Positions 1 through 64,000 of a stretch of 64,000 bases of DNA are shown here, one piece after another (position 1 is the first letter of the stretch; each line of letters starts with the position of its first letter). The stretch is from NCBI GenBank assembly GCA_013349405.1, contig DUZS01000017.1:1-64000 (forward strand), in the 5' to 3' direction. The DNA is from Desulfuromonadales bacterium. Its GTDB lineage: Bacteria; Desulfobacterota; Desulfuromonadia; Geobacterales; Pseudopelobacteraceae. The position numbers were made by a program, and so were the translations under genes. Below the pieces are notes generated by a model, which had not been told where the DNA came from, ran no database searches, and saw only the letters and a list, made by a program, of their open reading frames with translations.

Positions 1-245
1 GTCAGACGATTTGGCGGTAACGCGTGCGATACGCCAATGACGCGCAACTGCGGATCAAGAAACACGACATCGATCGGAAAATGCATACCGAAGGTATGTA
101 CCCCCTTGCACGGCTTGATCCACAACCCTTCGCCGTTGGCAAGTGATTGTCTGCCGAGTAGTCCCACCATACGGCTTTGAAGCGTCTCGGCACAAATCAG
201 GTTTTCTGCCAGTTCACTGTTGTTTGCGGTATTAATCGCTTTCAT
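1..245 (-). CDS. DUF192 family protein (3' end outside window)
   Basis: About 81 residues are visible from an ATG at 245, preceded by AAAGGAGGG at good spacing; the gene runs off the window start. The protein contains the DUF192 signature in order: a G-L-L-G-R turn, then G-E-G-L-W-I-K-P-C, then HTFGMHFPIDVVFLD. DUF192 proteins are small and their biochemical role is not settled. It lies 44 bp downstream of tadC on the same strand, so it is probably the last or a late gene of the Tad operon. I see no signal peptide in the visible N-terminus. Confidence 0.85.
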   Translation of the reverse strand, partial: MKAINTANNSELAENLICAETLQSRMVGLLGRQSLANGEGLWIKPCKGVHTFGMHFPIDVVFLDPQLRVIGVSHALPPNRL

Positions 246-289
246 TGTCAGTACACCCTCCTTTCATGGCTACAATCTGGCTACTTGTT

Positions 290-1201
290 TCAAAATTTAC
301 TGAACATGGCGGATATCTTGAAAAACGCCGGCGTCAGAATAACGATCAGTAATGCCGGGAACACACAGAACGTCAGCGGGAAAAGCATCTTGACGGCTGT
401 TTTGGCGGCACTTTCTTCGGCCAGTTGCCTCCGTTTCATACGCAGTGAGTCGGAATAGGTGCGCAAGGTTTTGCCGAGACTGGTGCCGAATTTTTCGGTC
501 TGCACCAGCATGGCGACGAACGCCTTGATATCATCAACCATCGTCCGTTCAGCAAGCCCTTTCAATGCCTCTGCCCGTGGTTTTCCGACCCTGATCTCGC
601 GGGTTACGGTGTTTATCTCTTTGATGAGCGGGTCGTCTTTGATCTGAAAGTTTTCCGCCGTTTTTATCAGGGCGGCATCCAGACTGAGTCCGGCCTCCAC
701 GCAGACAGTCAGCAGATCGAGCACATCCGGCAACGAATGGAAAATTTCGGTTTTACGCAGTTCCGCCTGCCTTCTCAGCCAGAATGTCGGCAGCAGATAG
801 CCGCTGAGTGCGCATCCAATAACTATCAGCAGGGCGCTGCCGGGCATCTTGCCGTGCGGCAGGGCAAGCAGCATCAGGTAGGCTGCCGGCAAAGCTGCTG
901 CCAGCAGCAGTTTGCAGCCGAGAAAGATATAGACGCTGTCAGAGCGGAAGCCGGCGGCCATGATCATGTCACGATAGGTGCGCAGTTCCGCCGGCTTTAT
1001 GCTCAATCTGCCCCCCATATCATGAAGCACCTTCTGCCACTTTGTCGGGGTTGATACAAGTTGCGGCTGCTCCACCTCGTTTGAGATGAGTTCAGCCACT
1101 CGCTCCCGGATGATATCTCGCCTGCTCAAAACCGGGTAGAGCGCCGCTCCGCTGAGGAGCGCAACGCTTGCGAATATAGAAACAATTATAAGAATGAGCA
1201 T
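290..1201 (-). CDS. tadC: Tad/Flp pilus inner-membrane platform protein TadC
   Basis: This 303-residue type II secretion F-domain (GspF/TadC) protein has an N-terminal membrane segment, a central pair of hydrophobic stretches near residues 90-135, the cytoplasmic F-domain with the conserved LPDVLDLLTVCVEAGLSLDAA stretch, and a final hydrophobic helix. TadB and TadC together form the inner-membrane platform on which the ATPase drives Flp pilus assembly. The ATG at 1201 follows AGGGAGGG. The gene starts 9 bp after the tadB stop, which indicates one transcript. Length is normal for TadC. The order tadA-tadB-tadC separates it from general secretion GspF. Confidence 0.93.
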   Translation of the reverse strand: MLILIIVSIFASVALLSGAALYPVLSRRDIIRERVAELISNEVEQPQLVSTPTKWQKVLHDMGGRLSIKPAELRTYRDMIMAAGFRSDSVYIFLGCKLLLAAALPAAYLMLLALPHGKMPGSALLIVIGCALSGYLLPTFWLRRQAELRKTEIFHSLPDVLDLLTVCVEAGLSLDAALIKTAENFQIKDDPLIKEINTVTREIRVGKPRAEALKGLAERTMVDDIKAFVAMLVQTEKFGTSLGKTLRTYSDSLRMKRRQLAEESAAKTAVKMLFPLTFCVFPALLIVILTPAFFKISAMFSKF

Positions 1202-1210
1202 ATTCCCTCC

Positions 1211-2176
1211 CTAAATCCGGATATCGATAATCTTCCTGATCACCAGAAATCCTGCGAATTGCACCATTACCGCTGCACAAAGAATAAGTTGGCAAAGCCG
1301 TTCCGTGTAAAACACACTCATGTAGCCGGGGTTCAGAAAATTGAAGCCGAAGAAGGTGGCCACCGGCATAACAGTAAGCACATATCCCGACAGGCGCCCC
1401 TGGGCTGAATAAACCCTGACCTGCCGGCGTATCTGCAGTCGCGATCTGACTGTGTCGGCCAGTTTATCCAGAATCTCTGCCAGGTTCCCGCCGGTTTCGT
1501 TGTTGATCCTGACGATAGTGACAAAGAAATGCAGATCGATGCTCTCTATTTTTTTCAGCAGCGATCTCAATGAATCGGTCATTCTCATGCCGAGCTGCTG
1601 CTGTTCGTAAGCAATTTTAAAGAGCCCGCCGGTCGGCTCCGGCATCTCCTGGCTGATCAATTCAATAGCACCCGAAAGGGAGTGCCCGGCGCGGAGAGAA
1701 CGGGCGACCATCGAGAGCGCATCCGGCAACTGTTCGTCAAATCTGGCCCGGCGCTGCTTTTTGTGATAGATGAGATAGGCGAACGGCATTCCTCCGCAGA
1801 CAAATAACGCCAGAAGTGCCGCCAGCAGAAGTTTACTCACGGCAAATACAACGACAAAGCCGGATAGAGCCGCTATGCCGAAGAGTAAAACAAATCTCAC
1901 CGGAGTGATCTGGATACCGGAATGGGTAATCAGTGACATGATGCGCTCCATCAGCGGCAGATGTTCGATCAGTTTACCCGCTGCCGGTTTCTCCAGTAGC
2001 AACTCGCTGGTAAACGCTTCTGATGGTGTCGTGCCGCTCTCTGCAGCCATACGCTGCAATCTCCGTTTCACTCCGGCGGCCGGCGATTCCCTGACCGATT
2101 GAATGCCGAAAAAGAGTGCCAGCACAGAGAGGAAGACAGCGATAAAAATCATTATGACAACCACTGCGGCATTCAT
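1211..2176 (-). CDS. tadB: Tad/Flp pilus inner-membrane platform protein TadB
   Basis: This is a 321-residue TadB. It has an N-terminal transmembrane helix, a cytoplasmic linker, two hydrophobic segments around residues 95-135, and the F-domain with [20 protein letters not shown] and the [13 protein letters not shown] motif typical of the family, ending in C-terminal membrane helices. Its ATG overlaps the tadA stop codon by 4 bp (ATGA), so translation is probably coupled. TadB is thought to pair with TadC as the pilus platform. Nothing in the sequence suggests truncation. Confidence 0.93.
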
Positions 2177-3495
2177 GGGGCGGCCCTCCCCTCGAAAATA
2201 TCGGGGGGCAGGATGAAGCCGGACAACTTCAACCGCTCGGCAAATGCCGGCCTGACGCCGGTGGCCTTGAAATCACCCACCACCCTCCCATCCTGGTCCA
2301 TGCCCTTCTGCACAAAGACGAAGATGTCCTGCATGACAATCGTATTTCCCTCCATACCGGTGATTTCAGAAACCTTGACGATTTTTCGCGTGCCGTCCGG
2401 AAATCTCACCAGATGGATAATCATGTTGATGGCCGAGGCGATCTGCTCCCTGATGGCCCGGTCCGGCAGTTCTATTCCGGCCATCATAACCATGGTTGCC
2501 AGACGCGCCATCGCATCCCGCACCGTGTTGGCATGAATGGTGGAGATGGAACCGTCGTGGCCGGTATTCATCGCCTGCAGCATATCGAGCGCCTCACCAC
2601 CACGCACCTCGCCCAGAATTATCCGGTTGGGCCGCATGCGCAGACTGTTTCGTACCAGATCCCGTTGCGTCACTTCTCCAGACCCTTCAATATTTGCCGG
2701 GCGGGTTTCCAGACGCACAACGTGATCCTGTTTCAACTGCAGTTCGGCTGAATCCTCGATGGTTATGATGCGTTCATCGGCAGGGATGAATTCGGAGATG
2801 ACATTGAGCAGGGTTGTTTTTCCGGTACCGGTGCCACCGCAGATGAGGATATTGAGCCGGGACTTCACCGCCCCCTCAATTATTTTTGCAATGCGCCGGT
2901 CAAACGCACCCAGCGCAAGCAGATCGTCCATCCTGAGCGGCACAAGGCCGAAACGGCGGATGGAGAGCACCGGTCCGTCAATGGCCAGGGGAGGAATAAT
3001 GGCGTTGACCCGTGAACCGTCCGGCAGTCGGGCATCCACATAGGGGGAGGATTCATCGATTCTGCGCCCAACCCTGGAGACGATTCTTTCGATAATCTGC
3101 ATCAGGTGATTATTGTCGCGGAAAACAATGTCGGTTTTTTCCAGCTTGCCCTTTCGCTCCACGTAGGTACTGGCATAATTATTGACCAGAATATCGGAGA
3201 TGTCAGGAGAGCTGAGCAGCGGCTCGATTGGTCCCAGGCCGAATGTTTCATGCTGCACTTCAACCACCAGCCGTTCCTTCTCTACCCGGCTGAGAGGGAC
3301 ACCCTCTTCCACGATGAGGTTTTCAATTACAAAGCCGATTTCCTGTTCCAGCTCGCCACTGCGGAGCAGATCCAGCTTGGTAAGGTCAATCCGCTCAATA
3401 AGCAGGCGGTGGATACGGCTCTTCAATTCCTGAAAGGAAGCGCCCTTATCGGCCGTGTGCAGCTTGCTCGCCGTATCGTAATTGGGTAATGCCAT
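2173..3495 (-). CDS. tadA: Tad/Flp pilus assembly ATPase TadA (CpaF family)
   Basis: This 440-residue type II/IV secretion ATPase of the CpaF branch powers Flp pilus assembly by ATP hydrolysis at the inner membrane. The Walker [10 protein letters not shown] lies near residues 217-225. The Asp box (TIEDSAEL), Walker B region ([13 protein letters not shown]) and His box (STIHANT) all follow in order. The N-terminal domain carries [10 protein letters not shown] and the [13 protein letters not shown] stretch usual in CpaF. The ATG at 3495 has GAGG upstream. It is first in the visible operon, and the 400-bp gap upstream probably holds the promoter. Do not confuse it with the tRNA deaminase gene, also called tadA, at 37911. 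Confidence 0.95.
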
Positions 3496-3545
3496 GTCAG
3501 GTTACCTCATTGTCAGGGACGCATAATTTAAAAAAGCACCGTTTT

Positions 3546-3805
3546 TGTAGGGGCGATCCCGGCGGGTCGCCCTGTCGGGATATTGTATAATCCCCTAAAC
3601 GTCAGTTCACCGCCGATAAAAACGGATGCACGCCGATAAAACCTGGAGTTACATCAAAAATACGAATCACCTTGTGGGTAAAACCAGTATTTTGTTCAAA
3701 TTTTTGATTTCTCGGCGTGTTTCGGCGTTCATCGGCGGTTAACTGTTTTACCCAGGATAATGGTGGTTATCGAAGCGAGGGCGAGCCAACGGCGTCGCCC
3801 CTACA
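3546..3805. repeat. Long imperfect inverted repeat, MITE-like
   Basis: The gap 3496-3898 has no convincing gene. It contains a roughly 260-bp imperfect palindrome. The outer ends are TGTAGGGGCGA (3546-3556) and TCGCCCCTACA (3795-3805). Inside them, a second pair of arms carries TTCACCGCCGATAAAAACG on the left and the complement of GTTAACCGCCGATGAACG on the right. The structure resembles a small non-autonomous element. No transposase gene is nearby. Confidence 0.6.
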
Positions 3806-3898
3806 TGGTGAATCGGAATTTTCCACATCAGAACGAATCAGTTTTTTTCAGGTGAAAAGGAGTTGCATGAGGAGGGGGGGAATGGCGGGTTATTTTCC

Positions 3899-5788
3899 TT
3901 AGGAACCAACTGTAAACCAGAACGTTGCCCCCTGATCCACCGCACCCTCGGCCCAGATCGTGCCGCCGTGCCGGTGGATGATATGCTGCACCAGTGACAG
4001 ACCTATGCCGGTGCCAGAGAATTCTGTCTCTGTGTGTAATCTCTGAAAGGTAACGAACAGTTTGTCTGCATATTTGGCATCAAAACCGGCGCCGTCGTCA
4101 CGGATAAAATAGGCGGTTTTGCCGTCAACGGTGGCGCTGCCGAACTCGATACGTGCCTCGGTATGGCTGCCGGTAAATTTCCAGGCATTACCAAGCAGAT
4201 TGTCGAGCGCCACCTTCAAGAGCCGCGAATCTCCCCGGGTTGTGAGACCTTTGGTGATGACGAACGCCACCTTCCGCTCCGGTTCGGCACTCTGCAACTC
4301 ATCTGCGATATTACCGGCCAGTTCACTCAGATTGACCGTTTCAAGCGCCACTTCACATCTGGTGATGCGTGACAGCTTCAGGATGTCGTCAATAAGCTGC
4401 GCCATTTTCTGCGCGGCTGTGCGTATCCGGTGGAGATAATCCTTGCCACCATCGTCGAGCCTGTCTTCGTAATCCTCCAGCAGTGCCAGACTGAAACCGT
4501 CGATGCTCCGCAGCGGTGCCCGCAGGTCGTGGGATACCGAATAGGCGAACGACTCCATTTCCTGGTAGGAGACCTTAAGTTGCGCAGTCCGTTCGTTCAC
4601 GCGTTGTTCCAATTCTGTCTGTAACTGGTTGATTATCGCCTCGGCATGCTTGCGATCGGTGATGTCTCTGTTGCTGGCACGCTGCCCAAGATAGTTCCTT
4701 TCACTGTCATAGGCCGACTGGCAGATGTGCGCAATCCAGCGTTCTTCGCCGCTTTTCGTTGTAATACGGAAATCGAAATGGTGTTGGTGGGGTGGTACTG
4801 CTTCATCAGGAGCGGCACACAGATGCTTGGCAAATTCATTCCGGTCATCTGGATGAATTATTCTCTCGATAAGACCGGTGTCGTGCAGAAACTCTTCTCT
4901 GCTGTAACCTGAATGGAGTTCACATGAAGGAGAGATGTAACGCAGAGTTCCGTCGGGAGCCTGCCAGTATTCCCAGTCGAAGGTAAAATCAGCCACCGTG
5001 CGGTACGCATCTTCACTCTCATGCAGCACTTTTTCAAGTTGCTTATGTCTCGATATATCCTGAATCATACAAAGATGGCGTGGATATGCTTTATTTTTAA
5101 CGTTTACCGGTGCAACCGTCATGTTGATCCAGACAACAGCCCCATCGTGATGAAGGTAGCGCTTTTCCACCTGAAATCCTTGAATCCTCCCGGCATTCAG
5201 GTGCGCCATGTTATCAAGATCTTTCTGGACATCATCCGGATGGGTGATGCTTATCAAGTCGATATGTGCAAGTTCTTCAATCGATCTGCCCGCTATTTCG
5301 GCAAACTTGGTATTGACTTCATAGATCTGTCCCGTGAGAGAGTCGATCAGAGCGATGCCCAGCGGAGCTTCCGTAAACAGTTTTTTGAAAAGGACCTCAC
5401 TCTCACGCAACGCGGTATCCGCTTTAAGATCACTCACGACACCTATTGCACCATCAAAGGTGCCTTCATCATCATAGAGCGGCGTGGTTGCAATACGCGT
5501 CAGTACTGTTCTGCCCTCTTTGTGCACAAACAGGAATTGATGAGGCTCCTGAACGCCGCTCTCGCGGCGCTTTTCCAGCTCTTTGGCCCGCGCAACCCAT
5601 GCGGGGTCGCCGAAATCATACCAGCTTCGCCCGGCCATCTCCGCTTTGGAGTACCCCAGCATCTTTTCCAATGCAGGATTCACATAGACAGTCATAAACT
5701 CTCTGTTGAGAAGCCAGAAGCCATCGTACGCCTGTTCTACCAGCGTACGGTATATCCGCTCCATCGCCCGTGGACTGCTGCTATTCAT
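3899..5788 (-). CDS. PAS-PAS-PAS sensor histidine kinase
   Basis: This 629-residue soluble kinase has three PAS/PAC units (about 10-130, 130-255, 260-385), a coiled linker (QLQTELEQRVNERTAQLK), a HisKA domain with phospho-acceptor His near 417 (SVSHDLRAPLRSIDGFS), and a HATPase_c domain with N box DNLLGNAWKFT, G1 DDGAGFD and G2 GTGIGLSLV. The H-box resembles that of phytochrome-type kinases. There is no membrane segment, so it probably senses a cytoplasmic cue. It closely resembles the C-terminal half of the kinase at 8038-9882, including the ending AEGAVDQGATFWFT, which suggests duplication. It is last in the cluster, 62 bp after the upstream hybrid kinase. The signal is unknown. Confidence 0.9.
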   Translation of the reverse strand: MNSSSPRAMERIYRTLVEQAYDGFWLLNREFMTVYVNPALEKMLGYSKAEMAGRSWYDFGDPAWVARAKELEKRRESGVQEPHQFLFVHKEGRTVLTRIATTPLYDDEGTFDGAIGVVSDLKADTALRESEVLFKKLFTEAPLGIALIDSLTGQIYEVNTKFAEIAGRSIEELAHIDLISITHPDDVQKDLDNMAHLNAGRIQGFQVEKRYLHHDGAVVWINMTVAPVNVKNKAYPRHLCMIQDISRHKQLEKVLHESEDAYRTVADFTFDWEYWQAPDGTLRYISPSCELHSGYSREEFLHDTGLIERIIHPDDRNEFAKHLCAAPDEAVPPHQHHFDFRITTKSGEERWIAHICQSAYDSERNYLGQRASNRDITDRKHAEAIINQLQTELEQRVNERTAQLKVSYQEMESFAYSVSHDLRAPLRSIDGFSLALLEDYEDRLDDGGKDYLHRIRTAAQKMAQLIDDILKLSRITRCEVALETVNLSELAGNIADELQSAEPERKVAFVITKGLTTRGDSRLLKVALDNLLGNAWKFTGSHTEARIEFGSATVDGKTAYFIRDDGAGFDAKYADKLFVTFQRLHTETEFSGTGIGLSLVQHIIHRHGGTIWAEGAVDQGATFWFTVGS

Positions 5789-5850
5789 GGAATAAACCCC
5801 TCTTCCGGCCTCAAATGGTTCTGTTTTTTACCGCCTTCACCCTTCACCCT

Positions 5851-7395
5851 TCACCTGTCCAGCATCTCCCGCACCTTCCGTAACAGTCCAAGCGGGTTGA
5901 CCGGTTTCATAATCAGATCGACACCAGTATCAAGTTCTCCCCGACTCCGTATAAAATCAGCGGTATAGCCGCTGGTAAAAAGCACCCTGGCGTCAGGCTG
6001 AAGGAGTCGGATCTCTTTGCACGCCTCCATGCCGCTTTTATGAGGCATGATCAGATCCATGAGAATGAGATTGATCTTTGATCTGTTCACCTTGAAAGTA
6101 TCCACCGCCTCCTGACCATCTGAGGCACTGATGATCTCATACCCGAATTCTTTCAAAACCGTCACCACAACCTCACGGACCGAGGCATCATCCTCTGCCA
6201 CAAGAATCGTCTCAGTTCCCCCATTAGGCCGTGCCAAAATAATTTCCATTCCTTCAGATGCCGTTTCTGTCTCAAGAAGCGGGATAAATATCTTGAAGGT
6301 AGTGCCCTTGCCCGGTTCACTGTAGACATAGACAAAGCCGTTGTGCTGATTGACGATCCCATGCACGATCGCCATCCCGAGGCCGGTGCCTTTGCCGACT
6401 TCTTTGGTGGTAAAGAACGGTTCAAAAATCCTGCTGATGGTCTCCTCATTCATACCAATGCCGGTGTCAGACACACAAATGACGGCATAACGCCCCGGAG
6501 TGCCCATGCCGTGGCTGTATACAAAAAATTGATCGATTTCCTGAAATGAGGTTTCTATCGTTAATTCACCACCGGCAGGCATGGCATCACGGGCATTCGT
6601 TGCCAGATTCATAAGTACCTGCTCCATCTGTCCGGTATCAGCCATGACCCGAAGATCCACGGCATGGTACATGGATTTCAGATGAACATCCTCACCGATG
6701 ATGCGGACGAGAAATCTCTCTACGTGCTGCACAAGTTCATTGAGATTGACCGGCCTGGTATCCAGCACCTGCTTACGACTGAACGCCAGCAGGGCGTGGG
6801 TCAACTGCGCTGCTCTCTCTGCAGCGGATTTGATATGCTCAAGTGCCTCTTTTCCCGGGCCATCCAGAACCGACTTCATTTTCAGCAGGTCGCAATAGCC
6901 CAGGATGACTGTCAGGATATTATTGAAGTCGTGCGCCACACCACCAGCCAGTTGTCCGATAGCCTCCATCTTCTGGGATTGGTACAACTGATCTTCGGCT
7001 TGTCGGCACTTGCTGCGATTTGCAACATCCCGGATCTCCCGCTCGATAGCAGGTGTCAGCCGCGCAAGATTTCCCTTGATGATGTAGTCGTTCGCTCCGG
7101 CTCTCATCGCCTCCACGGCGGTCTCTTCACCGACCTTTCCGGAGACGATGATGAAGGGGATGTCAACTGCTCTATCTTTAACTATCCGCAGAGCGTCCAG
7201 ACCGCTGAAACGTGGCATGACAAAGTCCGAAATAATAAGATCCCACGTTTTTGTGACGAGAGCTTCCTTCATCGCTTCAGGCGTATCAACCCGCCTGGAG
7301 TCGAGTTCATAGCCGTTCTTTATCAGTTCGCGCTCCAGCAGCAGGGCATCATCTTCAGAATCTTCAACGATCAGCAAACGAAGTGGGGTGGACAT
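5851..7395 (-). CDS. Hybrid kinase, REC-HisKA-HATPase-REC
   Basis: I place the start at the ATG at 7395, behind AAAAGGAG and giving [16 protein letters not shown], rather than at an upstream in-frame ATG (7479) inside a repeat. The 514-residue protein has an N-terminal receiver (Asp57 in ISDFVMP), a HisKA domain with His near 153 ([17 protein letters not shown]), a HATPase_c domain, and a C-terminal receiver (Asp near 446, [13 protein letters not shown]). The AHDFNN form of the H-box is common in kinases of complex phosphorelays. The N-terminal receiver suggests activation by another kinase, perhaps a neighbour. It closely resembles the REC-kinase at 10845 in its first 150 residues. Confidence 0.92.
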
Positions 7396-7423
7396 AGTGT
7401 TGCTCCTTTTACAGTCAAAAGCG

Positions 7424-7580
7424 ACCACCCCCAACCCCTCCTTAACTACAGGAGGGGAGCTAAAAGCCCAAACTTCCATAAAGCCAGGGAGGGGAGCTAA
7501 AAGCCCAAACTTCCATAAAGCCAGAGAGGGGAGCTAAAAGCCCCCCCTCCTGTCGTTAAGGAGGGGGTTGGGGGGTGGTC
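7424..7580. repeat. Inverted repeat enclosing 37-bp tandem repeats
   Basis: Arms at 7424-7451 (ACCACCCCCAACCCCTCCTT...) and 7549-7580 are near-perfect inverse copies. Between them a 37-bp unit starting GAGGGGAGCTAAAAG is repeated about 2.4 times (7452, 7489, 7526). The element separates the receiver gene at 7579 from the hybrid kinase at 7395 and overlaps the last two bases of the receiver gene. It could act as an attenuating hairpin. No transposase is nearby. Confidence 0.75.
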
Positions 7581-8019
7581 AGGTTCTCACCGGCGGTTCA
7601 TTCAGCATCAGCCAGTACAGCCCCAGATTCTGAACCGCTTCGTTAAACTGGACGAAATCAACCGGCTTGCGGATATAACTGTTACAGCCGTTTTTGTAGG
7701 CATTGGCGATGTCCTGTTCCTCTTTTGATGACGTCAGGATCACCACCGGGACATGCGCCGTCTTCTCTGATTCGCGCAAGCGGCGCAACACCTCCAGGCC
7801 GTCAATCTTCGGCAGCTTCAGATCCAGCAAAACCACTGTCGGCAGGTTATCAATGTTATTCCCGGCATGGTTACCGACACCCAGCAGATAATCAAGCGCT
7901 TCGGCCCCGTCCCGCGCCACGACCAGTTCATTCAGTATCCTGTTCTTTTTGAGTGCGCGACGAGTTAATTCCTCGTCATCGGCATTGTCTTCCACCAGCA
8001 GAATCCATTTGTTTTCCAT
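7579..8019 (-). CDS. Single-domain response regulator, Rcp1 type
   Basis: This 146-residue receiver has no output domain. Acidic residues E10, D11 and D15 bind the metal, the phospho-acceptor is Asp66 (VVLLDLKLPK), the conserved Thr lies in VVILTSS, and the Lys in IRKPVDF is present. The long loop before Asp66 (LGVGNHAGNNIDNLP) and the GLYWLMLNEPP ending are typical of Rcp1-like receivers that serve phytochrome-like kinases. The upstream kinase at 8038 ends 18 bp away and has the matching H-box type, so it is the likely partner. The ATG follows AAAGGAG. Confidence 0.92.
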   Translation of the reverse strand: MENKWILLVEDNADDEELTRRALKKNRILNELVVARDGAEALDYLLGVGNHAGNNIDNLPTVVLLDLKLPKIDGLEVLRRLRESEKTAHVPVVILTSSKEEQDIANAYKNGCNSYIRKPVDFVQFNEAVQNLGLYWLMLNEPPVRT

Positions 8020-8037
8020 GATTGACTCCTTTCATTG

Positions 8038-9882
8038 TTACCCCAGCGTAAACCAGAACGTCGCTCCCTGATCCACCGCACCCTCGGCCCAGATCGTGCC
8101 GCCATGCCGATGGATGATGTGCTGTACCAGAGTCAAGCCCACACCGGTGCCGGGAAATCCCAGCTCAGTGTGCAATCGCTGAAAAGTAGTGAACAGCTTA
8201 TCCACATATTTCATATCGAAACCGGCCCCATCATCGCGCACAAAATAAGCCGTTTTTCCGTCGCTAGCGGAGATCCCGAACTCGATGCGTGCCTCTGCAT
8301 GGCCGCTGGTAAATTTCCAGGCGTTGCCGAGCAAATTCTCTAGCACCAGCGTCAAAAGCCGGGGGTCTCCTTTAGTGACAGCATCATCTTTTATGACGAA
8401 TTCCACCTTTCGTTGCTGATCGGTACGCCGTAACTCTTCTGCAATCGAAACAGTCAAAGTGCTCAGGTTGACCGTTTCAGAAGTCAACTCCGCTCTGGTG
8501 ACACGCGACAGCTTCAGAATATCATCGATAAGCTGCGCCATTTTCTGCGTGGCCGCTCGCACCCGCCTGAGATAATCTTTCCCCTCACCGTCCAGCTTGT
8601 CTCCGCAGTCTTCCAGAAGCGCCAGACTGAAGCCGTCGATACTCCGCAGAGGCGCACGCAGATCGTGAGAGACGGAATAGGCAAAAGACTCCATCTCCTG
8701 GTTGGCCGCCTTCAGTTGCGCGGTCCGCTCGGTTACCCGTTGCTCCAGTTCGTTGTTCAACTGGTGTATTTCCACCTCCGCCAGCTTCCGCTCACTGATG
8801 TCGCGACAAATGCTCATCATCGCCGGTTGACCATCCCAGGTGATTTTTCGTGCGCTGACCTCGGTTGGCACCGATGAACCATCCTTGCGCTGATGTGCGG
8901 TTTCAAACGTATGGCGACCGTGCTCCATCAGATGGGCAACCCTATCCTGCACGCACCAACTTTGCTCCGGAGTATCCAGTTTGCCAAGCGGCACGGACAT
9001 CAACTCGGCATGGGAGTAACCAAGCCGTTCACAGGCCAGCGAGTTAACTGCCAGAAAATGACCTTCTGCATCATGTATAAATATTGCATCTCCCGCGCTC
9101 TCAAACAAAAGTCGATATTTCCCCTCACTCTCGCACAAAGTTTTTATCGCCGCCGTGCGTTCCACTATCTGCTGAGCCAACTTGTCCAGCATGGAGTTGA
9201 ACCCGGCGGAAAGATCAGCTGCCTCATCAGATCCGCTTACATCAGAACGCACCGCAGTATTACCCGCCTGAACCTCCTCCATAACCGACTTGATCACATA
9301 GAGCCGCTTCGTGAATTGTCGTCCCATGACCCATGCCAAAAGGGAACCTGTGAGAATGGTGACCAGTGTGAAGAGCAAACCTTTGCGTGAAATATCATTC
9401 AGCTTCTGCGTAACCCCGGTTTGCGCAATACCGATCCGAATCCAGCCCACATGGTGTTTCATCAAAAGTACCGGTGTAGCAACATCAACGAGTGTCAGGC
9501 TGTTGCTGATGATTTTTAGAAGCGGATCAGTCGGCATGTCGAGCAGATGCTGGCCGACACGCGCATGATCGGTGTGAGCCAGCACCATGCCATTCACATC
9601 CGTCACAATGGCGAATTTAAGTTCCTGATACACTGTTTGCGCATCGACAAGCTCCTGAAGCCCCACAATGTCATGTGACGCAGTTCCGCTGGCGGATGAA
9701 GTGGCAAGGGAATTCACCAGAGAGACCGCGTGGCCCAATTGATAGTCAAGGAAAGCGGCTTTCTGTTTCTGTGCAATGTCAGCGATAAATAACGTCATCA
9801 GAACTGCATGAACGGCGGCAACCCCGACAATCAGCTGACGCCGCAATGAACCGAATAAAAACAGGCGGATTCTGGAGGTCAT
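8038..9882 (-). CDS. Membrane sensor histidine kinase, HAMP-PAS-HisKA-HATPase
   Basis: This is a 614-residue kinase. A first membrane helix (about 14-32) is followed by a periplasmic domain of about 130 residues, a second helix (LLFTLVTILTGSLLAWVMG, near 165-185), HAMP, PAS (about 250-370), a coiled linker, HisKA with His near 403 and HATPase_c (GTGVGLTLV). It probably reads a periplasmic cue. Its ATG overlaps the stop of the upstream PhnD-like lipoprotein gene by 4 bp, so translation is coupled and the lipoprotein may be its ligand-binding partner. That role is inference. The downstream Rcp1-type receiver is the likely phosphate acceptor. Confidence 0.92.
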   Translation of the reverse strand: MTSRIRLFLFGSLRRQLIVGVAAVHAVLMTLFIADIAQKQKAAFLDYQLGHAVSLVNSLATSSASGTASHDIVGLQELVDAQTVYQELKFAIVTDVNGMVLAHTDHARVGQHLLDMPTDPLLKIISNSLTLVDVATPVLLMKHHVGWIRIGIAQTGVTQKLNDISRKGLLFTLVTILTGSLLAWVMGRQFTKRLYVIKSVMEEVQAGNTAVRSDVSGSDEAADLSAGFNSMLDKLAQQIVERTAAIKTLCESEGKYRLLFESAGDAIFIHDAEGHFLAVNSLACERLGYSHAELMSVPLGKLDTPEQSWCVQDRVAHLMEHGRHTFETAHQRKDGSSVPTEVSARKITWDGQPAMMSICRDISERKLAEVEIHQLNNELEQRVTERTAQLKAANQEMESFAYSVSHDLRAPLRSIDGFSLALLEDCGDKLDGEGKDYLRRVRAATQKMAQLIDDILKLSRVTRAELTSETVNLSTLTVSIAEELRRTDQQRKVEFVIKDDAVTKGDPRLLTLVLENLLGNAWKFTSGHAEARIEFGISASDGKTAYFVRDDGAGFDMKYVDKLFTTFQRLHTELGFPGTGVGLTLVQHIIHRHGGTIWAEGAVDQGATFWFTLG

Positions 9883-10799
9883 TTTTTACCACCATCCACA
9901 ATACGTACATCCCTTTCAAACTGTGCTACGTAGCTTCGCACGATCTCATAATCGTCATTGGACGCAGGGTAGAACCGATCAGTTTCCATTCCTGCAAGAA
10001 TACTACGACCTTCCGGAGTTGTGTGAAGCTGGAGCAGGTGCGTTCGAATCTGTTCCCTGATTTCGACCGGTACATCATTGCGCACCATGAACGAATTATT
10101 GATCAGGTGAGGAGTCTCCCACATTACTTTCAGCTCGGCCGCCTCTTTGGGATGATCCTTCTGGAAGGATCTCCAGGGGATTGGCCACGTTACGCCAGCA
10201 GCTACGGAGCCAAGATACACATTCATGATGGAAGATTCCTGAGAGCCGACGTAACGATTTTCAATCTGCGTGGTTACATTGATTCCCTGTTTGTGAAGAA
10301 AGTATTGCGGCATGATGCAGGCAGCCAGGGCAGTGGCAGCAGGATAACTGACCGCCTTACCTTTAAGGTCAGATGGTTTTGTTATAACGGAGTCACGCCG
10401 GACGATGAAAGTGCCCTTGAAATCTTCGGCTCGTCCCGCCATTGCAATCACAGTGTAACCAAACTTCATGGCTTCGAGTGTCTGCCAGGGGTTGGGGAGC
10501 AGGAAATGTGGAACACGGTCTCTTATTTTAGATTCAAAACTGCTGTAATCTTTGGAAGGTTCTACTATTTCAAAAGTGATAGAGTTAGATTGTTTACTCA
10601 GGTGATCAACCAATGGCTGGTAGGTCTGGATCAGCTTTTGGGGATTGTATAGTGGATGAACGGCTAACATATAATTCTGTTTGCCCTGCTGTTGCGCGGT
10701 TTTTCCGTATTGCGGCTCCCGGTTTTGCGGCTCAGGATTGCATCCTGCTACAGATACCGTAAACAGAAGTGTCACTATCAATTTTTTAAATATATTCAT
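9879..10799 (-). CDS. PhnD-like phosphate/phosphonate-family substrate-binding lipoprotein
   Basis: I choose the ATG at 10799 (MNIFKKLIVTLLFTVSVAGC), which gives a clean lipoprotein signal peptide with lipobox VAGC; an ATG 27 bp upstream would add residues before it. The protein is about 306 residues of the PhnD/TroA-like type II binding fold: a YNPQKLIQTYQPLVDHLSK start, PSDLKGKAVSYPAATALAAC and a C-terminal EIREQIRTHLLQL stretch. PhnD proteins bind oxyanions such as phosphonates or phosphite for ABC import. No ABC permease or ATPase gene is nearby. The gene overlaps a HAMP kinase gene, so a sensory role is more likely than transport. The ligand is unknown. Confidence 0.85.
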   Translation of the reverse strand: MNIFKKLIVTLLFTVSVAGCNPEPQNREPQYGKTAQQQGKQNYMLAVHPLYNPQKLIQTYQPLVDHLSKQSNSITFEIVEPSKDYSSFESKIRDRVPHFLLPNPWQTLEAMKFGYTVIAMAGRAEDFKGTFIVRRDSVITKPSDLKGKAVSYPAATALAACIMPQYFLHKQGINVTTQIENRYVGSQESSIMNVYLGSVAAGVTWPIPWRSFQKDHPKEAAELKVMWETPHLINNSFMVRNDVPVEIREQIRTHLLQLHTTPEGRSILAGMETDRFYPASNDDYEIVRSYVAQFERDVRIVDGGKK

Positions 10800-10844
10800 A
10801 CGCTGCCTCACAGGCGCGTCAATCACGTTGTAGCTGTCATGTTT

Positions 10845-12011
10845 TTACACCTCTATCCTGAACTCCGCTCCGCCATCCACATTGCAGGCAGTCAGATGAC
10901 CAGCCATATTCTGCTCGATAATCACCTTGGACATGTACAACCCGATGCCGGTTCCCCTGTCGGGGCCACGGGTGGTGAAATATGGATCAAATATTTTGGG
11001 CAGTACTTCATCCGGAATGCCGCCGCAATTGTCGCGGACATACAGCACTGAACGCCCGTTCTCACAGGTAATGCGGATGAAGATGTGCGGATCGGTGATT
11101 GTGCGTTCGAGTGCCGCTTCACGGGAATTGGCAATAATATTAAGCAATGTCTGGGCGTATTCGTTCTGGTAACCGAAGGCGGTCACCTCATCGTTGCCCT
11201 CAATTTCAATCCGGATATTATTGTTACTCAATGACGCTGCAACGAGCGTCATGGCACTATTGACGCTCTTCTCGATGCAAAATTCGCGTTTTTCCTTATC
11301 CACCCGGAAGAAATTGCGAAATTCATTGATAGTGTCGGACATGTGCAGGAGGGCAGCCATTGCCTCCCGTATGTCGCTATGCATTATCTCGCCAGTGAGC
11401 GTTCCTGAGTCATAGTCAAGCTGCAGGCTTTGAATGATCAGGGCGACATTATTAAGCGGGTTACGCCACTGGTGGGCGATGTTGCCGATCATCTCGCCCA
11501 TGGCCGCCAGACGGCTCTGCTGTATCAGAATCTGGTCTTTACGGCGCATGTCGGTGACCATCTCAACAACGCGTGCTTCCAGGGTTTTATGCAACTGGGC
11601 AAGTTCTTCATCCGCCTGCCGTCGTTTGCGGCGATTCTCCGCCTCTGAGATTTCGCGCTCGATGGCAGGCGCCAGTCGGGCAAGTTTCCCTTTCAGGATA
11701 TAGTCGTGAGCCCCGGCTCTCATGGCTTCCACCGCAGTGACTTCACCAATATTGCCCGATACGATAATGAAGGGGATGTCTCTGTTACTCTCTTTCAGCA
11801 TCCGGAGTGCGGCCAGGCCGCTGAAGCGGGGCATGACGTAGTCGGATACAACAACATCCCACGCCCCCGCCGCCAATGCGCTCTGCATACCCTCCGGGGT
11901 GTCAACCCGCTTACAGTCCGGATCATAGCCGTTTTTTGCGAGTTCCCGAATGAGCAGCAGGGCATCATCCTCGGAATCTTCAATGATCAGCAAGCGAAGC
12001 GGGGTGGACAT
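10845..12011 (-). CDS. REC-HisKA-HATPase sensor kinase
   Basis: The start is the ATG at 12011 ([16 protein letters not shown]) behind AAAAGGAG. The roughly 388-residue protein has an N-terminal receiver (Asp57, VVSDYVMPRFSG), a coiled linker, an H-box of the AHQWRNPLNN kind (His near 178) and a HATPase_c domain (NNCGG-type G1, GTGIGLYMSK). The N-terminal receiver is nearly the same as that of the hybrid kinase at 5851, but this protein lacks the C-terminal receiver. It starts 20 bp after the PpcA-like cytochrome gene and ends 45 bp before the lipoprotein gene, so all three probably share a transcript. It has no membrane segment. Confidence 0.9.
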   Translation of the reverse strand: MSTPLRLLIIEDSEDDALLLIRELAKNGYDPDCKRVDTPEGMQSALAAGAWDVVVSDYVMPRFSGLAALRMLKESNRDIPFIIVSGNIGEVTAVEAMRAGAHDYILKGKLARLAPAIEREISEAENRRKRRQADEELAQLHKTLEARVVEMVTDMRRKDQILIQQSRLAAMGEMIGNIAHQWRNPLNNVALIIQSLQLDYDSGTLTGEIMHSDIREAMAALLHMSDTINEFRNFFRVDKEKREFCIEKSVNSAMTLVAASLSNNNIRIEIEGNDEVTAFGYQNEYAQTLLNIIANSREAALERTITDPHIFIRITCENGRSVLYVRDNCGGIPDEVLPKIFDPYFTTRGPDRGTGIGLYMSKVIIEQNMAGHLTACNVDGGAEFRIEV

Positions 12012-12031
12012 TGTGCTGCTCCTTTTGGTCA

Positions 12032-12313
12032 CTACCTTTTCAATGATCCCATCGTCAGATGGCAGGCGCCACAACTGGTGTTTCGACCTTCATTAAGCAG
12101 ATCGTGGCAGATAATACAGCGCTTGTGCGCCCATTCCTTGCCGAAACCGGCTATTTTACCGATAGTTTCATCATGGCACGCCGTGCAATTCCCCACTTTC
12201 TCCGTTTGATGCCCTTTGTGGTCGAATTTTACACCATGCTTGAAAACAAGCTCATCCGCAGCAGAGACTTTTGATGCCGACAGTATCAGCACAAGAACAG
12301 CAATCATCTTCAT
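12032..12313 (-). CDS. PpcA-like periplasmic triheme cytochrome c7
   Basis: The ATG at 12313 follows GGAG and gives a 93-residue precursor: signal peptide MKMIAVLVLILSASKVSA, then mature ADELVFKHG. Three CXXCH haem sites are present (CTACH, CIICH, CGACH), with other histidines (FDHKGHQ, WAHKR) positioned as in the PpcA family. The IAGFGKEWAHKRC stretch matches Geobacter PpcA-E closely. These proteins carry electrons in the periplasm between inner-membrane and outer-membrane carriers. Its placement between a STAS gene and a REC-kinase gene, 20 bp before the latter, is unusual for PpcA paralogues. It may give the cluster a redox input; that is inference. Confidence 0.9.
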   Translation of the reverse strand: MKMIAVLVLILSASKVSAADELVFKHGVKFDHKGHQTEKVGNCTACHDETIGKIAGFGKEWAHKRCIICHDLLNEGRNTSCGACHLTMGSLKR

Positions 12314-12362
12314 AATTTTTTCTCCATTTACGAAACCTGCTGCTCTTGTTTTGACTGCACAC

Positions 12363-12659
12363 TTACCGCACCTGATATTGGCTGCAATCCAGTCTTTGCA
12401 TGAAATGACGAAGAATTTCCGGCACATTGACCAACTTCGGCTCTACGCCCCGGTATCTGAAACATTGCAACCATACATTAAGAAGTTGCGCCCCGCTCGC
12501 GTCTACGCTCTTTATTTCACCACAGTCGACGGAAATGCTATGTCCACTGCCTGGTTCGAACTGTTGTAACGAATGTGAAAGTAACGAAAGGTTGCGGGTC
12601 GTACCGCTGAGGGTCCAGTCACCCGCCAAATGTGCATTAGTGCCTGATATTCGAATCAT
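12363..12659 (-). CDS. STAS-domain protein
   Basis: This is a 98-residue single STAS domain. The stretch ISVDCGEIKSVDASGAQLL holds the conserved Asp-x-Ser-Gly turn, with Ser as the usual phosphorylation site of anti-sigma antagonists. It could also be an MlaB-type STAS protein, but no Mla transport genes lie nearby. It is first in the signalling cluster, 49 bp upstream of the cytochrome gene. No partner anti-sigma kinase gene is visible. The start has a G-rich stretch upstream but no classic AGGAGG. Confidence 0.8.
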   Translation of the reverse strand: MIRISGTNAHLAGDWTLSGTTRNLSLLSHSLQQFEPGSGHSISVDCGEIKSVDASGAQLLNVWLQCFRYRGVEPKLVNVPEILRHFMQRLDCSQYQVR

Positions 12660-13093
12660 ATTGCAAGCCCCCCCGTTGGCTGTATTTTTTACATCCGGTA
12701 TCGTTCATTGACAAAATCACCTCGAGAATTTTTTGTTATCAGGGGATCTGCACAGAAAGCCTGGCCCGTATGAGAATGCGTGATGGCAGTCAGATCTACT
12801 TCTTTGACACATATAGAAGTTGTATGAGAGAGCACTGGTTCGACAGGGCTGGTCTGATTGATGGCCAGTAGATGTCTGGGTATCATTGTTATTTTCTGAT
12901 AAGTGTTTTGTCGCCAAGTTAGCGGTCATTTTGTACGCTCACTTCTCCGCCTCAGATACTCGGATATTTTTATTTTGCTAATTAATATTGATCATTGTAG
13001 AGGAAATAAATAATCCGTCTATTGGGGGAAACCCCCAATTTTCGATTTATTTTAAGTGTGGAGAAGTATGTATGAGGGGGATTGTTACGGAGG
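12660..13093. other. Intergenic region with a short perfect hairpin
   Basis: No gene of this stretch convinces me. Short open frames at 12689-12929 on the minus strand lack ribosome sites and family features. At 13021-13039 the sequence ATTGGGGG-AAA-CCCCCAAT forms a perfect hairpin about 55 bp beyond the stop of the LuxR-type regulator. No T-run follows it on the regulator's strand, so a terminator role is only possible. The promoter of the STAS gene should lie near 12660-12760. Confidence 0.5.
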
Positions 13094-13726
13094 TTAATTC
13101 AAATCACGCGCAGCCAGTTCTGCAATAATTGCCCAGCGGGCAAGTGTGGCGGCGTTTGTGGCACTCAGCTTTTTCATTATATTTTCCCGGTGCCGCTCTA
13201 CAGTCTTCAGGCTGACAAACAGTTGCCGGGCGATTTCCTTGGAGGTGCCGCCATTGCCTACCAGCAGCAGAATTTCCCGCTCCCGCCGGGAAGTTCTGGT
13301 GAGGAGAATGGCCCTTTCCTCCTGAAACGCAGAGGTATTCTGCTGAGAACGGATCACCTCATAGCGGCAGATCCGGCTGGAAACGGCTGCAAGCAGTTCA
13401 TCGGTGGAAAACGGCTTGGGGAGATAGTCGTCGGCCCCCTCGTTCATTCCCTGGCGGACAGCGGCGCGATCCGTCAGTGCGGTAACGAAAATAAAGGGTA
13501 TATCAGCAAAAGCCCGTTCTTTCCTCACCGCTTCCAATACGGTGTGACCGTCCATATCCGGCATCATGATATCGCACAGAACCAAATCCGGACGTTCTTT
13601 ATAAAGCAAGTCAAGACCGGAGTGACCATCTATAGCACACCGGACATCAAATCCTTCCTTCTTCAGAAAAAATTCCATATAGAAGCGGCTTGTTTCATCA
13701 TCTTCAATAATCAGTATTGAGTACAT
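13094..13726 (-). CDS. LuxR/NarL-type response regulator
   Basis: This 210-residue regulator has a receiver (Asp52, LCDIMMPDMDG; Lys in LPKPFS) joined to a C-terminal GerE/LuxR helix-turn-helix (SRREREILLLVGNGGTSKEIARQL, then VSLKTVERHRENIMKKL). It should bind DNA as a dimer after phosphorylation. It overlaps the upstream kinase gene by 16 bp, so the two are translationally linked and probably a cognate pair. It closely resembles the regulator at 26746. The ATG at 13726 follows GGAGAG. It is the last gene of its cluster. Confidence 0.93.
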   Translation of the reverse strand: MYSILIIEDDETSRFYMEFFLKKEGFDVRCAIDGHSGLDLLYKERPDLVLCDIMMPDMDGHTVLEAVRKERAFADIPFIFVTALTDRAAVRQGMNEGADDYLPKPFSTDELLAAVSSRICRYEVIRSQQNTSAFQEERAILLTRTSRREREILLLVGNGGTSKEIARQLFVSLKTVERHRENIMKKLSATNAATLARWAIIAELAARDLN

Positions 13727-15018
13727 AGCTCTCCGACCGGTTTCCCCACCACCACTGTAAAACAGAATGTTGATCCTTTCCCTTCGGCACTCTCAACCCC
13801 GATAGCGCCACCCATCAATGCAGCCAACCGTTTGCAGATCGACAGCCCCAGTCCGGAACCACCATAGGTGCGCGTGGTGGTGCCATTAGCCTGAGTGAAA
13901 GGCTCGAATATATGCTCCAGCTTATCGGATGCAATGCCGATTCCGCTATCGCTGACGGCAAAGCGGAGGGTTGTAGAGAGGGCATCTTCGCTCTCTTTTT
14001 GGATCTGCAGCGTAATACTCCCTTGTGGCGTGAATTTGACGGCGTTGCCGACCAGGTTGGTGAGGATCTGCCGCAGTCGTCCTGCATCGCCTCTCACTAC
14101 CGTCGGGACTTCGGCATCAATGGCAGAGGTCAGGCGCACCTCTTTTTCGCGGGACTGACATAACAAAATAGAGTTAGTTTCGGCAATCATCAACGGCAGG
14201 TCGAAGTCAGCTATCACCATCTCTATCGCGCCCGCTTCTATTTTAGCAAGGTCGAGGATATCGTTCAGCAGAGCTACCAGTTTACTGCCGGAATCCATGG
14301 CTATTTCAGTGAACTCACGCTGTTCCGGCGTTAGTTTGGTGTGCCGCAACAGTTGCACCATCCCGAGAATGCCATTCATCGGGGTGCGGATTTCGTGGCT
14401 CATGATGGATAAAAACTGACTCTTGGCGATGTTGGCAGTTTCGGCGGCAGCTTTGGCCTGAAGCAATTCATCCTCCGCCCGTTTACGTTCGGATATATCG
14501 ATCAAGGCAATCCAGAACTCGCCACCGGCTGCAGGAGTAGCCTGAACATGCGCCCGGAAAGAAGAGCCGTCAGGTCGTTTGAAAAGCATTTCCGCGACCT
14601 GCGGCCCACTCGATGTGAAGGCCTGTTGACGGTGCTGATAGAAAAAATCCTGATCGTCCTTGCAGAGAAACCGCTTGATCGGCTGTTTTATCAATTTGTC
14701 TCTGGCAACGCCAAACATGTTGGCAGCGGCAAGATTAGCCTCCCGGATCAACCCCGGTTCACCAAATGTCAGATACCCGATCGGCGCCAGGTCATACAGG
14801 TCAAAGTAGCGCGCCTGCGAAACATCCAGTTCATCCTGAATGGAGCGCAACTCTTCGTTCTGCATCTCCAGTTGAATCTGGTGTACCCGCAGTTCGTGGA
14901 GAAGGTGTCTTGTCTCCTCCGGAGTGGTCGTTTCCGGAATCAAGGATTCGCTCGTTCTGAATAATTCTTCCGCGCGTCGCCGCATATCATCCGGTGATAC
15001 CGGTCGTCTTTTTGTCAT
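13711..15018 (-). CDS. PAS sensor histidine kinase
   Basis: This is a 435-residue cytoplasmic kinase. The N-terminal helical region (RRRAEELFRTSESLIPE, HELRVHQIQLEMQNEELR) is followed by a PAS domain (about 70-180), HisKA with His near 207 ([13 protein letters not shown]) and HATPase_c (DSGIGI, GGSGLGLSICKRL). The N-terminal helix and PAS are shared almost word for word with the hybrid kinase at 15015, pointing to tandem duplication; this copy lacks the receiver. It overlaps the upstream kinase stop by 4 bp and the downstream LuxR-type regulator gene by 16 bp. The likely circuit is this kinase to that regulator. Confidence 0.92.
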   Translation of the reverse strand: MTKRRPVSPDDMRRRAEELFRTSESLIPETTTPEETRHLLHELRVHQIQLEMQNEELRSIQDELDVSQARYFDLYDLAPIGYLTFGEPGLIREANLAAANMFGVARDKLIKQPIKRFLCKDDQDFFYQHRQQAFTSSGPQVAEMLFKRPDGSSFRAHVQATPAAGGEFWIALIDISERKRAEDELLQAKAAAETANIAKSQFLSIMSHEIRTPMNGILGMVQLLRHTKLTPEQREFTEIAMDSGSKLVALLNDILDLAKIEAGAIEMVIADFDLPLMIAETNSILLCQSREKEVRLTSAIDAEVPTVVRGDAGRLRQILTNLVGNAVKFTPQGSITLQIQKESEDALSTTLRFAVSDSGIGIASDKLEHIFEPFTQANGTTTRTYGGSGLGLSICKRLAALMGGAIGVESAEGKGSTFCFTVVVGKPVGELCTQY

Positions 15019-16763
15019 TGGCGGCGTCTCCTCGCAGCCAGAATCACCCGCTCTATCTCCGCAACCAGTATGTCTATCTCAACCGGCTTTGAGATGTAGC
15101 CGTCAAATCCATCTCTCATGAAACGATCCTGTTCCTCCTTCATGGCATACGCGGTCAGGGCGATAACCGGAATATCCGCTCCGTGATCAAACTGGCGGAT
15201 GGCGTGCAGCGCCTCTTCACCGTTCATGACCGGCATCTGGATATCCATCAGCACCAGGTCAAACTCGGCGCTCTGCAATTCAGCCAGCACATCTCTGCCG
15301 TTTTCCACGCAGGTAGCCGAATGGCCCAATTTTACCAGCAGCGCCATCATGAACTGTGCATTGACCGGATTATCTTCAGCCACAAGAACCCGCAGCGATC
15401 GTGAAGACAACGGATTCGTTGCCCCGGGCAGCTGCTCTGCTTGAGGAATCACATGATGAGAAACGGTAAACGGGATCAGCAACTGAAACAGGCTGCCATA
15501 TCCTTCGGTGCTTTCAACATGGATGGATCCTCCCATCAGTTCAACAAGTCGTCGGCAGAGCGGCAGTCCCAATCCGGCGCCACCGTACGTTCGGGTGTCG
15601 ACGCCTTCCCCCTGCATGAACGGTTCAAATATGACATCCAGCTTATCCTGAGAAATGCCGACACCGCTGTCCTGTACCGTCAGTTCGAGGAGAATGGTCG
15701 TACTCTGTTGTTCCTTGACCGTTATCGTGACGGAAATGCTCCCGCCTGCGACAGTAAACTTGACGGCATTTCGCAGCAGATTCAGCAGAATCTGTCTCAG
15801 GCGGAGCGGGTCACCCACAAGGGCATCGGGGACATCGGGGGAAACCGTGACGCACACGTCAAGGCATTTGCCAACCGCATGCGGGCGCTGAATATCGACA
15901 ACCTGGTCAATGCTTGAGCGCAGAGCAAATCCGGTCATTTCCAGCATCAATGTACCGTCCACTATCCGGGAGAGTTCGAGAATGTCGCTGATGAGCAGCG
16001 TCAGATTATCTCCGGACTGCTTAAGGGTTTTAAGGTACTCCCACTGCTCTTCGGTCAGTTCTGTCATCGCCAGCAGCTGCATCATACCGAGTATGCCGTT
16101 CATCGGGGTACGCAGCTCGTGGCTCATGATGGCGAGAAACTGGTTCTTGGCGTAGTTGGCGGCTTCGGCAGCTATTTTGGTTATATTGAGCTGATGGTTG
16201 GATTCCAGAAGCTGCTGTTCCACCAGCTTTCGCCCGGTTATGTCATTCAGCGTAATCCAGCATTCGCCGTTCTGCGCCGGAGTAACCTGCAGATGCGCCC
16301 AGAAGTGTTCACCATCGCCCCGCACGAGGCGCATCTCCCACCCCTGAGGTTTTTCTGCTTCGATGCACTGTTTGAGGTGCTGGTAGAAGGTGTGCTGCTC
16401 CTCCATGGGGAGTATCCGGCTGATCGGCTCTCTGACAAGCAGACTCCGGACAACACCAAGCATGGTGGCAGCGGCAAGATTGACCTCTTGAATCATCTTT
16501 TTTTTGCTGATAGTCAGATACCCGACCGGCGCCAGATCATAGAGATCAAAGTAGCGGGCCTGCGAGACATCCAGCTCCTCATGGGCACGGCGCAGCTCTT
16601 CGTTCTGCATCTCCAGTTGAATCTGATGCACCCGCAGTTCGTGGAAGAGCTGTATTGTCTCCTCAGGAGAGGTCAATTCCGGGATTATGGTTTCGCTTGT
16701 CCGGAACAGTTCTTCGGCACGCTGACGGAGTTCCTGGGGTGAAACTGGTGGTGTGGTTGTCAT
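15015..16763 (-). CDS. Hybrid kinase, PAS-HisKA-HATPase-REC
   Basis: This 582-residue hybrid has the same N-terminal helix (HELRVHQIQLEMQNEELRR) and PAS as its downstream neighbour, HisKA with His near 214 (AIMSHELRTPMNG), HATPase_c (DSGVGI, GGAGLGLPLCRRL) and a C-terminal receiver with Asp near 504 ([13 protein letters not shown]). It has no membrane segment. The receiver is the same type as that of the CHASE kinase at 20081. An HPt protein would normally take phosphate from such a receiver; the only HPt-like protein seen (22831) lacks the key His. The ATG at 16763 follows AAGGAGTC. Confidence 0.92.
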   Translation of the reverse strand: MTTTPPVSPQELRQRAEELFRTSETIIPELTSPEETIQLFHELRVHQIQLEMQNEELRRAHEELDVSQARYFDLYDLAPVGYLTISKKKMIQEVNLAAATMLGVVRSLLVREPISRILPMEEQHTFYQHLKQCIEAEKPQGWEMRLVRGDGEHFWAHLQVTPAQNGECWITLNDITGRKLVEQQLLESNHQLNITKIAAEAANYAKNQFLAIMSHELRTPMNGILGMMQLLAMTELTEEQWEYLKTLKQSGDNLTLLISDILELSRIVDGTLMLEMTGFALRSSIDQVVDIQRPHAVGKCLDVCVTVSPDVPDALVGDPLRLRQILLNLLRNAVKFTVAGGSISVTITVKEQQSTTILLELTVQDSGVGISQDKLDVIFEPFMQGEGVDTRTYGGAGLGLPLCRRLVELMGGSIHVESTEGYGSLFQLLIPFTVSHHVIPQAEQLPGATNPLSSRSLRVLVAEDNPVNAQFMMALLVKLGHSATCVENGRDVLAELQSAEFDLVLMDIQMPVMNGEEALHAIRQFDHGADIPVIALTAYAMKEEQDRFMRDGFDGYISKPVEIDILVAEIERVILAARRRRQ

Positions 16764-16781
16764 GGTAGTGACTCCTTAACT

Positions 16782-16863
16782 GTTCCCCCCTCCCAACCTC
16801 CCCCCGCTGGGTGGAGGAGTTTTAGTCCCCTCACCCAGCGGGGGAGGGTTAGGGAGGGGGAAC
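16782..16863. repeat. GC-rich inverted repeat, family shared with 23289-23387
   Basis: Arms at 16782-16813 and 16832-16863 pair almost completely and enclose an 18-bp loop; the inner part reads CCCCCGCTGGGTG and CACCCAGCGGGGG. The same arm sequence recurs at 23289-23387. It fills the gap between the CheB-CheR fusion and the hybrid kinase and could weaken read-through. No transposase is associated. Confidence 0.75.
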
Positions 16864-16867
16864 CTCC

Positions 16868-19800
16868 TTACTCTACCCCGCTCGCCCGCTCCGTTGTCGC
16901 AATCGCATACACTTCCCCGACTTCATTCAACAGAGCGGTGGCGGTCAGCCAGACATCCACTGCAGAGCCATCTTTGGCAAGCCGTTGGGTGCGATACGGC
17001 TCCAACAGCTTTTTCCGGCTCAACTGCTGAACCCGCTCTATATCAGCTTCGCGCAGCCCTTTCGGTGTCAGTTCGCGAATGTCCCGCTCCAGCGCCTCTG
17101 CCTCACTCCAGCCGTACATCCTGACCGCGGCCGGATTCCAGGCCATGATGCGCCCTTCCAGATCCTGCAGTACAATGGCGTCGTGCGAATCGCGTACCAC
17201 CACTGCCATGCGCAGCTGATCGTTCGCTTTCTTGAGAGCTTCCTGCGTCTGCTTCATCTCGCTGATATTCACAAACGTAATTACCGCCCCCTCAATCACA
17301 TTATCAGTCGTGCGGTACGGCAGCATGCGCATCATGAACCAGGCGCCGTCAGTTGTCTGTACCTCCACCTCTTTGGGAATCAGGCTGTTCAAGACACTCT
17401 GCAGGTCTGCCAGAAAGCAGTCATAGCCGACCAGGTTGGAGGCAAAGTGCGCCACAGAGCGCCCGACATCGGAGAGGATCAGGTTGATGATCCGGGTGGC
17501 GCCAGGCGTAAAACGGAGAATGCGTAGTTGGAAATCGACAAACACCGTACCGATGCCGCTTCCGGCCAGCAGGTTGTTCATATCGTTATTTACCCGCGAC
17601 AGATCGAGCACTTTGGTCTGCAGTTCGGCATTGATCGTCGCCAGTTCCTCGTTGACTGACTGCAGCTCCTCCTTGGAAGTTTCCAGCTCTTCGTTGGTTG
17701 ACTGCATCTCTTCGTTGATCGACTGCAGCTCCTCGTTGGCGGATTTAAGCTCTTCGTTGGAGGCCTCCAACTCCTCGTTGGCACTCTGGATGTACTCTTC
17801 CTTGGCCTGCAATTCCTGCTGCAGGGTTGCCAGGCGTGATGCCGAATCAGAGGTGGTGTCGGAGGTGCCATCCGGCTCAGGCAACTGCGGCACCCGGTCG
17901 GGATCAGCAGCTGCCATTTCGGCGCGCTGGATGGGTGCTTCCTCCAATACGACCATAAACAGCGCCGACTCAGGCAGTGCCGGGGTGCCGGATGTAACCG
18001 GACTGACGCTCAGGTTGACTGTGGTGAAGTGGCCGTTGGTTTTAACACGCAGCCCCGAACGGCAGGCTACCTCATTGCGCGAGGCGGCTCTGTGCAGGGC
18101 AATGGTCAGATCGTGCCGCAGCCCTTCGCGGGCCATCTTCAGGATGTTGAAGTTGGCAGCAGTCCCGGTTGAAGGCTCCAGATACATGCCGGTGCGGCCA
18201 TGCAGATAGAGAATATCTCCCTGCCGGTTCACAAGTATGCCGGCCTGAACGACCTGCTGCAGTAATGCCCGTTCAGCCAGTTCCTGCAGCGGAAGGTTTG
18301 CCGGAAAGGCATTCCTGAAGACTGATTGCTGAAGTGACGCATCCGGCGTAGTCATGGGGGGTAAAAACGTTGTCACCGGGATACGCCTGTCAGAGTAGCC
18401 GTTATCTTTGCGCTGATAGAGCTTCTGCTTGCGCTCGACTGTGGTGAAGAGAGTGCCAAACTCGCCAACAGTCTCGGAGGTGCCCAAAAAGAGAAAACCA
18501 CCCGGATTGAGCGCGTAGTGGAACAGTGGAATCACTTTCTTCTGCAGCTCTCCACCCATATAGATGAGGAGATTACGGCAGCTGATCAGGTCGAGCTTCG
18601 AAAAGGGGGGGTCTTTGATTACATCCTGCTCGGAAAAAACCAGCATGTCGCGAATCCCTTTATGGATGCGATAGGTTTTACCGTCAGACTCCAGATTGAA
18701 AAAGCGTGCGAGGCGTTCCGGTGTGATATCGGCGGCGATACTGCAGGGAAAGAAGCCTTTACGGGCCTGGTCGATGGCCTGTTTATCGATGTCGGTGGCA
18801 AAGAGTTGTATGGTGTAGTTCTGTTTCAAGGTTTCGATACGTTCCTGCAGCAGAATTGCGATGGAGTAGGCCTCCTCACCGGTGGAACAGCCGCAGATCC
18901 AGACCCGGATGGCGCTGCCGGATGGCTTATCGGCAAAAAGACGCGGGATGATCGTTGTTTCAAGCGCGTCGAAGGCAGGTGTATCACGGAAAAAGTTGGT
19001 GACACCGATCAACAGATCGCGAAAGAGCGCCTCCACCTCGTGAGGTGTCTGCTGGAGAAATTTGACGTAGCCATCCAGCCGTTTGATCTGGTGGACGGCC
19101 ATGCGCCGCTCGATGCGGCGCTGGATGGTGCTCGGTTTGTAGAGGGAAAAATCATGGCTGGTCTGGGCGCGCAGAATGACGAACACTTTTTTTAGTTCAC
19201 TCTCTGTTTTTGGCTCCGGCACGGAGGCCGGACGTGGCGGCTTGCCGAAGGCATGCACGGCATAGGCGATAAGCTGGGCCGGCATATCTGCCGCCGGAAG
19301 GACATAATCGACCAACCCGGTGTTGATGGCACTGCGCGGCATACCGTCATACTCGGTGGATTCCGGGATCTGCGCCATCGCCATGCCCCCTTCCCCTTTG
19401 ATCGCCCGCAGTCCCATAGTGCCGTCACTGCCGGTGCCGGACAACACGATGCAGATGGCAAGTTCATGCTGATCCTGCGCCAGGGAGCGGAAAAAATAGT
19501 CGATCGGCAGCCGCTGACCACGCGGCGCCGCCGGTTCCAGCAGATGCAGCGTGCCGTTTAAAAACGCCATGTCACAGTTGGGCGGGATGATATAGGCACA
19601 GTTGGGCTGCACCTCGACACCATCTACGACTTCAGAAACCTGCATACGGGTGTAGCGCCGGATCAGATCCGTCAGGATGCTCTTGTGATCCGGCGCCAGA
19701 TGCTGCACCAGCACAAACGCCATGCCGGGGTCTTTGTCGGCCGGCATGCCGGAAAAGAACGCCTCAAAAGCGGCCAGGCCGCCGGCTGAAGCGCCGATGC

Positions 19801-19918
19801 CGACGATGGGGAAATGGACCCTCTGGGGCCTGAGCGGTTCGACCGGTGTGATTTCAACGTCTGCCGGTTCTAGTGCCGGTTCTGCTATTTCTGATGGAAT
19901 AACCTTTTTTCTGACCAT
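16868..19918 (-). CDS. CheB-CheR fusion with coiled coil and PAS domains
   Basis: This 1016-residue fusion has a CheB methylesterase domain (about 35-225; Ser44 in GASAGG, His in VQHLAPDH, Asp in SGTGSDG), CheR N and C domains (about 240-500; ICGCSTGEEAYSIA binds S-adenosylmethionine), a long heptad coiled coil (about 690-765) and two PAS-like domains to the end. The usual N-terminal CheB receiver is missing. Such proteins sit in bacterial sensory clusters; the methylation target here is unknown because no chemoreceptor gene is in the window. There is no HisKA or ATPase domain at the C-terminus. The ATG at 19918 follows GAGGAG. Confidence 0.92.
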   Translation of the reverse strand: MVRKKVIPSEIAEPALEPADVEITPVEPLRPQRVHFPIVGIGASAGGLAAFEAFFSGMPADKDPGMAFVLVQHLAPDHKSILTDLIRRYTRMQVSEVVDGVEVQPNCAYIIPPNCDMAFLNGTLHLLEPAAPRGQRLPIDYFFRSLAQDQHELAICIVLSGTGSDGTMGLRAIKGEGGMAMAQIPESTEYDGMPRSAINTGLVDYVLPAADMPAQLIAYAVHAFGKPPRPASVPEPKTESELKKVFVILRAQTSHDFSLYKPSTIQRRIERRMAVHQIKRLDGYVKFLQQTPHEVEALFRDLLIGVTNFFRDTPAFDALETTIIPRLFADKPSGSAIRVWICGCSTGEEAYSIAILLQERIETLKQNYTIQLFATDIDKQAIDQARKGFFPCSIAADITPERLARFFNLESDGKTYRIHKGIRDMLVFSEQDVIKDPPFSKLDLISCRNLLIYMGGELQKKVIPLFHYALNPGGFLFLGTSETVGEFGTLFTTVERKQKLYQRKDNGYSDRRIPVTTFLPPMTTPDASLQQSVFRNAFPANLPLQELAERALLQQVVQAGILVNRQGDILYLHGRTGMYLEPSTGTAANFNILKMAREGLRHDLTIALHRAASRNEVACRSGLRVKTNGHFTTVNLSVSPVTSGTPALPESALFMVVLEEAPIQRAEMAAADPDRVPQLPEPDGTSDTTSDSASRLATLQQELQAKEEYIQSANEELEASNEELKSANEELQSINEEMQSTNEELETSKEELQSVNEELATINAELQTKVLDLSRVNNDMNNLLAGSGIGTVFVDFQLRILRFTPGATRIINLILSDVGRSVAHFASNLVGYDCFLADLQSVLNSLIPKEVEVQTTDGAWFMMRMLPYRTTDNVIEGAVITFVNISEMKQTQEALKKANDQLRMAVVVRDSHDAIVLQDLEGRIMAWNPAAVRMYGWSEAEALERDIRELTPKGLREADIERVQQLSRKKLLEPYRTQRLAKDGSAVDVWLTATALLNEVGEVYAIATTERASGVE

Positions 19919-20080
19919 AATTGGCTCCTCAGGGATCTGCTTTCAGACCAGTCAGACAGGTCAGGCCGGCCTGAAAGGCTCACTTAAAAAAACGGGGTTG
20001 GAGTAAATCCATAACACCGACATGCCGTTATCAAAAGCAGTCAGTTACGAATAAACGGTATTGGTCTGGATAGCAAGGCT

Positions 20081-22765
20081 TTATCCATGAATACCCTCCA
20101 TTACCCGTTTTATCTCAAAAACAAGCTCTCTGGTGACAAGAGGTTTTGATATATAGCCATCAAAGCCTTCATTAAGAAACCGCTCCCTGTCACCACGCAT
20201 CGAGTACGCTGTCAGGGCGACCACCGGCTGGTGATCTGTTGTCCCCTGCTCTTCTGCCCGGATTTTACGCACTGTTTCTTCGCCGTTCATAACCGGCATC
20301 TGAATGTCCATCAGCACCAGATCGAATCTGCCCTGCTCAAGAGCGGTGAGGCACTCCCTGCCGTTCTCGACAACAACGACATCAAAGCCAAGCTTTTTGA
20401 GCAGTGATGCCCCGAACGTTATATTGACCTGATCGTCTTCTGCAAACAGTATCCGCAGTGGCGGGCCATCCCAGCCGATCGGTGCTGCTGCAGGAGCACC
20501 CTGGCTGGTGGCGGTTTCACTGCTGACAGCAAAAGGAAGCGTGAGGGTGAAACAGCTGCCGACGCCCGGTGAGCTCTCTACGCGAATTGTACCGCCCATA
20601 AGCTCCGCCAGACGACGGCTGATGGTCAGGCCGAGGCCGGTTCCGCCAAACTTTCTGCTTATTGAACCATCTTCCTGGGTGAACGGCTTGAAAATTGAAC
20701 CGAGAGATTCGGGGGCGATACCAATCCCGCTGTCGCGCACCGCTATCTCGATGAGTACACTGGTATCGTGCTGCTCCAGGAGTTGTGTTGACAGTGTCAC
20801 CTGTCCCTGTGACGTGAACTTGACAGCGTTCCCCAGCAGGTTGAGGAGGATCTGCTTGAGTCGTAGCTGATCGCCCACAAGGAGAGGCGGAATGTCCCCG
20901 GAGAGGTCCAGCGCCAGAGCAATCCGCTTTTTAAATGCGGCGGATTTATGCATCATGACAATATCGTTGATGCAGTGGTGCAGGCTGAAATCGGCCGGAA
21001 TAATATCGACTTTTCCGGCTTCGATCTTGGACAGGTCGAGTATATCGTTGACCAGTGACATCAGATTTTTCCCGGAACGTTTGAGTGCCACCACATACTC
21101 GCGCTGTTCTGTGGTGAGCTCGGTCATATCGAGAAGCTGGGTCATACCGAGCACACCGTTCATCGGGGTGCGGATTTCGTGGCTCATGTTGGCCAGAAAC
21201 TGGCTCTTGGTGGTGTTGGCAGATTCTGCTGCGGATTTGGCCGCCTGCAGCTCATCATTTTGTTCCAGGAGCTCTTCCCTGCTCTCCTTTAGCGCATCTT
21301 CGGCCTGTTTTTGTACAGTAATATCCTGAATCATCCAGATGGAGCCATCCTCAGGCGTATGATCATTCACTGCCCGTCCGGTCAGTCTGCAGAGGATCAG
21401 AGAGCCGTCCTTCTTTTTCATACCAGTCTCAATTGTGTAGATCCCACCGGTGGAAATCACCGCATACCCCTCTTGTCCGATGCGCGTATATATTTCGTTG
21501 TTTAAATAGAAATCTGCAGTATTCATTCCGAGGGTTTCACCGACTTCATAGCCAAAAATCTGATCGAAGGCCGGATTGGCCAGCTGCAGCTTTCTCTCCT
21601 TGAGAAAGCTGACGCCTATCGGCATGCTGTTTACTATTATCCGCTGCTCGTCAGCCAGCTTGGTAACATCTGCTGTCAGCTTTTCTGCGATACTTTGCAA
21701 TTCGGCACGCGTGGTAAGCAGTGAACGGACCAGAGCAAACAGCAGCAGGGTGATGATACTGCCACCACACAGGGTGAGCCATACCCGAATATAAGCGACT
21801 GATGAGAAGCCGCCACCGGTCTGGATAAAACGGAGCGACCAGCGATGCCCGTTAAAATCAACCGGAATCACCCTGGTGAACTGTACGTCGGACCATTTTT
21901 GCGTATCTTCTGATGGATGACAGGAATAGAGTAGACTCTGAGGTGATATCTGGTCGCCATCGAACAGTTGAAGGTGCAGCAGCTTTTCCTGCTTCAGATC
22001 ACGGGTGCCAAGGATTCCCTGCATAAGATCGTTCATCCTATAAGGACTGTAGACCCAGCCATAAAGTGCAGCACGGCGCTGCTCCGTGGTTTCTGCAGGC
22101 ATACCTTTGCGATAGACCGGTACATACATCAAGGTTCCGGCTTGAACATCCTTATTGGTCTCCTGAACCAGCACGACCTTGCCGGAGAGCGCAGCAGAAT
22201 CAGTATCCTGCGCCCGTTCCATGGCTGTCCGGCGAATCGGTTCCGAAAACATGTCATAGCCGAATGCCCGCAGATTTCGCCCGGAAAACGGTTCAAGATA
22301 CAGTATGGATGAGTAGAGTTCCCGCTCTCCCTCCGGTCGCACCGTGTACTCCGGAAAGCCTTCACTCCGAATATCAAGGATATGCCGCGTCAGTTTTTCC
22401 CGCGGGATCAGAAGCGCAAAGCCGATACCCTGAATGCCGGGGAGTTGTTTTTCAAGCCTCTGCAACTGGGTATAAATACGCCATTTTTCCCGTGTGACCG
22501 TATCCGATGCATCAAAAAAAGCCGCGCCACCATGGAGAATACGTGCAAGGTCAGCAAGCCTGTCGGAAATTTTGTTCTTTATTTCGCTACAATGAGCGGC
22601 AAATTCCTGCGCGGCAATCCTGTCCACGCTTGCTTTCATATACCCGGTTGCAGCAGCAGTTAACCCGAAGCCGAGCAGCAGAATAATCCAGGCACTGCGC
22701 CGGTTTATGAAAACGGACCTGGCAGCGCTTGCAACACCGCTGTTTCCGGATGATGCTGTAGTCAT
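20081..22765 (-). CDS. CHASE-PAS hybrid kinase with receiver
   Basis: I place the start at 22765 (ATG behind AAGGAGTC), 11 codons inside a longer open frame. The roughly 894-residue protein has a membrane helix (about 25-45), a periplasmic CHASE domain (about 70-290; GIQGIGFA and [11 protein letters not shown] are typical), a second helix (near 320), coiled coil, PAS (about 370-480), HisKA with His near 528 ([13 protein letters not shown]), HATPase_c and a receiver (Asp near 818). CHASE domains bind small external molecules; the ligand is unknown. An HPt-like gene lies 65 bp upstream. Confidence 0.93.
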
Positions 22766-22830
22766 TGGTGACTCCTTAGTTATACGTTGCACGGACAAAG
22801 ATTGCCCCTGTTACAGGTTGGGAAGTTGGT

Positions 22831-23103
22831 TTAACGCATCAACAGCGCCGCCTGCTGAAGTCGCTCGTGTAACTCCGGGATTATTATCTCTGCACTGTCC
22901 AGGTCTCCGCGTGCCGCTGCCTTTTCTATGGCGTGGGCGGTGATTGCCAGCGATGGGGACGCGTATTCGACCGCCAACTCTTTGAGCATCCTCGCCTGAT
23001 ATTCCACCTCCGGGATGTCAAGGCAGCTCAGACCAACCAGCAGGTCTGAAGCGAGATTGGATAACTCAAGCATTCGATCTTCTATGACTTTTTGTGAAAG
23101 CAT
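22831..23103 (-). CDS. HPt-like protein lacking the phospho-histidine
   Basis: The ATG at 23103 follows a perfect AGGAGG and gives a 90-residue helical protein. The C-terminal half reads like an HPt domain: the spacing of ARMLKELAVEYASPSL matches the usual AHTLKG...GA..L helix, and IEKAAARGDLDSAEIIIPELHERL matches the following helix. At the position of the phospho-accepting His the residue is Arg38. It heads the cluster with the CHASE hybrid kinase and CheB-CheR fusion. It may be a decoy or docking protein. The HPt assignment is from pattern only and could be a chance helical match. Confidence 0.6.
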   Translation of the reverse strand: MLSQKVIEDRMLELSNLASDLLVGLSCLDIPEVEYQARMLKELAVEYASPSLAITAHAIEKAAARGDLDSAEIIIPELHERLQQAALLMR

Positions 23104-23288
23104 GGGACCTCCTGACATGTATACAGCAGCCAAACTGAGAAAAAATGGATTTACAGCGTCTGTAGAATAAACGCAGTTTTGCCATCTGTATATTCATGGA
23201 AATAACTAGAGGGCATTTTTTTTGCTGATATACTTCAAACGGCATTTAATTGCGATTTTTTACAGAACCGCTGCTATCAGCATTCCTG

Positions 23289-23387
23289 CCCCCTCCCTAG
23301 CCCTCCCCCGCTGGGTGAGGGGACTTTAAAGCTTCTCCACCTTTAGGCCCCAGAGGGTCCAGCGGGGGGAGGTGTGGGAGGGGGGGA
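23289..23387. repeat. GC-rich inverted repeat, second copy
   Basis: Arms at 23289-23317 and 23359-23387 pair with a 41-bp loop and share sequence (CCCCCGCTGGGTG) with the element at 16782-16863. It abuts the 3' end of the ATPase fragment at 23399 and may have caused or followed the truncation of that gene. Confidence 0.7.
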
Positions 23388-23398
23388 GAAAGCCGCAA

Positions 23399-23815
23399 TT
23401 ATAGACCTCGTGAAGTATAGTCAGATACCCACGATGTTATTTTGCGGATTTTGTTCCCGCTGTATTTGGAGAGTCCCGTAACCATGCCTGCGCCCGTCAG
23501 CAGATCAAGATAATGGGAAAGTGTTGTAGTATTTCCGGCATCGTGGAGTTGCCCCAGCATCTTCTGAAAAGAGAGTATCTGCCCCGAATAATCGCACCCC
23601 AGCATAAACATCCGCCGCAGCAACGCTGGTTTGTCTACCCGTGACATACGCAGGATATCCCGTGAAATGGTAGTTTCGACCAAAGAGTCAATTACATAGC
23701 GGGCCCAGCGTTCCCGCTCGGTTATCAACGGAGCAGCTCCGGGATATCCGCCGTAGTAAATGTAAGTATCCAGATCCCAGCCGAATGCATCGCGCTGACG
23801 CAACTTTTGCCCCAT
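23399..23815 (-). pseudogene. Fragment of an AAA-family ATPase (DUF4143 type)
   Basis: About 138 residues survive. They match the C-terminal DUF4143 part of AAA_14 ATPases: YYGGYPGAAPL, ERWARYVIDSLVETTISRDI, LSFQKMLGQLHDAGNTTTLSHYLDLL and GMVTGLSKYSG. The N-terminal P-loop half is absent upstream, and the C-terminus breaks off after KYSGNKIRK into unrelated residues next to a repeat element. Full-length family members are about 400 residues. It is therefore a dead remnant. Confidence 0.75.
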
Positions 23816-24002
23816 ACGGAGGTTGATCCAAACGTTAACTTTCTGTCTTGACAGCCGTCATCACCTTAAGCTATGAATACCAACCGTAGCAGTGGATGGC
23901 ACTCATGGATAAGCGTTTCAATATGCTGGCCGTTGACTACCAACACGTTAGTCCTTCCAATCTAATTGATGCCGCAAGCAAACAATAAAGCGAGGAATAA
24001 CA

Positions 24003-24407
24003 ATGTCTGACCCCAAAGTTCTGATTGTAGAAGACGATGATATGAATGCTACTCTCCTGGAAATGATTCTTGAAGGGGAAGGTTTCAGGCATATTGATAA
24101 AGCGTATAATGGCGTGGAGGCTTTAGAGCTTTATAAAAAGGCTCTGCGTGAAGTTCCCTACAGAGCAGTGTTTCTTGATATCACTATGCCGGAAATGGAT
24201 GGATTCGAGGTGCTGAGGCGAATCAGGCGCATAGAGGATGATGCTGACTATAGCTACAGGTCGATTATTATAATGGCTTCGGGTGACATTTCGTCAGATA
24301 CGGTCATCAAAACAATGGTAGAGTTTGATGCTGACGATCATATCGGCAAACCTTACGATAGGAATGAAATTTACGAGTCTATTGTCAGTCACGGCATAAT
24401 TGCATAA
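24003..24407 (+). CDS. Single-domain CheY-like response regulator
   Basis: This 134-residue receiver stands alone on the plus strand. Metal-binding acids are in IVEDDD, the phospho-acceptor is Asp59 (VFLDITMPEMDG), the switch Ser is in IIIMASGD, and Lys is in HIGKPYDR. No output domain is present. GAGG precedes the ATG. It is isolated between debris and faces away from the clusters on both sides, so its kinase is unknown; one of the hybrid kinases nearby is possible. Confidence 0.9.
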   Translation: MSDPKVLIVEDDDMNATLLEMILEGEGFRHIDKAYNGVEALELYKKALREVPYRAVFLDITMPEMDGFEVLRRIRRIEDDADYSYRSIIIMASGDISSDTVIKTMVEFDADDHIGKPYDRNEIYESIVSHGIIA

Positions 24408-24517
24408 AAACAGTGCACCGGTGCTCTTCATCAGGAAAGCGCCGTCTGGGAAGTTCCTCAAAGCTGCAACGCATCCGCTGGTTTATATCTGCATGTGAAA
24501 TTACGCAGCTGTGCTTC

Positions 24518-24684
24518 CTATCTCCCATGGCCGGCCAGACCGGTTTCGCTGACATCTTTCACTACCACCAGAGCAAAGCCGAACGGAAAGAGCAGAAACA
24601 ACGGCACAGCGAACCAGGTCTCCCGCTGCCAGGCAAAGATGATCGGCAGCAGGCAGTAGGGAGAGTGGAACAAACCGGGGGCTG
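24518..24684 (-). pseudogene. C-terminal remnant of a membrane protein
   Basis: Minus-strand reading gives about 55 residues without a start: LPIIFAWQRETWF, then the hydrophobic AVPLFLLFPFGFALVVV, then KDVSETGLAGHGR and a stop at 24518. It reads as the last membrane helix and tail of a lost gene. The open part is cut at the 25-bp inverted repeat at 24660-24684. I do not recognise the family. Confidence 0.4.
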
Positions 24685-24814
24685 AGGTTGTTATTCCCGT
24701 AGGTCCAGTTTAGCTAAACTCGATATGCATCACTTAACAAACAGACTTTTCTAAAGAATTCACTATCAAATAAGAGTATCGATTGCTTCCAGCCCCCGGT
24801 TTGTTCCACTCTCC
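24660..24814. repeat. 25-bp perfect inverted repeat enclosing 105 bp
   Basis: 24660-24684 (containing GAGAGTGGAACAAACCGGGG) and 24790-24814 are perfect inverse copies. The inner 105 bp is AT-rich and has no gene. The arms lie within two gene fragments, so the structure may be a small insertion or a fold-back duplication that joined them. Confidence 0.8.
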
Positions 24815-24963
24815 ATAACGATTGCGTCATTCAAAGAGATTTTAATACGCGCGGGAGCCTTGTGCTCTTGTACTTGGTACGATTCCGGCGGTGCACATAC
24901 GCCTGGTGAGGAAAGGAAAGCGCAGCAGAGTGATAGTATAATTATCCGGGAGAACGAGATCAT
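24766..24963 (-). CDS. Possible truncated secreted peptide
   Basis: This 65-residue frame begins with a convincing export signal (MISFSRIIILSLCCAFLSS...VCA) followed by a short charged stretch (HKAPARIKISLND). Its last third is encoded by the inverted-repeat arm at 24790-24814, so the natural C-terminus is probably lost. The ribosome site is weak. It lies downstream of the PDZ/beta-barrel gene on the same strand. I do not recognise it; it may be a remnant. Confidence 0.3.
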   Translation of the reverse strand: MISFSRIIILSLCCAFLSSPGVCAPPESYQVQEHKAPARIKISLNDAIVMESGTNRGLEAIDTLI

Positions 24964-25062
24964 AATTAATTAGGTGTTCATACATAACGAGAGTTCTTTG
25001 AAAGAATTCACAAACGCCGGGGTAAGAAGATAGTTTGCGCTGTTTTAGAAAATCCACATTCC

Positions 25063-26415
25063 CTAGTACGAATAGATGACCGAAATACCGCTACCATAGT
25101 CAGGACTGTTATTGCTTATACCACGTGAGGCAAATAGATCCAGATATGTTGCAGAAGTAAGAGTCCAGAGCACCCGCCCTCTCGCTTCAACTATCTCGTC
25201 GTAATAAACAGACGGTGCTGTAGCTCCCTTGATGATGAGCATCGGGTGAATGTTATCGGTAATTTGGTATCCAACAGTAGCACTGTAACTCACATAATTT
25301 TTCAAACCGGCATCGGTCATTTTTCCCTGATACGTATATATGGCATCTCCACCCAGATGGAGGTTGCCAAACCATTTTGATAAATCAAGGCCGCCGCCAA
25401 AATCGCACTTACCGGTGCCAAGACCTTCTGATACTGAAGCGGTCGGTGTTTTGAGAAGCAGTGATCCCCTCACCTGCGGCATAAAGCCCTTCTCGAAGGA
25501 TAGGATATATCCACCCCGCAGAATGATGTCGCCAAATCCGGAAACTGCAAATTTGTTGCCTGATGATTCGCTAATAGAAGTATCGGTGGTTACGTTTGAA
25601 GAGGTTACCGGTGAGTTTGAATTTTGTATCGATGCAGGACTGGTAATGCTTTGGTATATGTACGGTAACTCCACACTGAAATCAAGGCGTACGCCAGGAT
25701 ACCAGCTAATTATCAGTGGTGTGTAAATAAAGCGAGTTGTGCTGTTTGAATTGTAGTTTCCAATACTGTATTCCGATCCGATGCTGATAGATGCAACCGG
25801 TGTAGTTTCTGATTTTGCAGGTCTCCAATAAAGATCACCAGCAATTTTTTTTCCGCCACTTACAAAATGATCTTTGCCATCAGATGTTACAAAAAATGTG
25901 TTTATAATCCCAAAATTTTTGTAAACACCTTCAACATCCACTGTAGCTTTGCCATCAGGCATATAAACTAATGACTTAAATTCGCTTGAAAGGCTTCTTC
26001 GCACGAAGACTGCAGGTGTGACGTTGGATTTACTGTTGTCAAGAGGGGATGCTGCTGTAGTTGGAGCAGAAAATGCGACTGTTGGCGACGAAGATAGCGG
26101 CAATGTTATCCGCTCCAGACCACGTAGTACGGTCAAGTCATTTGCAGATTTAATCAGATTGACCAGATACTGGGATCGACCGGCAAGGGATTTGCCGACC
26201 ATAATAATAACATCTCCCTTTTGTAGACCAGCTTGTGCGGCAACAGATCCATTTGGAGCATCGCTAACAATCGGTTTTACACGCTTTATCCGCGAACGCC
26301 ACACGAATTCTTGAACCTCACAATCCTCCACATTAGCACCCAGGAAGTCGGCGGCGTGGAGCGCACTGTTAGCACCGAGGATTATTGAGATGAAGATAAC
26401 CATTGTTTTTAGCAT
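25063..26415 (-). CDS. Secreted PDZ domain fused to an outer-membrane beta-barrel
   Basis: This 450-residue protein starts with a signal peptide (cleavage near ALHA-ADF). Residues about 35-105 form a PDZ-like unit (NGSVAAQAGLQKGDVIIMVGKSL). A low-complexity Ser/Thr/Pro linker (about 105-135) follows. From about 140 to the end there are alternating amphipathic strands typical of an alpha-amylase-negative porin-like or DUF-type outer-membrane barrel (ISIGSEYSIG, DFSVELPYIYQS, ISWYPGVRLDF), ending in a strand with aromatic last residues (VIYSY). A PDZ unit joined to a barrel is unusual. The ATG at 26415 follows GGAG. Function is unknown; the barrel call rests on strand pattern. Confidence 0.7.
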   Translation of the reverse strand: MLKTMVIFISIILGANSALHAADFLGANVEDCEVQEFVWRSRIKRVKPIVSDAPNGSVAAQAGLQKGDVIIMVGKSLAGRSQYLVNLIKSANDLTVLRGLERITLPLSSSPTVAFSAPTTAASPLDNSKSNVTPAVFVRRSLSSEFKSLVYMPDGKATVDVEGVYKNFGIINTFFVTSDGKDHFVSGGKKIAGDLYWRPAKSETTPVASISIGSEYSIGNYNSNSTTRFIYTPLIISWYPGVRLDFSVELPYIYQSITSPASIQNSNSPVTSSNVTTDTSISESSGNKFAVSGFGDIILRGGYILSFEKGFMPQVRGSLLLKTPTASVSEGLGTGKCDFGGGLDLSKWFGNLHLGGDAIYTYQGKMTDAGLKNYVSYSATVGYQITDNIHPMLIIKGATAPSVYYDEIVEARGRVLWTLTSATYLDLFASRGISNNSPDYGSGISVIYSY

Positions 26416-26510
26416 GGGGGGACTCCATTAAAGGACACGGATCTATCTGACCTTATAAAGCATGTGGTGTACCAAGCTTAGGGATGTGGAAAATGCTGAT
26501 TTACCATTTT

Positions 26511-26594
26511 GTAGGAGCGTTTTCCAAAACGCGAATGCTGCAATATTCAACAATGCTGTCCATTGCAGCATTCGCGGCAGGATGCCGCTCCTAC
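26511..26594. repeat. Imperfect inverted repeat with GTAGGAGCG ends
   Basis: The 330-bp gap 26416-26745 has no gene. It holds a hairpin with arms GTAGGAGCG...GCGAATGCTGCAAT (26511-26544) and ATTGCAGCATTCGC...CGCTCCTAC (26562-26594). No T-run follows on either side, so it is more likely a dispersed palindromic element than a terminator. Confidence 0.65.
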
Positions 26595-26745
26595 GAAAAT
26601 AATTAAATAAGCGGTAATTCAGTATTTACCGAGTCCCTAAGTCTTTGTTTTTCGTTGCGTTCGTTGCGGCGTTGCGTGATCAAATGCCGTGATGCGGGGG
26701 ATATGTGGGGGGATCAGAGAATGTGAGTGTGTTCCGGGTACTGCC

Positions 26746-27372
26746 TCATCCGGAAGGAATCTGCTCGGCAATAAACGCCCAGCGGGCCAGACTTGCTGCG
26801 TTGGGCGCGTCAAGTTTCCTCATCAGGTTCGCCCGGTGTACCTCCACGGTGTTGGGGCGCAGATCAAGACGTCGGGCAATCTCTTTGGACGTTACACCCT
26901 GCCCGACCATCTGCAAAACTTCCCGTTCACGGTCGGTAGTCTGATGACGGAGAATATAAATTTCAGCCTGAAAAAATGCATTTTCACCTTGCTGACGGAA
27001 CAATCCGATGCGGTAGAGGCGGCTGACCACCGCAGAAACCAACTCTTCGGAAGTAAACGGCTTGGTCAGATAGTCGTCGGCTCCTTCGCACATGCCACGA
27101 CGTTGATCGGCACGATCCACCTGTCCGGTAACAAATATGAACGGTATATCAGCAAAAGCCCGTTCATTCTTCACCGCTTCCAATACGGCGTGACCATCCA
27201 TATTCGGCATCATAATATCGCACAAAATCAGATCCGGTCGTTTTTTATAAAGCAGATCAAGACCGGATTGACCATCTAACGCGCACCGGACATCGAAACC
27301 TTCCTGCTTCAAAACAGATTCCATATAGATGCGGCTTGTTTCATCATCTTCGAAAATCAGAATTGAATACAT
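26746..27372 (-). CDS. LuxR/NarL-type response regulator
   Basis: This 208-residue regulator has a receiver (Asp52, LCDIMMPNMDG; Lys in LTKPFT) and a C-terminal LuxR helix-turn-helix (DREREVLQMVGQGVTSKEIARRL, then NTVEVHRANLMRKL). It is a close paralogue of the regulator at 13094, most similar in the receiver. It starts 24 bp after the archaemetzincin stop, so it is the last gene of a five-gene operon. Its kinase is not obvious: the kinase of this operon pairs better with the sigma-54 regulator. Confidence 0.92.
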   Translation of the reverse strand: MYSILIFEDDETSRIYMESVLKQEGFDVRCALDGQSGLDLLYKKRPDLILCDIMMPNMDGHAVLEAVKNERAFADIPFIFVTGQVDRADQRRGMCEGADDYLTKPFTSEELVSAVVSRLYRIGLFRQQGENAFFQAEIYILRHQTTDREREVLQMVGQGVTSKEIARRLDLRPNTVEVHRANLMRKLDAPNAASLARWAFIAEQIPSG

Positions 27373-27396
27373 ATCATCCCTTTTAACCTTACCAGG

Positions 27397-27927
27397 CTAC
27401 AACAACCCTCTCAGTAACTCCTGACATCTGCTGCACATTTCCCCGGATTTCTGGTCAACTTCTTCCACGTACGTCGATGATTTCATCACACAGCTCTGAT
27501 TATTGCAGTGAATGAGGCCGAAATTGTGCCCCAATTCATGTATCGCCTCTTTAACAAGGCGTTCCGTGAGCAGACCCCTGTCTTCCGGCAGGCCGTAAAA
27601 TTTATTGTTCAGGCGATGTAGCGCGATTACCGATCCGATTCCCCTCAACTGAGCTTCACCGAAAACAAATGTCAGAACCGGAATAAACAGATCGACATTT
27701 ACCACACCAAGTACCTTCACCGCATCAGCAGGTGGCCGGGTAATGATCTGCAGCAGTATCCGGGAAGAGTGGTACTGATGCCGTGCCGGGTCAAATGCAT
27801 GTTCAAGATCGATATCAAGATTCGCCACTTTCGTATGATACCCGAAAACGGTATACACACTTTTTTCCAGCTCTTCAATCCAGGGGAAATGATCGGTTTT
27901 AATCGGCTGAATGTAGATATATGGCAT
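27397..27927 (-). CDS. amzA: Archaemetzincin-family zinc metalloprotease
   Basis: This 176-residue protein shows the full archaemetzincin signature: HELGHNFGLIHC near residues 127-138, then NNQSCVM with the next Cys and the Met-turn, and the closing CSRC pair. The first motif provides the catalytic zinc ligands and Glu; the Cys residues bind a second zinc. No signal peptide is seen, so it should act in the cytoplasm. Substrates of bacterial members are unknown. It starts 2 bp after the sigma-54 regulator stop and ends 24 bp before a LuxR-type regulator gene, so it is firmly inside a signalling operon. Confidence 0.93.
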   Translation of the reverse strand: MPYIYIQPIKTDHFPWIEELEKSVYTVFGYHTKVANLDIDLEHAFDPARHQYHSSRILLQIITRPPADAVKVLGVVNVDLFIPVLTFVFGEAQLRGIGSVIALHRLNNKFYGLPEDRGLLTERLVKEAIHELGHNFGLIHCNNQSCVMKSSTYVEEVDQKSGEMCSRCQELLRGLL

Positions 27928-27929
27928 AA

Positions 27930-29300
27930 TCAGTGCGGCATGTCATTTTTACTTTTTTTCAGTTGATATTTTTCAATTTTATTATACATGGTCAGCCTGC
28001 TTACCTTGAGTATTGCCGCTGCCTGAGCTATGTTGCCGTTGGTCAGATCAAGAACCTTCTGTATATGAATTTTTTCCACTTCATCCAGTGACGGCAGCGT
28101 TTCTTTTATGTCAGTTTCGACTACCGGAAAGAAGAAAGAGAGATCATCCAGTTCAACAAGAGTGCCTCTGGCAACAACCATGGCCCGCTCGATGACATTG
28201 CGCAATTCCCGGATATTTCCGGGCCAGTTATATTCCACCAGCATATCAAGCGTATCCTGGGAGATATCAAGAACGTTTTTGTTCATGGACTGGGAATATT
28301 TCTTTATGAAAAACCGTGCCAGAGCAGGTATGTCGAGCGTGCGGTCCCGCAGAGGCGGAATGGCAATAGTCACAACGTTCAGCCGGTAATAGAGGTCTTC
28401 TCTGAAACTCCCCTCTTGAACCGCACGCTCAAGGTCGTGGGTGGTTGAGCAGATGATGCGGAAATCCACATCTATCTTCTTGTCGCCCCCAAGACGGCTG
28501 AACTGCCTGGTATCGAGAACCCTCAGGATATCCGCCTGCATTTTTTCGCTGATATGCCCTATTTCATCAAGAAATATCGTCCCCTTGTCTGCCATCTCAA
28601 GCCTGCCCTGACGCCGGTACAAGGCTCCGGGGAACGCACCTTTCTCGTGGCCGAACAGTTCACTCTCCAGCAGGCCATCGGAGTACGCCCCGCAATTAAT
28701 AGTAATAATCGGAAAATATTTCCTGCTGCTCTGGCTATGGATTGCCCGGGCGATGAGCTCCTTTCCGGAACCGTTTTCACCCTTGATGATCACGGTCGCA
28801 TCCGTCTGGGCCACTTCAAACACCTTCTCCAGAACTTTCTTTATCTCAGGGCTTTCCCCGATTATTTCATCGGAGAAAGAGATATCATCAATATGCTGAC
28901 GCAGCTGACTGTTTTCGTGCATCAGCCTGCGCTGCTCGACGGCATTGCGGATCAGATGACTCATGTCGTCAGGATCAACAGGTTTGACGATATAATCAAA
29001 CGCCCCCTCTTTCAGCGCCTGTATGCTTGTCTCCACAGAGGCAAAAGCGGTGATCATGATGGTAATAATATTTTTATCGATTTTTTTGATCCTTCTCTGC
29101 AGCTCAAGGCCATCGATTCCGGGCATCTTGATATCAAGCATGACAATATCCCACGGCCCCTGCTGCAGCTTGAGAAGTGCGGCGTTGGCATCTTCTGCAG
29201 AGCTGACGCTATAGCCATCCAGCTCAAACCACTGGCTGAGGGCATCGCGAATTGAGGCTTCATCATCTACAATCAATATTTTTATGTCCGATGGTTTCAT
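27930..29300 (-). CDS. Sigma-54-dependent NtrC-family response regulator with GAFPGA loop
   Basis: This 456-residue regulator has a receiver (Asp56, IVMLDIKMPG), an AAA+ domain (about 140-370; Walker A GENGSGKE, Walker B GTIFLDEIG) and a C-terminal Fis-type helix-turn-helix (NIAQAAAILKVSRLTMYNKI). The sigma-54 contact loop reads GAFPGA (residues 221-226) instead of GAFTGA, so the conserved Thr is Pro. The other AAA+ motifs look intact. The gene follows the Cache kinase by 13 bp, a classic NtrB/NtrC-like pairing. Whether it still opens sigma-54 promoters is uncertain because of the loop change. Confidence 0.93.
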   Translation of the reverse strand: MKPSDIKILIVDDEASIRDALSQWFELDGYSVSSAEDANAALLKLQQGPWDIVMLDIKMPGIDGLELQRRIKKIDKNIITIMITAFASVETSIQALKEGAFDYIVKPVDPDDMSHLIRNAVEQRRLMHENSQLRQHIDDISFSDEIIGESPEIKKVLEKVFEVAQTDATVIIKGENGSGKELIARAIHSQSSRKYFPIITINCGAYSDGLLESELFGHEKGAFPGALYRRQGRLEMADKGTIFLDEIGHISEKMQADILRVLDTRQFSRLGGDKKIDVDFRIICSTTHDLERAVQEGSFREDLYYRLNVVTIAIPPLRDRTLDIPALARFFIKKYSQSMNKNVLDISQDTLDMLVEYNWPGNIRELRNVIERAMVVARGTLVELDDLSFFFPVVETDIKETLPSLDEVEKIHIQKVLDLTNGNIAQAAAILKVSRLTMYNKIEKYQLKKSKNDMPH

Positions 29301-29313
29301 GCGTTATAACCGC

Positions 29314-30762
29314 CTATGTAGGTATGTTTTCTGTATACTCACGGGGAAGAGTAATCGTAAAGGTAGTGCCGACGGTAAGTTGTGATTCGACCTGTATGCT
29401 GCCTGAATGCTGCTGCACAATACCATACACAGCGGAAAGTCCAAGCCCGAGACTGCTGTTATTGTCTTTTGTCGAGAAAAAAGGATCAAAAATGAAGGGA
29501 AGATCATTTTCGGCGATGCCATGGCCATGATCGATTACCTGAATCTGAACGGTGTCACTGCTGGAATAGTCTGTCCGCACCACAATCCGGCTCCCCTGCG
29601 GAGAGGACTCCATAGCATTTACGATCAGTGACACGAGAATCTGTTGAATCGTGCCGGGATCACAGCAGATATCATCATCTCCGGAGTCGAGTTCAGCGAC
29701 CAATTCCAGTTCTTTCATTTTTGCGCTGTGGTCAATGATCCTGGTACTTAACGTAACAACTTCATTCAGGTGAACATGGCGCACATGAGCCTGGGTTTGT
29801 TTGGCAAAGAGCAATAAGTTTTTTACGATTTCACCACACCGTTTTGCCTCGCTAGCCACGATAGACAGATTGTTTACCACCGTGGTAATAGTTGCTTCAG
29901 AAAGATTTTCTTGCAACAGGTATCTGCTTGACAGTTTTGCATAGGATAAAATGCCTGACAGCGGGTTGTTTATTTCATGGGCCACCATGGCAGACAACTT
30001 GCCGAGAGAAGCCATTTTCTCCGATAATGCCAGTGATGATTTCATCTGATCGAGCTCAAGTGTTGCCTCTCTTTCCTTTTTGTGAGTCGTATAACTGACC
30101 GTAATGATGCAGACCAGTATCAGGAAGTTGAATATGCAGATAACAAATGCCGCAACCATGCCGTTCTGAATTAATTTGGAGATTTCGTTTTCAATATCTT
30201 CAACATAAATGCCGGTGCCAACGACCCATTTCCAGGGCACAAACTCCCTGACGTACGATATTTTCGGTGTAATATTTGAGGAGTTGTCATTTTCCTGCCA
30301 CTTGTAACTGACAAACCCGGCCCCTGATTCTGCGACGACATTTACAATTTCCTGAAAGACCTTCTTGCCGTCAAGATCACTGTAATTGCTCAAATCCTTG
30401 CCATTCAGGTCGCTGCGGTACGGATGCACTATCATTCGAGGCGTCATGTCATTGATCCAGAAGTAATCCTTAAACTCCTGGCCGTAATGCATGTTTTTTA
30501 TCTGCTCAATCGCAAGCTTTTGAGCCTGTTCAACAGTAAGTTTGCCCTCCTTTTCATCTTGATGGTATTTGGCAAGGACACTCCAGGCCGTTGTTGTCAG
30601 AGCTTTGATCATCTCCTTTTTTCGTTCCATGCTGCTGTTGCGTATCGTCGGAATGAAAACATACATAAAGACCGACGTAAAAAGAACAATTGTCAGCACC
30701 GTCGGCACCACAACGCGCAGTGTAAACGTCTGCCAGGGAAATGATTTATGGGGAGTTATCAT
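29314..30762 (-). CDS. Cache-domain sensor histidine kinase, NtrB-like
   Basis: This 482-residue kinase has an N-terminal membrane helix (about 12-35), a periplasmic single-Cache domain (about 40-195; YFWINDMTPRMIVHPYRSDL and FVPWKWVVGTGIY are diagnostic), a second helix (about 200-220), HisKA with His near 262 (MVAHEINNPLSG) and HATPase_c (DHGHGI, GLGLSAVYGIV). It has no PAS domain. sCache domains often bind small organic acids. It pairs with the sigma-54 regulator just downstream and shares its sensor type with the protein upstream. Confidence 0.93.
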   Translation of the reverse strand: MITPHKSFPWQTFTLRVVVPTVLTIVLFTSVFMYVFIPTIRNSSMERKKEMIKALTTTAWSVLAKYHQDEKEGKLTVEQAQKLAIEQIKNMHYGQEFKDYFWINDMTPRMIVHPYRSDLNGKDLSNYSDLDGKKVFQEIVNVVAESGAGFVSYKWQENDNSSNITPKISYVREFVPWKWVVGTGIYVEDIENEISKLIQNGMVAAFVICIFNFLILVCIITVSYTTHKKEREATLELDQMKSSLALSEKMASLGKLSAMVAHEINNPLSGILSYAKLSSRYLLQENLSEATITTVVNNLSIVASEAKRCGEIVKNLLLFAKQTQAHVRHVHLNEVVTLSTRIIDHSAKMKELELVAELDSGDDDICCDPGTIQQILVSLIVNAMESSPQGSRIVVRTDYSSSDTVQIQVIDHGHGIAENDLPFIFDPFFSTKDNNSSLGLGLSAVYGIVQQHSGSIQVESQLTVGTTFTITLPREYTENIPT

Positions 30763-30807
30763 ATAATTACACCATTTCTGTCAGAGTACATCTTTTTGGA
30801 ACATAAA

Positions 30808-33435
30808 TTAAACGTCACCCGGCAGGCCGGTAAAGTCATAACTGAGACGAGTCTGGTAGTTTTTTGTCTGGGTAAAGATTTCCTTGAGCAGATGCTGCTC
30901 AACTGACGTGAGCTTTTTGGGGAAGACCATATTGTCAGGCTGTTTACTCCCGCTCGAAACAGCGTCCGCCTGTATGGTAAGCCGCATCTGCATGAGAAAG
31001 CTATACGCCTGCACCATCTCCTTATGACTCAGGTCGGTAAGTATTTTCAGATCGCGAAGCGCATCAAGCCTTTTTATGGTATTAGCGGTAGTAATTTCAT
31101 GTTTGAGTGCATAAATCCGTGCAAAATCAACAATCGGTACCATCGCTTTCTTGATATCCAGTCCCCCCCGGTTGTCACCCGATGTCTCGACAATAAACTT
31201 ACCGAAGCGGCCGATCGGCGGTTCCATAATAAGAATATCCCTGGCAAGGATTTGCAGAAAGCGGAAGTTTTCACTGACGACTCTGATAAGATGATCTTTC
31301 AAGCCATTCACCATGGCTGCATCGCCAAAGGCACAGCGAAAATCGAAGAAAATTTTCGTCCGGAGCAAATCTTCTCCGGTTGCCGAATAAACCCATGTGC
31401 CGAAATACTTTTTCCAGACAGAGACCGGCTGACATAATTCAGGATTCATTGCCATGTTTTTGCCTTTACAGAACAGATACCCCGCATCATTGAGCCAGGT
31501 ACAGACTGTTTTTCCCAGAGCAAGAAAGTATTCTCTGACAGAATCTTCCCGTTCCGGTGTGACATCTTCATAGACGATGGCATTATCCTGATCGGTGTGA
31601 AGCGTCTGCTCCTCGCGTCCCTCACTGCCGAAAACCATAAAGGCAAAAGAGGCAGGTGGTGTACCCAGCTGTTCTATGGCACATTCGATAAACTTCTTCC
31701 GTACTGCGTCATTGATCGCCGTTGTCAGGCTATTGACACTCTGAGGTTTTGCACCACTCTCGATAAAAGTTGCAATAAGGTGCGGCTGAATGGCGTTCAA
31801 CCTGATAATCTCGTCTGGTACCTGGGCAGAGCTGATTTCACGCAGCAATAGTGACGGGGAACAATTCCGGATAGCCTGGAGTTCTGTAGTAGTAATGCAT
31901 CCTGTTGCATGACTGTCTTCAAAATGCTGATTAAAGAACATAACCGTGGACTGCAGCTCGGCAAGCAACGTTCTCCTTGCCTCTTCTCTCACGAACAGGT
32001 CCGAAACATCCTCCATAATGCCATCAAAGAATTGAACATCACCATCATCGTTATAGATGCTGACTCCCCAGATAGAGGCAGAAAAAAGTGAGCCATCTTT
32101 TCTTCTGATCTTCGTGACTTCGCGCCTGAGCTCGCCCTCCCCTGCTTTCACGGCCAGCCGTGCATACTCTTGCTGATCAGGGTATACTGTGGAAACCGGT
32201 TCGGCGAGCAGGCTCTCTCTCGAGTTATACCCAAGCAGCTCTACCAGCGCCGGGTTGGCTTCCACAAACCTCGGATCCGGAGCGGTGGTCATCCTGAAGA
32301 ACCCCACATTCAGGTTATTTGCCATAGTCCTGAATTTTTCTTCACTTGCGCTCAGTGCATCCTCTACTTTTTTTCTGTGTGTTATGTCGGAGACAACGGC
32401 CATGAAGCCGCTCCTGCCTCCCAAAAAAATCCGGGTGGCAGAAATGGTCACATCATAGCGTGTGCCCGTTTTACTCTCCAGATGGGCTTCAAATCGTTCC
32501 GGTACCTGCCTCCCTGCCAGCAGATCCCGCAGGCATTCATTTCCCGGCGACGTCTCAAGCCAGGTGAATGCTTCCTCTGTATGTACGCCTGAAAGTTCGC
32601 TTTGCGAGTATCCGAGCATATCAGAAATTGTCTGGTTCACATACATCAGCGAACCCTCCAGCACCATAAACATACCTTCAGACGCTGACTCAACAAGTGT
32701 TCGATATTTCTCTTCAGAGTCACGCAGAGCTTTTTCTGCGAGCTGTTGTTTTTTCAATGCGTTGTAACTCTGGGCGTCGATATAGAAGAGGAGCACCGAG
32801 ATCAGCAGAAGAATCAGCAGAGATATCTGAATGAGACTATTGGTAATTGACGCAATTTCTTCCTTAACATCGTCAAGATAAACACCGGTCCCGATTATCC
32901 ATCCCCAGGGAGCAAATCCTTTCACATAAGAAATTTTTGGCAGAATGCGCTTTTCTTCGTCTTTCCATTGCCATGTGTATTCAACATAGCCGTCACCTTT
33001 GCTTTCAACAAGCTTGACCATCTCGTTAAAAATACGTTTTCCTTCAGAATCTGAAAACGTAGAGAGATCTTTGCCGTTCAGGTCAGGGCGATAGGGATGA
33101 ACCACCATGCGGGGATGCATATCGTTAATCCAGAAATAATCTTTCATTTCATGGCCGTAACGCAGATTCTGTATCTGATCAATGGCCTGCCGCTGCGCCT
33201 CCTCCCGGGAAATCAGCCCTTTTTGCGCATCGTGTTCGAGCTTCGCAAAAACATTCCCTGCGGAGGTGGTCAGCTCCCGGATCATCTCCTTTTTTCTGTC
33301 AATATTGTTTTTTTCAATTATCGGGATGATTATCAAAAATAGAGCTGTTAAAAAAAGTACAATAGTGATTATGGTAGGAAAGATGAAGCGCGCGAGAAAG
33401 GACATCATTCTTTTTGTCTTTGTATCAATGTTCAT
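30808..33435 (-). CDS. Cache-PAS-PAS protein with DUF294 nucleotidyltransferase domains
   Basis: This is an 875-residue membrane protein. A membrane helix (about 12-35) is followed by a periplasmic single-Cache domain like its neighbour's (YFWINDMHPRMVVHPYRPDL), a second helix (about 205-225), two PAS units (about 240-360, 365-485) and a C-terminal half made of a DUF294 nucleotidyltransferase-like domain (GSEGREEQTLHTDQDNA near 600) and DUF294_C (about 720-860). DUF294 is related to the uridylyltransferase part of GlnD. The metal-binding Asp pair (TDQDN) is intact. There is no kinase domain. It is the first gene of the five-gene operon. Target unknown. Confidence 0.9.
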   Translation of the reverse strand: MNIDTKTKRMMSFLARFIFPTIITIVLFLTALFLIIIPIIEKNNIDRKKEMIRELTTSAGNVFAKLEHDAQKGLISREEAQRQAIDQIQNLRYGHEMKDYFWINDMHPRMVVHPYRPDLNGKDLSTFSDSEGKRIFNEMVKLVESKGDGYVEYTWQWKDEEKRILPKISYVKGFAPWGWIIGTGVYLDDVKEEIASITNSLIQISLLILLLISVLLFYIDAQSYNALKKQQLAEKALRDSEEKYRTLVESASEGMFMVLEGSLMYVNQTISDMLGYSQSELSGVHTEEAFTWLETSPGNECLRDLLAGRQVPERFEAHLESKTGTRYDVTISATRIFLGGRSGFMAVVSDITHRKKVEDALSASEEKFRTMANNLNVGFFRMTTAPDPRFVEANPALVELLGYNSRESLLAEPVSTVYPDQQEYARLAVKAGEGELRREVTKIRRKDGSLFSASIWGVSIYNDDGDVQFFDGIMEDVSDLFVREEARRTLLAELQSTVMFFNQHFEDSHATGCITTTELQAIRNCSPSLLLREISSAQVPDEIIRLNAIQPHLIATFIESGAKPQSVNSLTTAINDAVRKKFIECAIEQLGTPPASFAFMVFGSEGREEQTLHTDQDNAIVYEDVTPEREDSVREYFLALGKTVCTWLNDAGYLFCKGKNMAMNPELCQPVSVWKKYFGTWVYSATGEDLLRTKIFFDFRCAFGDAAMVNGLKDHLIRVVSENFRFLQILARDILIMEPPIGRFGKFIVETSGDNRGGLDIKKAMVPIVDFARIYALKHEITTANTIKRLDALRDLKILTDLSHKEMVQAYSFLMQMRLTIQADAVSSGSKQPDNMVFPKKLTSVEQHLLKEIFTQTKNYQTRLSYDFTGLPGDV

Positions 33436-33541
33436 AAATATCGTTATACAGGATAAAGGGTAGATTTGTCATCTTGTAACAGCTTTTCGTAGTGATGTGG
33501 TACGATCATACGGTAGAAAAAAATATTTCGGATGGGGTTAT

Positions 33542-34189
33542 ATGCGCAGTGTACTGTTAGTTTTCATAGCTTATTTCATTTCATATACGTCGGAGTTACA
33601 TGCAACTGAACGTGCAGTCAGTCGCTTCGACACTGAAGGACTGTCAGGCTGGGAGTCAAAGAGTTTCAAGGGGACAACTGAATACCGGCTGATAAAGGAC
33701 GAAGGCAGAGTTGTCGTTAAAGCAACCAGTCATAATTCGGCGTCAGGAATGATCCGGAAAATCAGTTTTCAGCCGTCCAAATATCGGTATTTACGCTGGA
33801 ATTGGAAAGTAACCGGAACCATAAAGGGGGGCGACGAGAAGACCAAAGCCGGTGATGACTACGCCGCTCGTATATACGTTGTATTTCCAGGCAGATTCTT
33901 TTGGCAGACAAAAGCGATCAATTACATTTGGGCGAATAAGCTGGCGAAAGGGGAATCGATTCCAAATGCCTTTACCGCAAACGCCGGAATGATCGCGGTG
34001 GAGTCAGGCAACAGTGACGCTGGTCAATGGCTGAACGAAGAACGGGATCTGCTGGCCGACTACCGCTCCCTGTTCGGCACCGATCCTCCGGACGCTGAAG
34101 CGATTGCCATCATGACCGATACCGATAATACCGGCGGGACTGCAGAAGCGTGGTACGGTGATATTGTCCTTGCAACGGAGAGGAAATAA
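33542..34189 (+). CDS. DUF3047 secreted protein
   Basis: The likely start is 33542 (MRSVLLVFIAYFISYTSELHA), giving a signal peptide and a mature protein of about 194 residues. The domain is DUF3047: RYLRWNWKVTGTIKGGDEKTKAGDDYAARIYVVF and MTDTDNTGGTAEAWYGDI are the family's marks. Function is not established; the family is common in Geobacter-like and other Gram-negative bacteria. It reads away from the signalling operon, so 33436-33541 holds divergent promoters. The glycosyltransferase gene starts 6 bp after its stop. Confidence 0.85.
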   Translation: MRSVLLVFIAYFISYTSELHATERAVSRFDTEGLSGWESKSFKGTTEYRLIKDEGRVVVKATSHNSASGMIRKISFQPSKYRYLRWNWKVTGTIKGGDEKTKAGDDYAARIYVVFPGRFFWQTKAINYIWANKLAKGESIPNAFTANAGMIAVESGNSDAGQWLNEERDLLADYRSLFGTDPPDAEAIAIMTDTDNTGGTAEAWYGDIVLATERK

Positions 34190-34195
34190 CTCCCC

Positions 34196-35257
34196 ATGCT
34201 TCAGTCACGGACTACGTTACTTTCTGTTATTATTCCAACTCTCAATGAAGCAGAAAACCTGCCCTCTCTTCTCGCTGACCTCAAACAGCAGCAGAACATC
34301 ACGCTTGAAATTATTGTCGGCGATGGCGGCTCGACGGATGCAACGCAATCAGTTGCCGAATCCTCCGGCGCCACCTTTGTCAGTGCGAGGCGGGGGCGCG
34401 GGGCCCAGATGAACGCTGCCACTCTCCGGGCCTCCGGTGACTATCTCCTTTTTCTGCACGCAGATTCCCGTATAGAAGCCCCCTCCCTTCTCAGTAATGC
34501 CGTTGCTGCACTTATCACGGAGCAATCCGAACCGGGCCGGATTGCCGGTCACTTCCGCCTCCGTTTTATCCGTACGACAAAACTGAATGCGGTAGCCTAC
34601 CGCTACGCCGAGGAGAAAACCGCCTTCAACCGGGTGAATACCACCAACGGTGACCAGGGTTTACTCCTCTCCCGTGAGTTTTTCAAATACCTTGGCGGCT
34701 TTGATGAAAGCATGCCGTTTCTGGAAGATCAGCGCATTGCCGAAAAAATCAGATTGGAGGGGCGGTGGATGACGCTCCCCGGATATCTCAAAACGTCGGC
34801 GCGACGCTTTGAAGCAGAAGGCTTTCACCGCCGCTATATCCTGATGAGTATGATGATGGGATTGTACAGCATTGGTGAACAGAAATTCTTTGAACGTGCG
34901 CCGGGGGCTTATCAGGTGCAACAGGAGACCGGTTCCCTGTTCCTGTCACCGTTCTTTGCCCTTATATGGCTGATGATGCGCAAGGAGTGGGGATTACGGG
35001 GGTCTCTTCGAGTATTCTACCTGTTGGGGCGCTATATCCGCCAGAATTCATGGCAGATGTTTTATTTTTTTGATATCAGGTTTCGATCGCTGCTTGGCAC
35101 AGACAGGTATCCATTTTTGAATTTCCATGATCGGTTCTTTGCACCATGTACAAACTTCCGGGTCTGTAATGCACTCACCGGTCTGCTCTGTTTTGTCTGG
35201 TTTATGATGATACTTGCGCCGTACTTCCGGGTTGTTGACCAGAGGTGGCGGAGTTAG
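34196..35257 (+). CDS. TIGR04283-type glycosyltransferase with long C-terminal extension
   Basis: This 353-residue protein has a GT2 core (SVIIPTLNEAENLPSLL, IVGDGGSTD, GRGAQMNAAT, LFLHADSR, NGDQGLLLSREFF) matching the selenodomain-associated transferase family (TIGR04283), whose members usually have about 220-230 residues. Here about 120 extra residues follow, with two hydrophobic segments (LFLSPFFALIWLMM and LLCFVWFMMILAPYF) suggesting membrane attachment. It is co-transcribed with the DUF3047 gene. The acceptor sugar or lipid is unknown. Confidence 0.85.
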   Translation: MLQSRTTLLSVIIPTLNEAENLPSLLADLKQQQNITLEIIVGDGGSTDATQSVAESSGATFVSARRGRGAQMNAATLRASGDYLLFLHADSRIEAPSLLSNAVAALITEQSEPGRIAGHFRLRFIRTTKLNAVAYRYAEEKTAFNRVNTTNGDQGLLLSREFFKYLGGFDESMPFLEDQRIAEKIRLEGRWMTLPGYLKTSARRFEAEGFHRRYILMSMMMGLYSIGEQKFFERAPGAYQVQQETGSLFLSPFFALIWLMMRKEWGLRGSLRVFYLLGRYIRQNSWQMFYFFDIRFRSLLGTDRYPFLNFHDRFFAPCTNFRVCNALTGLLCFVWFMMILAPYFRVVDQRWRS

Positions 35258-35268
35258 TTTGTCTGCTT

Positions 35269-37266
35269 TTATCCAGGAGGAGAATCGAACAGGGTAGTTG
35301 CAATTGAAAGCTGCCGGGGGTTTCCCAGGAGTACAACAACATCATCTGATCTGAGTTTCCATACCGGTTCAGGGTTTGAAATTACTTCATCACCCCGCTT
35401 TATTGCCAGTATTGTAGCACCTGACGTGCCTCTCACCAGGCCATCCAGAAGAGTTGACCCATCTGCAACTGAACCGGATTGCACCCTGCATGTCATCAAT
35501 TCGACGCCGGCAAGGTAGCTTGATATCCCGACGGCATGAATATTACGACGGCTCATGGAGCGGAACATCTGGTATGAATCGTTACGGATCTCACCTATGC
35601 ACACTTCGATCTGGTCATGCGGAATCAGATAGTTCCGTAGTACCCGTGAAAATATTTCGATAGATGTTTCAAATTCCTCCGGAATGACTTCGTTTGCCCC
35701 GAGAGCATAGAGCGGTTCCATTTCAATGATATAGCGAGTTCTCACGATGATGTGAACACCGCTGTTGATGCTGCGTGCCTGAGCGACAATGCGCCGTGAA
35801 GCGACTGCATCCGAAATGGCCACAACCAGAATACGTGCCTTGCCAATATGGGCATGCTCCAGAATTTCCTGACGCGAGGCATCGCCGAAGAGTATCTTTA
35901 TCCCCTTCTTCCTCTCATTCCGTACGGTCAGATGATTCGCCTCGATGGCAAGATACGGTATACCATTGCTTACGAGAACCTTCGCCACATTTTTTCCGTT
36001 GACACCGTAACCGACAACAATGACATGGCCTTCCATCGGAAAGCGGTCATGACTCATGCCGGTAGTTCTCGTTCCTTTTAACAGAAACGCCGGTAGAAGA
36101 CGGGGAAGGATGGCTGAGGCCATTTCGGCAAAAGGAACTGCATACTTCAGGTAGAGCGGCGTCAGAGCCATGGTGGCGACAGATGCTGCGAGAAATATCT
36201 GATAGGTTGTTGCTGATAATAGACCGTACTTCATGCCTGTATGTGACAGGACAAAGGCAAACTCACCAACCTGGGCCAGTACAAGCCCACAGGTCAGGGC
36301 TACCCGCGCCGGAAACCGCAGCGCCAGAATTGCGCCTGCCACAACCACAAATTTGACGGCAATGATAATCATCACAACTGCTAAAATAATAAGAGGATTG
36401 GACAACACAAACGCAGGATTCAAAAGCATCCCGACGGAAATGAAGAAGAGGCTGATAAATGCGTCCCTGAACGGAATAATGTCGCCCATGACCTGATGGC
36501 TGTATTCAGATTCTGAAATGGCCAGACCGGCGATAAATGCACCTAACGCGAGTGAGAGACCAACCTGGGCGGTGAGCCAGGCGGTGCCGAAGCCAACGAA
36601 GATAATGGTGAGTATGAACAACTCCCTGCTTCTCGTGCGCACTACCTGACTGAATATCCACGGCACGGCAAAGCGTGAGCCGAAGTGAGCAATGACAACA
36701 ACCACGACCGCTTTAGCCGAGACAAGTACCACATCAACGAAACCATTGCCTGCTCCGCCGAGGAACGGCACAAAGAGCATCAGCGGAACAACACAGAGAT
36801 CCTGAAAAATCAGTATGCCAAGGGTCGCTTTCCCGTGAGGCGTATCCATCTCACCGGCATCCATGAGGAGTTTCATCAGTATAGCGGTGCTGGAGAGGGA
36901 TACCAGAAATCCGAAAAAAACGGACTCTGCCGGAGTGAAGCCGGCTGTCACAGATACCAGAGTGACAAGGCCGATGGTAAGTGCCACCTGTAATCCACCG
37001 CCCCACAACACCAGATAGCGGATACGAAGCAACTCTTTCAGAGAGAATTCAATCCCGATTGTGAAAAGCAGCAGCACGACGCCAATCTCCGCCATCTGCT
37101 CAACTTCGTGAATATTACTCACTAAACCAAGGGCATGGGGGCCGGCTAGTATTCCGGTAGCAAGAAAACCGATGATTGAGGGTATTTTGAACTGCCGGAA
37201 CAACAGCAGGGTAAACAGTGCCAAACCGAGCAGGAGTACTATGTCTTTTAAGAGTCCGTATTCCAA
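35269..37266 (-). CDS. CPA2 cation:proton antiporter with TrkA domains (KefB/KefC-like)
   Basis: This 665-residue membrane protein has about 12 membrane segments in residues 1-385 (starting GLALFTLLLFRQFKIPSIIG; LLLFTIGIEFSLKEL is typical of CPA2), then a TrkA-N domain (about 412-530) with nucleotide-binding GYGVNGKNVA, then a TrkA-C domain (about 570-660). It should exchange K+ or Na+ for protons, gated by a nucleotide. It lies convergent to the glycosyltransferase gene, which ends 11 bp away. No ancillary KefF/KefG gene is nearby. Confidence 0.92.
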   Translation of the reverse strand: MEYGLLKDIVLLLGLALFTLLLFRQFKIPSIIGFLATGILAGPHALGLVSNIHEVEQMAEIGVVLLLFTIGIEFSLKELLRIRYLVLWGGGLQVALTIGLVTLVSVTAGFTPAESVFFGFLVSLSSTAILMKLLMDAGEMDTPHGKATLGILIFQDLCVVPLMLFVPFLGGAGNGFVDVVLVSAKAVVVVVIAHFGSRFAVPWIFSQVVRTRSRELFILTIIFVGFGTAWLTAQVGLSLALGAFIAGLAISESEYSHQVMGDIIPFRDAFISLFFISVGMLLNPAFVLSNPLIILAVVMIIIAVKFVVVAGAILALRFPARVALTCGLVLAQVGEFAFVLSHTGMKYGLLSATTYQIFLAASVATMALTPLYLKYAVPFAEMASAILPRLLPAFLLKGTRTTGMSHDRFPMEGHVIVVGYGVNGKNVAKVLVSNGIPYLAIEANHLTVRNERKKGIKILFGDASRQEILEHAHIGKARILVVAISDAVASRRIVAQARSINSGVHIIVRTRYIIEMEPLYALGANEVIPEEFETSIEIFSRVLRNYLIPHDQIEVCIGEIRNDSYQMFRSMSRRNIHAVGISSYLAGVELMTCRVQSGSVADGSTLLDGLVRGTSGATILAIKRGDEVISNPEPVWKLRSDDVVVLLGNPRQLSIATTLFDSPPG

Positions 37267-37449
37267 GTCAGCGACCTTTGTTCAAAAGTTCTGTCATTCT
37301 TTGATCAAATCATCCATCTGTTTCATGCAAAATATTTACTTGCGAGCAGTACCCGTGATATATACGTCGCCACTATCACTGTTATATCACCTTCACCATT
37401 TTTTTCACTCCTTTAGTTGTTATTTGAAGGGGGCATCAGGAGCGTTCGT

Positions 37450-37632
37450 ATGATTTGCACTGTCGAGCAGTTTGAGGATGTTGTCGCAAAATTCAAATAT
37501 TTTGCCGAATCGGTTAATATTGAGCTTTCGTCGGAAGCGGAAGGTTTACGACAGGAATTAATTGTGATCTGCGCCGAACTGCTGGTTACCATCCGGGAAG
37601 AAATAGAGGCGGGAGCCGATTCCGTTGTATAA
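37450..37632 (+). CDS. Small helical protein of unknown function
   Basis: The ATG at 37450 follows AGGAGC and gives 60 residues, mostly acidic and helical: FEDVVAKFKYFAESVNIELSSEA then LRQELIVICAELLVTIREEI. No membrane helix or known motif. It precedes the His/Lys-rich protein by about 50 bp on the same strand. I do not recognise it. Confidence 0.6.
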   Translation: MICTVEQFEDVVAKFKYFAESVNIELSSEAEGLRQELIVICAELLVTIREEIEAGADSVV

Positions 37633-37684
37633 TCACGCGTTACCCACCACCAAATATGAAAATCTTTAAAAAAAAGGACCAGAT

Positions 37685-37939
37685 ATGAAAAAAGTACTCG
37701 GGAGTATTATCTGCCTGCTCGCAACCGCAAGCTTATCCGCCGCCGCAGTAAATGTTGAAGTCAATACCCCGAATGCGAGCGTGCGGGTCGGCACACCACC
37801 CCCTGCGCCACAGGTGACTGTCATTGAACAGGAACATCATCATGACGTGAAGAAAGATAACGGAAAACACAAAGGGCAAAAAAAGCATAAGAAACATAAA
37901 GAAGAGCATCATGGCGAGAGCGACAAGCATGGCAATTAG
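37685..37939 (+). CDS. Small exported His/Lys-rich protein
   Basis: This 84-residue precursor has a signal peptide (MKKVLGSIICLLATASLSAAA), a short Pro/Val stretch (VRVGTPPPAPQVTV), then an unusual tail dense in His, Lys and Glu (EHHHDVKKDNGKHKGQKK, KEEHHGESDKHG). The tail could bind metal ions or anions; that is inference. AAGGACC lies upstream of the ATG. The end overlaps the tRNA deaminase start by 29 bp. Confidence 0.75.
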   Translation: MKKVLGSIICLLATASLSAAAVNVEVNTPNASVRVGTPPPAPQVTVIEQEHHHDVKKDNGKHKGQKKHKKHKEEHHGESDKHGN

Positions 37940-38423
37940 CCACCCACCCCGCAGCCATGAACAGTGGATGCGGAGTGCTATTGCTGAAGCTGTCAAAGCG
38001 GAGTCAAAAGCTGAAGTCCCAATCGGCTGTGTTATTGTTCGCGACGGCAGAATAATCGCCCGCGGCCATAACCTGCGTGAAACGAGTCAGGATCCGACCG
38101 GTCACGCCGAGTTGATTGCCATTAGAAAAGCCGCCCGGAAACTCGGTTCCTGGCGGCTGCTTGATACGGCTCTCTATGTTACCCTGGAACCCTGCACGAT
38201 GTGCATGGGCGCGATCATCCTGGCGCGCATCCCTACCGTTGTTTTCGGCTGCCTTGACCCCAAAGGGGGAGCAGCTGGCTCACTGTATGATCTCTCCGAT
38301 GATGCACGCCTTAACCACCGCGTTGAACTCGTTCCCCGGGTTCTTGAAAGCGAATGTTCGTCTCTCTTACGCAGCTTTTTTGCCGAGTTACGCTCGCGCA
38401 AACGGATTGCCGCTGCGCACTGA
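37911..38423 (+). CDS. tadA: tRNA-specific adenosine deaminase
   Basis: This 170-residue deaminase carries the zinc site in HAELIAI (His65, Glu67) and PCTMC (Cys95, Cys98). It converts A34 of tRNA-Arg to inosine. Other marks are AEVPIGCVIV, GHNLRETSQDPTGHAE and TLEPCTMCMGAI. I use the ATG at 37911; an in-frame ATG at 37929 is possible. Do not confuse it with the pilus tadA at 2173. An accessory island begins directly after its stop. Confidence 0.92.
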   Translation: MARATSMAISHPPRSHEQWMRSAIAEAVKAESKAEVPIGCVIVRDGRIIARGHNLRETSQDPTGHAELIAIRKAARKLGSWRLLDTALYVTLEPCTMCMGAIILARIPTVVFGCLDPKGGAAGSLYDLSDDARLNHRVELVPRVLESECSSLLRSFFAELRSRKRIAAAH

Positions 38424-38425
38424 TT

Positions 38426-38446
38426 TACCTGATCCCTTCGTATTAA
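38426..38446. repeat. Direct repeat, left boundary of accessory island
   Basis: This 21-bp stretch shares the core TACCTGATCCCTTC (38426-38439) and TA two bases later with 42932-42945; over the aligned 21 bp only two positions differ. It starts 3 bp after the tRNA deaminase stop. It may be an attachment site or target-site duplication. Confidence 0.6.
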
Positions 38447-38974
38447 CATGGTATTAAATATCCCCAAAATTCCATGCCGTGAACATTAGAAACCTTGACT
38501 TATTCAGGCGTTATCAGCAGAGTAATTTTCATTTTTTCCAGGAGTCAGCAGACGCAAAAATGTGAAGGTTAAGGTTTAGAGAAGTGAGCGGATCAGGGGA
38601 GCGTTGAGCAGTTTTATCGCCGCACAACGGGCTTTGATTGTGGTGACAAATTTTGAACGTAAAACGGGTACAATTTCTGCATTCTGGCCATCCCCCCAAT
38701 TTGTTGTATTGACCGGTTCACGCGTACGTGCGCGGGGGGCTGGTCATCCAGTAGTTGGTCAAAACCAGTGAGGAGTTTGTGCTTGCGGAGTTGCTAAAAT
38801 AGAGGTTATCGGTGGCACAGGCATTGAGGAAACGGCAGAAAATCTGTGAAGTGGCTGTGTTGAGGACATGCTGGAAAAGAGCTTTAGTCTATTTTGTTGG
38901 CGTTGCTAAATTGCTAAGAATTTCTAACCAGCAAAAATATTTTAATTTGAGTTGTTGGATATGGAGTAATCTAA
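38447..38974. other. Island left end, no convincing gene
   Basis: This 530-bp stretch has no gene I can support. It contains an imperfect hairpin between 38684-38698 (CTGGCCATCCCCCC) and 38727-38743 (GGGGGGCTGGTCATCC) with a 30-bp loop. Base composition drops towards the AT-rich gene that follows. No integrase or tRNA is present. Confidence 0.5.
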
Positions 38975-39463
38975 ATGAAAGTATGGACATTTATTTTGTG
39001 CGGTATTATTTTGTTTTGCGCCTTTCCTTCATTTGCAACATCGAAGGAAGCAAACAATTTATCCACTTCTCTTACAGAGTGCAATAAGGCCTTGGCTATA
39101 GTTAAAAAGACCCTGAATAATCTTGATTTCAATAATTTAAAAGCGGTAAGTATTGATAAAAAAACTGTTAACCGTATCAACTTTTCAAAACAGATAGTGA
39201 ACAAAAGTATAGAAAATTCACAAAAACACATTAACCAAATAAATAAAAAACCGACTAAGACTGCAACTACTAACTTGCTAACTGAATTAAATAATGTACG
39301 CGACAATCTTTTGGCGCTATCAGAATATCTTTTGACCATACCTAAAAACTCACAATTTAGACTTGTATCAATAGGATGGAACAACCAAATTCAAGCGACA
39401 TATATTCCAATTATTACTGCAATCGACAATTTAGAAGGAAGCACTTACGAATATTGGAAGTGA
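38975..39463 (+). CDS. Exported AT-rich protein of unknown function
   Basis: This 162-residue protein has a signal peptide (MKVWTFILCGIILFCAFPSFA) and then helices rich in Asn, Lys and Thr (SLTECNKALAIVKKTLNNL; NLLTELNNVRDNLLALSEYL). GGAG precedes the ATG. Base composition is clearly more AT-rich than its neighbours, which suggests transfer. No family is recognised. The terminator-like hairpin at 39586 follows after about 120 bp. Confidence 0.6.
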   Translation: MKVWTFILCGIILFCAFPSFATSKEANNLSTSLTECNKALAIVKKTLNNLDFNNLKAVSIDKKTVNRINFSKQIVNKSIENSQKHINQINKKPTKTATTNLLTELNNVRDNLLALSEYLLTIPKNSQFRLVSIGWNNQIQATYIPIITAIDNLEGSTYEYWK

Positions 39464-39585
39464 CCGTCAAAGTGAAACATCAAAAGCAATTGAGTCAAAG
39501 CCAGAAAAGAAATAAAACTCAGTAAGTTTCTGTTTTTGCTGGCATCGCCGTAGAAGAAATTTAAATAGAATGACCTAAAGAAGTA

Positions 39586-39626
39586 AAATCTACCTTCTAC
39601 ATAAATTGTAGAAGGTAGATTTTTTC
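39586..39626 (+). terminator. Rho-independent terminator
   Basis: A 15-bp perfect stem (AAATCTACCTTCTAC, 7-base loop, then its complement) is followed by a T-run on the plus strand, and by A-run/T-run symmetry also works for the convergent toxin-antitoxin pair. It ends transcription between the exported-protein gene and the antitoxin gene. Confidence 0.85.
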
Positions 39627-39648
39627 AACAGACTCTGGAAGGGAAAAG

Positions 39649-39945
39649 CTAAGCTGTTTCAGGCACTATGGCCAGCTTGAGACCCATACCGTGCAGAATA
39701 TTGTAAAAAGTGCGTAACTCTGGATTGCCGCCTTTCGAGAGTGTACGATATAGATTTTCACGCTTAAGGTTAGAACGCTCAGCTATAGTTGCCATGCCGC
39801 CCTTGGCTTGCGCTACTCGGCGCATGGAAAGAAGCAACACATCACGGTCGCCCTCTTCTATGGCTGCCGTCAGATATTCAGCGGCATTATCGGAATCTTT
39901 AAGCCATTCGTTCAGATCTTGTTCGTAGTCCGTCATTTGTCGCAT
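39649..39945 (-). CDS. HigA-like antitoxin (putative addiction module antidote)
   Basis: I place the start at the ATG at 39945, behind AGGAG. The 98-residue protein fits the TIGR02684 antidote family: DYEQDLNEWLKDSDNAAEYL, then a helix-turn-helix DNA-binding domain (GGMATIAERSNLKRENLYRTL, SKGGNPELRTFYNIL). It should neutralise the upstream toxin and repress the operon. It overlaps the toxin gene by 13 bp. Toxin-first order is normal for this family. Confidence 0.9.
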   Translation of the reverse strand: MRQMTDYEQDLNEWLKDSDNAAEYLTAAIEEGDRDVLLLSMRRVAQAKGGMATIAERSNLKRENLYRTLSKGGNPELRTFYNILHGMGLKLAIVPETA

Positions 39946-40277
39946 GATTTGTTCTCCTGATGTTTTTTCCAATAAGCAATGGCGGTTTCAATATCTTGTT
40001 CTTGAGTAGTTTTGTCGCCGCCAAGGAGCAACAGTACGATTTGATTGCCGGAATGCGCATAATAAACACGATATCCGGGGCCGTAATGGACACGCAGCTC
40101 AAAAACCCCAGCACCTACGTTTTTGTGATCACCTACATTGCCAAGTTCTACCCGTTCAAGTCGAGTTGCAATACGAGCAAAAGCAGAACGGTCGCGCAAA
40201 CCATAGAGCCATTTTTTGAATGGCTTTTCTCCAGTTGCGTCAGTGTAGTAGTTAAGTTGGTATGGAGTTGTCTGCAT
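39933..40277 (-). CDS. RelE/HigB-like toxin (addiction module killer protein)
   Basis: This 114-residue toxin matches TIGR02683 killer proteins: KPFKKWLYGLRDRSAFARI, RLERVELGNVGDHKNVGAGVFELRVHYGPGYRVYY and the GDKTTQEQDI ending. The family is RelE-like and cleaves mRNA at ribosomes. The gene has no strong ribosome site. An operator candidate lies just upstream at 40287-40302. Confidence 0.9.
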   Translation of the reverse strand: MQTTPYQLNYYTDATGEKPFKKWLYGLRDRSAFARIATRLERVELGNVGDHKNVGAGVFELRVHYGPGYRVYYAHSGNQIVLLLLGGDKTTQEQDIETAIAYWKKHQENKSCDK

Positions 40278-40286
40278 GATTATTTT

Positions 40287-40302
40287 GTATCATATACGAT
40301 AC
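40287..40302 (-). promoter_or_regulatory. Possible toxin-antitoxin operator
   Basis: GTATCATATACGATAC has GTATC/GATAC as 5-bp inverted arms and sits 10 bp upstream of the toxin start, overlapping a likely -10 region. This is where the antidote helix-turn-helix would be expected to bind. No binding evidence. Confidence 0.4.
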
Positions 40303-40420
40303 TGCATTGCAAGAGAATGAATTAAAAGGGATCAGCCCTTGACACGAGACAAAGACTGAAATGCAAAATCTGAAAAACAAAGGCTGAAACGGCAAAGACG
40401 AAACTGCGAAAAAGGCGAAT

Positions 40421-40480
40421 TTCCAACCAGAAAGTTAGACCCGCCCAAAAACCGGCGGGTCAACTTCATGCCCGTTATAA
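40421..40480 (+). repeat. Candidate integron attC-like site 1
   Basis: Reading 5'->3' on the plus strand: TTCCAAC (40421-40427) as an R-double-prime-like box, then a stem GAAAGTTAGACCCGCC (40430-40445) pairing with GGCGGGTCAACTTC (40454-40467) with two unpaired A bases, then GTTATAA (40474-40480) as an R-prime-like box. Terminal AAC...GTT boxes and one-sided extra bases are attC features. No integrase gene is in the window. Confidence 0.4.
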
Positions 40481-40548
40481 ACAAAACCGAAAACCCCAGA
40501 AATAACGGAGCGCTCCTCAGGGGCAGAATTACCCAAGTGGAGGAAAGC

Positions 40549-40707
40549 ATGGAATACACCGTCGTAAGTGCTGCAAAAATACAGACGCCAAAAGATGTTT
40601 CAAAAAATCTAATACTTGAAGTCAACAATAAAATAACCGAGGGCTGGAAGCCTGTTGGCGGAATTGCTGTTGATAATTTTGGACTTTACCAAGCAATGAC
40701 AAAATAA
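40549..40707 (+). CDS. DUF1737 small protein
   Basis: The ATG at 40549 follows GGAGG and gives 52 residues: MEYTVVSAAKIQTP, EVNNKITEGWKPVGGIAVD and a closing YQAM. These are the conserved parts of DUF1737, whose function is unknown. A longer upstream start at 40468 would overlap the attC-like site and is less likely. Such small genes are common in integron cassettes. Confidence 0.75.
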   Translation: MEYTVVSAAKIQTPKDVSKNLILEVNNKITEGWKPVGGIAVDNFGLYQAMTK

Positions 40708-40735
40708 GAATAAGGCCATAAAACCAAAGGAGAAA

Positions 40736-40990
40736 GTGACAACAGAAATTTTTACAATTAACCTTTGTTTCACGCCCTCAAAATTTACAGGATCAGAAAT
40801 AAAAGAGATAACTGCAAAAGTGCAATTTAACCAGACAAAGAACGATTGTAACGAGTCTAGTACTGAAACTACTGCATACTACAGCAAAACAGAATTACAA
40901 GATAAAACCCTTAACGAGGTTTATGAGTATGTACTTGGTCAGGCAAAGCAAACCTTAGAGCGTGACATAGAGCATTTTCCCGTTTTGTAA
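40736..40990 (+). CDS. Hypothetical protein, GTG start
   Basis: This 84-residue frame starts at GTG 40736, just after AAAGGAGAAA; the next start would lose conserved-looking strands. It has alternating strands (TEIFTINLCF, EITAKVQFNQ) and a C-terminal helix (LNEVYEYVLGQAKQTLERDI). No family recognised. It follows the DUF1737 gene by 28 bp, so the pair may share a transcript. Confidence 0.55.
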   Translation: MTTEIFTINLCFTPSKFTGSEIKEITAKVQFNQTKNDCNESSTETTAYYSKTELQDKTLNEVYEYVLGQAKQTLERDIEHFPVL

Positions 40991-41032
40991 GTGACAATGC
41001 TACTGTTTCAATGATGAATTCCCTAGAACCGT

Positions 41033-41071
41033 TACAGCAAAATGGGGCGCCAGAAACTGGCACCCCATTTT
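41033..41071. repeat. Strong hairpin without T-run
   Basis: GCAAAATGGGG, then a 5-bp GCCAG/CTGGC inner stem, then CCCCATTTTGC form a 16-17-bp stem with an AAA loop between genes. No T-run follows, so a terminator role is uncertain. A second GC hairpin (CCCCGG...CCGGGG) lies near 41120-41172. Confidence 0.5.
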
Positions 41072-41206
41072 GCAACTTTGCCATTGTCTTTGAAATTCAG
41101 TCGGTATATTTTGGGCAATAAAAAACCCCGGGATCGTCACCGACTCAAGGTCGGGAGAGGATTTCTCCGGGGGCTGCGAACAAATAATAGCTTTTACGGG
41201 TGATGC

Positions 41207-41885
41207 ATGCAAGCAAATTTTTCAGATCAACTTCGCCGAGCAATCTCAAATGAACGCCTCGACGCCTACCGTCAACGCGGTTCAAGCAGTGACGATGCGG
41301 AGTTGTTTGCCCATTACGCTTGGAACATGGCATTGTCGGAAAGCCTTTATACCCCGCTTCAGTGCTTGGAAGTCAGCCTCCGAAATGGAATTCACGATGC
41401 CGCAACGACATATTTCAAAACCGACACAAGGCTTGATCTGCCAAGAGTACTACACCCGCAAGAAATCAGCAAAGTGCAAGAGGCAAAAAAATACTCTTCT
41501 CAAAAGCAAAAAACCGCTTGAAGCTGGAAGAATAATACCGGAATTGACCTTCGGTTTCTGGACGAGCCTGTTCGACGTGCGATACGAAAAGATACTCTGG
41601 CCGTGGTTACTGAAGCCAGTTGTCCCCAATATGCCCCGCCACATCAGAATCAGAAAAAATCTTTCCAAACGACTCAACCGAGTCCGAACACTCAGAAATC
41701 GAATATTTCATCATGAACCAATCTGGCATTGGCGCGATCTCCAAAATCAACATACAGAGATTTTGGAAGCCATAACATGGGTAAATCCGGCAATGAAGGC
41801 ATTTGTGGAGCCATTCGACCGATTTGAAAAGATCTACAAAAATGGAATAGGCGAATACCGGAAGATTATTACTGCCCTGTCATAA
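41207..41885 (+). pseudogene. Abi-family protein split by a +1 frameshift
   Basis: Two overlapping frames together give one Abi-like protein (PF07751 type). The first part (41207-41521) has RLDAYRQRGSSSDDAELFAHYAWN and LQCLEVSLRNGIHDA. The second part, in the frame one base downstream, carries IIPELTFGFWTSLF, the RLNRVRTLRNRIFHHEPIWHW signature and the end. The join is at an A7 run (41485-41491): removing one A restores a single frame. Abi proteins are linked to phage abortive infection. Either a real disruption, a slippage switch or a sequencing error. Confidence 0.75.
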
Positions 41886-41894
41886 GAAGAAAAT

Positions 41895-41963
41895 GTCCAA
41901 CTTGCGGCTCGACCAGACCGCCCGGAAAAGCTGGGCGGGCTGGTCAGCCTTATAGCGTTAACA
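41895..41963 (+). repeat. Candidate integron attC-like site 2
   Basis: GTCCAAC (41895-41901) fits the RYYYAAC box. The arms GGCT-C-GACCAG-A-CCGCCC (41906-41923) and GGGCGG-G-CTGGTC-AGCC (41933-41949) pair with one extra base and one mismatch. GCGTTAAC (41955-41962) stands where the R-prime box should be. It lies right after the Abi gene, as attC sites follow cassette genes. The R-prime box is not a perfect GTTRRRY. Confidence 0.4.
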
Positions 41964-41975
41964 TGACTGCATACA

Positions 41976-42030
41976 CGGAAAATGGCAACCACCCCGCCCC
42001 TGCGGGGCACCCCTCCACTGGAGGGGAATT
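41976..42030 (+). repeat. Dispersed repeat copy, also at 61331-61386
   Basis: About 53 bp, including GGCAACCACCCCGCCCC and ending GGAGGGGAATT, matches the inverse complement of 61331-61386 with one mismatch. It forms the left arm of the larger 41988-42130 inverted repeat. Confidence 0.85.
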
Positions 42031-42130
42031 TTTGAGGCTAATGAAGTGCTACACAACATGAACACTGCGCTACAAACGACTTGCATTCCCCTCTTTTGGA
42101 GGGGTGGCAGGCGGAGCCTGACGGGGTGGT
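41988..42130. repeat. 143-bp imperfect inverted repeat
   Basis: The left arm starts ACCACCCCG (41988) and the right arm ends CGGGGTGGT (42130). The arms pair over about 43 bp with internal mismatches, with TTCCCCTC/GAGGGGAA near the centre. No gene lies inside. It fills much of the gap between the Abi gene and the DUF4160 gene. Confidence 0.7.
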
Positions 42131-42304
42131 GCTTTACCCTCCTCTGAAGGGGTGCCCGAAGGGGATCAAGAAGGGTCAGATCTCCACCGCCTACATTTTA
42201 AGAAATTGTATAGAGTAGAGATCTGGCAGCAGCCTTTTAATGTGTTCTGTTTTCCTTCTGGCGCAGCAAGTGGGAACGAGGATAAAGTAAAAAAAGGAGG
42301 ACTT

Positions 42305-42575
42305 ATGCCAATAGTCAGCATGTTTTACGGAATCATTGTTTATATGTACGCACTTGATACCAAGCAGCACCATCTACCACATATTCATGTTGAGTATCAG
42401 GGAAAGGAAGCAGTAGTTTCGATTCCGAGCGGTGATGTTATAGTCGGTGAAATAGCGACAAACAAGATGAAATTGCTGCAAGCTTGGATAGAGATTCACC
42501 AGGAAAGAGATTATGGCAGACTGGGCTATTGCGGTAAAGGGTGGTGAAATATTCAGAATCGATCCTTTGCGCTGA
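42305..42575 (+). pseudogene. DUF4160 protein, frameshifted near the 3' end
   Basis: The ATG at 42305 follows AAGGAGG. The protein starts as a normal DUF4160: MPIVSMFYGIIVYMYALDTKQHHLPHIHVEYQ. In the present frame it ends at 42547 after an aberrant RDYGRLGYCGKGW. Dropping one A from the GAAAG at 42504-42506 restores the family's usual end (MADWAIAVKGGEIFRI) and a stop at 42575. The DUF2442 partner follows 12 bp later. DUF4160-DUF2442 pairs behave like toxin-antitoxin modules in arrangement. Confidence 0.75.
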
Positions 42576-42587
42576 GAGGTGCGTTGT

Positions 42588-42851
42588 ATGAATCCACGAG
42601 TAACTGAAGTGACAACTCTGGAAGGGTGCCGACTTAGGCTGGTTTTCTCAAATGGTGAGCGCCGAATTTTTGATGCATCACCTTACCTTGTATATCCGGC
42701 GTTTAAAAAACTTACCAATGCCGGTTTTTTTTCATTGGCTCGCCCAGAGCACGGTACGGTGGTATGGCCGGATAATATCGATTTCTGCCCCGACAGCCTA
42801 TATGTGGAGAGCGTCAAAGAAGAGCAGGAAGAGTACGGGAAGTTTTTATGA
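42588..42851 (+). CDS. DUF2442 protein
   Basis: I place the start at the ATG at 42588 (MNPRVTEVTTLEG), behind AGAGGTG. The 87-residue protein carries the DUF2442 features: LRLVFSNGERRIFDASPYL, FFSLARPEHGTVVWPDNIDFCPDSLY. It is the usual partner of DUF4160 in pairs often placed on mobile DNA. Function is not established. It looks intact, unlike its partner. Confidence 0.85.
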   Translation: MNPRVTEVTTLEGCRLRLVFSNGERRIFDASPYLVYPAFKKLTNAGFFSLARPEHGTVVWPDNIDFCPDSLYVESVKEEQEEYGKFL

Positions 42852-42927
42852 ATAACGTTTGAGACGGCACAGGATGATTTAACACGCCAAACCCACCTGC
42901 CACTCAAACGGCTTGTCGTACCTCCTC

Positions 42928-42948
42928 GATCTACCTGATCCCTTCATA
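42928..42948. repeat. Direct repeat, right boundary of accessory island
   Basis: Contains TACCTGATCCCTTC at 42932-42945, matching 38426-38439. It overlaps the last codons and the stop region of the fdhD-mobA gene on the minus strand, so the island inserted without damaging it. Confidence 0.6.
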
Positions 42949-44304
42949 CTCTTCAGGCGTATTGACATTCAGAAATGATGCTGACTCACCACCGATACTA
43001 CTTACCTCTTCAGTGGTAACATCCCGGACATGGATCTTCTTCAGAATATCGACAACTTTTCTCTCACCGTTCTGAATAGCACCTTCAAAAATATCTTTAC
43101 AGACCGCTGAATAGACCGCATGCAAGGGTTCCTGACCCCCTTCGCTATACGGTATTGTCGCTTCAAAGCCTTCACCCAACTGCAGATGACAGAGATGGCG
43201 AATGATCGACTGGTCGAGAAACGGCATATCGCATGCCGTCACAAACGTGTGTGCCGTACTGCTGTGGGTCAGTGCCGAATGCAGCCCGGCAATTGAACCG
43301 AAGTTGGCGTAGATATCGGGCACTTTGCGGCAGGGGAGAAAATCATAGTCGAGCGGAGCATTCGTGACAATAATTACCTCATGAAACAGGCTGCTCAGGG
43401 TCCGGTAGGTTCGGGAGATAATTGACTTGCCATCAACTTCCAAAAGCGCTTTATTGCTCCCCATGCGACGTGATGCGCCTCCGGCAAGAATCACCCCGGT
43501 AATGCCCTCTATTTTCTCACGTTCCGGGTACTCCTCAATAACCTCCGGATGACTGTATACAGTAAACGACCCGCCGCGCACATACCCGACCAGACAGATG
43601 CCGGCCTGATCGCAGAGTTTGATTGCCATGTCGGTTGGGGATGTGCGTGACGCAATAACACTAATCCCCATCAATGACGCTTTGGCAACCATTTCAGTTG
43701 ATACCCGCCCTGATGTCACCAGTTCGGCGCCTGACATGTCAATCCCTTTAAAAAGCGCTTCACCGGCAATTCTATCGAAGGTGTTATGCCTGCCAAGATC
43801 TTCGGCATACAGGATCAAAGATCCGTTGCGACCGATAGCAGCGGAATGAATGCCGCCGTGTGAACGGTACTGATCTGCTTTTTTAGTCAACTCATGCATA
43901 AGTGCAAAGATCTGCCGGGGGGAGCGTCGCACCTTCTGCAGGGGACGTGTTACGTCGGGCGTGTTGACTTCGGGAAGCGTAAACGTGATGCCGGTCCCGC
44001 ACCCTGAGGTCAAAACCGGCTTCAGGCGCTCCGGCAGTTCCCCCTTGATCCTGATATTGGCCGTTCCGAATTCTTCGCAGACGCTGAATATCTCAAAATC
44101 ATGCAGAGACGAGACGAACCCCTGCAGACGTAAAAAACCGGCAACCAGAAAACGGAGATCGTGAGGGGAGCCGATCAGGGTTGCTATCTCGCGGCCATTG
44201 ACGATCAGCTGCAGCGGATATTCGGCCACAACCGGTGAGACGGTCGGTTCAAGAACATCGCCACGGCAGATAAAAAATGTTTGTTTCCTGGTATCTGGTT
44301 TCAT
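42931..44304 (-). CDS. FdhD-MobA fusion
   Basis: This 457-residue fusion has FdhD (about 20-255) and MobA (about 262-457). FdhD hands sulfur from IscS to the molybdenum cofactor of formate dehydrogenase; the E. coli enzyme has a CxxC loop. Here the loop is SGCGTGI: Cys102 is present, the second Cys is Gly. MobA adds GMP to molybdopterin; its marks are GVILAGGASRRMGSNKALLE, VTNAPLDYDF and TACDMPFLD. The fusion links two steps of cofactor maturation. The ATG at 44304 follows GGAG. It lies downstream of the lysC terminator on the same strand, so it needs its own promoter. Confidence 0.92.
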   Translation of the reverse strand: MKPDTRKQTFFICRGDVLEPTVSPVVAEYPLQLIVNGREIATLIGSPHDLRFLVAGFLRLQGFVSSLHDFEIFSVCEEFGTANIRIKGELPERLKPVLTSGCGTGITFTLPEVNTPDVTRPLQKVRRSPRQIFALMHELTKKADQYRSHGGIHSAAIGRNGSLILYAEDLGRHNTFDRIAGEALFKGIDMSGAELVTSGRVSTEMVAKASLMGISVIASRTSPTDMAIKLCDQAGICLVGYVRGGSFTVYSHPEVIEEYPEREKIEGITGVILAGGASRRMGSNKALLEVDGKSIISRTYRTLSSLFHEVIIVTNAPLDYDFLPCRKVPDIYANFGSIAGLHSALTHSSTAHTFVTACDMPFLDQSIIRHLCHLQLGEGFEATIPYSEGGQEPLHAVYSAVCKDIFEGAIQNGERKVVDILKKIHVRDVTTEEVSSIGGESASFLNVNTPEEYEGIR

Positions 44305-44323
44305 AATCTCCGGCTTCCTCGAT

Positions 44324-44359
44324 AAAAAAAGGGGGGAGAACAGTACGTCGTTCTCCCCC
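44324..44359 (-). terminator. Rho-independent terminator after lysC
   Basis: On the minus strand, GGGGGAGAAC, an 8-base loop and GTTCTCCCCCC precede a run of seven T. It lies 32 bp after the lysC stop and ends the housekeeping operon. Confidence 0.9.
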
Positions 44360-44390
44360 GGAATGAGTCAGGCACACTTCCGTAAAATGT

Positions 44391-45605
44391 TTAACCGGCC
44401 AGGCCGAAAGATTCGTGCATCACGCGTACGGCCAGTTCGGTGTATTTCTCATCGATGACCACAGAAATTTTAATTTCTGACGTCGAAATCATTTGTATAT
44501 TGATGCCGTTCTGGGAAAGCGCGCTGAACATTTGAGTGGCGACACCCGCATGACTGCGCATACCGAGACCGACTATCGATATTTTGCTGATATTTTCGTC
44601 GGAGAGAACTTCCCTGGCCTGAACGTCCTTGGCGACCGCATTCGTAATCAACAGAGCCTGTTTCAGATCAGCCTTTGTGACGGTAAAGGTAAAATCGGTC
44701 AAACCGTTGTCGCTGACGTTTTGCACTATCATATCTACCGAAATTGCCGCATCAGAAAGCGGTGTCAGTATTTTTGCGGCTATACCCGGCTTGTCAGGAA
44801 CGCCCTTGACCGCAATCTTTGCCTCATTTTTGTCGTATGCAACCCCTGAAACGAGAATTCCTTCCATATCCTTATCCTCCTTGGTAACCATCGTACCGGT
44901 ATTTTCATTAAGACTTGAGCGGACATGCACGTCCACATTATATTTTTTGGCAAACTCCACCGAACGGATCTGCAGCACCTTGGCACCGAGGCTGGCCAGT
45001 TCCAGCATCTCATCATACGAAATCTTTTCGATCTTGCGCGCTTCTTTACAGACGTTGGGGTCAGTCGTGTAGACACCGTCAACATCGGTGTAAATTTCAC
45101 AGACATCAGCTTTGAGGGCAGCAGCTATGGCAACAGCGGACGTATCGGAGCCGCCGCGACCGAGCGTAGTCACATTACCGTCAGCATCAACACCCTGAAA
45201 ACCGGCCAGTACAATAATGGTTCCCTCTTTAAGGTCCGCACGGATGTTTGCGTCACCGATACTCTCGATGCGGGCCTTCGTTGCAGTCGCGTCGGTAATA
45301 ATCGGCACCTGCCACCCCTGATACGATTTTGCCTTGTATCCCTGTGATTTAAGGTACATGGAAAGAAGCCCGATAGTAACCTGCTCTCCGGTTGCGACCA
45401 GCACGTCATATTCACGTCCGTCAGGTATTTCACACATTTCATTGGCAAGCGCGACCAGTTTGTTAGTCTCGCCCGACATTGCAGAAACGACAACAATTAC
45501 GTCGTTACCTGCGTCATAGGTCTTGATAATGCGTTTGGCAACGTTTTTGATGCGATCAGTTGAACCGACCGATGTGCCACCGTACTTTTGAACGACAAGC
45601 GCCAT
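44391..45605 (-). CDS. lysC: Aspartate kinase
   Basis: This 404-residue enzyme phosphorylates aspartate, the first step to Lys, Thr and Met. Seen: KYGGTSVGS (nucleotide site) at residues 7-15, GRGGSDTSAVAIA near 150, the DVDGVYTTDPN loop, and two C-terminal ACT domains (about 265-404; VPDKPGIAAKIL and VGLGMRSHAGVA). The ACT domains usually bind Lys and/or Thr as inhibitors. The ATG follows GGAGAG. It is last in the operon. Confidence 0.96.
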   Translation of the reverse strand: MALVVQKYGGTSVGSTDRIKNVAKRIIKTYDAGNDVIVVVSAMSGETNKLVALANEMCEIPDGREYDVLVATGEQVTIGLLSMYLKSQGYKAKSYQGWQVPIITDATATKARIESIGDANIRADLKEGTIIVLAGFQGVDADGNVTTLGRGGSDTSAVAIAAALKADVCEIYTDVDGVYTTDPNVCKEARKIEKISYDEMLELASLGAKVLQIRSVEFAKKYNVDVHVRSSLNENTGTMVTKEDKDMEGILVSGVAYDKNEAKIAVKGVPDKPGIAAKILTPLSDAAISVDMIVQNVSDNGLTDFTFTVTKADLKQALLITNAVAKDVQAREVLSDENISKISIVGLGMRSHAGVATQMFSALSQNGINIQMISTSEIKISVVIDEKYTELAVRVMHESFGLAG

Positions 45606-45662
45606 ACTGCTCTCCTTCTCCTTGCTGGGGTAATGGTTGAATGCGTAACAACAGATCCTGCT

Positions 45663-46178
45663 CTATACCAGATAACCATCTGTCCGGTCAAAGTTTTTTT
45701 TGTTTTGCAACTCCTCTTCCAACTGTTCCAGAAGCGCATCTGATTTCTGTCCGGAGCTTGTCAGGGTAATCACGCGCCGGTCATCTCCGCCATATTCAAA
45801 CAGGATGGTGAGTAGATCCGACGGCAACAGTTCCGTAAGTCGCTCTGACCATTCAACGATACAGACACCCTCCCCGGAAAAGTACTCTTCAAAACCGAGT
45901 TCGGCAATGTCATCGTCGCCTGCCAGACGGTAAAAATCAAAATGATATACCGGAGTAGCGCCTGGATAGCAGTTCATGATTGCGTATGTCGGGCTTGCGA
46001 CAAGATGGGCGCTCTGAGGAGCGAGCGCGTCAACCACTCCGCGGGTCAGACAGGTTTTGCCGCCACCGAGGCCACCTTGTAACGCGACAAAACAGCCGGG
46101 GTGGAGCAACGAACCGATACAAACGCCCAGCTGTTCTGTTTCCTGTGAAGACCCGGTTATGATCTGCACCCTTGGCAC
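45663..46178 (-). CDS. tsaE: tRNA threonylcarbamoyladenosine biosynthesis ATPase TsaE
   Basis: This 171-residue P-loop protein has Walker A GGLGGGKT, the STYAIMNCY-like VASPTYAIMN and HFDFYRL of the TsaE family, and IVEWSERL. It works with TsaB and TsaD to make t6A in tRNA. The start is GTG at 46178, sharing one base with the stop of the CBS gene (TAGTG). The C-terminus is about 15 residues longer than usual. Confidence 0.93.
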   Translation of the reverse strand: MPRVQIITGSSQETEQLGVCIGSLLHPGCFVALQGGLGGGKTCLTRGVVDALAPQSAHLVASPTYAIMNCYPGATPVYHFDFYRLAGDDDIAELGFEEYFSGEGVCIVEWSERLTELLPSDLLTILFEYGGDDRRVITLTSSGQKSDALLEQLEEELQNKKNFDRTDGYLV

Positions 46179-46627
46179 TACCGGTTCATTGAGCGGATAA
46201 TGTCAATGCGCGATACCATGCCAACCAGCTTTTTACCCTCGACGACCGGAAGCGCGTGCAGTTTTTTACTGCTCATTATTTCGGCGGCAGTGCTGACGGA
46301 ATCGGAAGCGGTGACTGTTACAACATCCGTTGATGCCAATTCAGCAGCGGTTTGTGCCGTAATTTTATTTAAATCCCGTTGCAGCGACTCCTCTCCTCCC
46401 AGCGGTATAATCCAGTCAAAAAGGGAGATAACCGTCGGCATATGCAGCGGACGGTCCTGCTCAACAAGGTCAGACGCGGTAACGATTCCGGTCAGATTCC
46501 CGGCATCATCAACTACCGGAAGAGTACCAAAACGCATGGCGTCAAATATGCCGGCCATTTCGCGCACGGTAGTCGTCCCTTTTATCGAAACTGCATTTCT
46601 GGTCATAATATCGGCTACGGTCAGCAT
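46178..46627 (-). CDS. CBS-domain protein
   Basis: This 149-residue protein is a tandem CBS pair: DIMTRNAVSIKGTTTVREMA, GTLPVVDDAGNLTGIVTASDL, and the second repeat ending LHALPVVEGKKLVGMVSRIDII. Such pairs bind adenosine nucleotides and regulate partners. No enzyme domain is attached. The start overlaps the nnr stop by 7 bp and the end overlaps tsaE. Confidence 0.92.
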   Translation of the reverse strand: MLTVADIMTRNAVSIKGTTTVREMAGIFDAMRFGTLPVVDDAGNLTGIVTASDLVEQDRPLHMPTVISLFDWIIPLGGEESLQRDLNKITAQTAAELASTDVVTVTASDSVSTAAEIMSSKKLHALPVVEGKKLVGMVSRIDIIRSMNR

Positions 46628-48174
46628 GGTGATCTCCTTAGTAAGGTATTACAGGCATAGGGTAGTTTTTCAAGTACATCTGTGGCATTCAGGCCGATTT
46701 CCCCTTTCTCATCAGCGACCATATCAGCAGCAAAGCCATGCAGGAAGACGCCGAGTCGGCATGTGTCCCACGCAGTGTATCCCTGCCCCAGCAGAGAGAC
46801 TATGATGCCGGTCAGTACATCACCCATGCCGCCGGAAGCCATGCCCGGATTGCCACTGCCGTTAATTGCCACCTCTCCCGTCGGAGACGCAATAATGGTG
46901 CGAGCACCTTTAAGAACAACAAATACATCATGGCTACGGGCAAAATCCTGTGCGGTGGCAATACGCGACGTCTCAATATCCGCAACGGAAGCACCGGTAA
47001 GGCGCGACATCTCTCCCGGATGCGGAGTGAGTATAATCTGTTGCGATCTTTTTCGCTTTAATACAGTTATATCCTCCGCCAGGGCATTCAAACCATCTGC
47101 GTCAATAACCAGCGGCAGATCAACGCTCTCAACAAATTTTTGTACCAATGCAGTCGTCCCCGGATGACGATCAAGGCCGGGACCTATAGCAACTGCACCC
47201 TTGCCGACACACAGTTTTTCAATGTCCGGAAAGGCACTGCCCGTCAGGTAACCGTTCCCCGCATCAGGCAGAGGAAACGTCATGACTTCTGTTGTTTTAT
47301 TCTCAAGGATATGGTGGATATGTTCTGCCACTGCCAGAGTCACCAGCCCGGAACCTGACCGTACGGCACTGTTGGCTGAAAGAGCCGCCGCACCGGTTTT
47401 TCCGGTCGAGCCGGCGATGATGAGGCAGTGGCCAAAATGCCCCTTGTGAGCCTGCCGATCTCTGCGCTGCAGCAGTGGGCGCACGGTTTCTTCATTCAGA
47501 AAATCATAACCACAAGCTGTTTCCATCAGTTGTGAAGGAATGCCGATGTCCGCCACGATCAAACGTCCGGTATATTCGGCACCGGGGAAGAGGACATGTC
47601 CCAACTTGGCAAACGCAAAGGTGACAGTCGTATCTGCCCTGACGGCAGTCCCCAGAACGAGACCGGACGTGCCATGGATACCGGAAGGAATGTCAACGGA
47701 TACAATCGGGCAACCTGACGCATTCATCAGTTCGATCGCCTCACGGTAGATACCGCTGACATTATTGCGCAAGCCGGTACCAAAAAGTGCATCGACAATC
47801 ACGTCGGCTTGAAGGATATCTTTATTATGTTGCGCAGATAACCGGCCTTCATCGGTACAATAATTAACTACGGAGTCCGAAAGCAATTCTCGGTTTGTTG
47901 CCGCATCTCCGCTCATCTGTTCACGCTCAGCAAGAATAATAACTTTGACACGCCACCCTTTTGCACTAAGCAGACGGGCAATTACATAACCATCTCCGCC
48001 ATTGTTGCCCTTTCCGGCCATGACGACACAGCGTCTGCAGGCACCAAATTCTGCGATGATCTCCTCGACGCACCTGCATCCGGCATTTTCCATCAACAGC
48101 AGCCCGGGAATTCCACATTCCACGATGGCCTGGCGGTCAATGTCCTGCATTGTTTCTGCGCTGACGACTCTCAT
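46621..48174 (-). CDS. nnr: Bifunctional NAD(P)HX epimerase and dehydratase
   Basis: This 517-residue repair enzyme has the epimerase (YjeF_N, about 1-210; MAGKGNNGGDGYVIARLL) and the ADP-dependent dehydratase (about 225-500; GHFGHCLIIAGSTGKTGAA, LTPHPGEMSRLTG, GSGNPGMASGGMGDVLTGII). It restores hydrated NAD(P)H. The ATG at 48174 directly follows the acpS stop. Length is normal. Confidence 0.95.
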   Translation of the reverse strand: MRVVSAETMQDIDRQAIVECGIPGLLLMENAGCRCVEEIIAEFGACRRCVVMAGKGNNGGDGYVIARLLSAKGWRVKVIILAEREQMSGDAATNRELLSDSVVNYCTDEGRLSAQHNKDILQADVIVDALFGTGLRNNVSGIYREAIELMNASGCPIVSVDIPSGIHGTSGLVLGTAVRADTTVTFAFAKLGHVLFPGAEYTGRLIVADIGIPSQLMETACGYDFLNEETVRPLLQRRDRQAHKGHFGHCLIIAGSTGKTGAAALSANSAVRSGSGLVTLAVAEHIHHILENKTTEVMTFPLPDAGNGYLTGSAFPDIEKLCVGKGAVAIGPGLDRHPGTTALVQKFVESVDLPLVIDADGLNALAEDITVLKRKRSQQIILTPHPGEMSRLTGASVADIETSRIATAQDFARSHDVFVVLKGARTIIASPTGEVAINGSGNPGMASGGMGDVLTGIIVSLLGQGYTAWDTCRLGVFLHGFAADMVADEKGEIGLNATDVLEKLPYACNTLLRRSPC

Positions 48175-48552
48175 CTATGACTCCACAACAACCATTGCAA
48201 TGGCATTACCACCATCATGAGAAAGCGACAGATGCACCCGTAACAGCTCGTGCACCTGGAACAGTTCAGCAGCCGTGCCGGAGAGATTCAATTCCGGCTT
48301 TCCTGCTGCATCATTAGAAACTTCCATGTCAAGCCAGGAGAGACCGTCCCGCAAACCGGTACCCAGCGCCTTCAAAAAAGCCTCCTTCGCCGCAAAGCGC
48401 GCCGCAAGACAGGACGCCGCATCTTTTCTTTGCTCGCAGCAACTGCGTTCAGCGGGAGTGAAAAGCCGTGCCATGATCGCAATATTGCCGGAGTCAATGA
48501 AACGCTGGAAACGCACAACCGCAACGATATCGGTGCCGATTCCGTAGATCAT
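48175..48552 (-). CDS. acpS: Holo-[acyl-carrier-protein] synthase
   Basis: This 125-residue enzyme transfers phosphopantetheine from CoA to ACP. Seen: [28 protein letters not shown] and the closing [13 protein letters not shown]. The Asp in GTDIV and Glu in KEAF bind magnesium. It overlaps the pdxJ stop by 4 bp. Confidence 0.95.
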
Positions 48553-49271
48553 GCGTACTTGAGCAGTTCAACCATATCGCGCACCGCCCGGTCCAAGCCG
48601 ACCAGCATCGCACGGGAAATAATTGAGTGGCCGATATTATACTCCTCGATCCCCCCAAGCGCGGCTATTGCTTTGATATTGACGTAATTCAGCCCGTGAC
48701 CGGCATTTACCCCCAGGCCTACCTTGCGCGCCAGCTTGATAGCCGTGTCGATATGCTCAAGTTCGTGCTGCTGCTCATCCCATGTGACCGCTTCAGCGTA
48801 TGCTCCGGTATGAATCTCGATATAATCGGCATTGGTCTTTAGTGCCGCCTTGATCTGTTCCTGGTTGGGATCGACAAACAGACTGACGACAATGCCGCCA
48901 TCTTTTAACCGCTTGACCGTATCAGTTATCTGTTTGACATTAACGACGACATCAAGGCCCCCTTCAGTCGTCAGCTCCTGTCGCTTTTCAGGAACAAGGG
49001 TCACCTGTTCCGGCTTGGTGGAGAGCGCAATGCGCACCATCTCCTGCGTCGCCGCCATTTCAAGGTTGAGTTTACTTTTTACCGTTCTCCGCAATATTTC
49101 GAGGTCGCGATCCTGAATATGACGACGGTCTTCACGAAGATGAATGGTTATTCCTTCGGCTCCGGCCATCTCACCAATAGCAGCTGCAGTCACAGGATCC
49201 GGTTCGACACCGCCACGGGCCTGACGCACGGTTGCTATATGATCAACATTAAGTCCCAGTTTTGCCATCAT
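48549..49271 (-). CDS. pdxJ: Pyridoxine 5'-phosphate synthase
   Basis: This 240-residue TIM-barrel enzyme condenses 1-deoxy-xylulose-5-phosphate with 3-amino-2-oxopropyl phosphate. Seen: [39 protein letters not shown] and [11 protein letters not shown]. It overlaps glmM by 4 bp. A second ATG one codon later is also possible. Confidence 0.95.
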
Positions 49272-50626
49272 TTTTCCCCGATATGTTTCTTCACCAGATC
49301 ACAGATCTCGTTGGCCCAGGTGGTGATCTCATATTTATCCTGGCCTTCAATCATAACCCGTAACAGCGGTTCAGTACCCGAATAGCGGATCAGCACACGT
49401 CCTTCTTCGCCAAGTTTTTCTTCGACATTTTTGATCCTGGCCGCCACGTCGGCGATTGAGTAGATGTCCACTTTTTCCCGAACCCGTGTGTTGACGAGTA
49501 CCTGCGGCAGGGGAATCATGATTTCAGCAAGTTCAGCCAGCGTTTTATCCTCACGACGCATAACGGCCAGGAGTTGCAGCGCCGAAAGAATCCCGTCACC
49601 GGTCGTATTGTAGTCGAGAAAGATCATATGCCCGGACTGTTCACCACCAAGATTATAGCCACCTTTGCGCATCGCCTCGACAACGTACCGGTCACCAACA
49701 TCGGTCTTGACAATCCTGCCGCCACATTTGCGCAGAGCGATATCAAGCCCCATGTTACTCATGACGGTGGCCACGAGCGTTTTCTTTTTGAGCAGTTTGC
49801 GCTTCAGCATGTCGCTGGCACAGATGGCCATGATATGGTCGCCATCGACTTCATTTCCGAATTCATCACAGACGATCACACGATCGGCATCTCCGTCAAG
49901 GGCTATGCCGATATCGGCGCGATGAAGCTTGACCGCTTCACTGATGACAGAAGGGCAGGTTGAACCGCATCCGGCATTGATATTTGTCCCGTTCGGCTTG
50001 ACACCGTACGGGATCACTTCGGCCCCCAACTCTTCAAATACCGCCGGGGCGACCTTGTACGCCGCGCCATGAGCGCAATCAAGAACTATTTTGAGGCCGG
50101 AAAGGTTCATCTCCTGAGGAAAGGTGTTCTTAAGATAGACGATATAGCGACCGGCGGCGTCTTCGATACGATATGCCTTGCCCACTTCGGTCGCGGTCGG
50201 CCGGAGGGCATTGATTTTATTGGTTTCAATAAGCTTTTCAATCTTCAGCTCCACCTCGTCCGGCAATTTGAAGCCGTCGGCAGAAAAGAATTTTATGCCG
50301 TTATCCTGAAAGGCATTGTGTGACGCAGAGATAACAACGCCGGCATCAGCGCGCATTGATGTCGTTATGTTGGCAATGCCTGGAGTCGGCAACGGCCCGA
50401 CCTGCAGGACATCAACACCCATTGAACAGATACCGGCAACCAGGGCATTTTCCAGCATATAACCGGAGAGCCGGGTGTCTTTTCCGATCACGATCCGGTG
50501 GCGATGCTTGCCGCCCCCCTTAAAAATATACGCAGCAGCCCGACCCAGTTGCATCGCCATCTCAGCGGTCATCGGATGCACATTGGCAACACCGCGAACA
50601 CCGTCTGTTCCAAAAAGTTTTTTCAT
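49268..50626 (-). CDS. glmM: Phosphoglucosamine mutase
   Basis: This 452-residue mutase converts glucosamine-6-P to glucosamine-1-P for cell wall synthesis. Seen: [12 protein letters not shown], active-site Ser near 101 in [17 protein letters not shown], metal loop DGDADRVIV, and [10 protein letters not shown]. The ATG follows AAGGAG. It lies 24 bp after cdaA; the ybbR/cdaR gene often found between the two is absent. Confidence 0.95.
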
Positions 50627-50650
50627 TGAAGTATCTCCTTAAGTTATGAA

Positions 50651-51439
50651 TCAATGTTCCTGGACCGCTGTCACCCTCGCTGCACGCCGCCCTTCAATTG
50701 CCTTGCGTGAGAGACGGCGAATTTCAGCCGGGTCGGCATCATAGGTGATTTTTCCTTCATGAACGATGGATATTTTCCCTGTCTCCTCCGACACGACCAG
50801 CACGAGAACATCCGTCTGTTCGGAGATTCCGAGCGCCGCACGGTGACGGGTGCCAAAACTCTTCGCTATGTCCGGATTCTGGGAGAGCGGCAGAATACAG
50901 CCGGCGGAGATGATCTTTTCCCGGTGGATAATAACGGCGCCATCATGAATCGGCGAGTAGGGAAGAAAAATTGAATTAAGAAGCTCACTGGTTACTTTGG
51001 CATCAATCTCGGTGCCGACCTGGACAAGATGGTCAATTGACATCTGGCGGATGATAACAATCAAGGCGCCGATTCTTCGCTCAGCCAGCTCATGAAGACC
51101 TTTTGACAACTCATCGACAGTCGTCGTTACATCCGGAGCGGCACTCTCGCCGGAATTATAGCGTTTCCAGAATGAAAAAAGAGCGCGTTTAATATCACTC
51201 TGGAAGATGATTGTCAGTATAACCGGAGCAGAAGTAAGCAGCAGATGGAAAAAAGAGGCTGTTGCGGTCAGACCAAGGTTATGTGAAACAAACTCTGCGA
51301 TAACAAGAGACAGCAGGATTACCAGAAAACGAAGGGCCGCCTCTTTTTTAAGAATCAGAGTACAGACGTACACCAGGCCGGCAACAATAAGTTTGTCGAG
51401 AATTGCCGGCAGGGTTGCGCTGTCGAAGAGTTGAGCCAT
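50651..51439 (-). CDS. cdaA: Diadenylate cyclase CdaA
   Basis: This 262-residue enzyme makes cyclic di-AMP. The N-terminal 95 residues hold membrane segments (VYVCTLILKKEAALRFLVILL, FLLTSAPVILTIIF). The DAC domain has the DGAVIIHREK and GTRHRAALGISE motifs of the active site. It precedes glmM as in Firmicutes, where GlmM inhibits CdaA. The regulator CdaR is missing here. Confidence 0.93.
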   Translation of the reverse strand: MAQLFDSATLPAILDKLIVAGLVYVCTLILKKEAALRFLVILLSLVIAEFVSHNLGLTATASFFHLLLTSAPVILTIIFQSDIKRALFSFWKRYNSGESAAPDVTTTVDELSKGLHELAERRIGALIVIIRQMSIDHLVQVGTEIDAKVTSELLNSIFLPYSPIHDGAVIIHREKIISAGCILPLSQNPDIAKSFGTRHRAALGISEQTDVLVLVVSEETGKISIVHEGKITYDADPAEIRRLSRKAIEGRRAARVTAVQEH

Positions 51440-51470
51440 ACTTCACCTTTGAATAAAGCTCTGCGCATCA

Positions 51471-52676
51471 TCAACTATGCACAATGGCGTGTGCCATATC
51501 AGCAACATCCCGCATTGCCCGGACATCGTGTACCCGCAGAATCGAGGCGCCGTTTGCGATGGAGAGTGCAACCGTAGCGGCAGTACCATAGATACGGTCA
51601 TCCATCTGCGGTCGATTCAGGATTTTACCGATGAAGCCTTTGCGAGACGGTCCGGTCAATATTGGCAGTCCGAAGCAGGACAATTCTGATAAACGCCGCA
51701 ACAGTTCAAGATTACCCGCAGCATCTTTGCCGAACCCGATGCCGGGATCAAGTGCAATACAGTCATCGGAGACACCGGCCTGTCGCGCCCGCTCAATTGA
51801 AGCACGCAGGCTGGAGGATATTTCCCCCATCAGATCATCATACACTGTATCCTGCTGCATGGTATCCGGTCTGCCTCTGGTATGCATCAGCACGACTCCG
51901 GCTCCGTTTGCAGCCGCTACTCCGGCCATCTCCGGATCAAAATCAAAGCCGCTGATGTCGTTGATGATTTCAGCCCCTACCGCAAGAGCCTGCTCAGCAA
52001 CAACACTTTTCCAGGTATCCACCGAGATTGCGCACTTCAGAACCGCTGAGAGTCGCTCAAGAACCGGAATAATACGCGCCAACTCATCTGTAGCCGAAAC
52101 AGGATCTGCACCCGGCCGCGTGCTCTCTCCACCGATATCGATAATATCAGCACCTTCTGCTTCCATCTGCAAGGCCCTGTCAATCGCCTGTGAAGGGTCG
52201 AAGCACCGACCCCCATCAGAAAAAGAGTCCGGGGTAACATTCAGGATTCCCATTATCAAGGGGCGCTGGAGCGATAACGAGCGGCGCGGCGTTTTCCATG
52301 AAGACGGCACCCGGCCAAACCGTGTCAGCAGGCTTTCCAGCTCACCTGCCAACATCGCCAGACCGAATGGTTGAACAGCCAGTTTTTGGCAGAGCCGCGT
52401 GAGCTGCTTGGCAGTACCGATCAAAACACAATCGGTTCGGTCAACAGAGCATGCCACCGTACCACGGGCAACAGCGGCATCTCCACCGAGAGACAGCATC
52501 TCCTGTTTCAGGATGTTTGCCTGGCGACACTCCAGTTGATGGAGCCCGATACAGAGAGTCCTCATCTTGGGGACCATTTCAGCAATGCCGTAGCCATCAA
52601 CCGCGACCCGCTGCAATTCTCTTACAGCGAGCTCCGGTGTCGGCACAGACAGCAATCGGGGGGCAAAGCCGGCCAC
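51471..52676 (-). CDS. folP: Dihydropteroate synthase with N-terminal extension
   Basis: The catalytic domain (about 140-401) condenses pABA with dihydropterin pyrophosphate: LIMGILNVTPDSFSDGG, DIIDIGGESTRPGA, EIINDISGFDFDP and GPSRKGFIGKIL. About 130 extra N-terminal residues precede it; they have no known domain and may be a normal lineage feature. The start is GTG at 52676, 2 bp after ftsH, with no clear ribosome site, so reinitiation is likely. Confidence 0.93.
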   Translation of the reverse strand: MAGFAPRLLSVPTPELAVRELQRVAVDGYGIAEMVPKMRTLCIGLHQLECRQANILKQEMLSLGGDAAVARGTVACSVDRTDCVLIGTAKQLTRLCQKLAVQPFGLAMLAGELESLLTRFGRVPSSWKTPRRSLSLQRPLIMGILNVTPDSFSDGGRCFDPSQAIDRALQMEAEGADIIDIGGESTRPGADPVSATDELARIIPVLERLSAVLKCAISVDTWKSVVAEQALAVGAEIINDISGFDFDPEMAGVAAANGAGVVLMHTRGRPDTMQQDTVYDDLMGEISSSLRASIERARQAGVSDDCIALDPGIGFGKDAAGNLELLRRLSELSCFGLPILTGPSRKGFIGKILNRPQMDDRIYGTAATVALSIANGASILRVHDVRAMRDVADMAHAIVHS

Positions 52677-52678
52677 TG

Positions 52679-54547
52679 TTACGCGATTATATCAGTTGAT
52701 GGTGGCGGCGTTTCAACCACCGGCGGCGCAATCGGCTCAGGACAAACCAACGTACCGGTGGCAATAATTTCATCGACCTGATCGCCGGTCAGATTCTCTT
52801 TTTCGATCAGAATTTCCGACAGATTATGGAGGTTCTGAATATTATTGCGCAACAGACCAAGGGCACGTTCGTATGATTCATCGACGATCCGCTTTATTTC
52901 ATCATCAATATGCTCGGCGATTTTCTCACTGAAATTCTTGTGCATTGCCATTTCACGCCCAAGAAAAATAGACTCATCCTTCTTGCCGAAGGAGAGCGGT
53001 CCCATTTTGTCGCTCATACCCCATTCACAGACCATTTTTCGCGCCATATCAGTGGCACGCTCGATGTCGTTGCCGGCACCGGTCGTAAACGTATTGAAAA
53101 TAATATGTTCGGCAGCGCGACCACCCATCAGGACGGCAATGCGTGCCAGCAGCGACTCTCTGGAATAGCTGTGTTTATCTTCGATCGGCAGCTGCATCGT
53201 CACACCGAGCGCCCGACCACGGGGAATAATGGAAACCTTGTGAATCGGATCAGTGCCCGGAACCAGCTTGGCTACCAATGTGTGGCCGGCTTCATGGTAG
53301 GCGGTACTCTTCTTCTCTTCATCAGAGATCACCATACTGCGGCGTTCGGCACCCATCATGACCTTATCTTTGGCACTGTCAAAATCACTCGGCTCAGCAA
53401 CGGTTTTATTCAAACGGGCAGCCAGCAGGGCCGCTTCGTTGACCAGATTGGCCAGATCGGCACCGGAAAAACCGGGGGTACCACGAGCGATGACAGCCAG
53501 ATCAACCTCAGGGGAGAGCGGCACTTTTTTGGAGTGAACTTTCAGAATCATTTCGCGTCCCTTGACATCCGGACGGGGAACAACGACCTGACGGTCAAAA
53601 CGCCCCGGGCGGAGCAGAGCCGGATCAAGAACATCGGGGCGGTTGGTAGCGGCGATCAGAATGACACCTTCATTTGATTCAAAACCGTCCATTTCCACCA
53701 GCAACTGATTGAGGGTCTGTTCACGTTCATCGTGCCCTCCCCCCATACCGGCGCCACGGTGACGGCCGACCGCATCGATTTCATCGATAAAAATAATACA
53801 GGGTGCGCTCTTCTTCCCCTGTAAAAACAGGTCGCGAACGCGGCTGGCGCCGACACCGACAAACATTTCGACAAAATCGGATCCGGATATGGAAAAGAAC
53901 GGCACTCCCGCCTCACCGGCAACGGCTCGGGCCAACAATGTTTTTCCGGTTCCCGGAGGGCCAACGAGCAGAACTCCTTTGGGGATTTTCCCCCCCAAAG
54001 CGGTGAATTTTTTCGGTTCCTTGAGAAAGGCGATAATCTCTTCCAGCTCCTCCTTGGCCTCTTCTATGCCGGCTACATCTTCAAAGGTGATCTTCCCCTG
54101 TGACTCGGTCAGCAACTTGGCGCGGCTTTTGCCGAACGACATCGCCTTACCGCCTCCCATCTGCATCTGACGCATGAAGAAAATCCAGACACCAACGAGC
54201 AGAATCAACGGAAACCAGGAGATAAAGATAGAAAACCAGGAAAACTTCTCCTCTTCCGGCTTGGCATTGATCGTAACCTTCTTCTCCAGCAGCTTCTTGG
54301 TCAAATCAGCGTCAGAATACGGTTTATAGGTATGGAAGTCCTTGCCGTCTTTGCCATCAAACTTACCGGTAATTTCATTGCCCTGAATGACGACAGCAGT
54401 TATTTTTCCGGTTTCAACCTGGGTCATGAAGTCGCTGAAATTGAGCTTCTCAGCGGTAGGCCGTGGCTTGTTGAACATGTTGAAAAGCAGGATCATCATC
54501 AGGCTGATGACCAGCCAGAGTGAGAGATTCTTGTAAAACTGATTCAA
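52679..54547 (-). CDS. ftsH: ATP-dependent zinc metalloprotease FtsH
   Basis: I prefer the TTG at 54547, behind GGGGGTC, because it gives the usual [16 protein letters not shown] start; a longer ATG start at 54604 is possible. The roughly 622-residue membrane protease has two N-terminal helices (about 5-25 and 100-120), AAA+ (GPPGTGKT near 200; SRH in second region) and the M41 protease (HEAGH). It degrades membrane and regulatory proteins. It sits right downstream of the Wadjet operon, where tilS is often found in relatives. Confidence 0.94.
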
Positions 54548-54636
54548 AATAGACCCCCAAATAGATGTGTATCTGTGGCGTTGAAAATTTTGTAAAGCTA
54601 GCACAACGGGGGGATATTGACAAGCTGAAATGCGGT

Positions 54637-55812
54637 TTAATGCAGTTTGGCAAGCGCCGACTCCACCCGGCCAAAGCTGATCATTTCCTGCTCAAGACGC
54701 AGGTTCCTGCAAATCCTGTTGTCACGCAATTCGTTGTAAAGTGCCTTTTCTTCCAGGGTCAGTCGTGGCAGATCATGCAGCACCTGTTTTCCTTCTACGC
54801 CCCAATATGACTTGAACTCAAGCAGCGTACCGCGATCCATCAGGAACGATTCAACGGTGTTGAACAGCCCCCGAAGCTGATTGAGGATTGCAAAACCGTG
54901 GGTGTCAATATCGCCCCAATAGTGGATATGGCAGTGTGAAAGCCAGCCGGCATTTTTCAGCATCTCAAAGCCGTAGCCCGCCCCGAAGAGCACCAGACTC
55001 TCCTGTATCGGTGGAAAGGCGAGGAAATTGATCTCGTTTTCGGTAATAAAAACCCGTGCGACACCCGGTTCAAGACGCGCAAAACTCTCGGCATCAAGGG
55101 TAATGTCCTGTTCTCCACCACCCGGCAGGAGAGCATGCCGTGGATCGAGCATGCGGAAGCGGATCCGGACCGGCTTGTCGCGAAACCCGTATCGGGCGGC
55201 GAAACGAGCCGTTCCGGACACCGAGTAATCGATTGCTTCAGGCGGCAGAACCAGGTCAAGTAACTCCGACAGTACCACGCGATGGGCTTCAATGAACTTG
55301 CTCTGCACACCGGGAATATCCACCTGCCGCAGGTACATGCCGGGACGGGGATGCTGCTCAAGCCAGGAGATTATTGCAAGCAAAAGAGCCCACTCGTCAT
55401 ATAACTCAACTGCGCGCAGTGGACGCTTGGAAAGCCAGGGCAGCAATTGAGGCCGCTGTTTACGTGTCATCGCCACCAGTTCAATAAAACGGGCGGTATC
55501 CCGCTGCCTGCCGATAATCGCCACGGCATCCACATCGGAATCGATCCACACCTCGCCAGGGACGGCATTGGTACCCAGCAGTCGATGGTTGAATTCCCGC
55601 ATCTCAATCCGGTAACGAGGGAGTGACCGAATTGTATTGATCCAGACCCGCACTTCATCAAAACGCTCGGCCATTTCAGCCGATGTCGGAACTTTGAGCA
55701 GCAGCCGTTTCGGAAAAACAGACTCCTCAGTGACAAATCCGCGCAGCAGTTCCCCACGATCCCACATCTTTAGCAGCTGGGCTTTCAGATCGCACGGGCG
55801 AGTCCAGCTCAT
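54637..55812 (-). CDS. jetD: Wadjet JetD, topoisomerase VI-like nuclease subunit
   Basis: This 391-residue DUF3322-DUF2220 protein has an N-terminal arm (about 1-190) and a C-terminal Toprim-like domain with Glu near 257 ([12 protein letters not shown]) and the Asp pair near 299 ([10 protein letters not shown]). In Wadjet, JetD cuts the plasmid that JetABC has extruded. It overlaps jetC by 4 bp. The catalytic residues look intact, so the system is likely active. Confidence 0.93.
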
Positions 55813-58800
55813 CCGGTCACCCGCGCTTTCTCCGCACGGTACTCCTCGATGGAAAGATTGCGCAGTTTGGAGGCGCGACCATCTTCATTCTGGACAAAAC
55901 CGACGCTGGAAACAAACGGCTCGATAATATGAATTTTCTGCAAGGGGGTGACGATCAGGAGTTGCAGATTCAACTGGGCAAAGAGGCGCAGACCGTACTG
56001 GGCGGATTCATCGGAACCTCGTCCGAAGGCTTCGTCAATCACCACGAAGCGGAAGGAGCGGGAACGAACCGCACCCCACTCAAGACCGAACTGATATGCC
56101 AGACTTGCCGCCAGAATGGTATAGGCCAGTTTCTCCTTCTGGCCGCCCGATTTACCACCGGAGTCGGAATAATGCTCATGCTCCTTGCCGTCTTCGCGCC
56201 ATCGTTCGCTCGCTGCAAAGACAAACCAGGTTCGTACATCGGTAACTTTGACGGTCCAACGCCGGTCCTGCTCGGATAACCCGTCCCGCCCACGAAAGCG
56301 TTCAATGATCTGCTTGACCTGCAGGAACTTGGCCTCCGAATACTGCTGGTCATCGGAACCGGTCAACGTCCCTTCCGTGCAGGCACGCAACTCGGACTGA
56401 AAGTCACGGATATCGGCATCCGGGGTAGATTGCGCCTCCAGCGCGATGTAACGTCCGGGGTTGTAGTCGATCTGAACCAACGATTCATTGATGTGTGCGA
56501 TCCTGTCCCTGATTGTTTCCCGCTCACGAGCGAGCTGCGACTGGAAGTTTGCGACCTCCCGGATGGTATTCTCGTTCAGCAGTTCCTTGAAACGAGCTTC
56601 AAAACGGGGCAGGTCGTCAGCCTTCAGAGTCTCCAGCATCGAGCGGTATTCACCGGCCGCACCGATAGCAACATCCACTTCCTGCGTGTCAAGCGGAAAC
56701 GCCGTGCAGTAGGCACGCATGGCATCGATGATCTTGTCGCGCAGGTTGTTGAGCTTTCTGGCTTCCGCGTCCATTTTTATCTGGAGCCATTCGCGCAGGT
56801 CACGTTCACGATTGTCGCACGATTCAACCGTCAACTGATGGACACCCAGGGCTTCATCACGCATGGCATCGAGTCGTGCATGCTGATAAAGGGAGGCGTT
56901 CTGGTCAGCCTTTTCAGTGGTGGTAAGCAACGCCAGCGTCTGCTCACGCAGACTTTCAGCCGCTTCACGCCTTGAGCTGATTGCCCCAAGTTCGCGTATC
57001 TTTTCAGCAAGCGTCGCTTCTGTCCGGCTTAATTCCTGTTGAAGTGAGGTAAGGCGGGCCGTCAGGTTCTGGAGGAGATCGGAGGCCGCTTCCAGAAGTC
57101 GTTTCTCCTCTTGCAGTCTCTCCACTTCCAATGCAGACGACTCCCAGTCGAGTTCGCAGAAGTCGGAATATTCACCAAGCTTTGACAGAGCCGAGAGCCG
57201 TTCTTTGATAGTGCCCTGTTCAGTCTGAAGATTACCAATCACGCTCCCCAGTTCACCCAGTCGAGTTTCCAGCTTCCGCAACGAAGTTTCAAGCGCCGCG
57301 ATCTTTTCCGCGTTGCTCCACCCCAAAACGTAGCGACTGCGGTCATCCAGACGGTGGCGGTCGTCTTTTTCATGCCGCTCACCCGAACCTTTGATCTGTC
57401 CTGCAACCGTTATCGCGCGAGTCTCCCGGCGGAACTGTTCCTGTGTCGAGCAGCAGACGACATCGAAACGGTGACCCATCTCACGTTCCAGCCAGTCGTA
57501 AAAGGGAGAGTCCGGTTTGATCGCCACTTTGCGCACCAATGATTCGCGCTGCAGTTCCGGCAGATCGGCGCGTGAACTGCGACGTACCCGGAAATAGACC
57601 AGCCGCCCCCGCAGGTGTGTCCGGTCTACCCAATCCGCCACTGCGCTGTAATGAGTATCCGGAACCAGGAGAGACAGGCCGAAGTTGCGCAACAGCCTCT
57701 CGGTAGCACCTTGCCAGTTGCGCTGATCATCGTGCAACTGCAGCAATTCTCCAACAAACGGCATATCCGCTTCTGCAAATTTCAGAGCGGTGCATAGTGT
57801 GGTGCGCAGACTCACCTGCTCGGCCGGAATGTTGCTGCGCCGCGCTTTCAGGCTGCTGATTTCAGCAACCAGTTCAGCGTGCTCTTGTCTCCCCTGCCGC
57901 AGGTTCATACCCTGCTCGGTGAGATCGTTCTGCAAAGCGGCCTCCCGTGCCTGCAGCGCTTCGCTCAAACCGACACAGCGTTGACGCTGGTCAAGAAAGC
58001 CGGGCTCGTTTTCGGACGGGTTTTCACCCACAAACCGTACCAATTCAGTGTAGCGTTCTCTCTTGCGCTGACGTGCCTGGCGCTCCTGATCCTTTGTACG
58101 GATCAAGGTAGCAAGACGCTCCAGGCGGTCGCCGCCATTTTCGGCGATGCTGCGCTTCAGTTCATCCTGCTCAATGCGCTGCTCGTCACGTCGTTCCCCC
58201 AGCCGCTTGACCTGCGTTTCGTGCCGTCCTCCTTCCTCCAGCAAAGCTGCAATGCGCTTATCCAGAAGCCCGAGTTTCAAAGAGGCAAAATACGGTTTGA
58301 GTGCCTCGCGACAGCCACGCAGCTGTTCTGTCTGGGCAACGAGGGTCGCGTGATGTTCGCAGTCGGCCACCAGCGGCACAAGTAACCCCACCTGTCGTTT
58401 TGCCTTCAGCACCGCTTCATGCGCCCGGTTCAGATCGTCAAAGTGACTGATCAGGGCAGTGATACGCGCCGCCACATCGAATGGCTCAAGCATATGGCCT
58501 CGTACAAAATCGGTCAGATTTCCGACTGATTTGAGCGATACCGTTTGATGGAACAGTTCAAGCGCCTGCTCATTTTCGATGCCGAAGCGACGACGGAACC
58601 AGGCACCGTAGGGAGGAAAGCTGTCAAACAACTCAGCTCCACCTCCACGCAGTTTTTTTCTCAGCCCGGTGATATCTGCACCGAAATTGGCAAAATCGGC
58701 AACAATTGACAGGTCACGCTCTGCAACAACAAACATTCGCGCCGGCTGAGCTGCGGCATCTTTCATCCAGAATATCTGAGCAAGCGTCACTGTCTGGAGG

Positions 58801-59201
58801 TAACCCGCATTATGGAAAACACCGAGAATTACCGAGTAGCTGGTGCCATCGCGCAGCGCCACCGGTTTGGCACTCCCGCTGGCTTCGTTACGCTCGGACT
58901 TGAAATGACCGAGTACGTATGAACGGAGCGTACGTTCCCTGCTGTCGGCACCTGCAGCCTTGTTATAGGCGATGCGCTGTACCGGAACCAGCAGGGTTGT
59001 GACCGCGTCCACCAGCGTTGATTTACCTGAGCCGATGTCGCCGGTGAGCAGGGCGTTCTGGCCGCCAAGGTTCATAGTCCAGACACGGCTGTCAAAAGTT
59101 CCCCAGTTAAGCACTTCAAGGCGCTGCAGGCGAAAACCGGAAAGTGCATCATCAGACACGAAATCAAGACTCAAACTCTCTGTATCATTCATCGGCAGCA
59201 T
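55809..59201 (-). CDS. jetC: Wadjet JetC, SMC-like ATPase
   Basis: This 1130-residue ATPase has Walker [10 protein letters not shown] near 54, two long coiled coils flanking a central hinge region (about 240-470 and 640-900), the signature [10 protein letters not shown] near 1012 and Walker [16 protein letters not shown] near 1055. It is the MukB-like motor that extrudes circular DNA loops. Its start is either 59201 or the ATG at 59192, the latter better spaced from GGGAG. It overlaps jetB by 17 bp. Confidence 0.94.
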
Positions 59202-59832
59202 CTCCCGAGGTCATACCAAGCTGTCCCTGATAGGCCGCCAGGCGCGTGTCAAAATCCGCGAGCCACTGCGCATCCACAAAAGCTTTGAGGATGCGGCGCA
59301 CTTCAAATGCAGATGTCTGTCGCCCCTGATGCGCCACCACCGCTTTCATTCGCCGAAGAAAACCCAGCTCTACTATTTTGTTTAGATGGGTCTCGGTCTG
59401 GTCGATAAATTTAACTTCATTACTGCTTTCCGGCAGAAAGACCCGTACCAGTTCAACGATCTCGTCTCTGGTGAGAACAAGGCGCGTATCACCGCCGCTG
59501 GCATCAAACTCCGCCAGTTTCTTGCGTAGCAGCGCAAGCAGCAGGCTGACAGGAAAGGAGAGTGGTCGCCGGACGACCAGGCGTGGCAGTTTTGGCGCGG
59601 CCTCATCTGCCACTTCGGCTCTCGAACGCAAGAAGGCATACCCCTCCGCTTCATCCAGTACCAGATCCAGTCCCAACACACCAACATAGTCGCGCACCCG
59701 GGCCTGCAGATTCAGCAGGCCGCTCCACTGGGCAGCGTCATTTTCCTGGTACACAACTCCTTTGAGCAGCGGGATAACCAGGAGGGAAAGATTATGTTGT
59801 GGTGTGGCACTTCCGCTGTTTTCTTCCGCCAT
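59185..59832 (-). CDS. jetB: Wadjet JetB (DUF4194, MukE-like)
   Basis: This 215-residue DUF4194 protein bridges the kleisin JetA and the motor JetC. Seen: [58 protein letters not shown] and a winged-helix end ([20 protein letters not shown]). GAGG precedes the ATG. It starts 2 bp after jetA. Confidence 0.93.
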
Positions 59833-59834
59833 TT

Positions 59835-61289
59835 CTACCTCACAAAAATAACGCGCGGCAGGCGCGCCTGTTTATCCTGATCACGGCCGTCAGCCCCGCT
59901 GCCCCGCCACAGTATGATATCGGTCGTATCTTCATCCACCACACTCGTAAAAGTATCGCTCGCCAGCTGCAGATACGCCACCAGTTCCGCCAGGCCATGC
60001 TGCAGCGGTTGCAGGTCGCACAATTCACGCAGGGTGATCTGGGTACGATCCTGCAGCGCGTGACGAATGTGCCGTGCCAGTTGGGCCTGATCGATTACCA
60101 CCTGCGCGTAAAGAGCGGTTGCATCCAGCTCATTATCACCGGACTCCAGCACAATATCGGCGAGCAACGGCTTGTTTGCCGGAGTGTAGAGCGGCCTTTC
60201 CAGCGGCAATTCGATGTCGGCAGCGGAATCGGCGATGGTCATTATGTCCCCTGATGGTGGTGACTTCCGTAGAGACAGCACCTTGGACTCGATACCATGC
60301 AGGATATCCATGATACGGCGGTTTTCCAGCCAGGCCTGATCGTCAAGAAAACGCCGTAACTGCTGCGAAAGCTGCGCCACTGTTCGCTGTGTATGCTCGC
60401 CAGCCTCCAGCCAATCGTAATGAACACGCCGTGTGCGGACGTCCGGTTTCATTTCGACAACGGCGGGCAGAGCCAGGACGCGCTGCAACAGAGTCGTCAG
60501 CTCTTCCTGGCGACTGCTTGACATCAGAAAATCCCAGAAGGCCCGAAAGCTACGCCCCTGATCGGAATCGGCAATGGCATCACGCTCCCCCATGATCTCT
60601 TCAAGCAGCGCACCCTTGGCCCCTTCCCACAGGGCTATCCGTTCACGCACATGTCGATCCAACCCGCGAAAATTATGTTCCACCTCACGGAAATCGGTCA
60701 GCAGTTCGCGTGCCATGGAGATGAATTGCTGGAAACGGTCTCGCAAGGCGGTGTCATCCAGAAGCGGTACATCTCCGCCAAGAATACGACCAATTTCGGC
60801 GTCAATATCATCACGCCGCTTCTGCAGCTCGGCAATGCGCGTCTGCGGGTCGGTCTCGCTCCCCTCGCTCATCTGTTTAAGCAGTTCGAACAGGGTCAGT
60901 AAACGTGACTCGGTACCGACGAAGCTGCGCTCGACCAGCGTCCCAAGCCAGGCAATTGCCTTCTCGCTAGACGGAGTCAGGTCAAAATGCGGTTCGTCCG
61001 AATCGTGACGGTAGAACTTGCGTAACCAACCACGCTCGGTGGCCGCCCAGTCGTTGAGATAGTCAAGGGCTGTTCTCGGAAAAGCCGTTGCTCCCAGTCG
61101 CTCGCGCAAGGCAAACAACTCGTCTTCCAGTGCCTCAGCCAGATCTGCCTGTGAAATGGTACGCAGATTGGGCTCGATAAACACGCGTTGCAGAAAACCG
61201 GCAATCAGCGCGACATGATCGGAACACAACAGACGCCAGGCCGGGTGGTTCTGACGCAGTATGTCGAGGGTTGAATAGTCGAGACTCAC
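59835..61289 (-). CDS. jetA: Wadjet JetA (DUF3375, MukF-like kleisin)
   Basis: This 484-residue DUF3375 protein begins at GTG 61289 behind GGAGTAAAGA. Seen: LDILRQNHPAWRLL at the N-terminus, TALDYLNDWAATERGWLRKFY, SEKAIAWLGTLVERSFVGTESRL and LLTDFREVEHNFRGLDRHVRE. It links two JetC subunits as the kleisin. It is the first gene of the four-gene operon. All genes are full-length for type I Wadjet. Confidence 0.93.
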   Translation of the reverse strand: MSLDYSTLDILRQNHPAWRLLCSDHVALIAGFLQRVFIEPNLRTISQADLAEALEDELFALRERLGATAFPRTALDYLNDWAATERGWLRKFYRHDSDEPHFDLTPSSEKAIAWLGTLVERSFVGTESRLLTLFELLKQMSEGSETDPQTRIAELQKRRDDIDAEIGRILGGDVPLLDDTALRDRFQQFISMARELLTDFREVEHNFRGLDRHVRERIALWEGAKGALLEEIMGERDAIADSDQGRSFRAFWDFLMSSSRQEELTTLLQRVLALPAVVEMKPDVRTRRVHYDWLEAGEHTQRTVAQLSQQLRRFLDDQAWLENRRIMDILHGIESKVLSLRKSPPSGDIMTIADSAADIELPLERPLYTPANKPLLADIVLESGDNELDATALYAQVVIDQAQLARHIRHALQDRTQITLRELCDLQPLQHGLAELVAYLQLASDTFTSVVDEDTTDIILWRGSGADGRDQDKQARLPRVIFVR

Positions 61290-61330
61290 TCTTTACTCCA
61301 TACTCATATAACAACAACGATTAAGAAATT

Positions 61331-61386
61331 AATTCCCCTCCTGTGGAGGGGTGCCCCGCAGGGGCGGGGTGGTTGCCATTTTCATG
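61331..61386 (-). repeat. Dispersed repeat copy, matches 41976-42030
   Basis: Inverse complement of the copy at 41976-42030 with one mismatch over about 53 bp. Here only one arm is present, not the full inverted repeat. It lies 42 bp upstream of jetA. Confidence 0.85.
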
Positions 61387-61677
61387 TAAAACAGTGCCAC
61401 GTCAACGTCCTGTATTTTGCCAAGGATCGTTCTGATGTGGCTCCAAGGAATTCTCAGGTTTTTATCCTCGGACCAATCCACCCACGCCCCACATCACCCC
61501 GGAAGGTTCCTGCTCATGCTCACTCGTCAAGACCTGGTTTTTGCAGGCTGCCGTTGAACCGTCTCACCGTGAAACGCAACATTACAATGTTGGCAATACC
61601 GGAAACATTGCGTTGTTAGAGCAAGCGTGAACTGCCTACTATTCTTCACCACCCTCTTCATCCATCTCGTCATCACC

Positions 61678-61756
61678 CTCCTGATTCAGCACACCATCGT
61701 CAGGATTCGGTTTTTCTCCGGTGGTGTAGAGGAAAGCGAGGATGTCTTCGAGTACC
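61678..61756. repeat. 79-bp block duplicated at 63316-63394
   Basis: Aligned without gaps with 63316-63394, the two 79-bp blocks match at roughly 85% of positions (CTCCTGATTCAG start, TTTCTCCGGTGG core). They flank the AlbA_2 gene as direct repeats and both encode C-terminal protein debris on the minus strand. Confidence 0.75.
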
Positions 61757-61794
61757 AAATTTGACTACGTCCCACAAAGGCACCCATTTGCACC

Positions 61795-63222
61795 CTACTT
61801 TTTCCGATACCAACCTGTTTTGGCTGAACCGATAAACTCAATCAGCCCCCGTTCCTTCAAATTTGAAATATCTCGCTTGGCAGTCACCGGTGAAACGCTC
61901 CAGTGCTGTACCAAGTCGGCAGCTTTTGCTTTTACACCGCAAGAGATCTGCTCCAAATACCATTTCTGACGTTTATTTAGAGGATCATTTACAGGATCAT
62001 TTACAGGATCATTTACAGGATCATTTACAGGATCATTTGCTGTATTTACGGCATCATCAGCATTCATCTGTTCCACATCCGGATGCGGACGGAAAACTAC
62101 CCGCACAGCAGATCCAAGTTCCTGCCATTCCGGCTCCGGATAACCACCGGTACGGCAGGCGTCATTTATGCGCTGATAACCGCTGCCCCACTCTTCCATT
62201 AAATGTAACATCCGCATGATTCTGGCAATCATTCGGTTCCGTATTTTACTGACGCCCGCTTTTAGTTCGGTGATAGTCAAACCAAAAGGGAGCGGACCAG
62301 GGTTCTGGATTTCAAGGCGATCATCGTAAACCGCCACCATGATACGCATTCCTGATTGAAAATAAGCTGAGTGGGCAATTGCATTCACCAGAGTTTCTCG
62401 TACCGCAACTTCAGGATACTCGGATATTTCCCGACGATACATCCCTTCAATCCGTGCCGCTGTGCGTGTGTTACGCCGGATGAAACGGGGGACTTCCGCG
62501 ACTGCATCAAGTACCGTCCCTTCAATATCCAGAGTGTCGAGAAATTCCGTTTTATCGGTACCGCGGAAACGGGCGCAGCTTACACGCGCATCGGGGCAGG
62601 TGCTTGATCTCGCAGTATCGGAACCAAAAAGAATGACACCACCCAATGACGGAACCAGCCTTCCTGCAAAAGGAACCAGTATGGAAAGTGATGTCAGCTT
62701 TGCATCGTCAAGTAACATTTCTACTGAAGCAAACAACTTTTGAGCTTTTGTTATTTCCAGATCATCTGGCGAAAGGTCAGGACATGGCGTGAGGTCAAAA
62801 GAAAGACCGGAGTGTGTTCGCTGGAGTTCTGCCAGCAATTCCGGACCGGCAGGGCGACTAGTGGAACCGAGTCGTACATACACTCCACGTTCTGCACCTT
62901 CCGACTTCAGATAGAATGGCCCTCTCCAGAAGGGGACACGTACAAGTAGCAATGCCTTGCCATTACAGCTAGTGATTTCAATTTCAGGCTGCATTGCCGG
63001 TCGGATATTGTCTGCGACGGCATTAGCCAGACGCTCTTCGGCACCCTCCACATCATCAACACCGACAATATCACCCTTGTCCTCTTTGCCGATGACAAGG
63101 AGTCCACCAGCAGTATTGGCAAAAGCGACGAGGGTTTTCAGAATCGGTTTCAAAGAGGAGAGATCGCGTTTGAACTCAAGAGTTTTACTTTCAGGCTGAG
63201 TGAGCGTTTCTGTGATCTTCAT
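61795..63222 (-). CDS. AlbA_2/Schlafen-type ATP-binding regulator
   Basis: This 475-residue protein has an AlbA_2 (Schlafen) domain at the N-terminus (ESKTLEFKRDLSSL, FANTAGGLLVIGKEDKG), a GHKL-like HATPase_c_4 domain (about 265-375; VRETLVNAIAHSAYF, EEWGSGYQRI), a repeat linker of NDPV units and a C-terminal winged helix (RQKWYLEQISCGVKAKAADL). Related proteins are transcription regulators or accessory genes of mobile and defence islands. It is not a RecG helicase: no helicase motifs are present. Whether it regulates the Wadjet operon is unknown. Confidence 0.88.
   Translation of the reverse strand: MKITETLTQPESKTLEFKRDLSSLKPILKTLVAFANTAGGLLVIGKEDKGDIVGVDDVEGAEERLANAVADNIRPAMQPEIEITSCNGKALLLVRVPFWRGPFYLKSEGAERGVYVRLGSTSRPAGPELLAELQRTHSGLSFDLTPCPDLSPDDLEITKAQKLFASVEMLLDDAKLTSLSILVPFAGRLVPSLGGVILFGSDTARSSTCPDARVSCARFRGTDKTEFLDTLDIEGTVLDAVAEVPRFIRRNTRTAARIEGMYRREISEYPEVAVRETLVNAIAHSAYFQSGMRIMVAVYDDRLEIQNPGPLPFGLTITELKAGVSKIRNRMIARIMRMLHLMEEWGSGYQRINDACRTGGYPEPEWQELGSAVRVVFRPHPDVEQMNADDAVNTANDPVNDPVNDPVNDPVNDPLNKRQKWYLEQISCGVKAKAADLVQHWSVSPVTAKRDISNLKERGLIEFIGSAKTGWYRKK
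61981..62040 (-). repeat. In-frame 12-bp tandem repeat
   Basis: Five copies of AGGATCATTTAC lie end to end, the last with one change. They encode the NDPV units of the linker. Copy gain or loss would change linker length by four residues without breaking the frame. Confidence 0.9.
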
Positions 63223-63315
63223 AGCGACCTTTTCAATGAAGCAACAATCTGTTCTTTATCGTTCCTGTTCAGTGTTTCGTTTTTATCCTCGTTCCCGCCA
63301 GATCCACCCCGCCCA

Positions 63316-63394
63316 CTCCTGATTCAGAACATCATCTTCAGGATTCTGATTTTCTCCGGTGGCGTTGAGGAAAGCAAGGATATCTTCGAGAACA
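63316..63394. repeat. 79-bp block, second copy
   Basis: Second copy of the block at 61678-61756. On the minus strand it encodes VLEDILAFLNATGENQNPED, the end of a protein whose start is lost. It lies between the AlbA_2 gene and the antitoxin remnant. Confidence 0.75.
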
Positions 63395-63396
63395 GC

Positions 63397-63629
63397 TCAC
63401 AACTGCCCACGCATTTCGGCTATTGCTTCAAAAGCATCCCTCGCTGAAACAGTTCCATTTTTGTAGGCATTGTATCGCCGTTGCGCTTCATCCAGCCACA
63501 ATTGTTTATTTTCCTGCTCATCTGTTTCGTCGAGACTAGCCAAGAGATGTTGCGCCAGCAGAGCCCGTTCAGAAACCGGCAAAGTTAAGGCTTCTGCTTC
63601 AAATGTTGTCGATTCGCTAACATAATTAC
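63397..63629 (-). pseudogene. Addiction-module component (TIGR02574), probably frameshifted
   Basis: The body reads as the common small antitoxin family: FEAEALTLPVSERALLAQHL, LASLDETDEQENKQLWLDEA, QRRYNAYKNGTVSARDAFEA. A perfect GGAGG and ATG lie at 63629-63627, but that ATG is one frame off and stops after 12 codons. Removing or adding one base near 63600-63625 would join it to the body. A longer in-frame start exists further upstream but gives an atypical N-terminus. No toxin gene follows. Confidence 0.65.
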
Positions 63630-63830
63630 ACCTCCATATTGGTGTTTTGTTAACTTTCCCAATTGAATCGTCTGGGTGAATCCTGCTCATGCTCACCCAT
63701 AAAGACCCCCTACAGCTTTTGTCGTTGAGCGGTTTTGTCAAGTAAAGCAACATTGCTATGCGGGGATGGTGCTAATTGGTATTGATGTCCGCGGAATCCT
63801 CCCCCTGACGAGACGTTGCGTAAACGTTGG

Positions 63831-64000
63831 CTAACTATTTAAGGTGCGCTCAAGTTCAGTCAGCAGTTTTTTTACTGCAATTTTGGGATGTACAACTTGG
63901 GCTGCTTTTAATAACTTATACGCAGATTCATGCCTACCTTGGCGATTTGCAATAATAGCTTTTATTTTTGCGATTTCAGCTAGTTGATTGCTGGAAATAG
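63831..64000 (-). CDS. Partial gene, helical repeat-like C-terminus
   Basis: The last 56 residues of a gene whose start is beyond the window. Visible parts: LAEIAKIKAIIANRQGRHES, AYKLLKAAQVVHPKIAVKKL and LLTELERTLNS before the stop at 63831. The pattern suggests a TPR-like or other helical end. Family not recognised. Confidence 0.5.
   Translation of the reverse strand, partial: ISSNQLAEIAKIKAIIANRQGRHESAYKLLKAAQVVHPKIAVKKLLTELERTLNS

Follow-up and report, generated by a model that had tools for sequence, protein, structure and literature searches.

The window, the whole 64,000-nucleotide stretch that was analysed, encodes a membrane protein in which a periplasmic sCache_2 domain and two PAS domains precede a DUF294/DUF294_C module. 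The architecture, the conserved pocket, the conserved catalytic residues, the conserved operon and the neighbour counts were observed directly. We regard the case as evenly balanced that this protein is a transmembrane C2/C3-carboxylate receptor with a GlnD/GlnE-like nucleotidyltransferase output, for which we infer ligand binding, catalysis, a protein target and an eraser. If this is true, bacteria translate the presence of acetate-class acids outside the cell into nucleotidylation, and do so alongside a two-component system whose ligand pocket is the same. In a broader reading, held more tentatively, Cache receptors would gain a further kind of output, and a writer–eraser system would run parallel to the two-component system of the same ligand. 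For the DUF294 family, the sensor variant provides predictions, previously missing, of which ligand is bound and in which direction the signal runs, and relatives add an enzyme that may act as antagonist. Together, the sensor and the candidate eraser make this long-uncharacterised family testable.

In the proposed mechanism, acetate, propionate, pyruvate, lactate or a similar acid would bind the periplasmic sCache_2 domain. The signal would pass across the membrane to the two PAS domains and alter the activity of DUF294/DUF294_C, which would place an NMP on a cytoplasmic partner. The most likely partner would be a protein from the pathway that takes up or signals the same carboxylate: a histidine kinase, a response regulator or a transporter. 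The nucleotide would be removed by the adjoining metallophosphoesterase, found at 10 of the 17 sensors outside the window clade. Since the window clade is devoid of both the CBS stretch and the phosphoesterase neighbour, its reversal would fall to the enzyme itself or to a product encoded elsewhere. Nucleotidylation is thus proposed to be carboxylate-gated, and to be reversible at loci with such a hydrolase.

Gene architecture and operon

The earlier note had placed a Cache–PAS–PAS–DUF294 fusion at 30808–33435. Open reading frame, Pfam and hydropathy analyses confirmed it, and the minus strand was newly assigned (Table 1). The exact span is a single uninterrupted frame with an ATG start and a product of 875 residues. 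In the Pfam search, sCache_2 (residues 45–198) reached 143 bits against a cut-off of 25. DUF294 (PF03445, residues 551–686) and DUF294_C (PF10335, residues 725–868) followed in the order that defines the family, at 147.2 and 133.9 bits, both above their gathering scores of 21 and 22.5. PAS matches fell within residues 242–352 and 391–474. Hydrophobic stretches flank the Cache domain on either side, with 19-residue windows starting at 10–25 and 194–206. Orthologues from three separate genomes (L007, L008 and L014) showed 82–84% identity and an identical layout, and three pairwise comparisons gave dN/dS values of 0.07–0.11, for sCache and DUF294 alike. These orthologues and the low dN/dS exclude both a frame arising by chance and a fusion created during assembly.

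Table 1. Features of the sensor gene and of the operon that it heads

Feature	Coordinates	Strand	Basis
sCache_2-PAS-PAS-DUF294-DUF294_C membrane protein, whole gene, 875 aa	30808..33435	-	Pfam; orthologues L007, L008, L014
First TM segment, ~residues 10-43	33307..33408	-	hydropathy scan
Periplasmic sCache_2, residues 45-198, Y100 W102 H113 F136 Y153 W155 K167	32842..33303	-	Pfam + contact alignment
Second TM segment, ~residues 194-224	32764..32856	-	hydropathy scan
PAS 1, residues 242-352	32380..32712	-	Pfam
PAS 2, ~residues 366-490 (Pfam stretch 391-474)	31966..32340	-	Pfam + alignment
Stub at CBS position of 17 other sensors, residues 504-522	31870..31926	-	alignment
DUF294, predicted nucleotidyltransferase domain, residues 551-686	31378..31785	-	Pfam
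Motif GSEGREEQTLHTDQDN, residues 603-618, incl. D615, D617	31582..31629	-	module alignment
FFDFR motif, residues 696-700; D698 invariant 75/75	31336..31350	-	module alignment
DUF294_C helical domain, residues 725-868	30832..31263	-	Pfam
Histidine kinase, own sCache_2, same seven carboxylate contacts	29314..30762	-	Pfam, contact alignment
NtrC-type response regulator, GAFPGA replacing GAFTGA	27930..29300	-	Pfam
M54 (archaemetzincin-type) metallopeptidase with HELGHNFG	27397..27927	-	Pfam
REC-LuxR response regulator, final gene of run	26746..27372	-	Pfam

The sensor gene heads a kinase–NtrC–M54 operon. Window-type sensors were found in 4/277 genomes of the class and their kinase in 4/274, in the same four genomes. 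The REC-LuxR gene had no clear counterpart in L007, L008 or L014. An MFS transporter adjoins the operon in L007 and L008, and the copy in the window's own genome lies on another contig. A sigma-54 promoter at the operon was not supported: the pattern TGGCAC-N5-TTGC, with one mismatch, occurred at counts near chance in the window (6 matches, 5.6 expected), L007 (2, 1.3 expected) and L008 (0, 1.9 expected).

Periplasmic pocket and predicted ligand

Among PDB sequences, the Cache domain best matched PscD (5g4y; propionate-soaked 5g4z) and Adeh_3718 (4k08, crystallised with acetate). Seven propionate-contacting residues of PscD are named in the excerpted text of PMC5062169. All seven were identical in the 21/21 sensor-type DUF294 proteins, the window protein included, and in 5/5 kinases (the window's own and its relatives in L007, L008, L014 and L027). 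None of the other sCache_2 loci of the own genome had all seven contacts; partial pockets were common there, with four to six of the seven. The complete set of contacts in all 21 sensors and in the neighbouring kinase points to a C2/C3 carboxylate as the predicted ligand of the sensor.

Chemoreceptors of the PscD/McpP/Adeh_3718 type share with the window protein an sCache_2 domain with all seven propionate contacts, whereas the output of the window protein would be a nucleotidyltransferase instead. In NCBIfam, the N-terminal residues 32–239 best matched the MctS-type kinase NF052443, at 89.6 bits, well short of the full-length cut-off of 700. Sensor kinases of this type resemble the window protein in their N-terminal part, and their output is a kinase. 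MctS is a regulator of a monocarboxylate permease. The ligand class and the Cache shared by the kinase are absent from the earlier note, as are the loss of the CBS stretch and the relatives' metallophosphoesterase.

Hydrolases and transporters at DUF294 loci

Neighbouring genes were counted at 17 sensor loci, which exclude the window clade (4 loci, 0 with a phosphoesterase), and at 40 control loci. The controls were 54 DUF294 proteins selected for the absence of sCache, which is a choice and not a result; the 40 used for the neighbour counts (L061–L100; 436–709 residues, assumed to be soluble) came from ranked hit lists. A metallophosphoesterase was the next gene at 10/17 sensor loci versus 0/40 control loci (Fisher p = 4.5e-7), and a DEDD (RNase_T-type) exonuclease adjoined 0/17 versus 29/40 (p = 1.5e-7), both tests treating the loci as independent though they are related. 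The phosphoesterase was missing at 7/17 sensor loci and at 4/4 window-clade loci. Its first detection relied on a model trained on the phosphoesterases of the sensors themselves, which gave no match at the control loci at E 0.01. The count was repeated with Pfam on immediate neighbours. Metallophos appeared in 10/32 sensor neighbours, and it was not among the best 25 of the 59 families listed for 78 control neighbours. Controls L078 and L091 and sensors L029 and L055 contributed one neighbour only (contig edge or 800-base gap limit).

Among DUF294 loci outside the 40 controls, the exonuclease was found near L032, L035, L040, L041 and L043; L016, L036 and L039 lacked every tested partner in their vicinity. 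A PDEase_II match adjoins one DUF294 paralogue of the own genome. A search of that genome with one phosphoesterase subtype (from L029), run without a positive control, gave no match. The sensor phosphoesterases form three subtypes of one superfamily, with BLAST E values of 6e-4 or weaker within the ten-sequence set, and this lack of clear orthology suggests that they were recruited more than once. The calcineurin-like phosphoesterase bore a weak NCBIfam resemblance to YfcE-type phosphodiesterases.

A broader reading, which we hold tentatively, is that a class of transmembrane receptors in at least two phyla converts short-chain carboxylates outside into covalent nucleotidylation inside. Its members would often be paired with a dedicated phosphodiesterase eraser (10/21 members). 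Across the DUF294 family, the putative erasers would come from different hydrolase families: a calcineurin-like phosphoesterase for the sensors, a DEDD exonuclease for the Cache-less proteins and a class II phosphodiesterase for one own-genome paralogue. A precedent for a nuclease as an eraser of protein AMPylation is RNase Z, the deAMPylase for SelO targets according to the excerpted text of PMC12663964, with writer and eraser folds other than those at DUF294 loci.

The hydrolases also bear on a rather unlikely alternative, in which the substrate of the module is RNA or a small molecule, or its product a nucleotide signal that diffuses, and the hydrolase next to it, be it a phosphoesterase, a DEDD exonuclease or a class II phosphodiesterase, degrades the product. 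The recurrent neighbours are of nucleic-acid or nucleotide hydrolase families (phosphoesterase 10/17, exonuclease 29/40, PDEase_II once), and the Cache-less relatives carry the nucleotide-binding domains cNMP and CBS, as such a system might. A protein target is favoured instead by the best fold matches, which were protein adenylyltransferases, on poor models, and by the grouping of the fused helical domain with GlnD/GlnE in the relevant section of PMC3710099.

An SSS, SatP or MFS transporter was present within 4 kb of 11/17 sensor loci, and the MFS protein at L010 passed the NCBIfam cut-off for L-lactate transporters (404 vs 320 bits). SSS transporters were found at 7/17 sensor loci and also at 13/40 control loci, so that the SSS link is not special to the sensors. 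Two-component genes were seen near several control loci as well.

The DUF294 module and its relatives

In the preferred reading, nucleotide transfer to a protein, the output domain is an apparently intact, predicted nucleotidyltransferase. The motif GSEGREEQTLHTDQDN, which the earlier note had called intact, is indeed present. Residues G603, S604, G606, R607, E609, D615, D617 and D698 were invariant in 75/75 DUF294 modules from two phyla; GSxGR and DxD, present in every one of the 75, place the window protein within the family. In hhalign, the module was aligned with GlnE (probability 95.2, E 2.8e-8) and GlnD (probability 92.5, E 4.7e-7) of its own genome, both identified by NCBIfam. The two DxD acids aligned with both proteins, as did a GSxGR-like motif, and D698 of FFDFR lay opposite the Asp in MDAR of GlnD. 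The acid of GlnE KIDTR, the third metal ligand, faced a glycine and has no equivalent at that column of the window protein. The position of the metal-binding residues, on which the earlier note had made its proposal depend, was thus matched for DxD and not for KIDTR. GlnE and GlnD are soluble nitrogen regulators. The window protein, with its predicted nucleotidyltransferase fused to a helical domain, resembles them in layout, and their reversible nucleotidylation serves as the working model for it too.

Two structural models, built from the same four input sequences, had mean pLDDT values of 59.1 and 52.5, too poor to place side chains in the active site as the earlier note had envisaged. The sole Foldseek matches with E < 0.002 were DrrA and GlnE, with DrrA on top for both models. 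VIA likewise ranked these two first, with Z 10.2–10.8 and rmsd 2.4–12.2 on the model of pLDDT 59; its overall Z of 8.8–11.1 lies in the range that this tool yields for helical models even when nothing matches clearly, and the rmsd reached 16 Å. Because the models are poor and share their four sequences, the DrrA and GlnE matches are weak and not independent. A profile of the module retrieved no nucleotidyltransferase from the PDB sequences (6 matches to E 10, the best an unrelated chain at E 0.042). DrrA/SidM, a protein AMPylator without a sequence-level match to the module, is a secreted Legionella toxin according to the excerpted text of PMC3710099. The same excerpt classes the DUF294_C-type helical domain with GlnD/GlnE and lists this class without a conserved HEPN motif. 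A toxin–antitoxin pair of the MntA–HepT type was ruled out: such pairs have a separate small antitoxin nucleotidyltransferase and a HEPN RNase toxin gene, and the window protein, a single 875-residue membrane protein heading a kinase–regulator operon, shows neither arrangement. The transmembrane nucleotidyl-transfer sensor suggested earlier stood as a transmembrane sensor with apparently intact GSxGR/DxD at the head of a histidine kinase–response regulator operon, and its transfer activity stays a candidate that the adenylyltransferase-like best folds of poor models are consistent with. The neighbouring regulator, which the earlier note had named as a possible target, is likewise a candidate.

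It is improbable that the protein acts mainly as a receptor or scaffold, its DUF294 module binding a nucleotide or the kinase and modulating the two-component system without covalent transfer. The glycine opposite the KIDTR acid would fit such a role, and the adjoining kinase has the same ligand pocket, so both proteins could form one receptor complex. The eight presumed active-site residues, invariant in 75/75 modules at a dN/dS of ~0.1, would be hard to explain for a non-enzyme. More improbable still is ordinary reshuffling, in which a common sensor joined a common output, no special system exists and the neighbour pattern was left by whole-block inheritance. The families sCache_2 and DUF294 are indeed both common, and of the 10 phosphoesterase cases four come from one genome family (f58) and five from the L009 phylum, but the three phosphoesterase subtypes without clear orthology suggest repeated recruitment.

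The architecture of the proposed carboxylate-gated nucleotidyltransferase is uncommon and recurrent in two phyla. It occurred in at least 8/395 genomes of the phylum draw and again in the phylum to which L009, a Bacteroidales record, belongs, so the rarity implied by the earlier note held in part: the architecture is not unique, but it is not common either. Owing to the E-value limits, each draw gives a minimum count of sensors; 16/17 listed frames of at least 750 residues were checked (G492 C53 was left out), and shorter frames counted as non-sensors unless individually inspected. On viral contigs, 30 stretches fit a pattern and 0 encode a relative. Sensor monophyly was rejected, as the tree requires 3 label changes, starred branches force 2, and 0/200 bootstrap trees show one. 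All sensors lie inside one supported clade of 35 rows, 14 Cache-less rows among them.

DUF294-type modules are widespread, with a PF03445 match in 273/277 class genomes; in 28 of the 273 no match was stronger than E 7.5e-8, and such matches may be GlnD or GlnE. Yet in the literature we found no activity or reaction for any DUF294 protein. We also found no description of a Cache–DUF294 protein there (the term DUF294 also matches DUF2946), and the text of PMC4822843 contains neither DUF294 nor nucleotidyltransferase.

Pfam assigned both cNMP and CBS to 9 of 14 Cache-less DUF294 proteins, CBS without cNMP to 3 (one with PAS) and neither to 2; the earlier statement that DUF294 usually occurs with both therefore broadly holds. 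CBS is present in the 17 sensors outside the window clade, and the window clade has lost ~100 residues there, leaving a stub. The window protein had no PF00027 or PF00571 match at E 0.01 and is not of the cNMP-CBS-DUF294 type, which we take to be that of COG2905. Cache-less proteins of this type have the same DUF294/DUF294_C module and invariant residues. Their input is cNMP/CBS, with a DEDD exonuclease adjoining 29/40, whereas that of the window protein is a transmembrane sCache-PAS-PAS unit. A link to acetate or carboxylate uptake is common to both, acetyl-CoA synthetase adjoining 16/40 control loci. According to the excerpted text of PMC5715377, P. fluorescens Pflu5625 belongs to the acetate (CrbS/R) regulon, is annotated as cAMP-binding, CBS and nucleotidyltransferase, and gave no mutant phenotype. 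Pflu5625 is probably a DUF294 protein of the Cache-less cNMP-CBS-DUF294 type.

Architecture and distribution of the sensor

The window protein is a new form of DUF294 protein: membrane-bound, carboxylate-gated by prediction and, in the window clade (this protein and its orthologues L007, L008 and L014), devoid of CBS. The fusion of DUF294 to a membrane Cache–PAS–PAS sensor, proposed in an earlier note, was borne out by the uninterrupted reading frame, by the Pfam order (sCache_2, two PAS, DUF294 and DUF294_C, every score far above the cut-off) and by a hydropathy scan, which places a hydrophobic stretch on either side of the Cache domain. The DUF294 motif named in that note was located at residues 603–618. 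Comparison with the three orthologues yielded dN/dS values of 0.11–0.12 for the whole gene and 0.07–0.11 for the sCache and DUF294 parts.

Features of the sensor locus and of related loci
Feature	Position	Strand	Basis
Sensor gene, uninterrupted ORF, 875 aa	33435-30808	minus	Pfam
Histidine kinase with its own sCache_2	first gene after sensor	same as sensor	Pfam
NtrC-type regulator	27930-29300	same as sensor	Pfam
M54 metallopeptidase	27397-27927	same as sensor	Pfam
REC-LuxR regulator, last gene of the operon	26746-27372	same as sensor	Pfam
DUF3047 and glycosyltransferase family 2, divergent pair	33497-35257		
Adjacent small genes resembling a HigA/HigB (XRE + RelE-type) pair	39649-40277	minus	by eye
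Protein with lipoyl/GcvH-like look	L007:9642-10469		by eye
cNMP-CBS-DUF294 gene (Cache-less paralogue, own genome)	L016:5618-8408		

The domain-architecture search called for by the earlier note showed that the sCache–DUF294 combination is uncommon but not unique, recurring in more than one phylum. The counts, all lower bounds, were at least 8 of 395 genomes in the phylum draw and at least 7 of 277 in the class; for L009, a Bacteroidales record, overlapping draws from its phylum and its class gave at least 5 of 247 and at least 3 of 198.

Pfam detected CBS in all 17 sensors outside the window clade, among which the PAS count differs (L059 has none above the limit and L011 has one). In the alignment, the four window-clade proteins share an in-frame gap of some 100 residues; what they retain of the CBS stretch is its end, GCITTTELQAI against GVINSKDIAAI in L027. 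In the tree, the window clade falls inside a supported clade (100/100) with L027–L030, its exact sister being weakly supported (96/47). Because L027–L030 all have both CBS and a phosphoesterase, the simplest reading is that both were lost on the window branch.

Predicted ligand and transporter neighbours

The best PDB matches of the window sCache_2 were the PscD sensor (5g4y) and Adeh_3718 (4k08). Entries 5G4Y and 5G4Z are described as PscD without and with propionate, which is contacted by Tyr90, Trp92, His103, Phe126, Tyr143, Trp145 and Lys156 (PMC5062169). These contacts were transferred by hand through the window–PscD alignment, with a constant chain numbering offset of nine, and correspond to Y100, W102, H113, F136, Y153, W155 and K167. 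All seven are identical in the 21 sensor-type DUF294 proteins and in 5/5 kinases examined. As controls, other sCache_2 loci of the same genome retained five (L103), four (L104) and six (L105) of the seven, and the L106/L107 pair of one protein retained four, with only five columns aligning. Partial sets are thus common among the sCache_2 domains of this genome, and the full set is confined to the sensor and its kinase. A C2/C3 carboxylate is probably the ligand of the sensor.

A transporter lies within 4 kb in 11 of the 17 sensor loci (by Pfam name, SSS in seven, MFS in two and SatP/YaaH in two), consistent with a carboxylate ligand; the MFS transporter of L010 scored above the NCBIfam cut-off for an L-lactate transporter. 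SSS also occurs near 13 of the 40 Cache-less control loci (L061–L100), so its association is a link of the DUF294 family as a whole. Acetyl-CoA synthetase is the immediate neighbour in 16 of these controls. Pflu5625, whose annotation leads us to regard it as a DUF294 protein, is reported to belong to the acetate regulon of P. fluorescens, its mutant being described as without phenotype (PMC5715377).

The DUF294 module and its partner enzymes

Residues G603, S604, G606, R607, E609, D615, D617 and D698 are invariant in all 75 modules aligned. By hhalign, the family matched the C-terminal half of the genome's own GlnE (probability 95.2, E 2.8e-8, 242 columns) and its own GlnD (probability 92.5, E 4.7e-7), both identified above the NCBIfam cut-off. 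The active-site placement of the metal ligands, whose failure would have refuted the earlier note, held in part: in GlnE and GlnD both DxD acids had aligned counterparts, but the acid of GlnE KIDTR faced a glycine. D698 stood opposite the Asp of the GlnD MDAR motif. Two AlphaFold models built from four sequences were poor (pLDDT 59.1 and 52.5). With Foldseek, DrrA was the sole match below E 0.001 for both, followed by GlnE for the second (E 0.0018). VIA placed DrrA and GlnE on top for both models (rmsd 2.4–16) with Z of 8.8–11.1, a size that can come from a common helical arrangement. The models weakly suggest a GlnE/DrrA-like fold. The module is probably an active nucleotidyltransferase.

In 10 of the 17 sensor loci the next gene encodes a calcineurin-like phosphoesterase; the spacing ranges from −40 to 37 bases, and in L027, L029 and L030 the stop and start codons overlap. 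No such gene was found beside any of the 40 control loci. There, a DEDD exonuclease (RNase_T) is the next gene in 29 cases, and a literature search found no description of the DUF294–exonuclease–acetyl-CoA synthetase gene group. The sensor-linked phosphoesterases share one superfamily and divide into three subtypes that are not clearly orthologous to one another (L027–L030; L009 with L056–L058 and L060; L011). The Cache-less paralogue at L016 is divergent from, and about 50 bases away from, a PDEase_II/metallo-beta-lactamase-fold protein.

Nucleotidylated proteins are phosphodiesters. Removal of AMP from SelO targets has been reported for RNase Z (PMC12663964). Together with the recurrent hydrolase neighbours, this chemistry and this precedent lead us to propose that the DUF294 protein would write a nucleotidylation that the neighbouring hydrolase would erase. 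The same hydrolase partners are also compatible with a product that is a small molecule, an RNA or a diffusible nucleotide. We lean slightly towards a protein as the target of the module; the neighbouring regulator, suggested in the earlier note, or the kinase seems an unlikely choice.

Operon and neighbouring genes

Downstream of the sensor, successive same-strand genes are separated by 45, 13, 2 and 24 bases. The three orthologous loci retain the sensor–kinase–regulator–M54 order, and the REC-LuxR gene has no clear counterpart in them. Of 277 genomes of the class, four were found to have the window-type sensor and three others have distant CBS-type sensors. Kinase orthologues at E 1e-90 were found in 4 of 274, and these are the four genomes with the window-type sensor. 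Beyond the class, a single gene run in L027 comprises a sensor, a phosphoesterase, a kinase matching at 651 bits and a regulator that matches at 642 bits and is truncated where the contig stops. In L037, the genes next to kinase, regulator and M54 encode an MFS transporter and a DUF294 protein of the Cache-less cNMP-CBS type. The kinase–regulator module thus occurs alongside DUF294 proteins with two kinds of input.

The GAFTGA motif is the sigma-54 contact. It is replaced by GAFPGA in all four window-clade copies of the NtrC-type regulator, which, judging from this substitution, may not act through sigma-54. The regulators of L037 and L033 have GAFTGA; the L027 copy ends with its contig.

The DUF3047/glycosyltransferase pair also lies beside the sensor in L007, and none was seen beside that of L008. 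The lipoyl/GcvH-like protein of L007 sits between an MFS transporter and the M54 gene, an arrangement shared by L008; the window genome has its copy with a transporter on another contig. The M54 metallopeptidase accompanies the kinase–regulator pair in five loci (window, L007, L008, L014 and L037), and its window copy has HELGHNFG intact.
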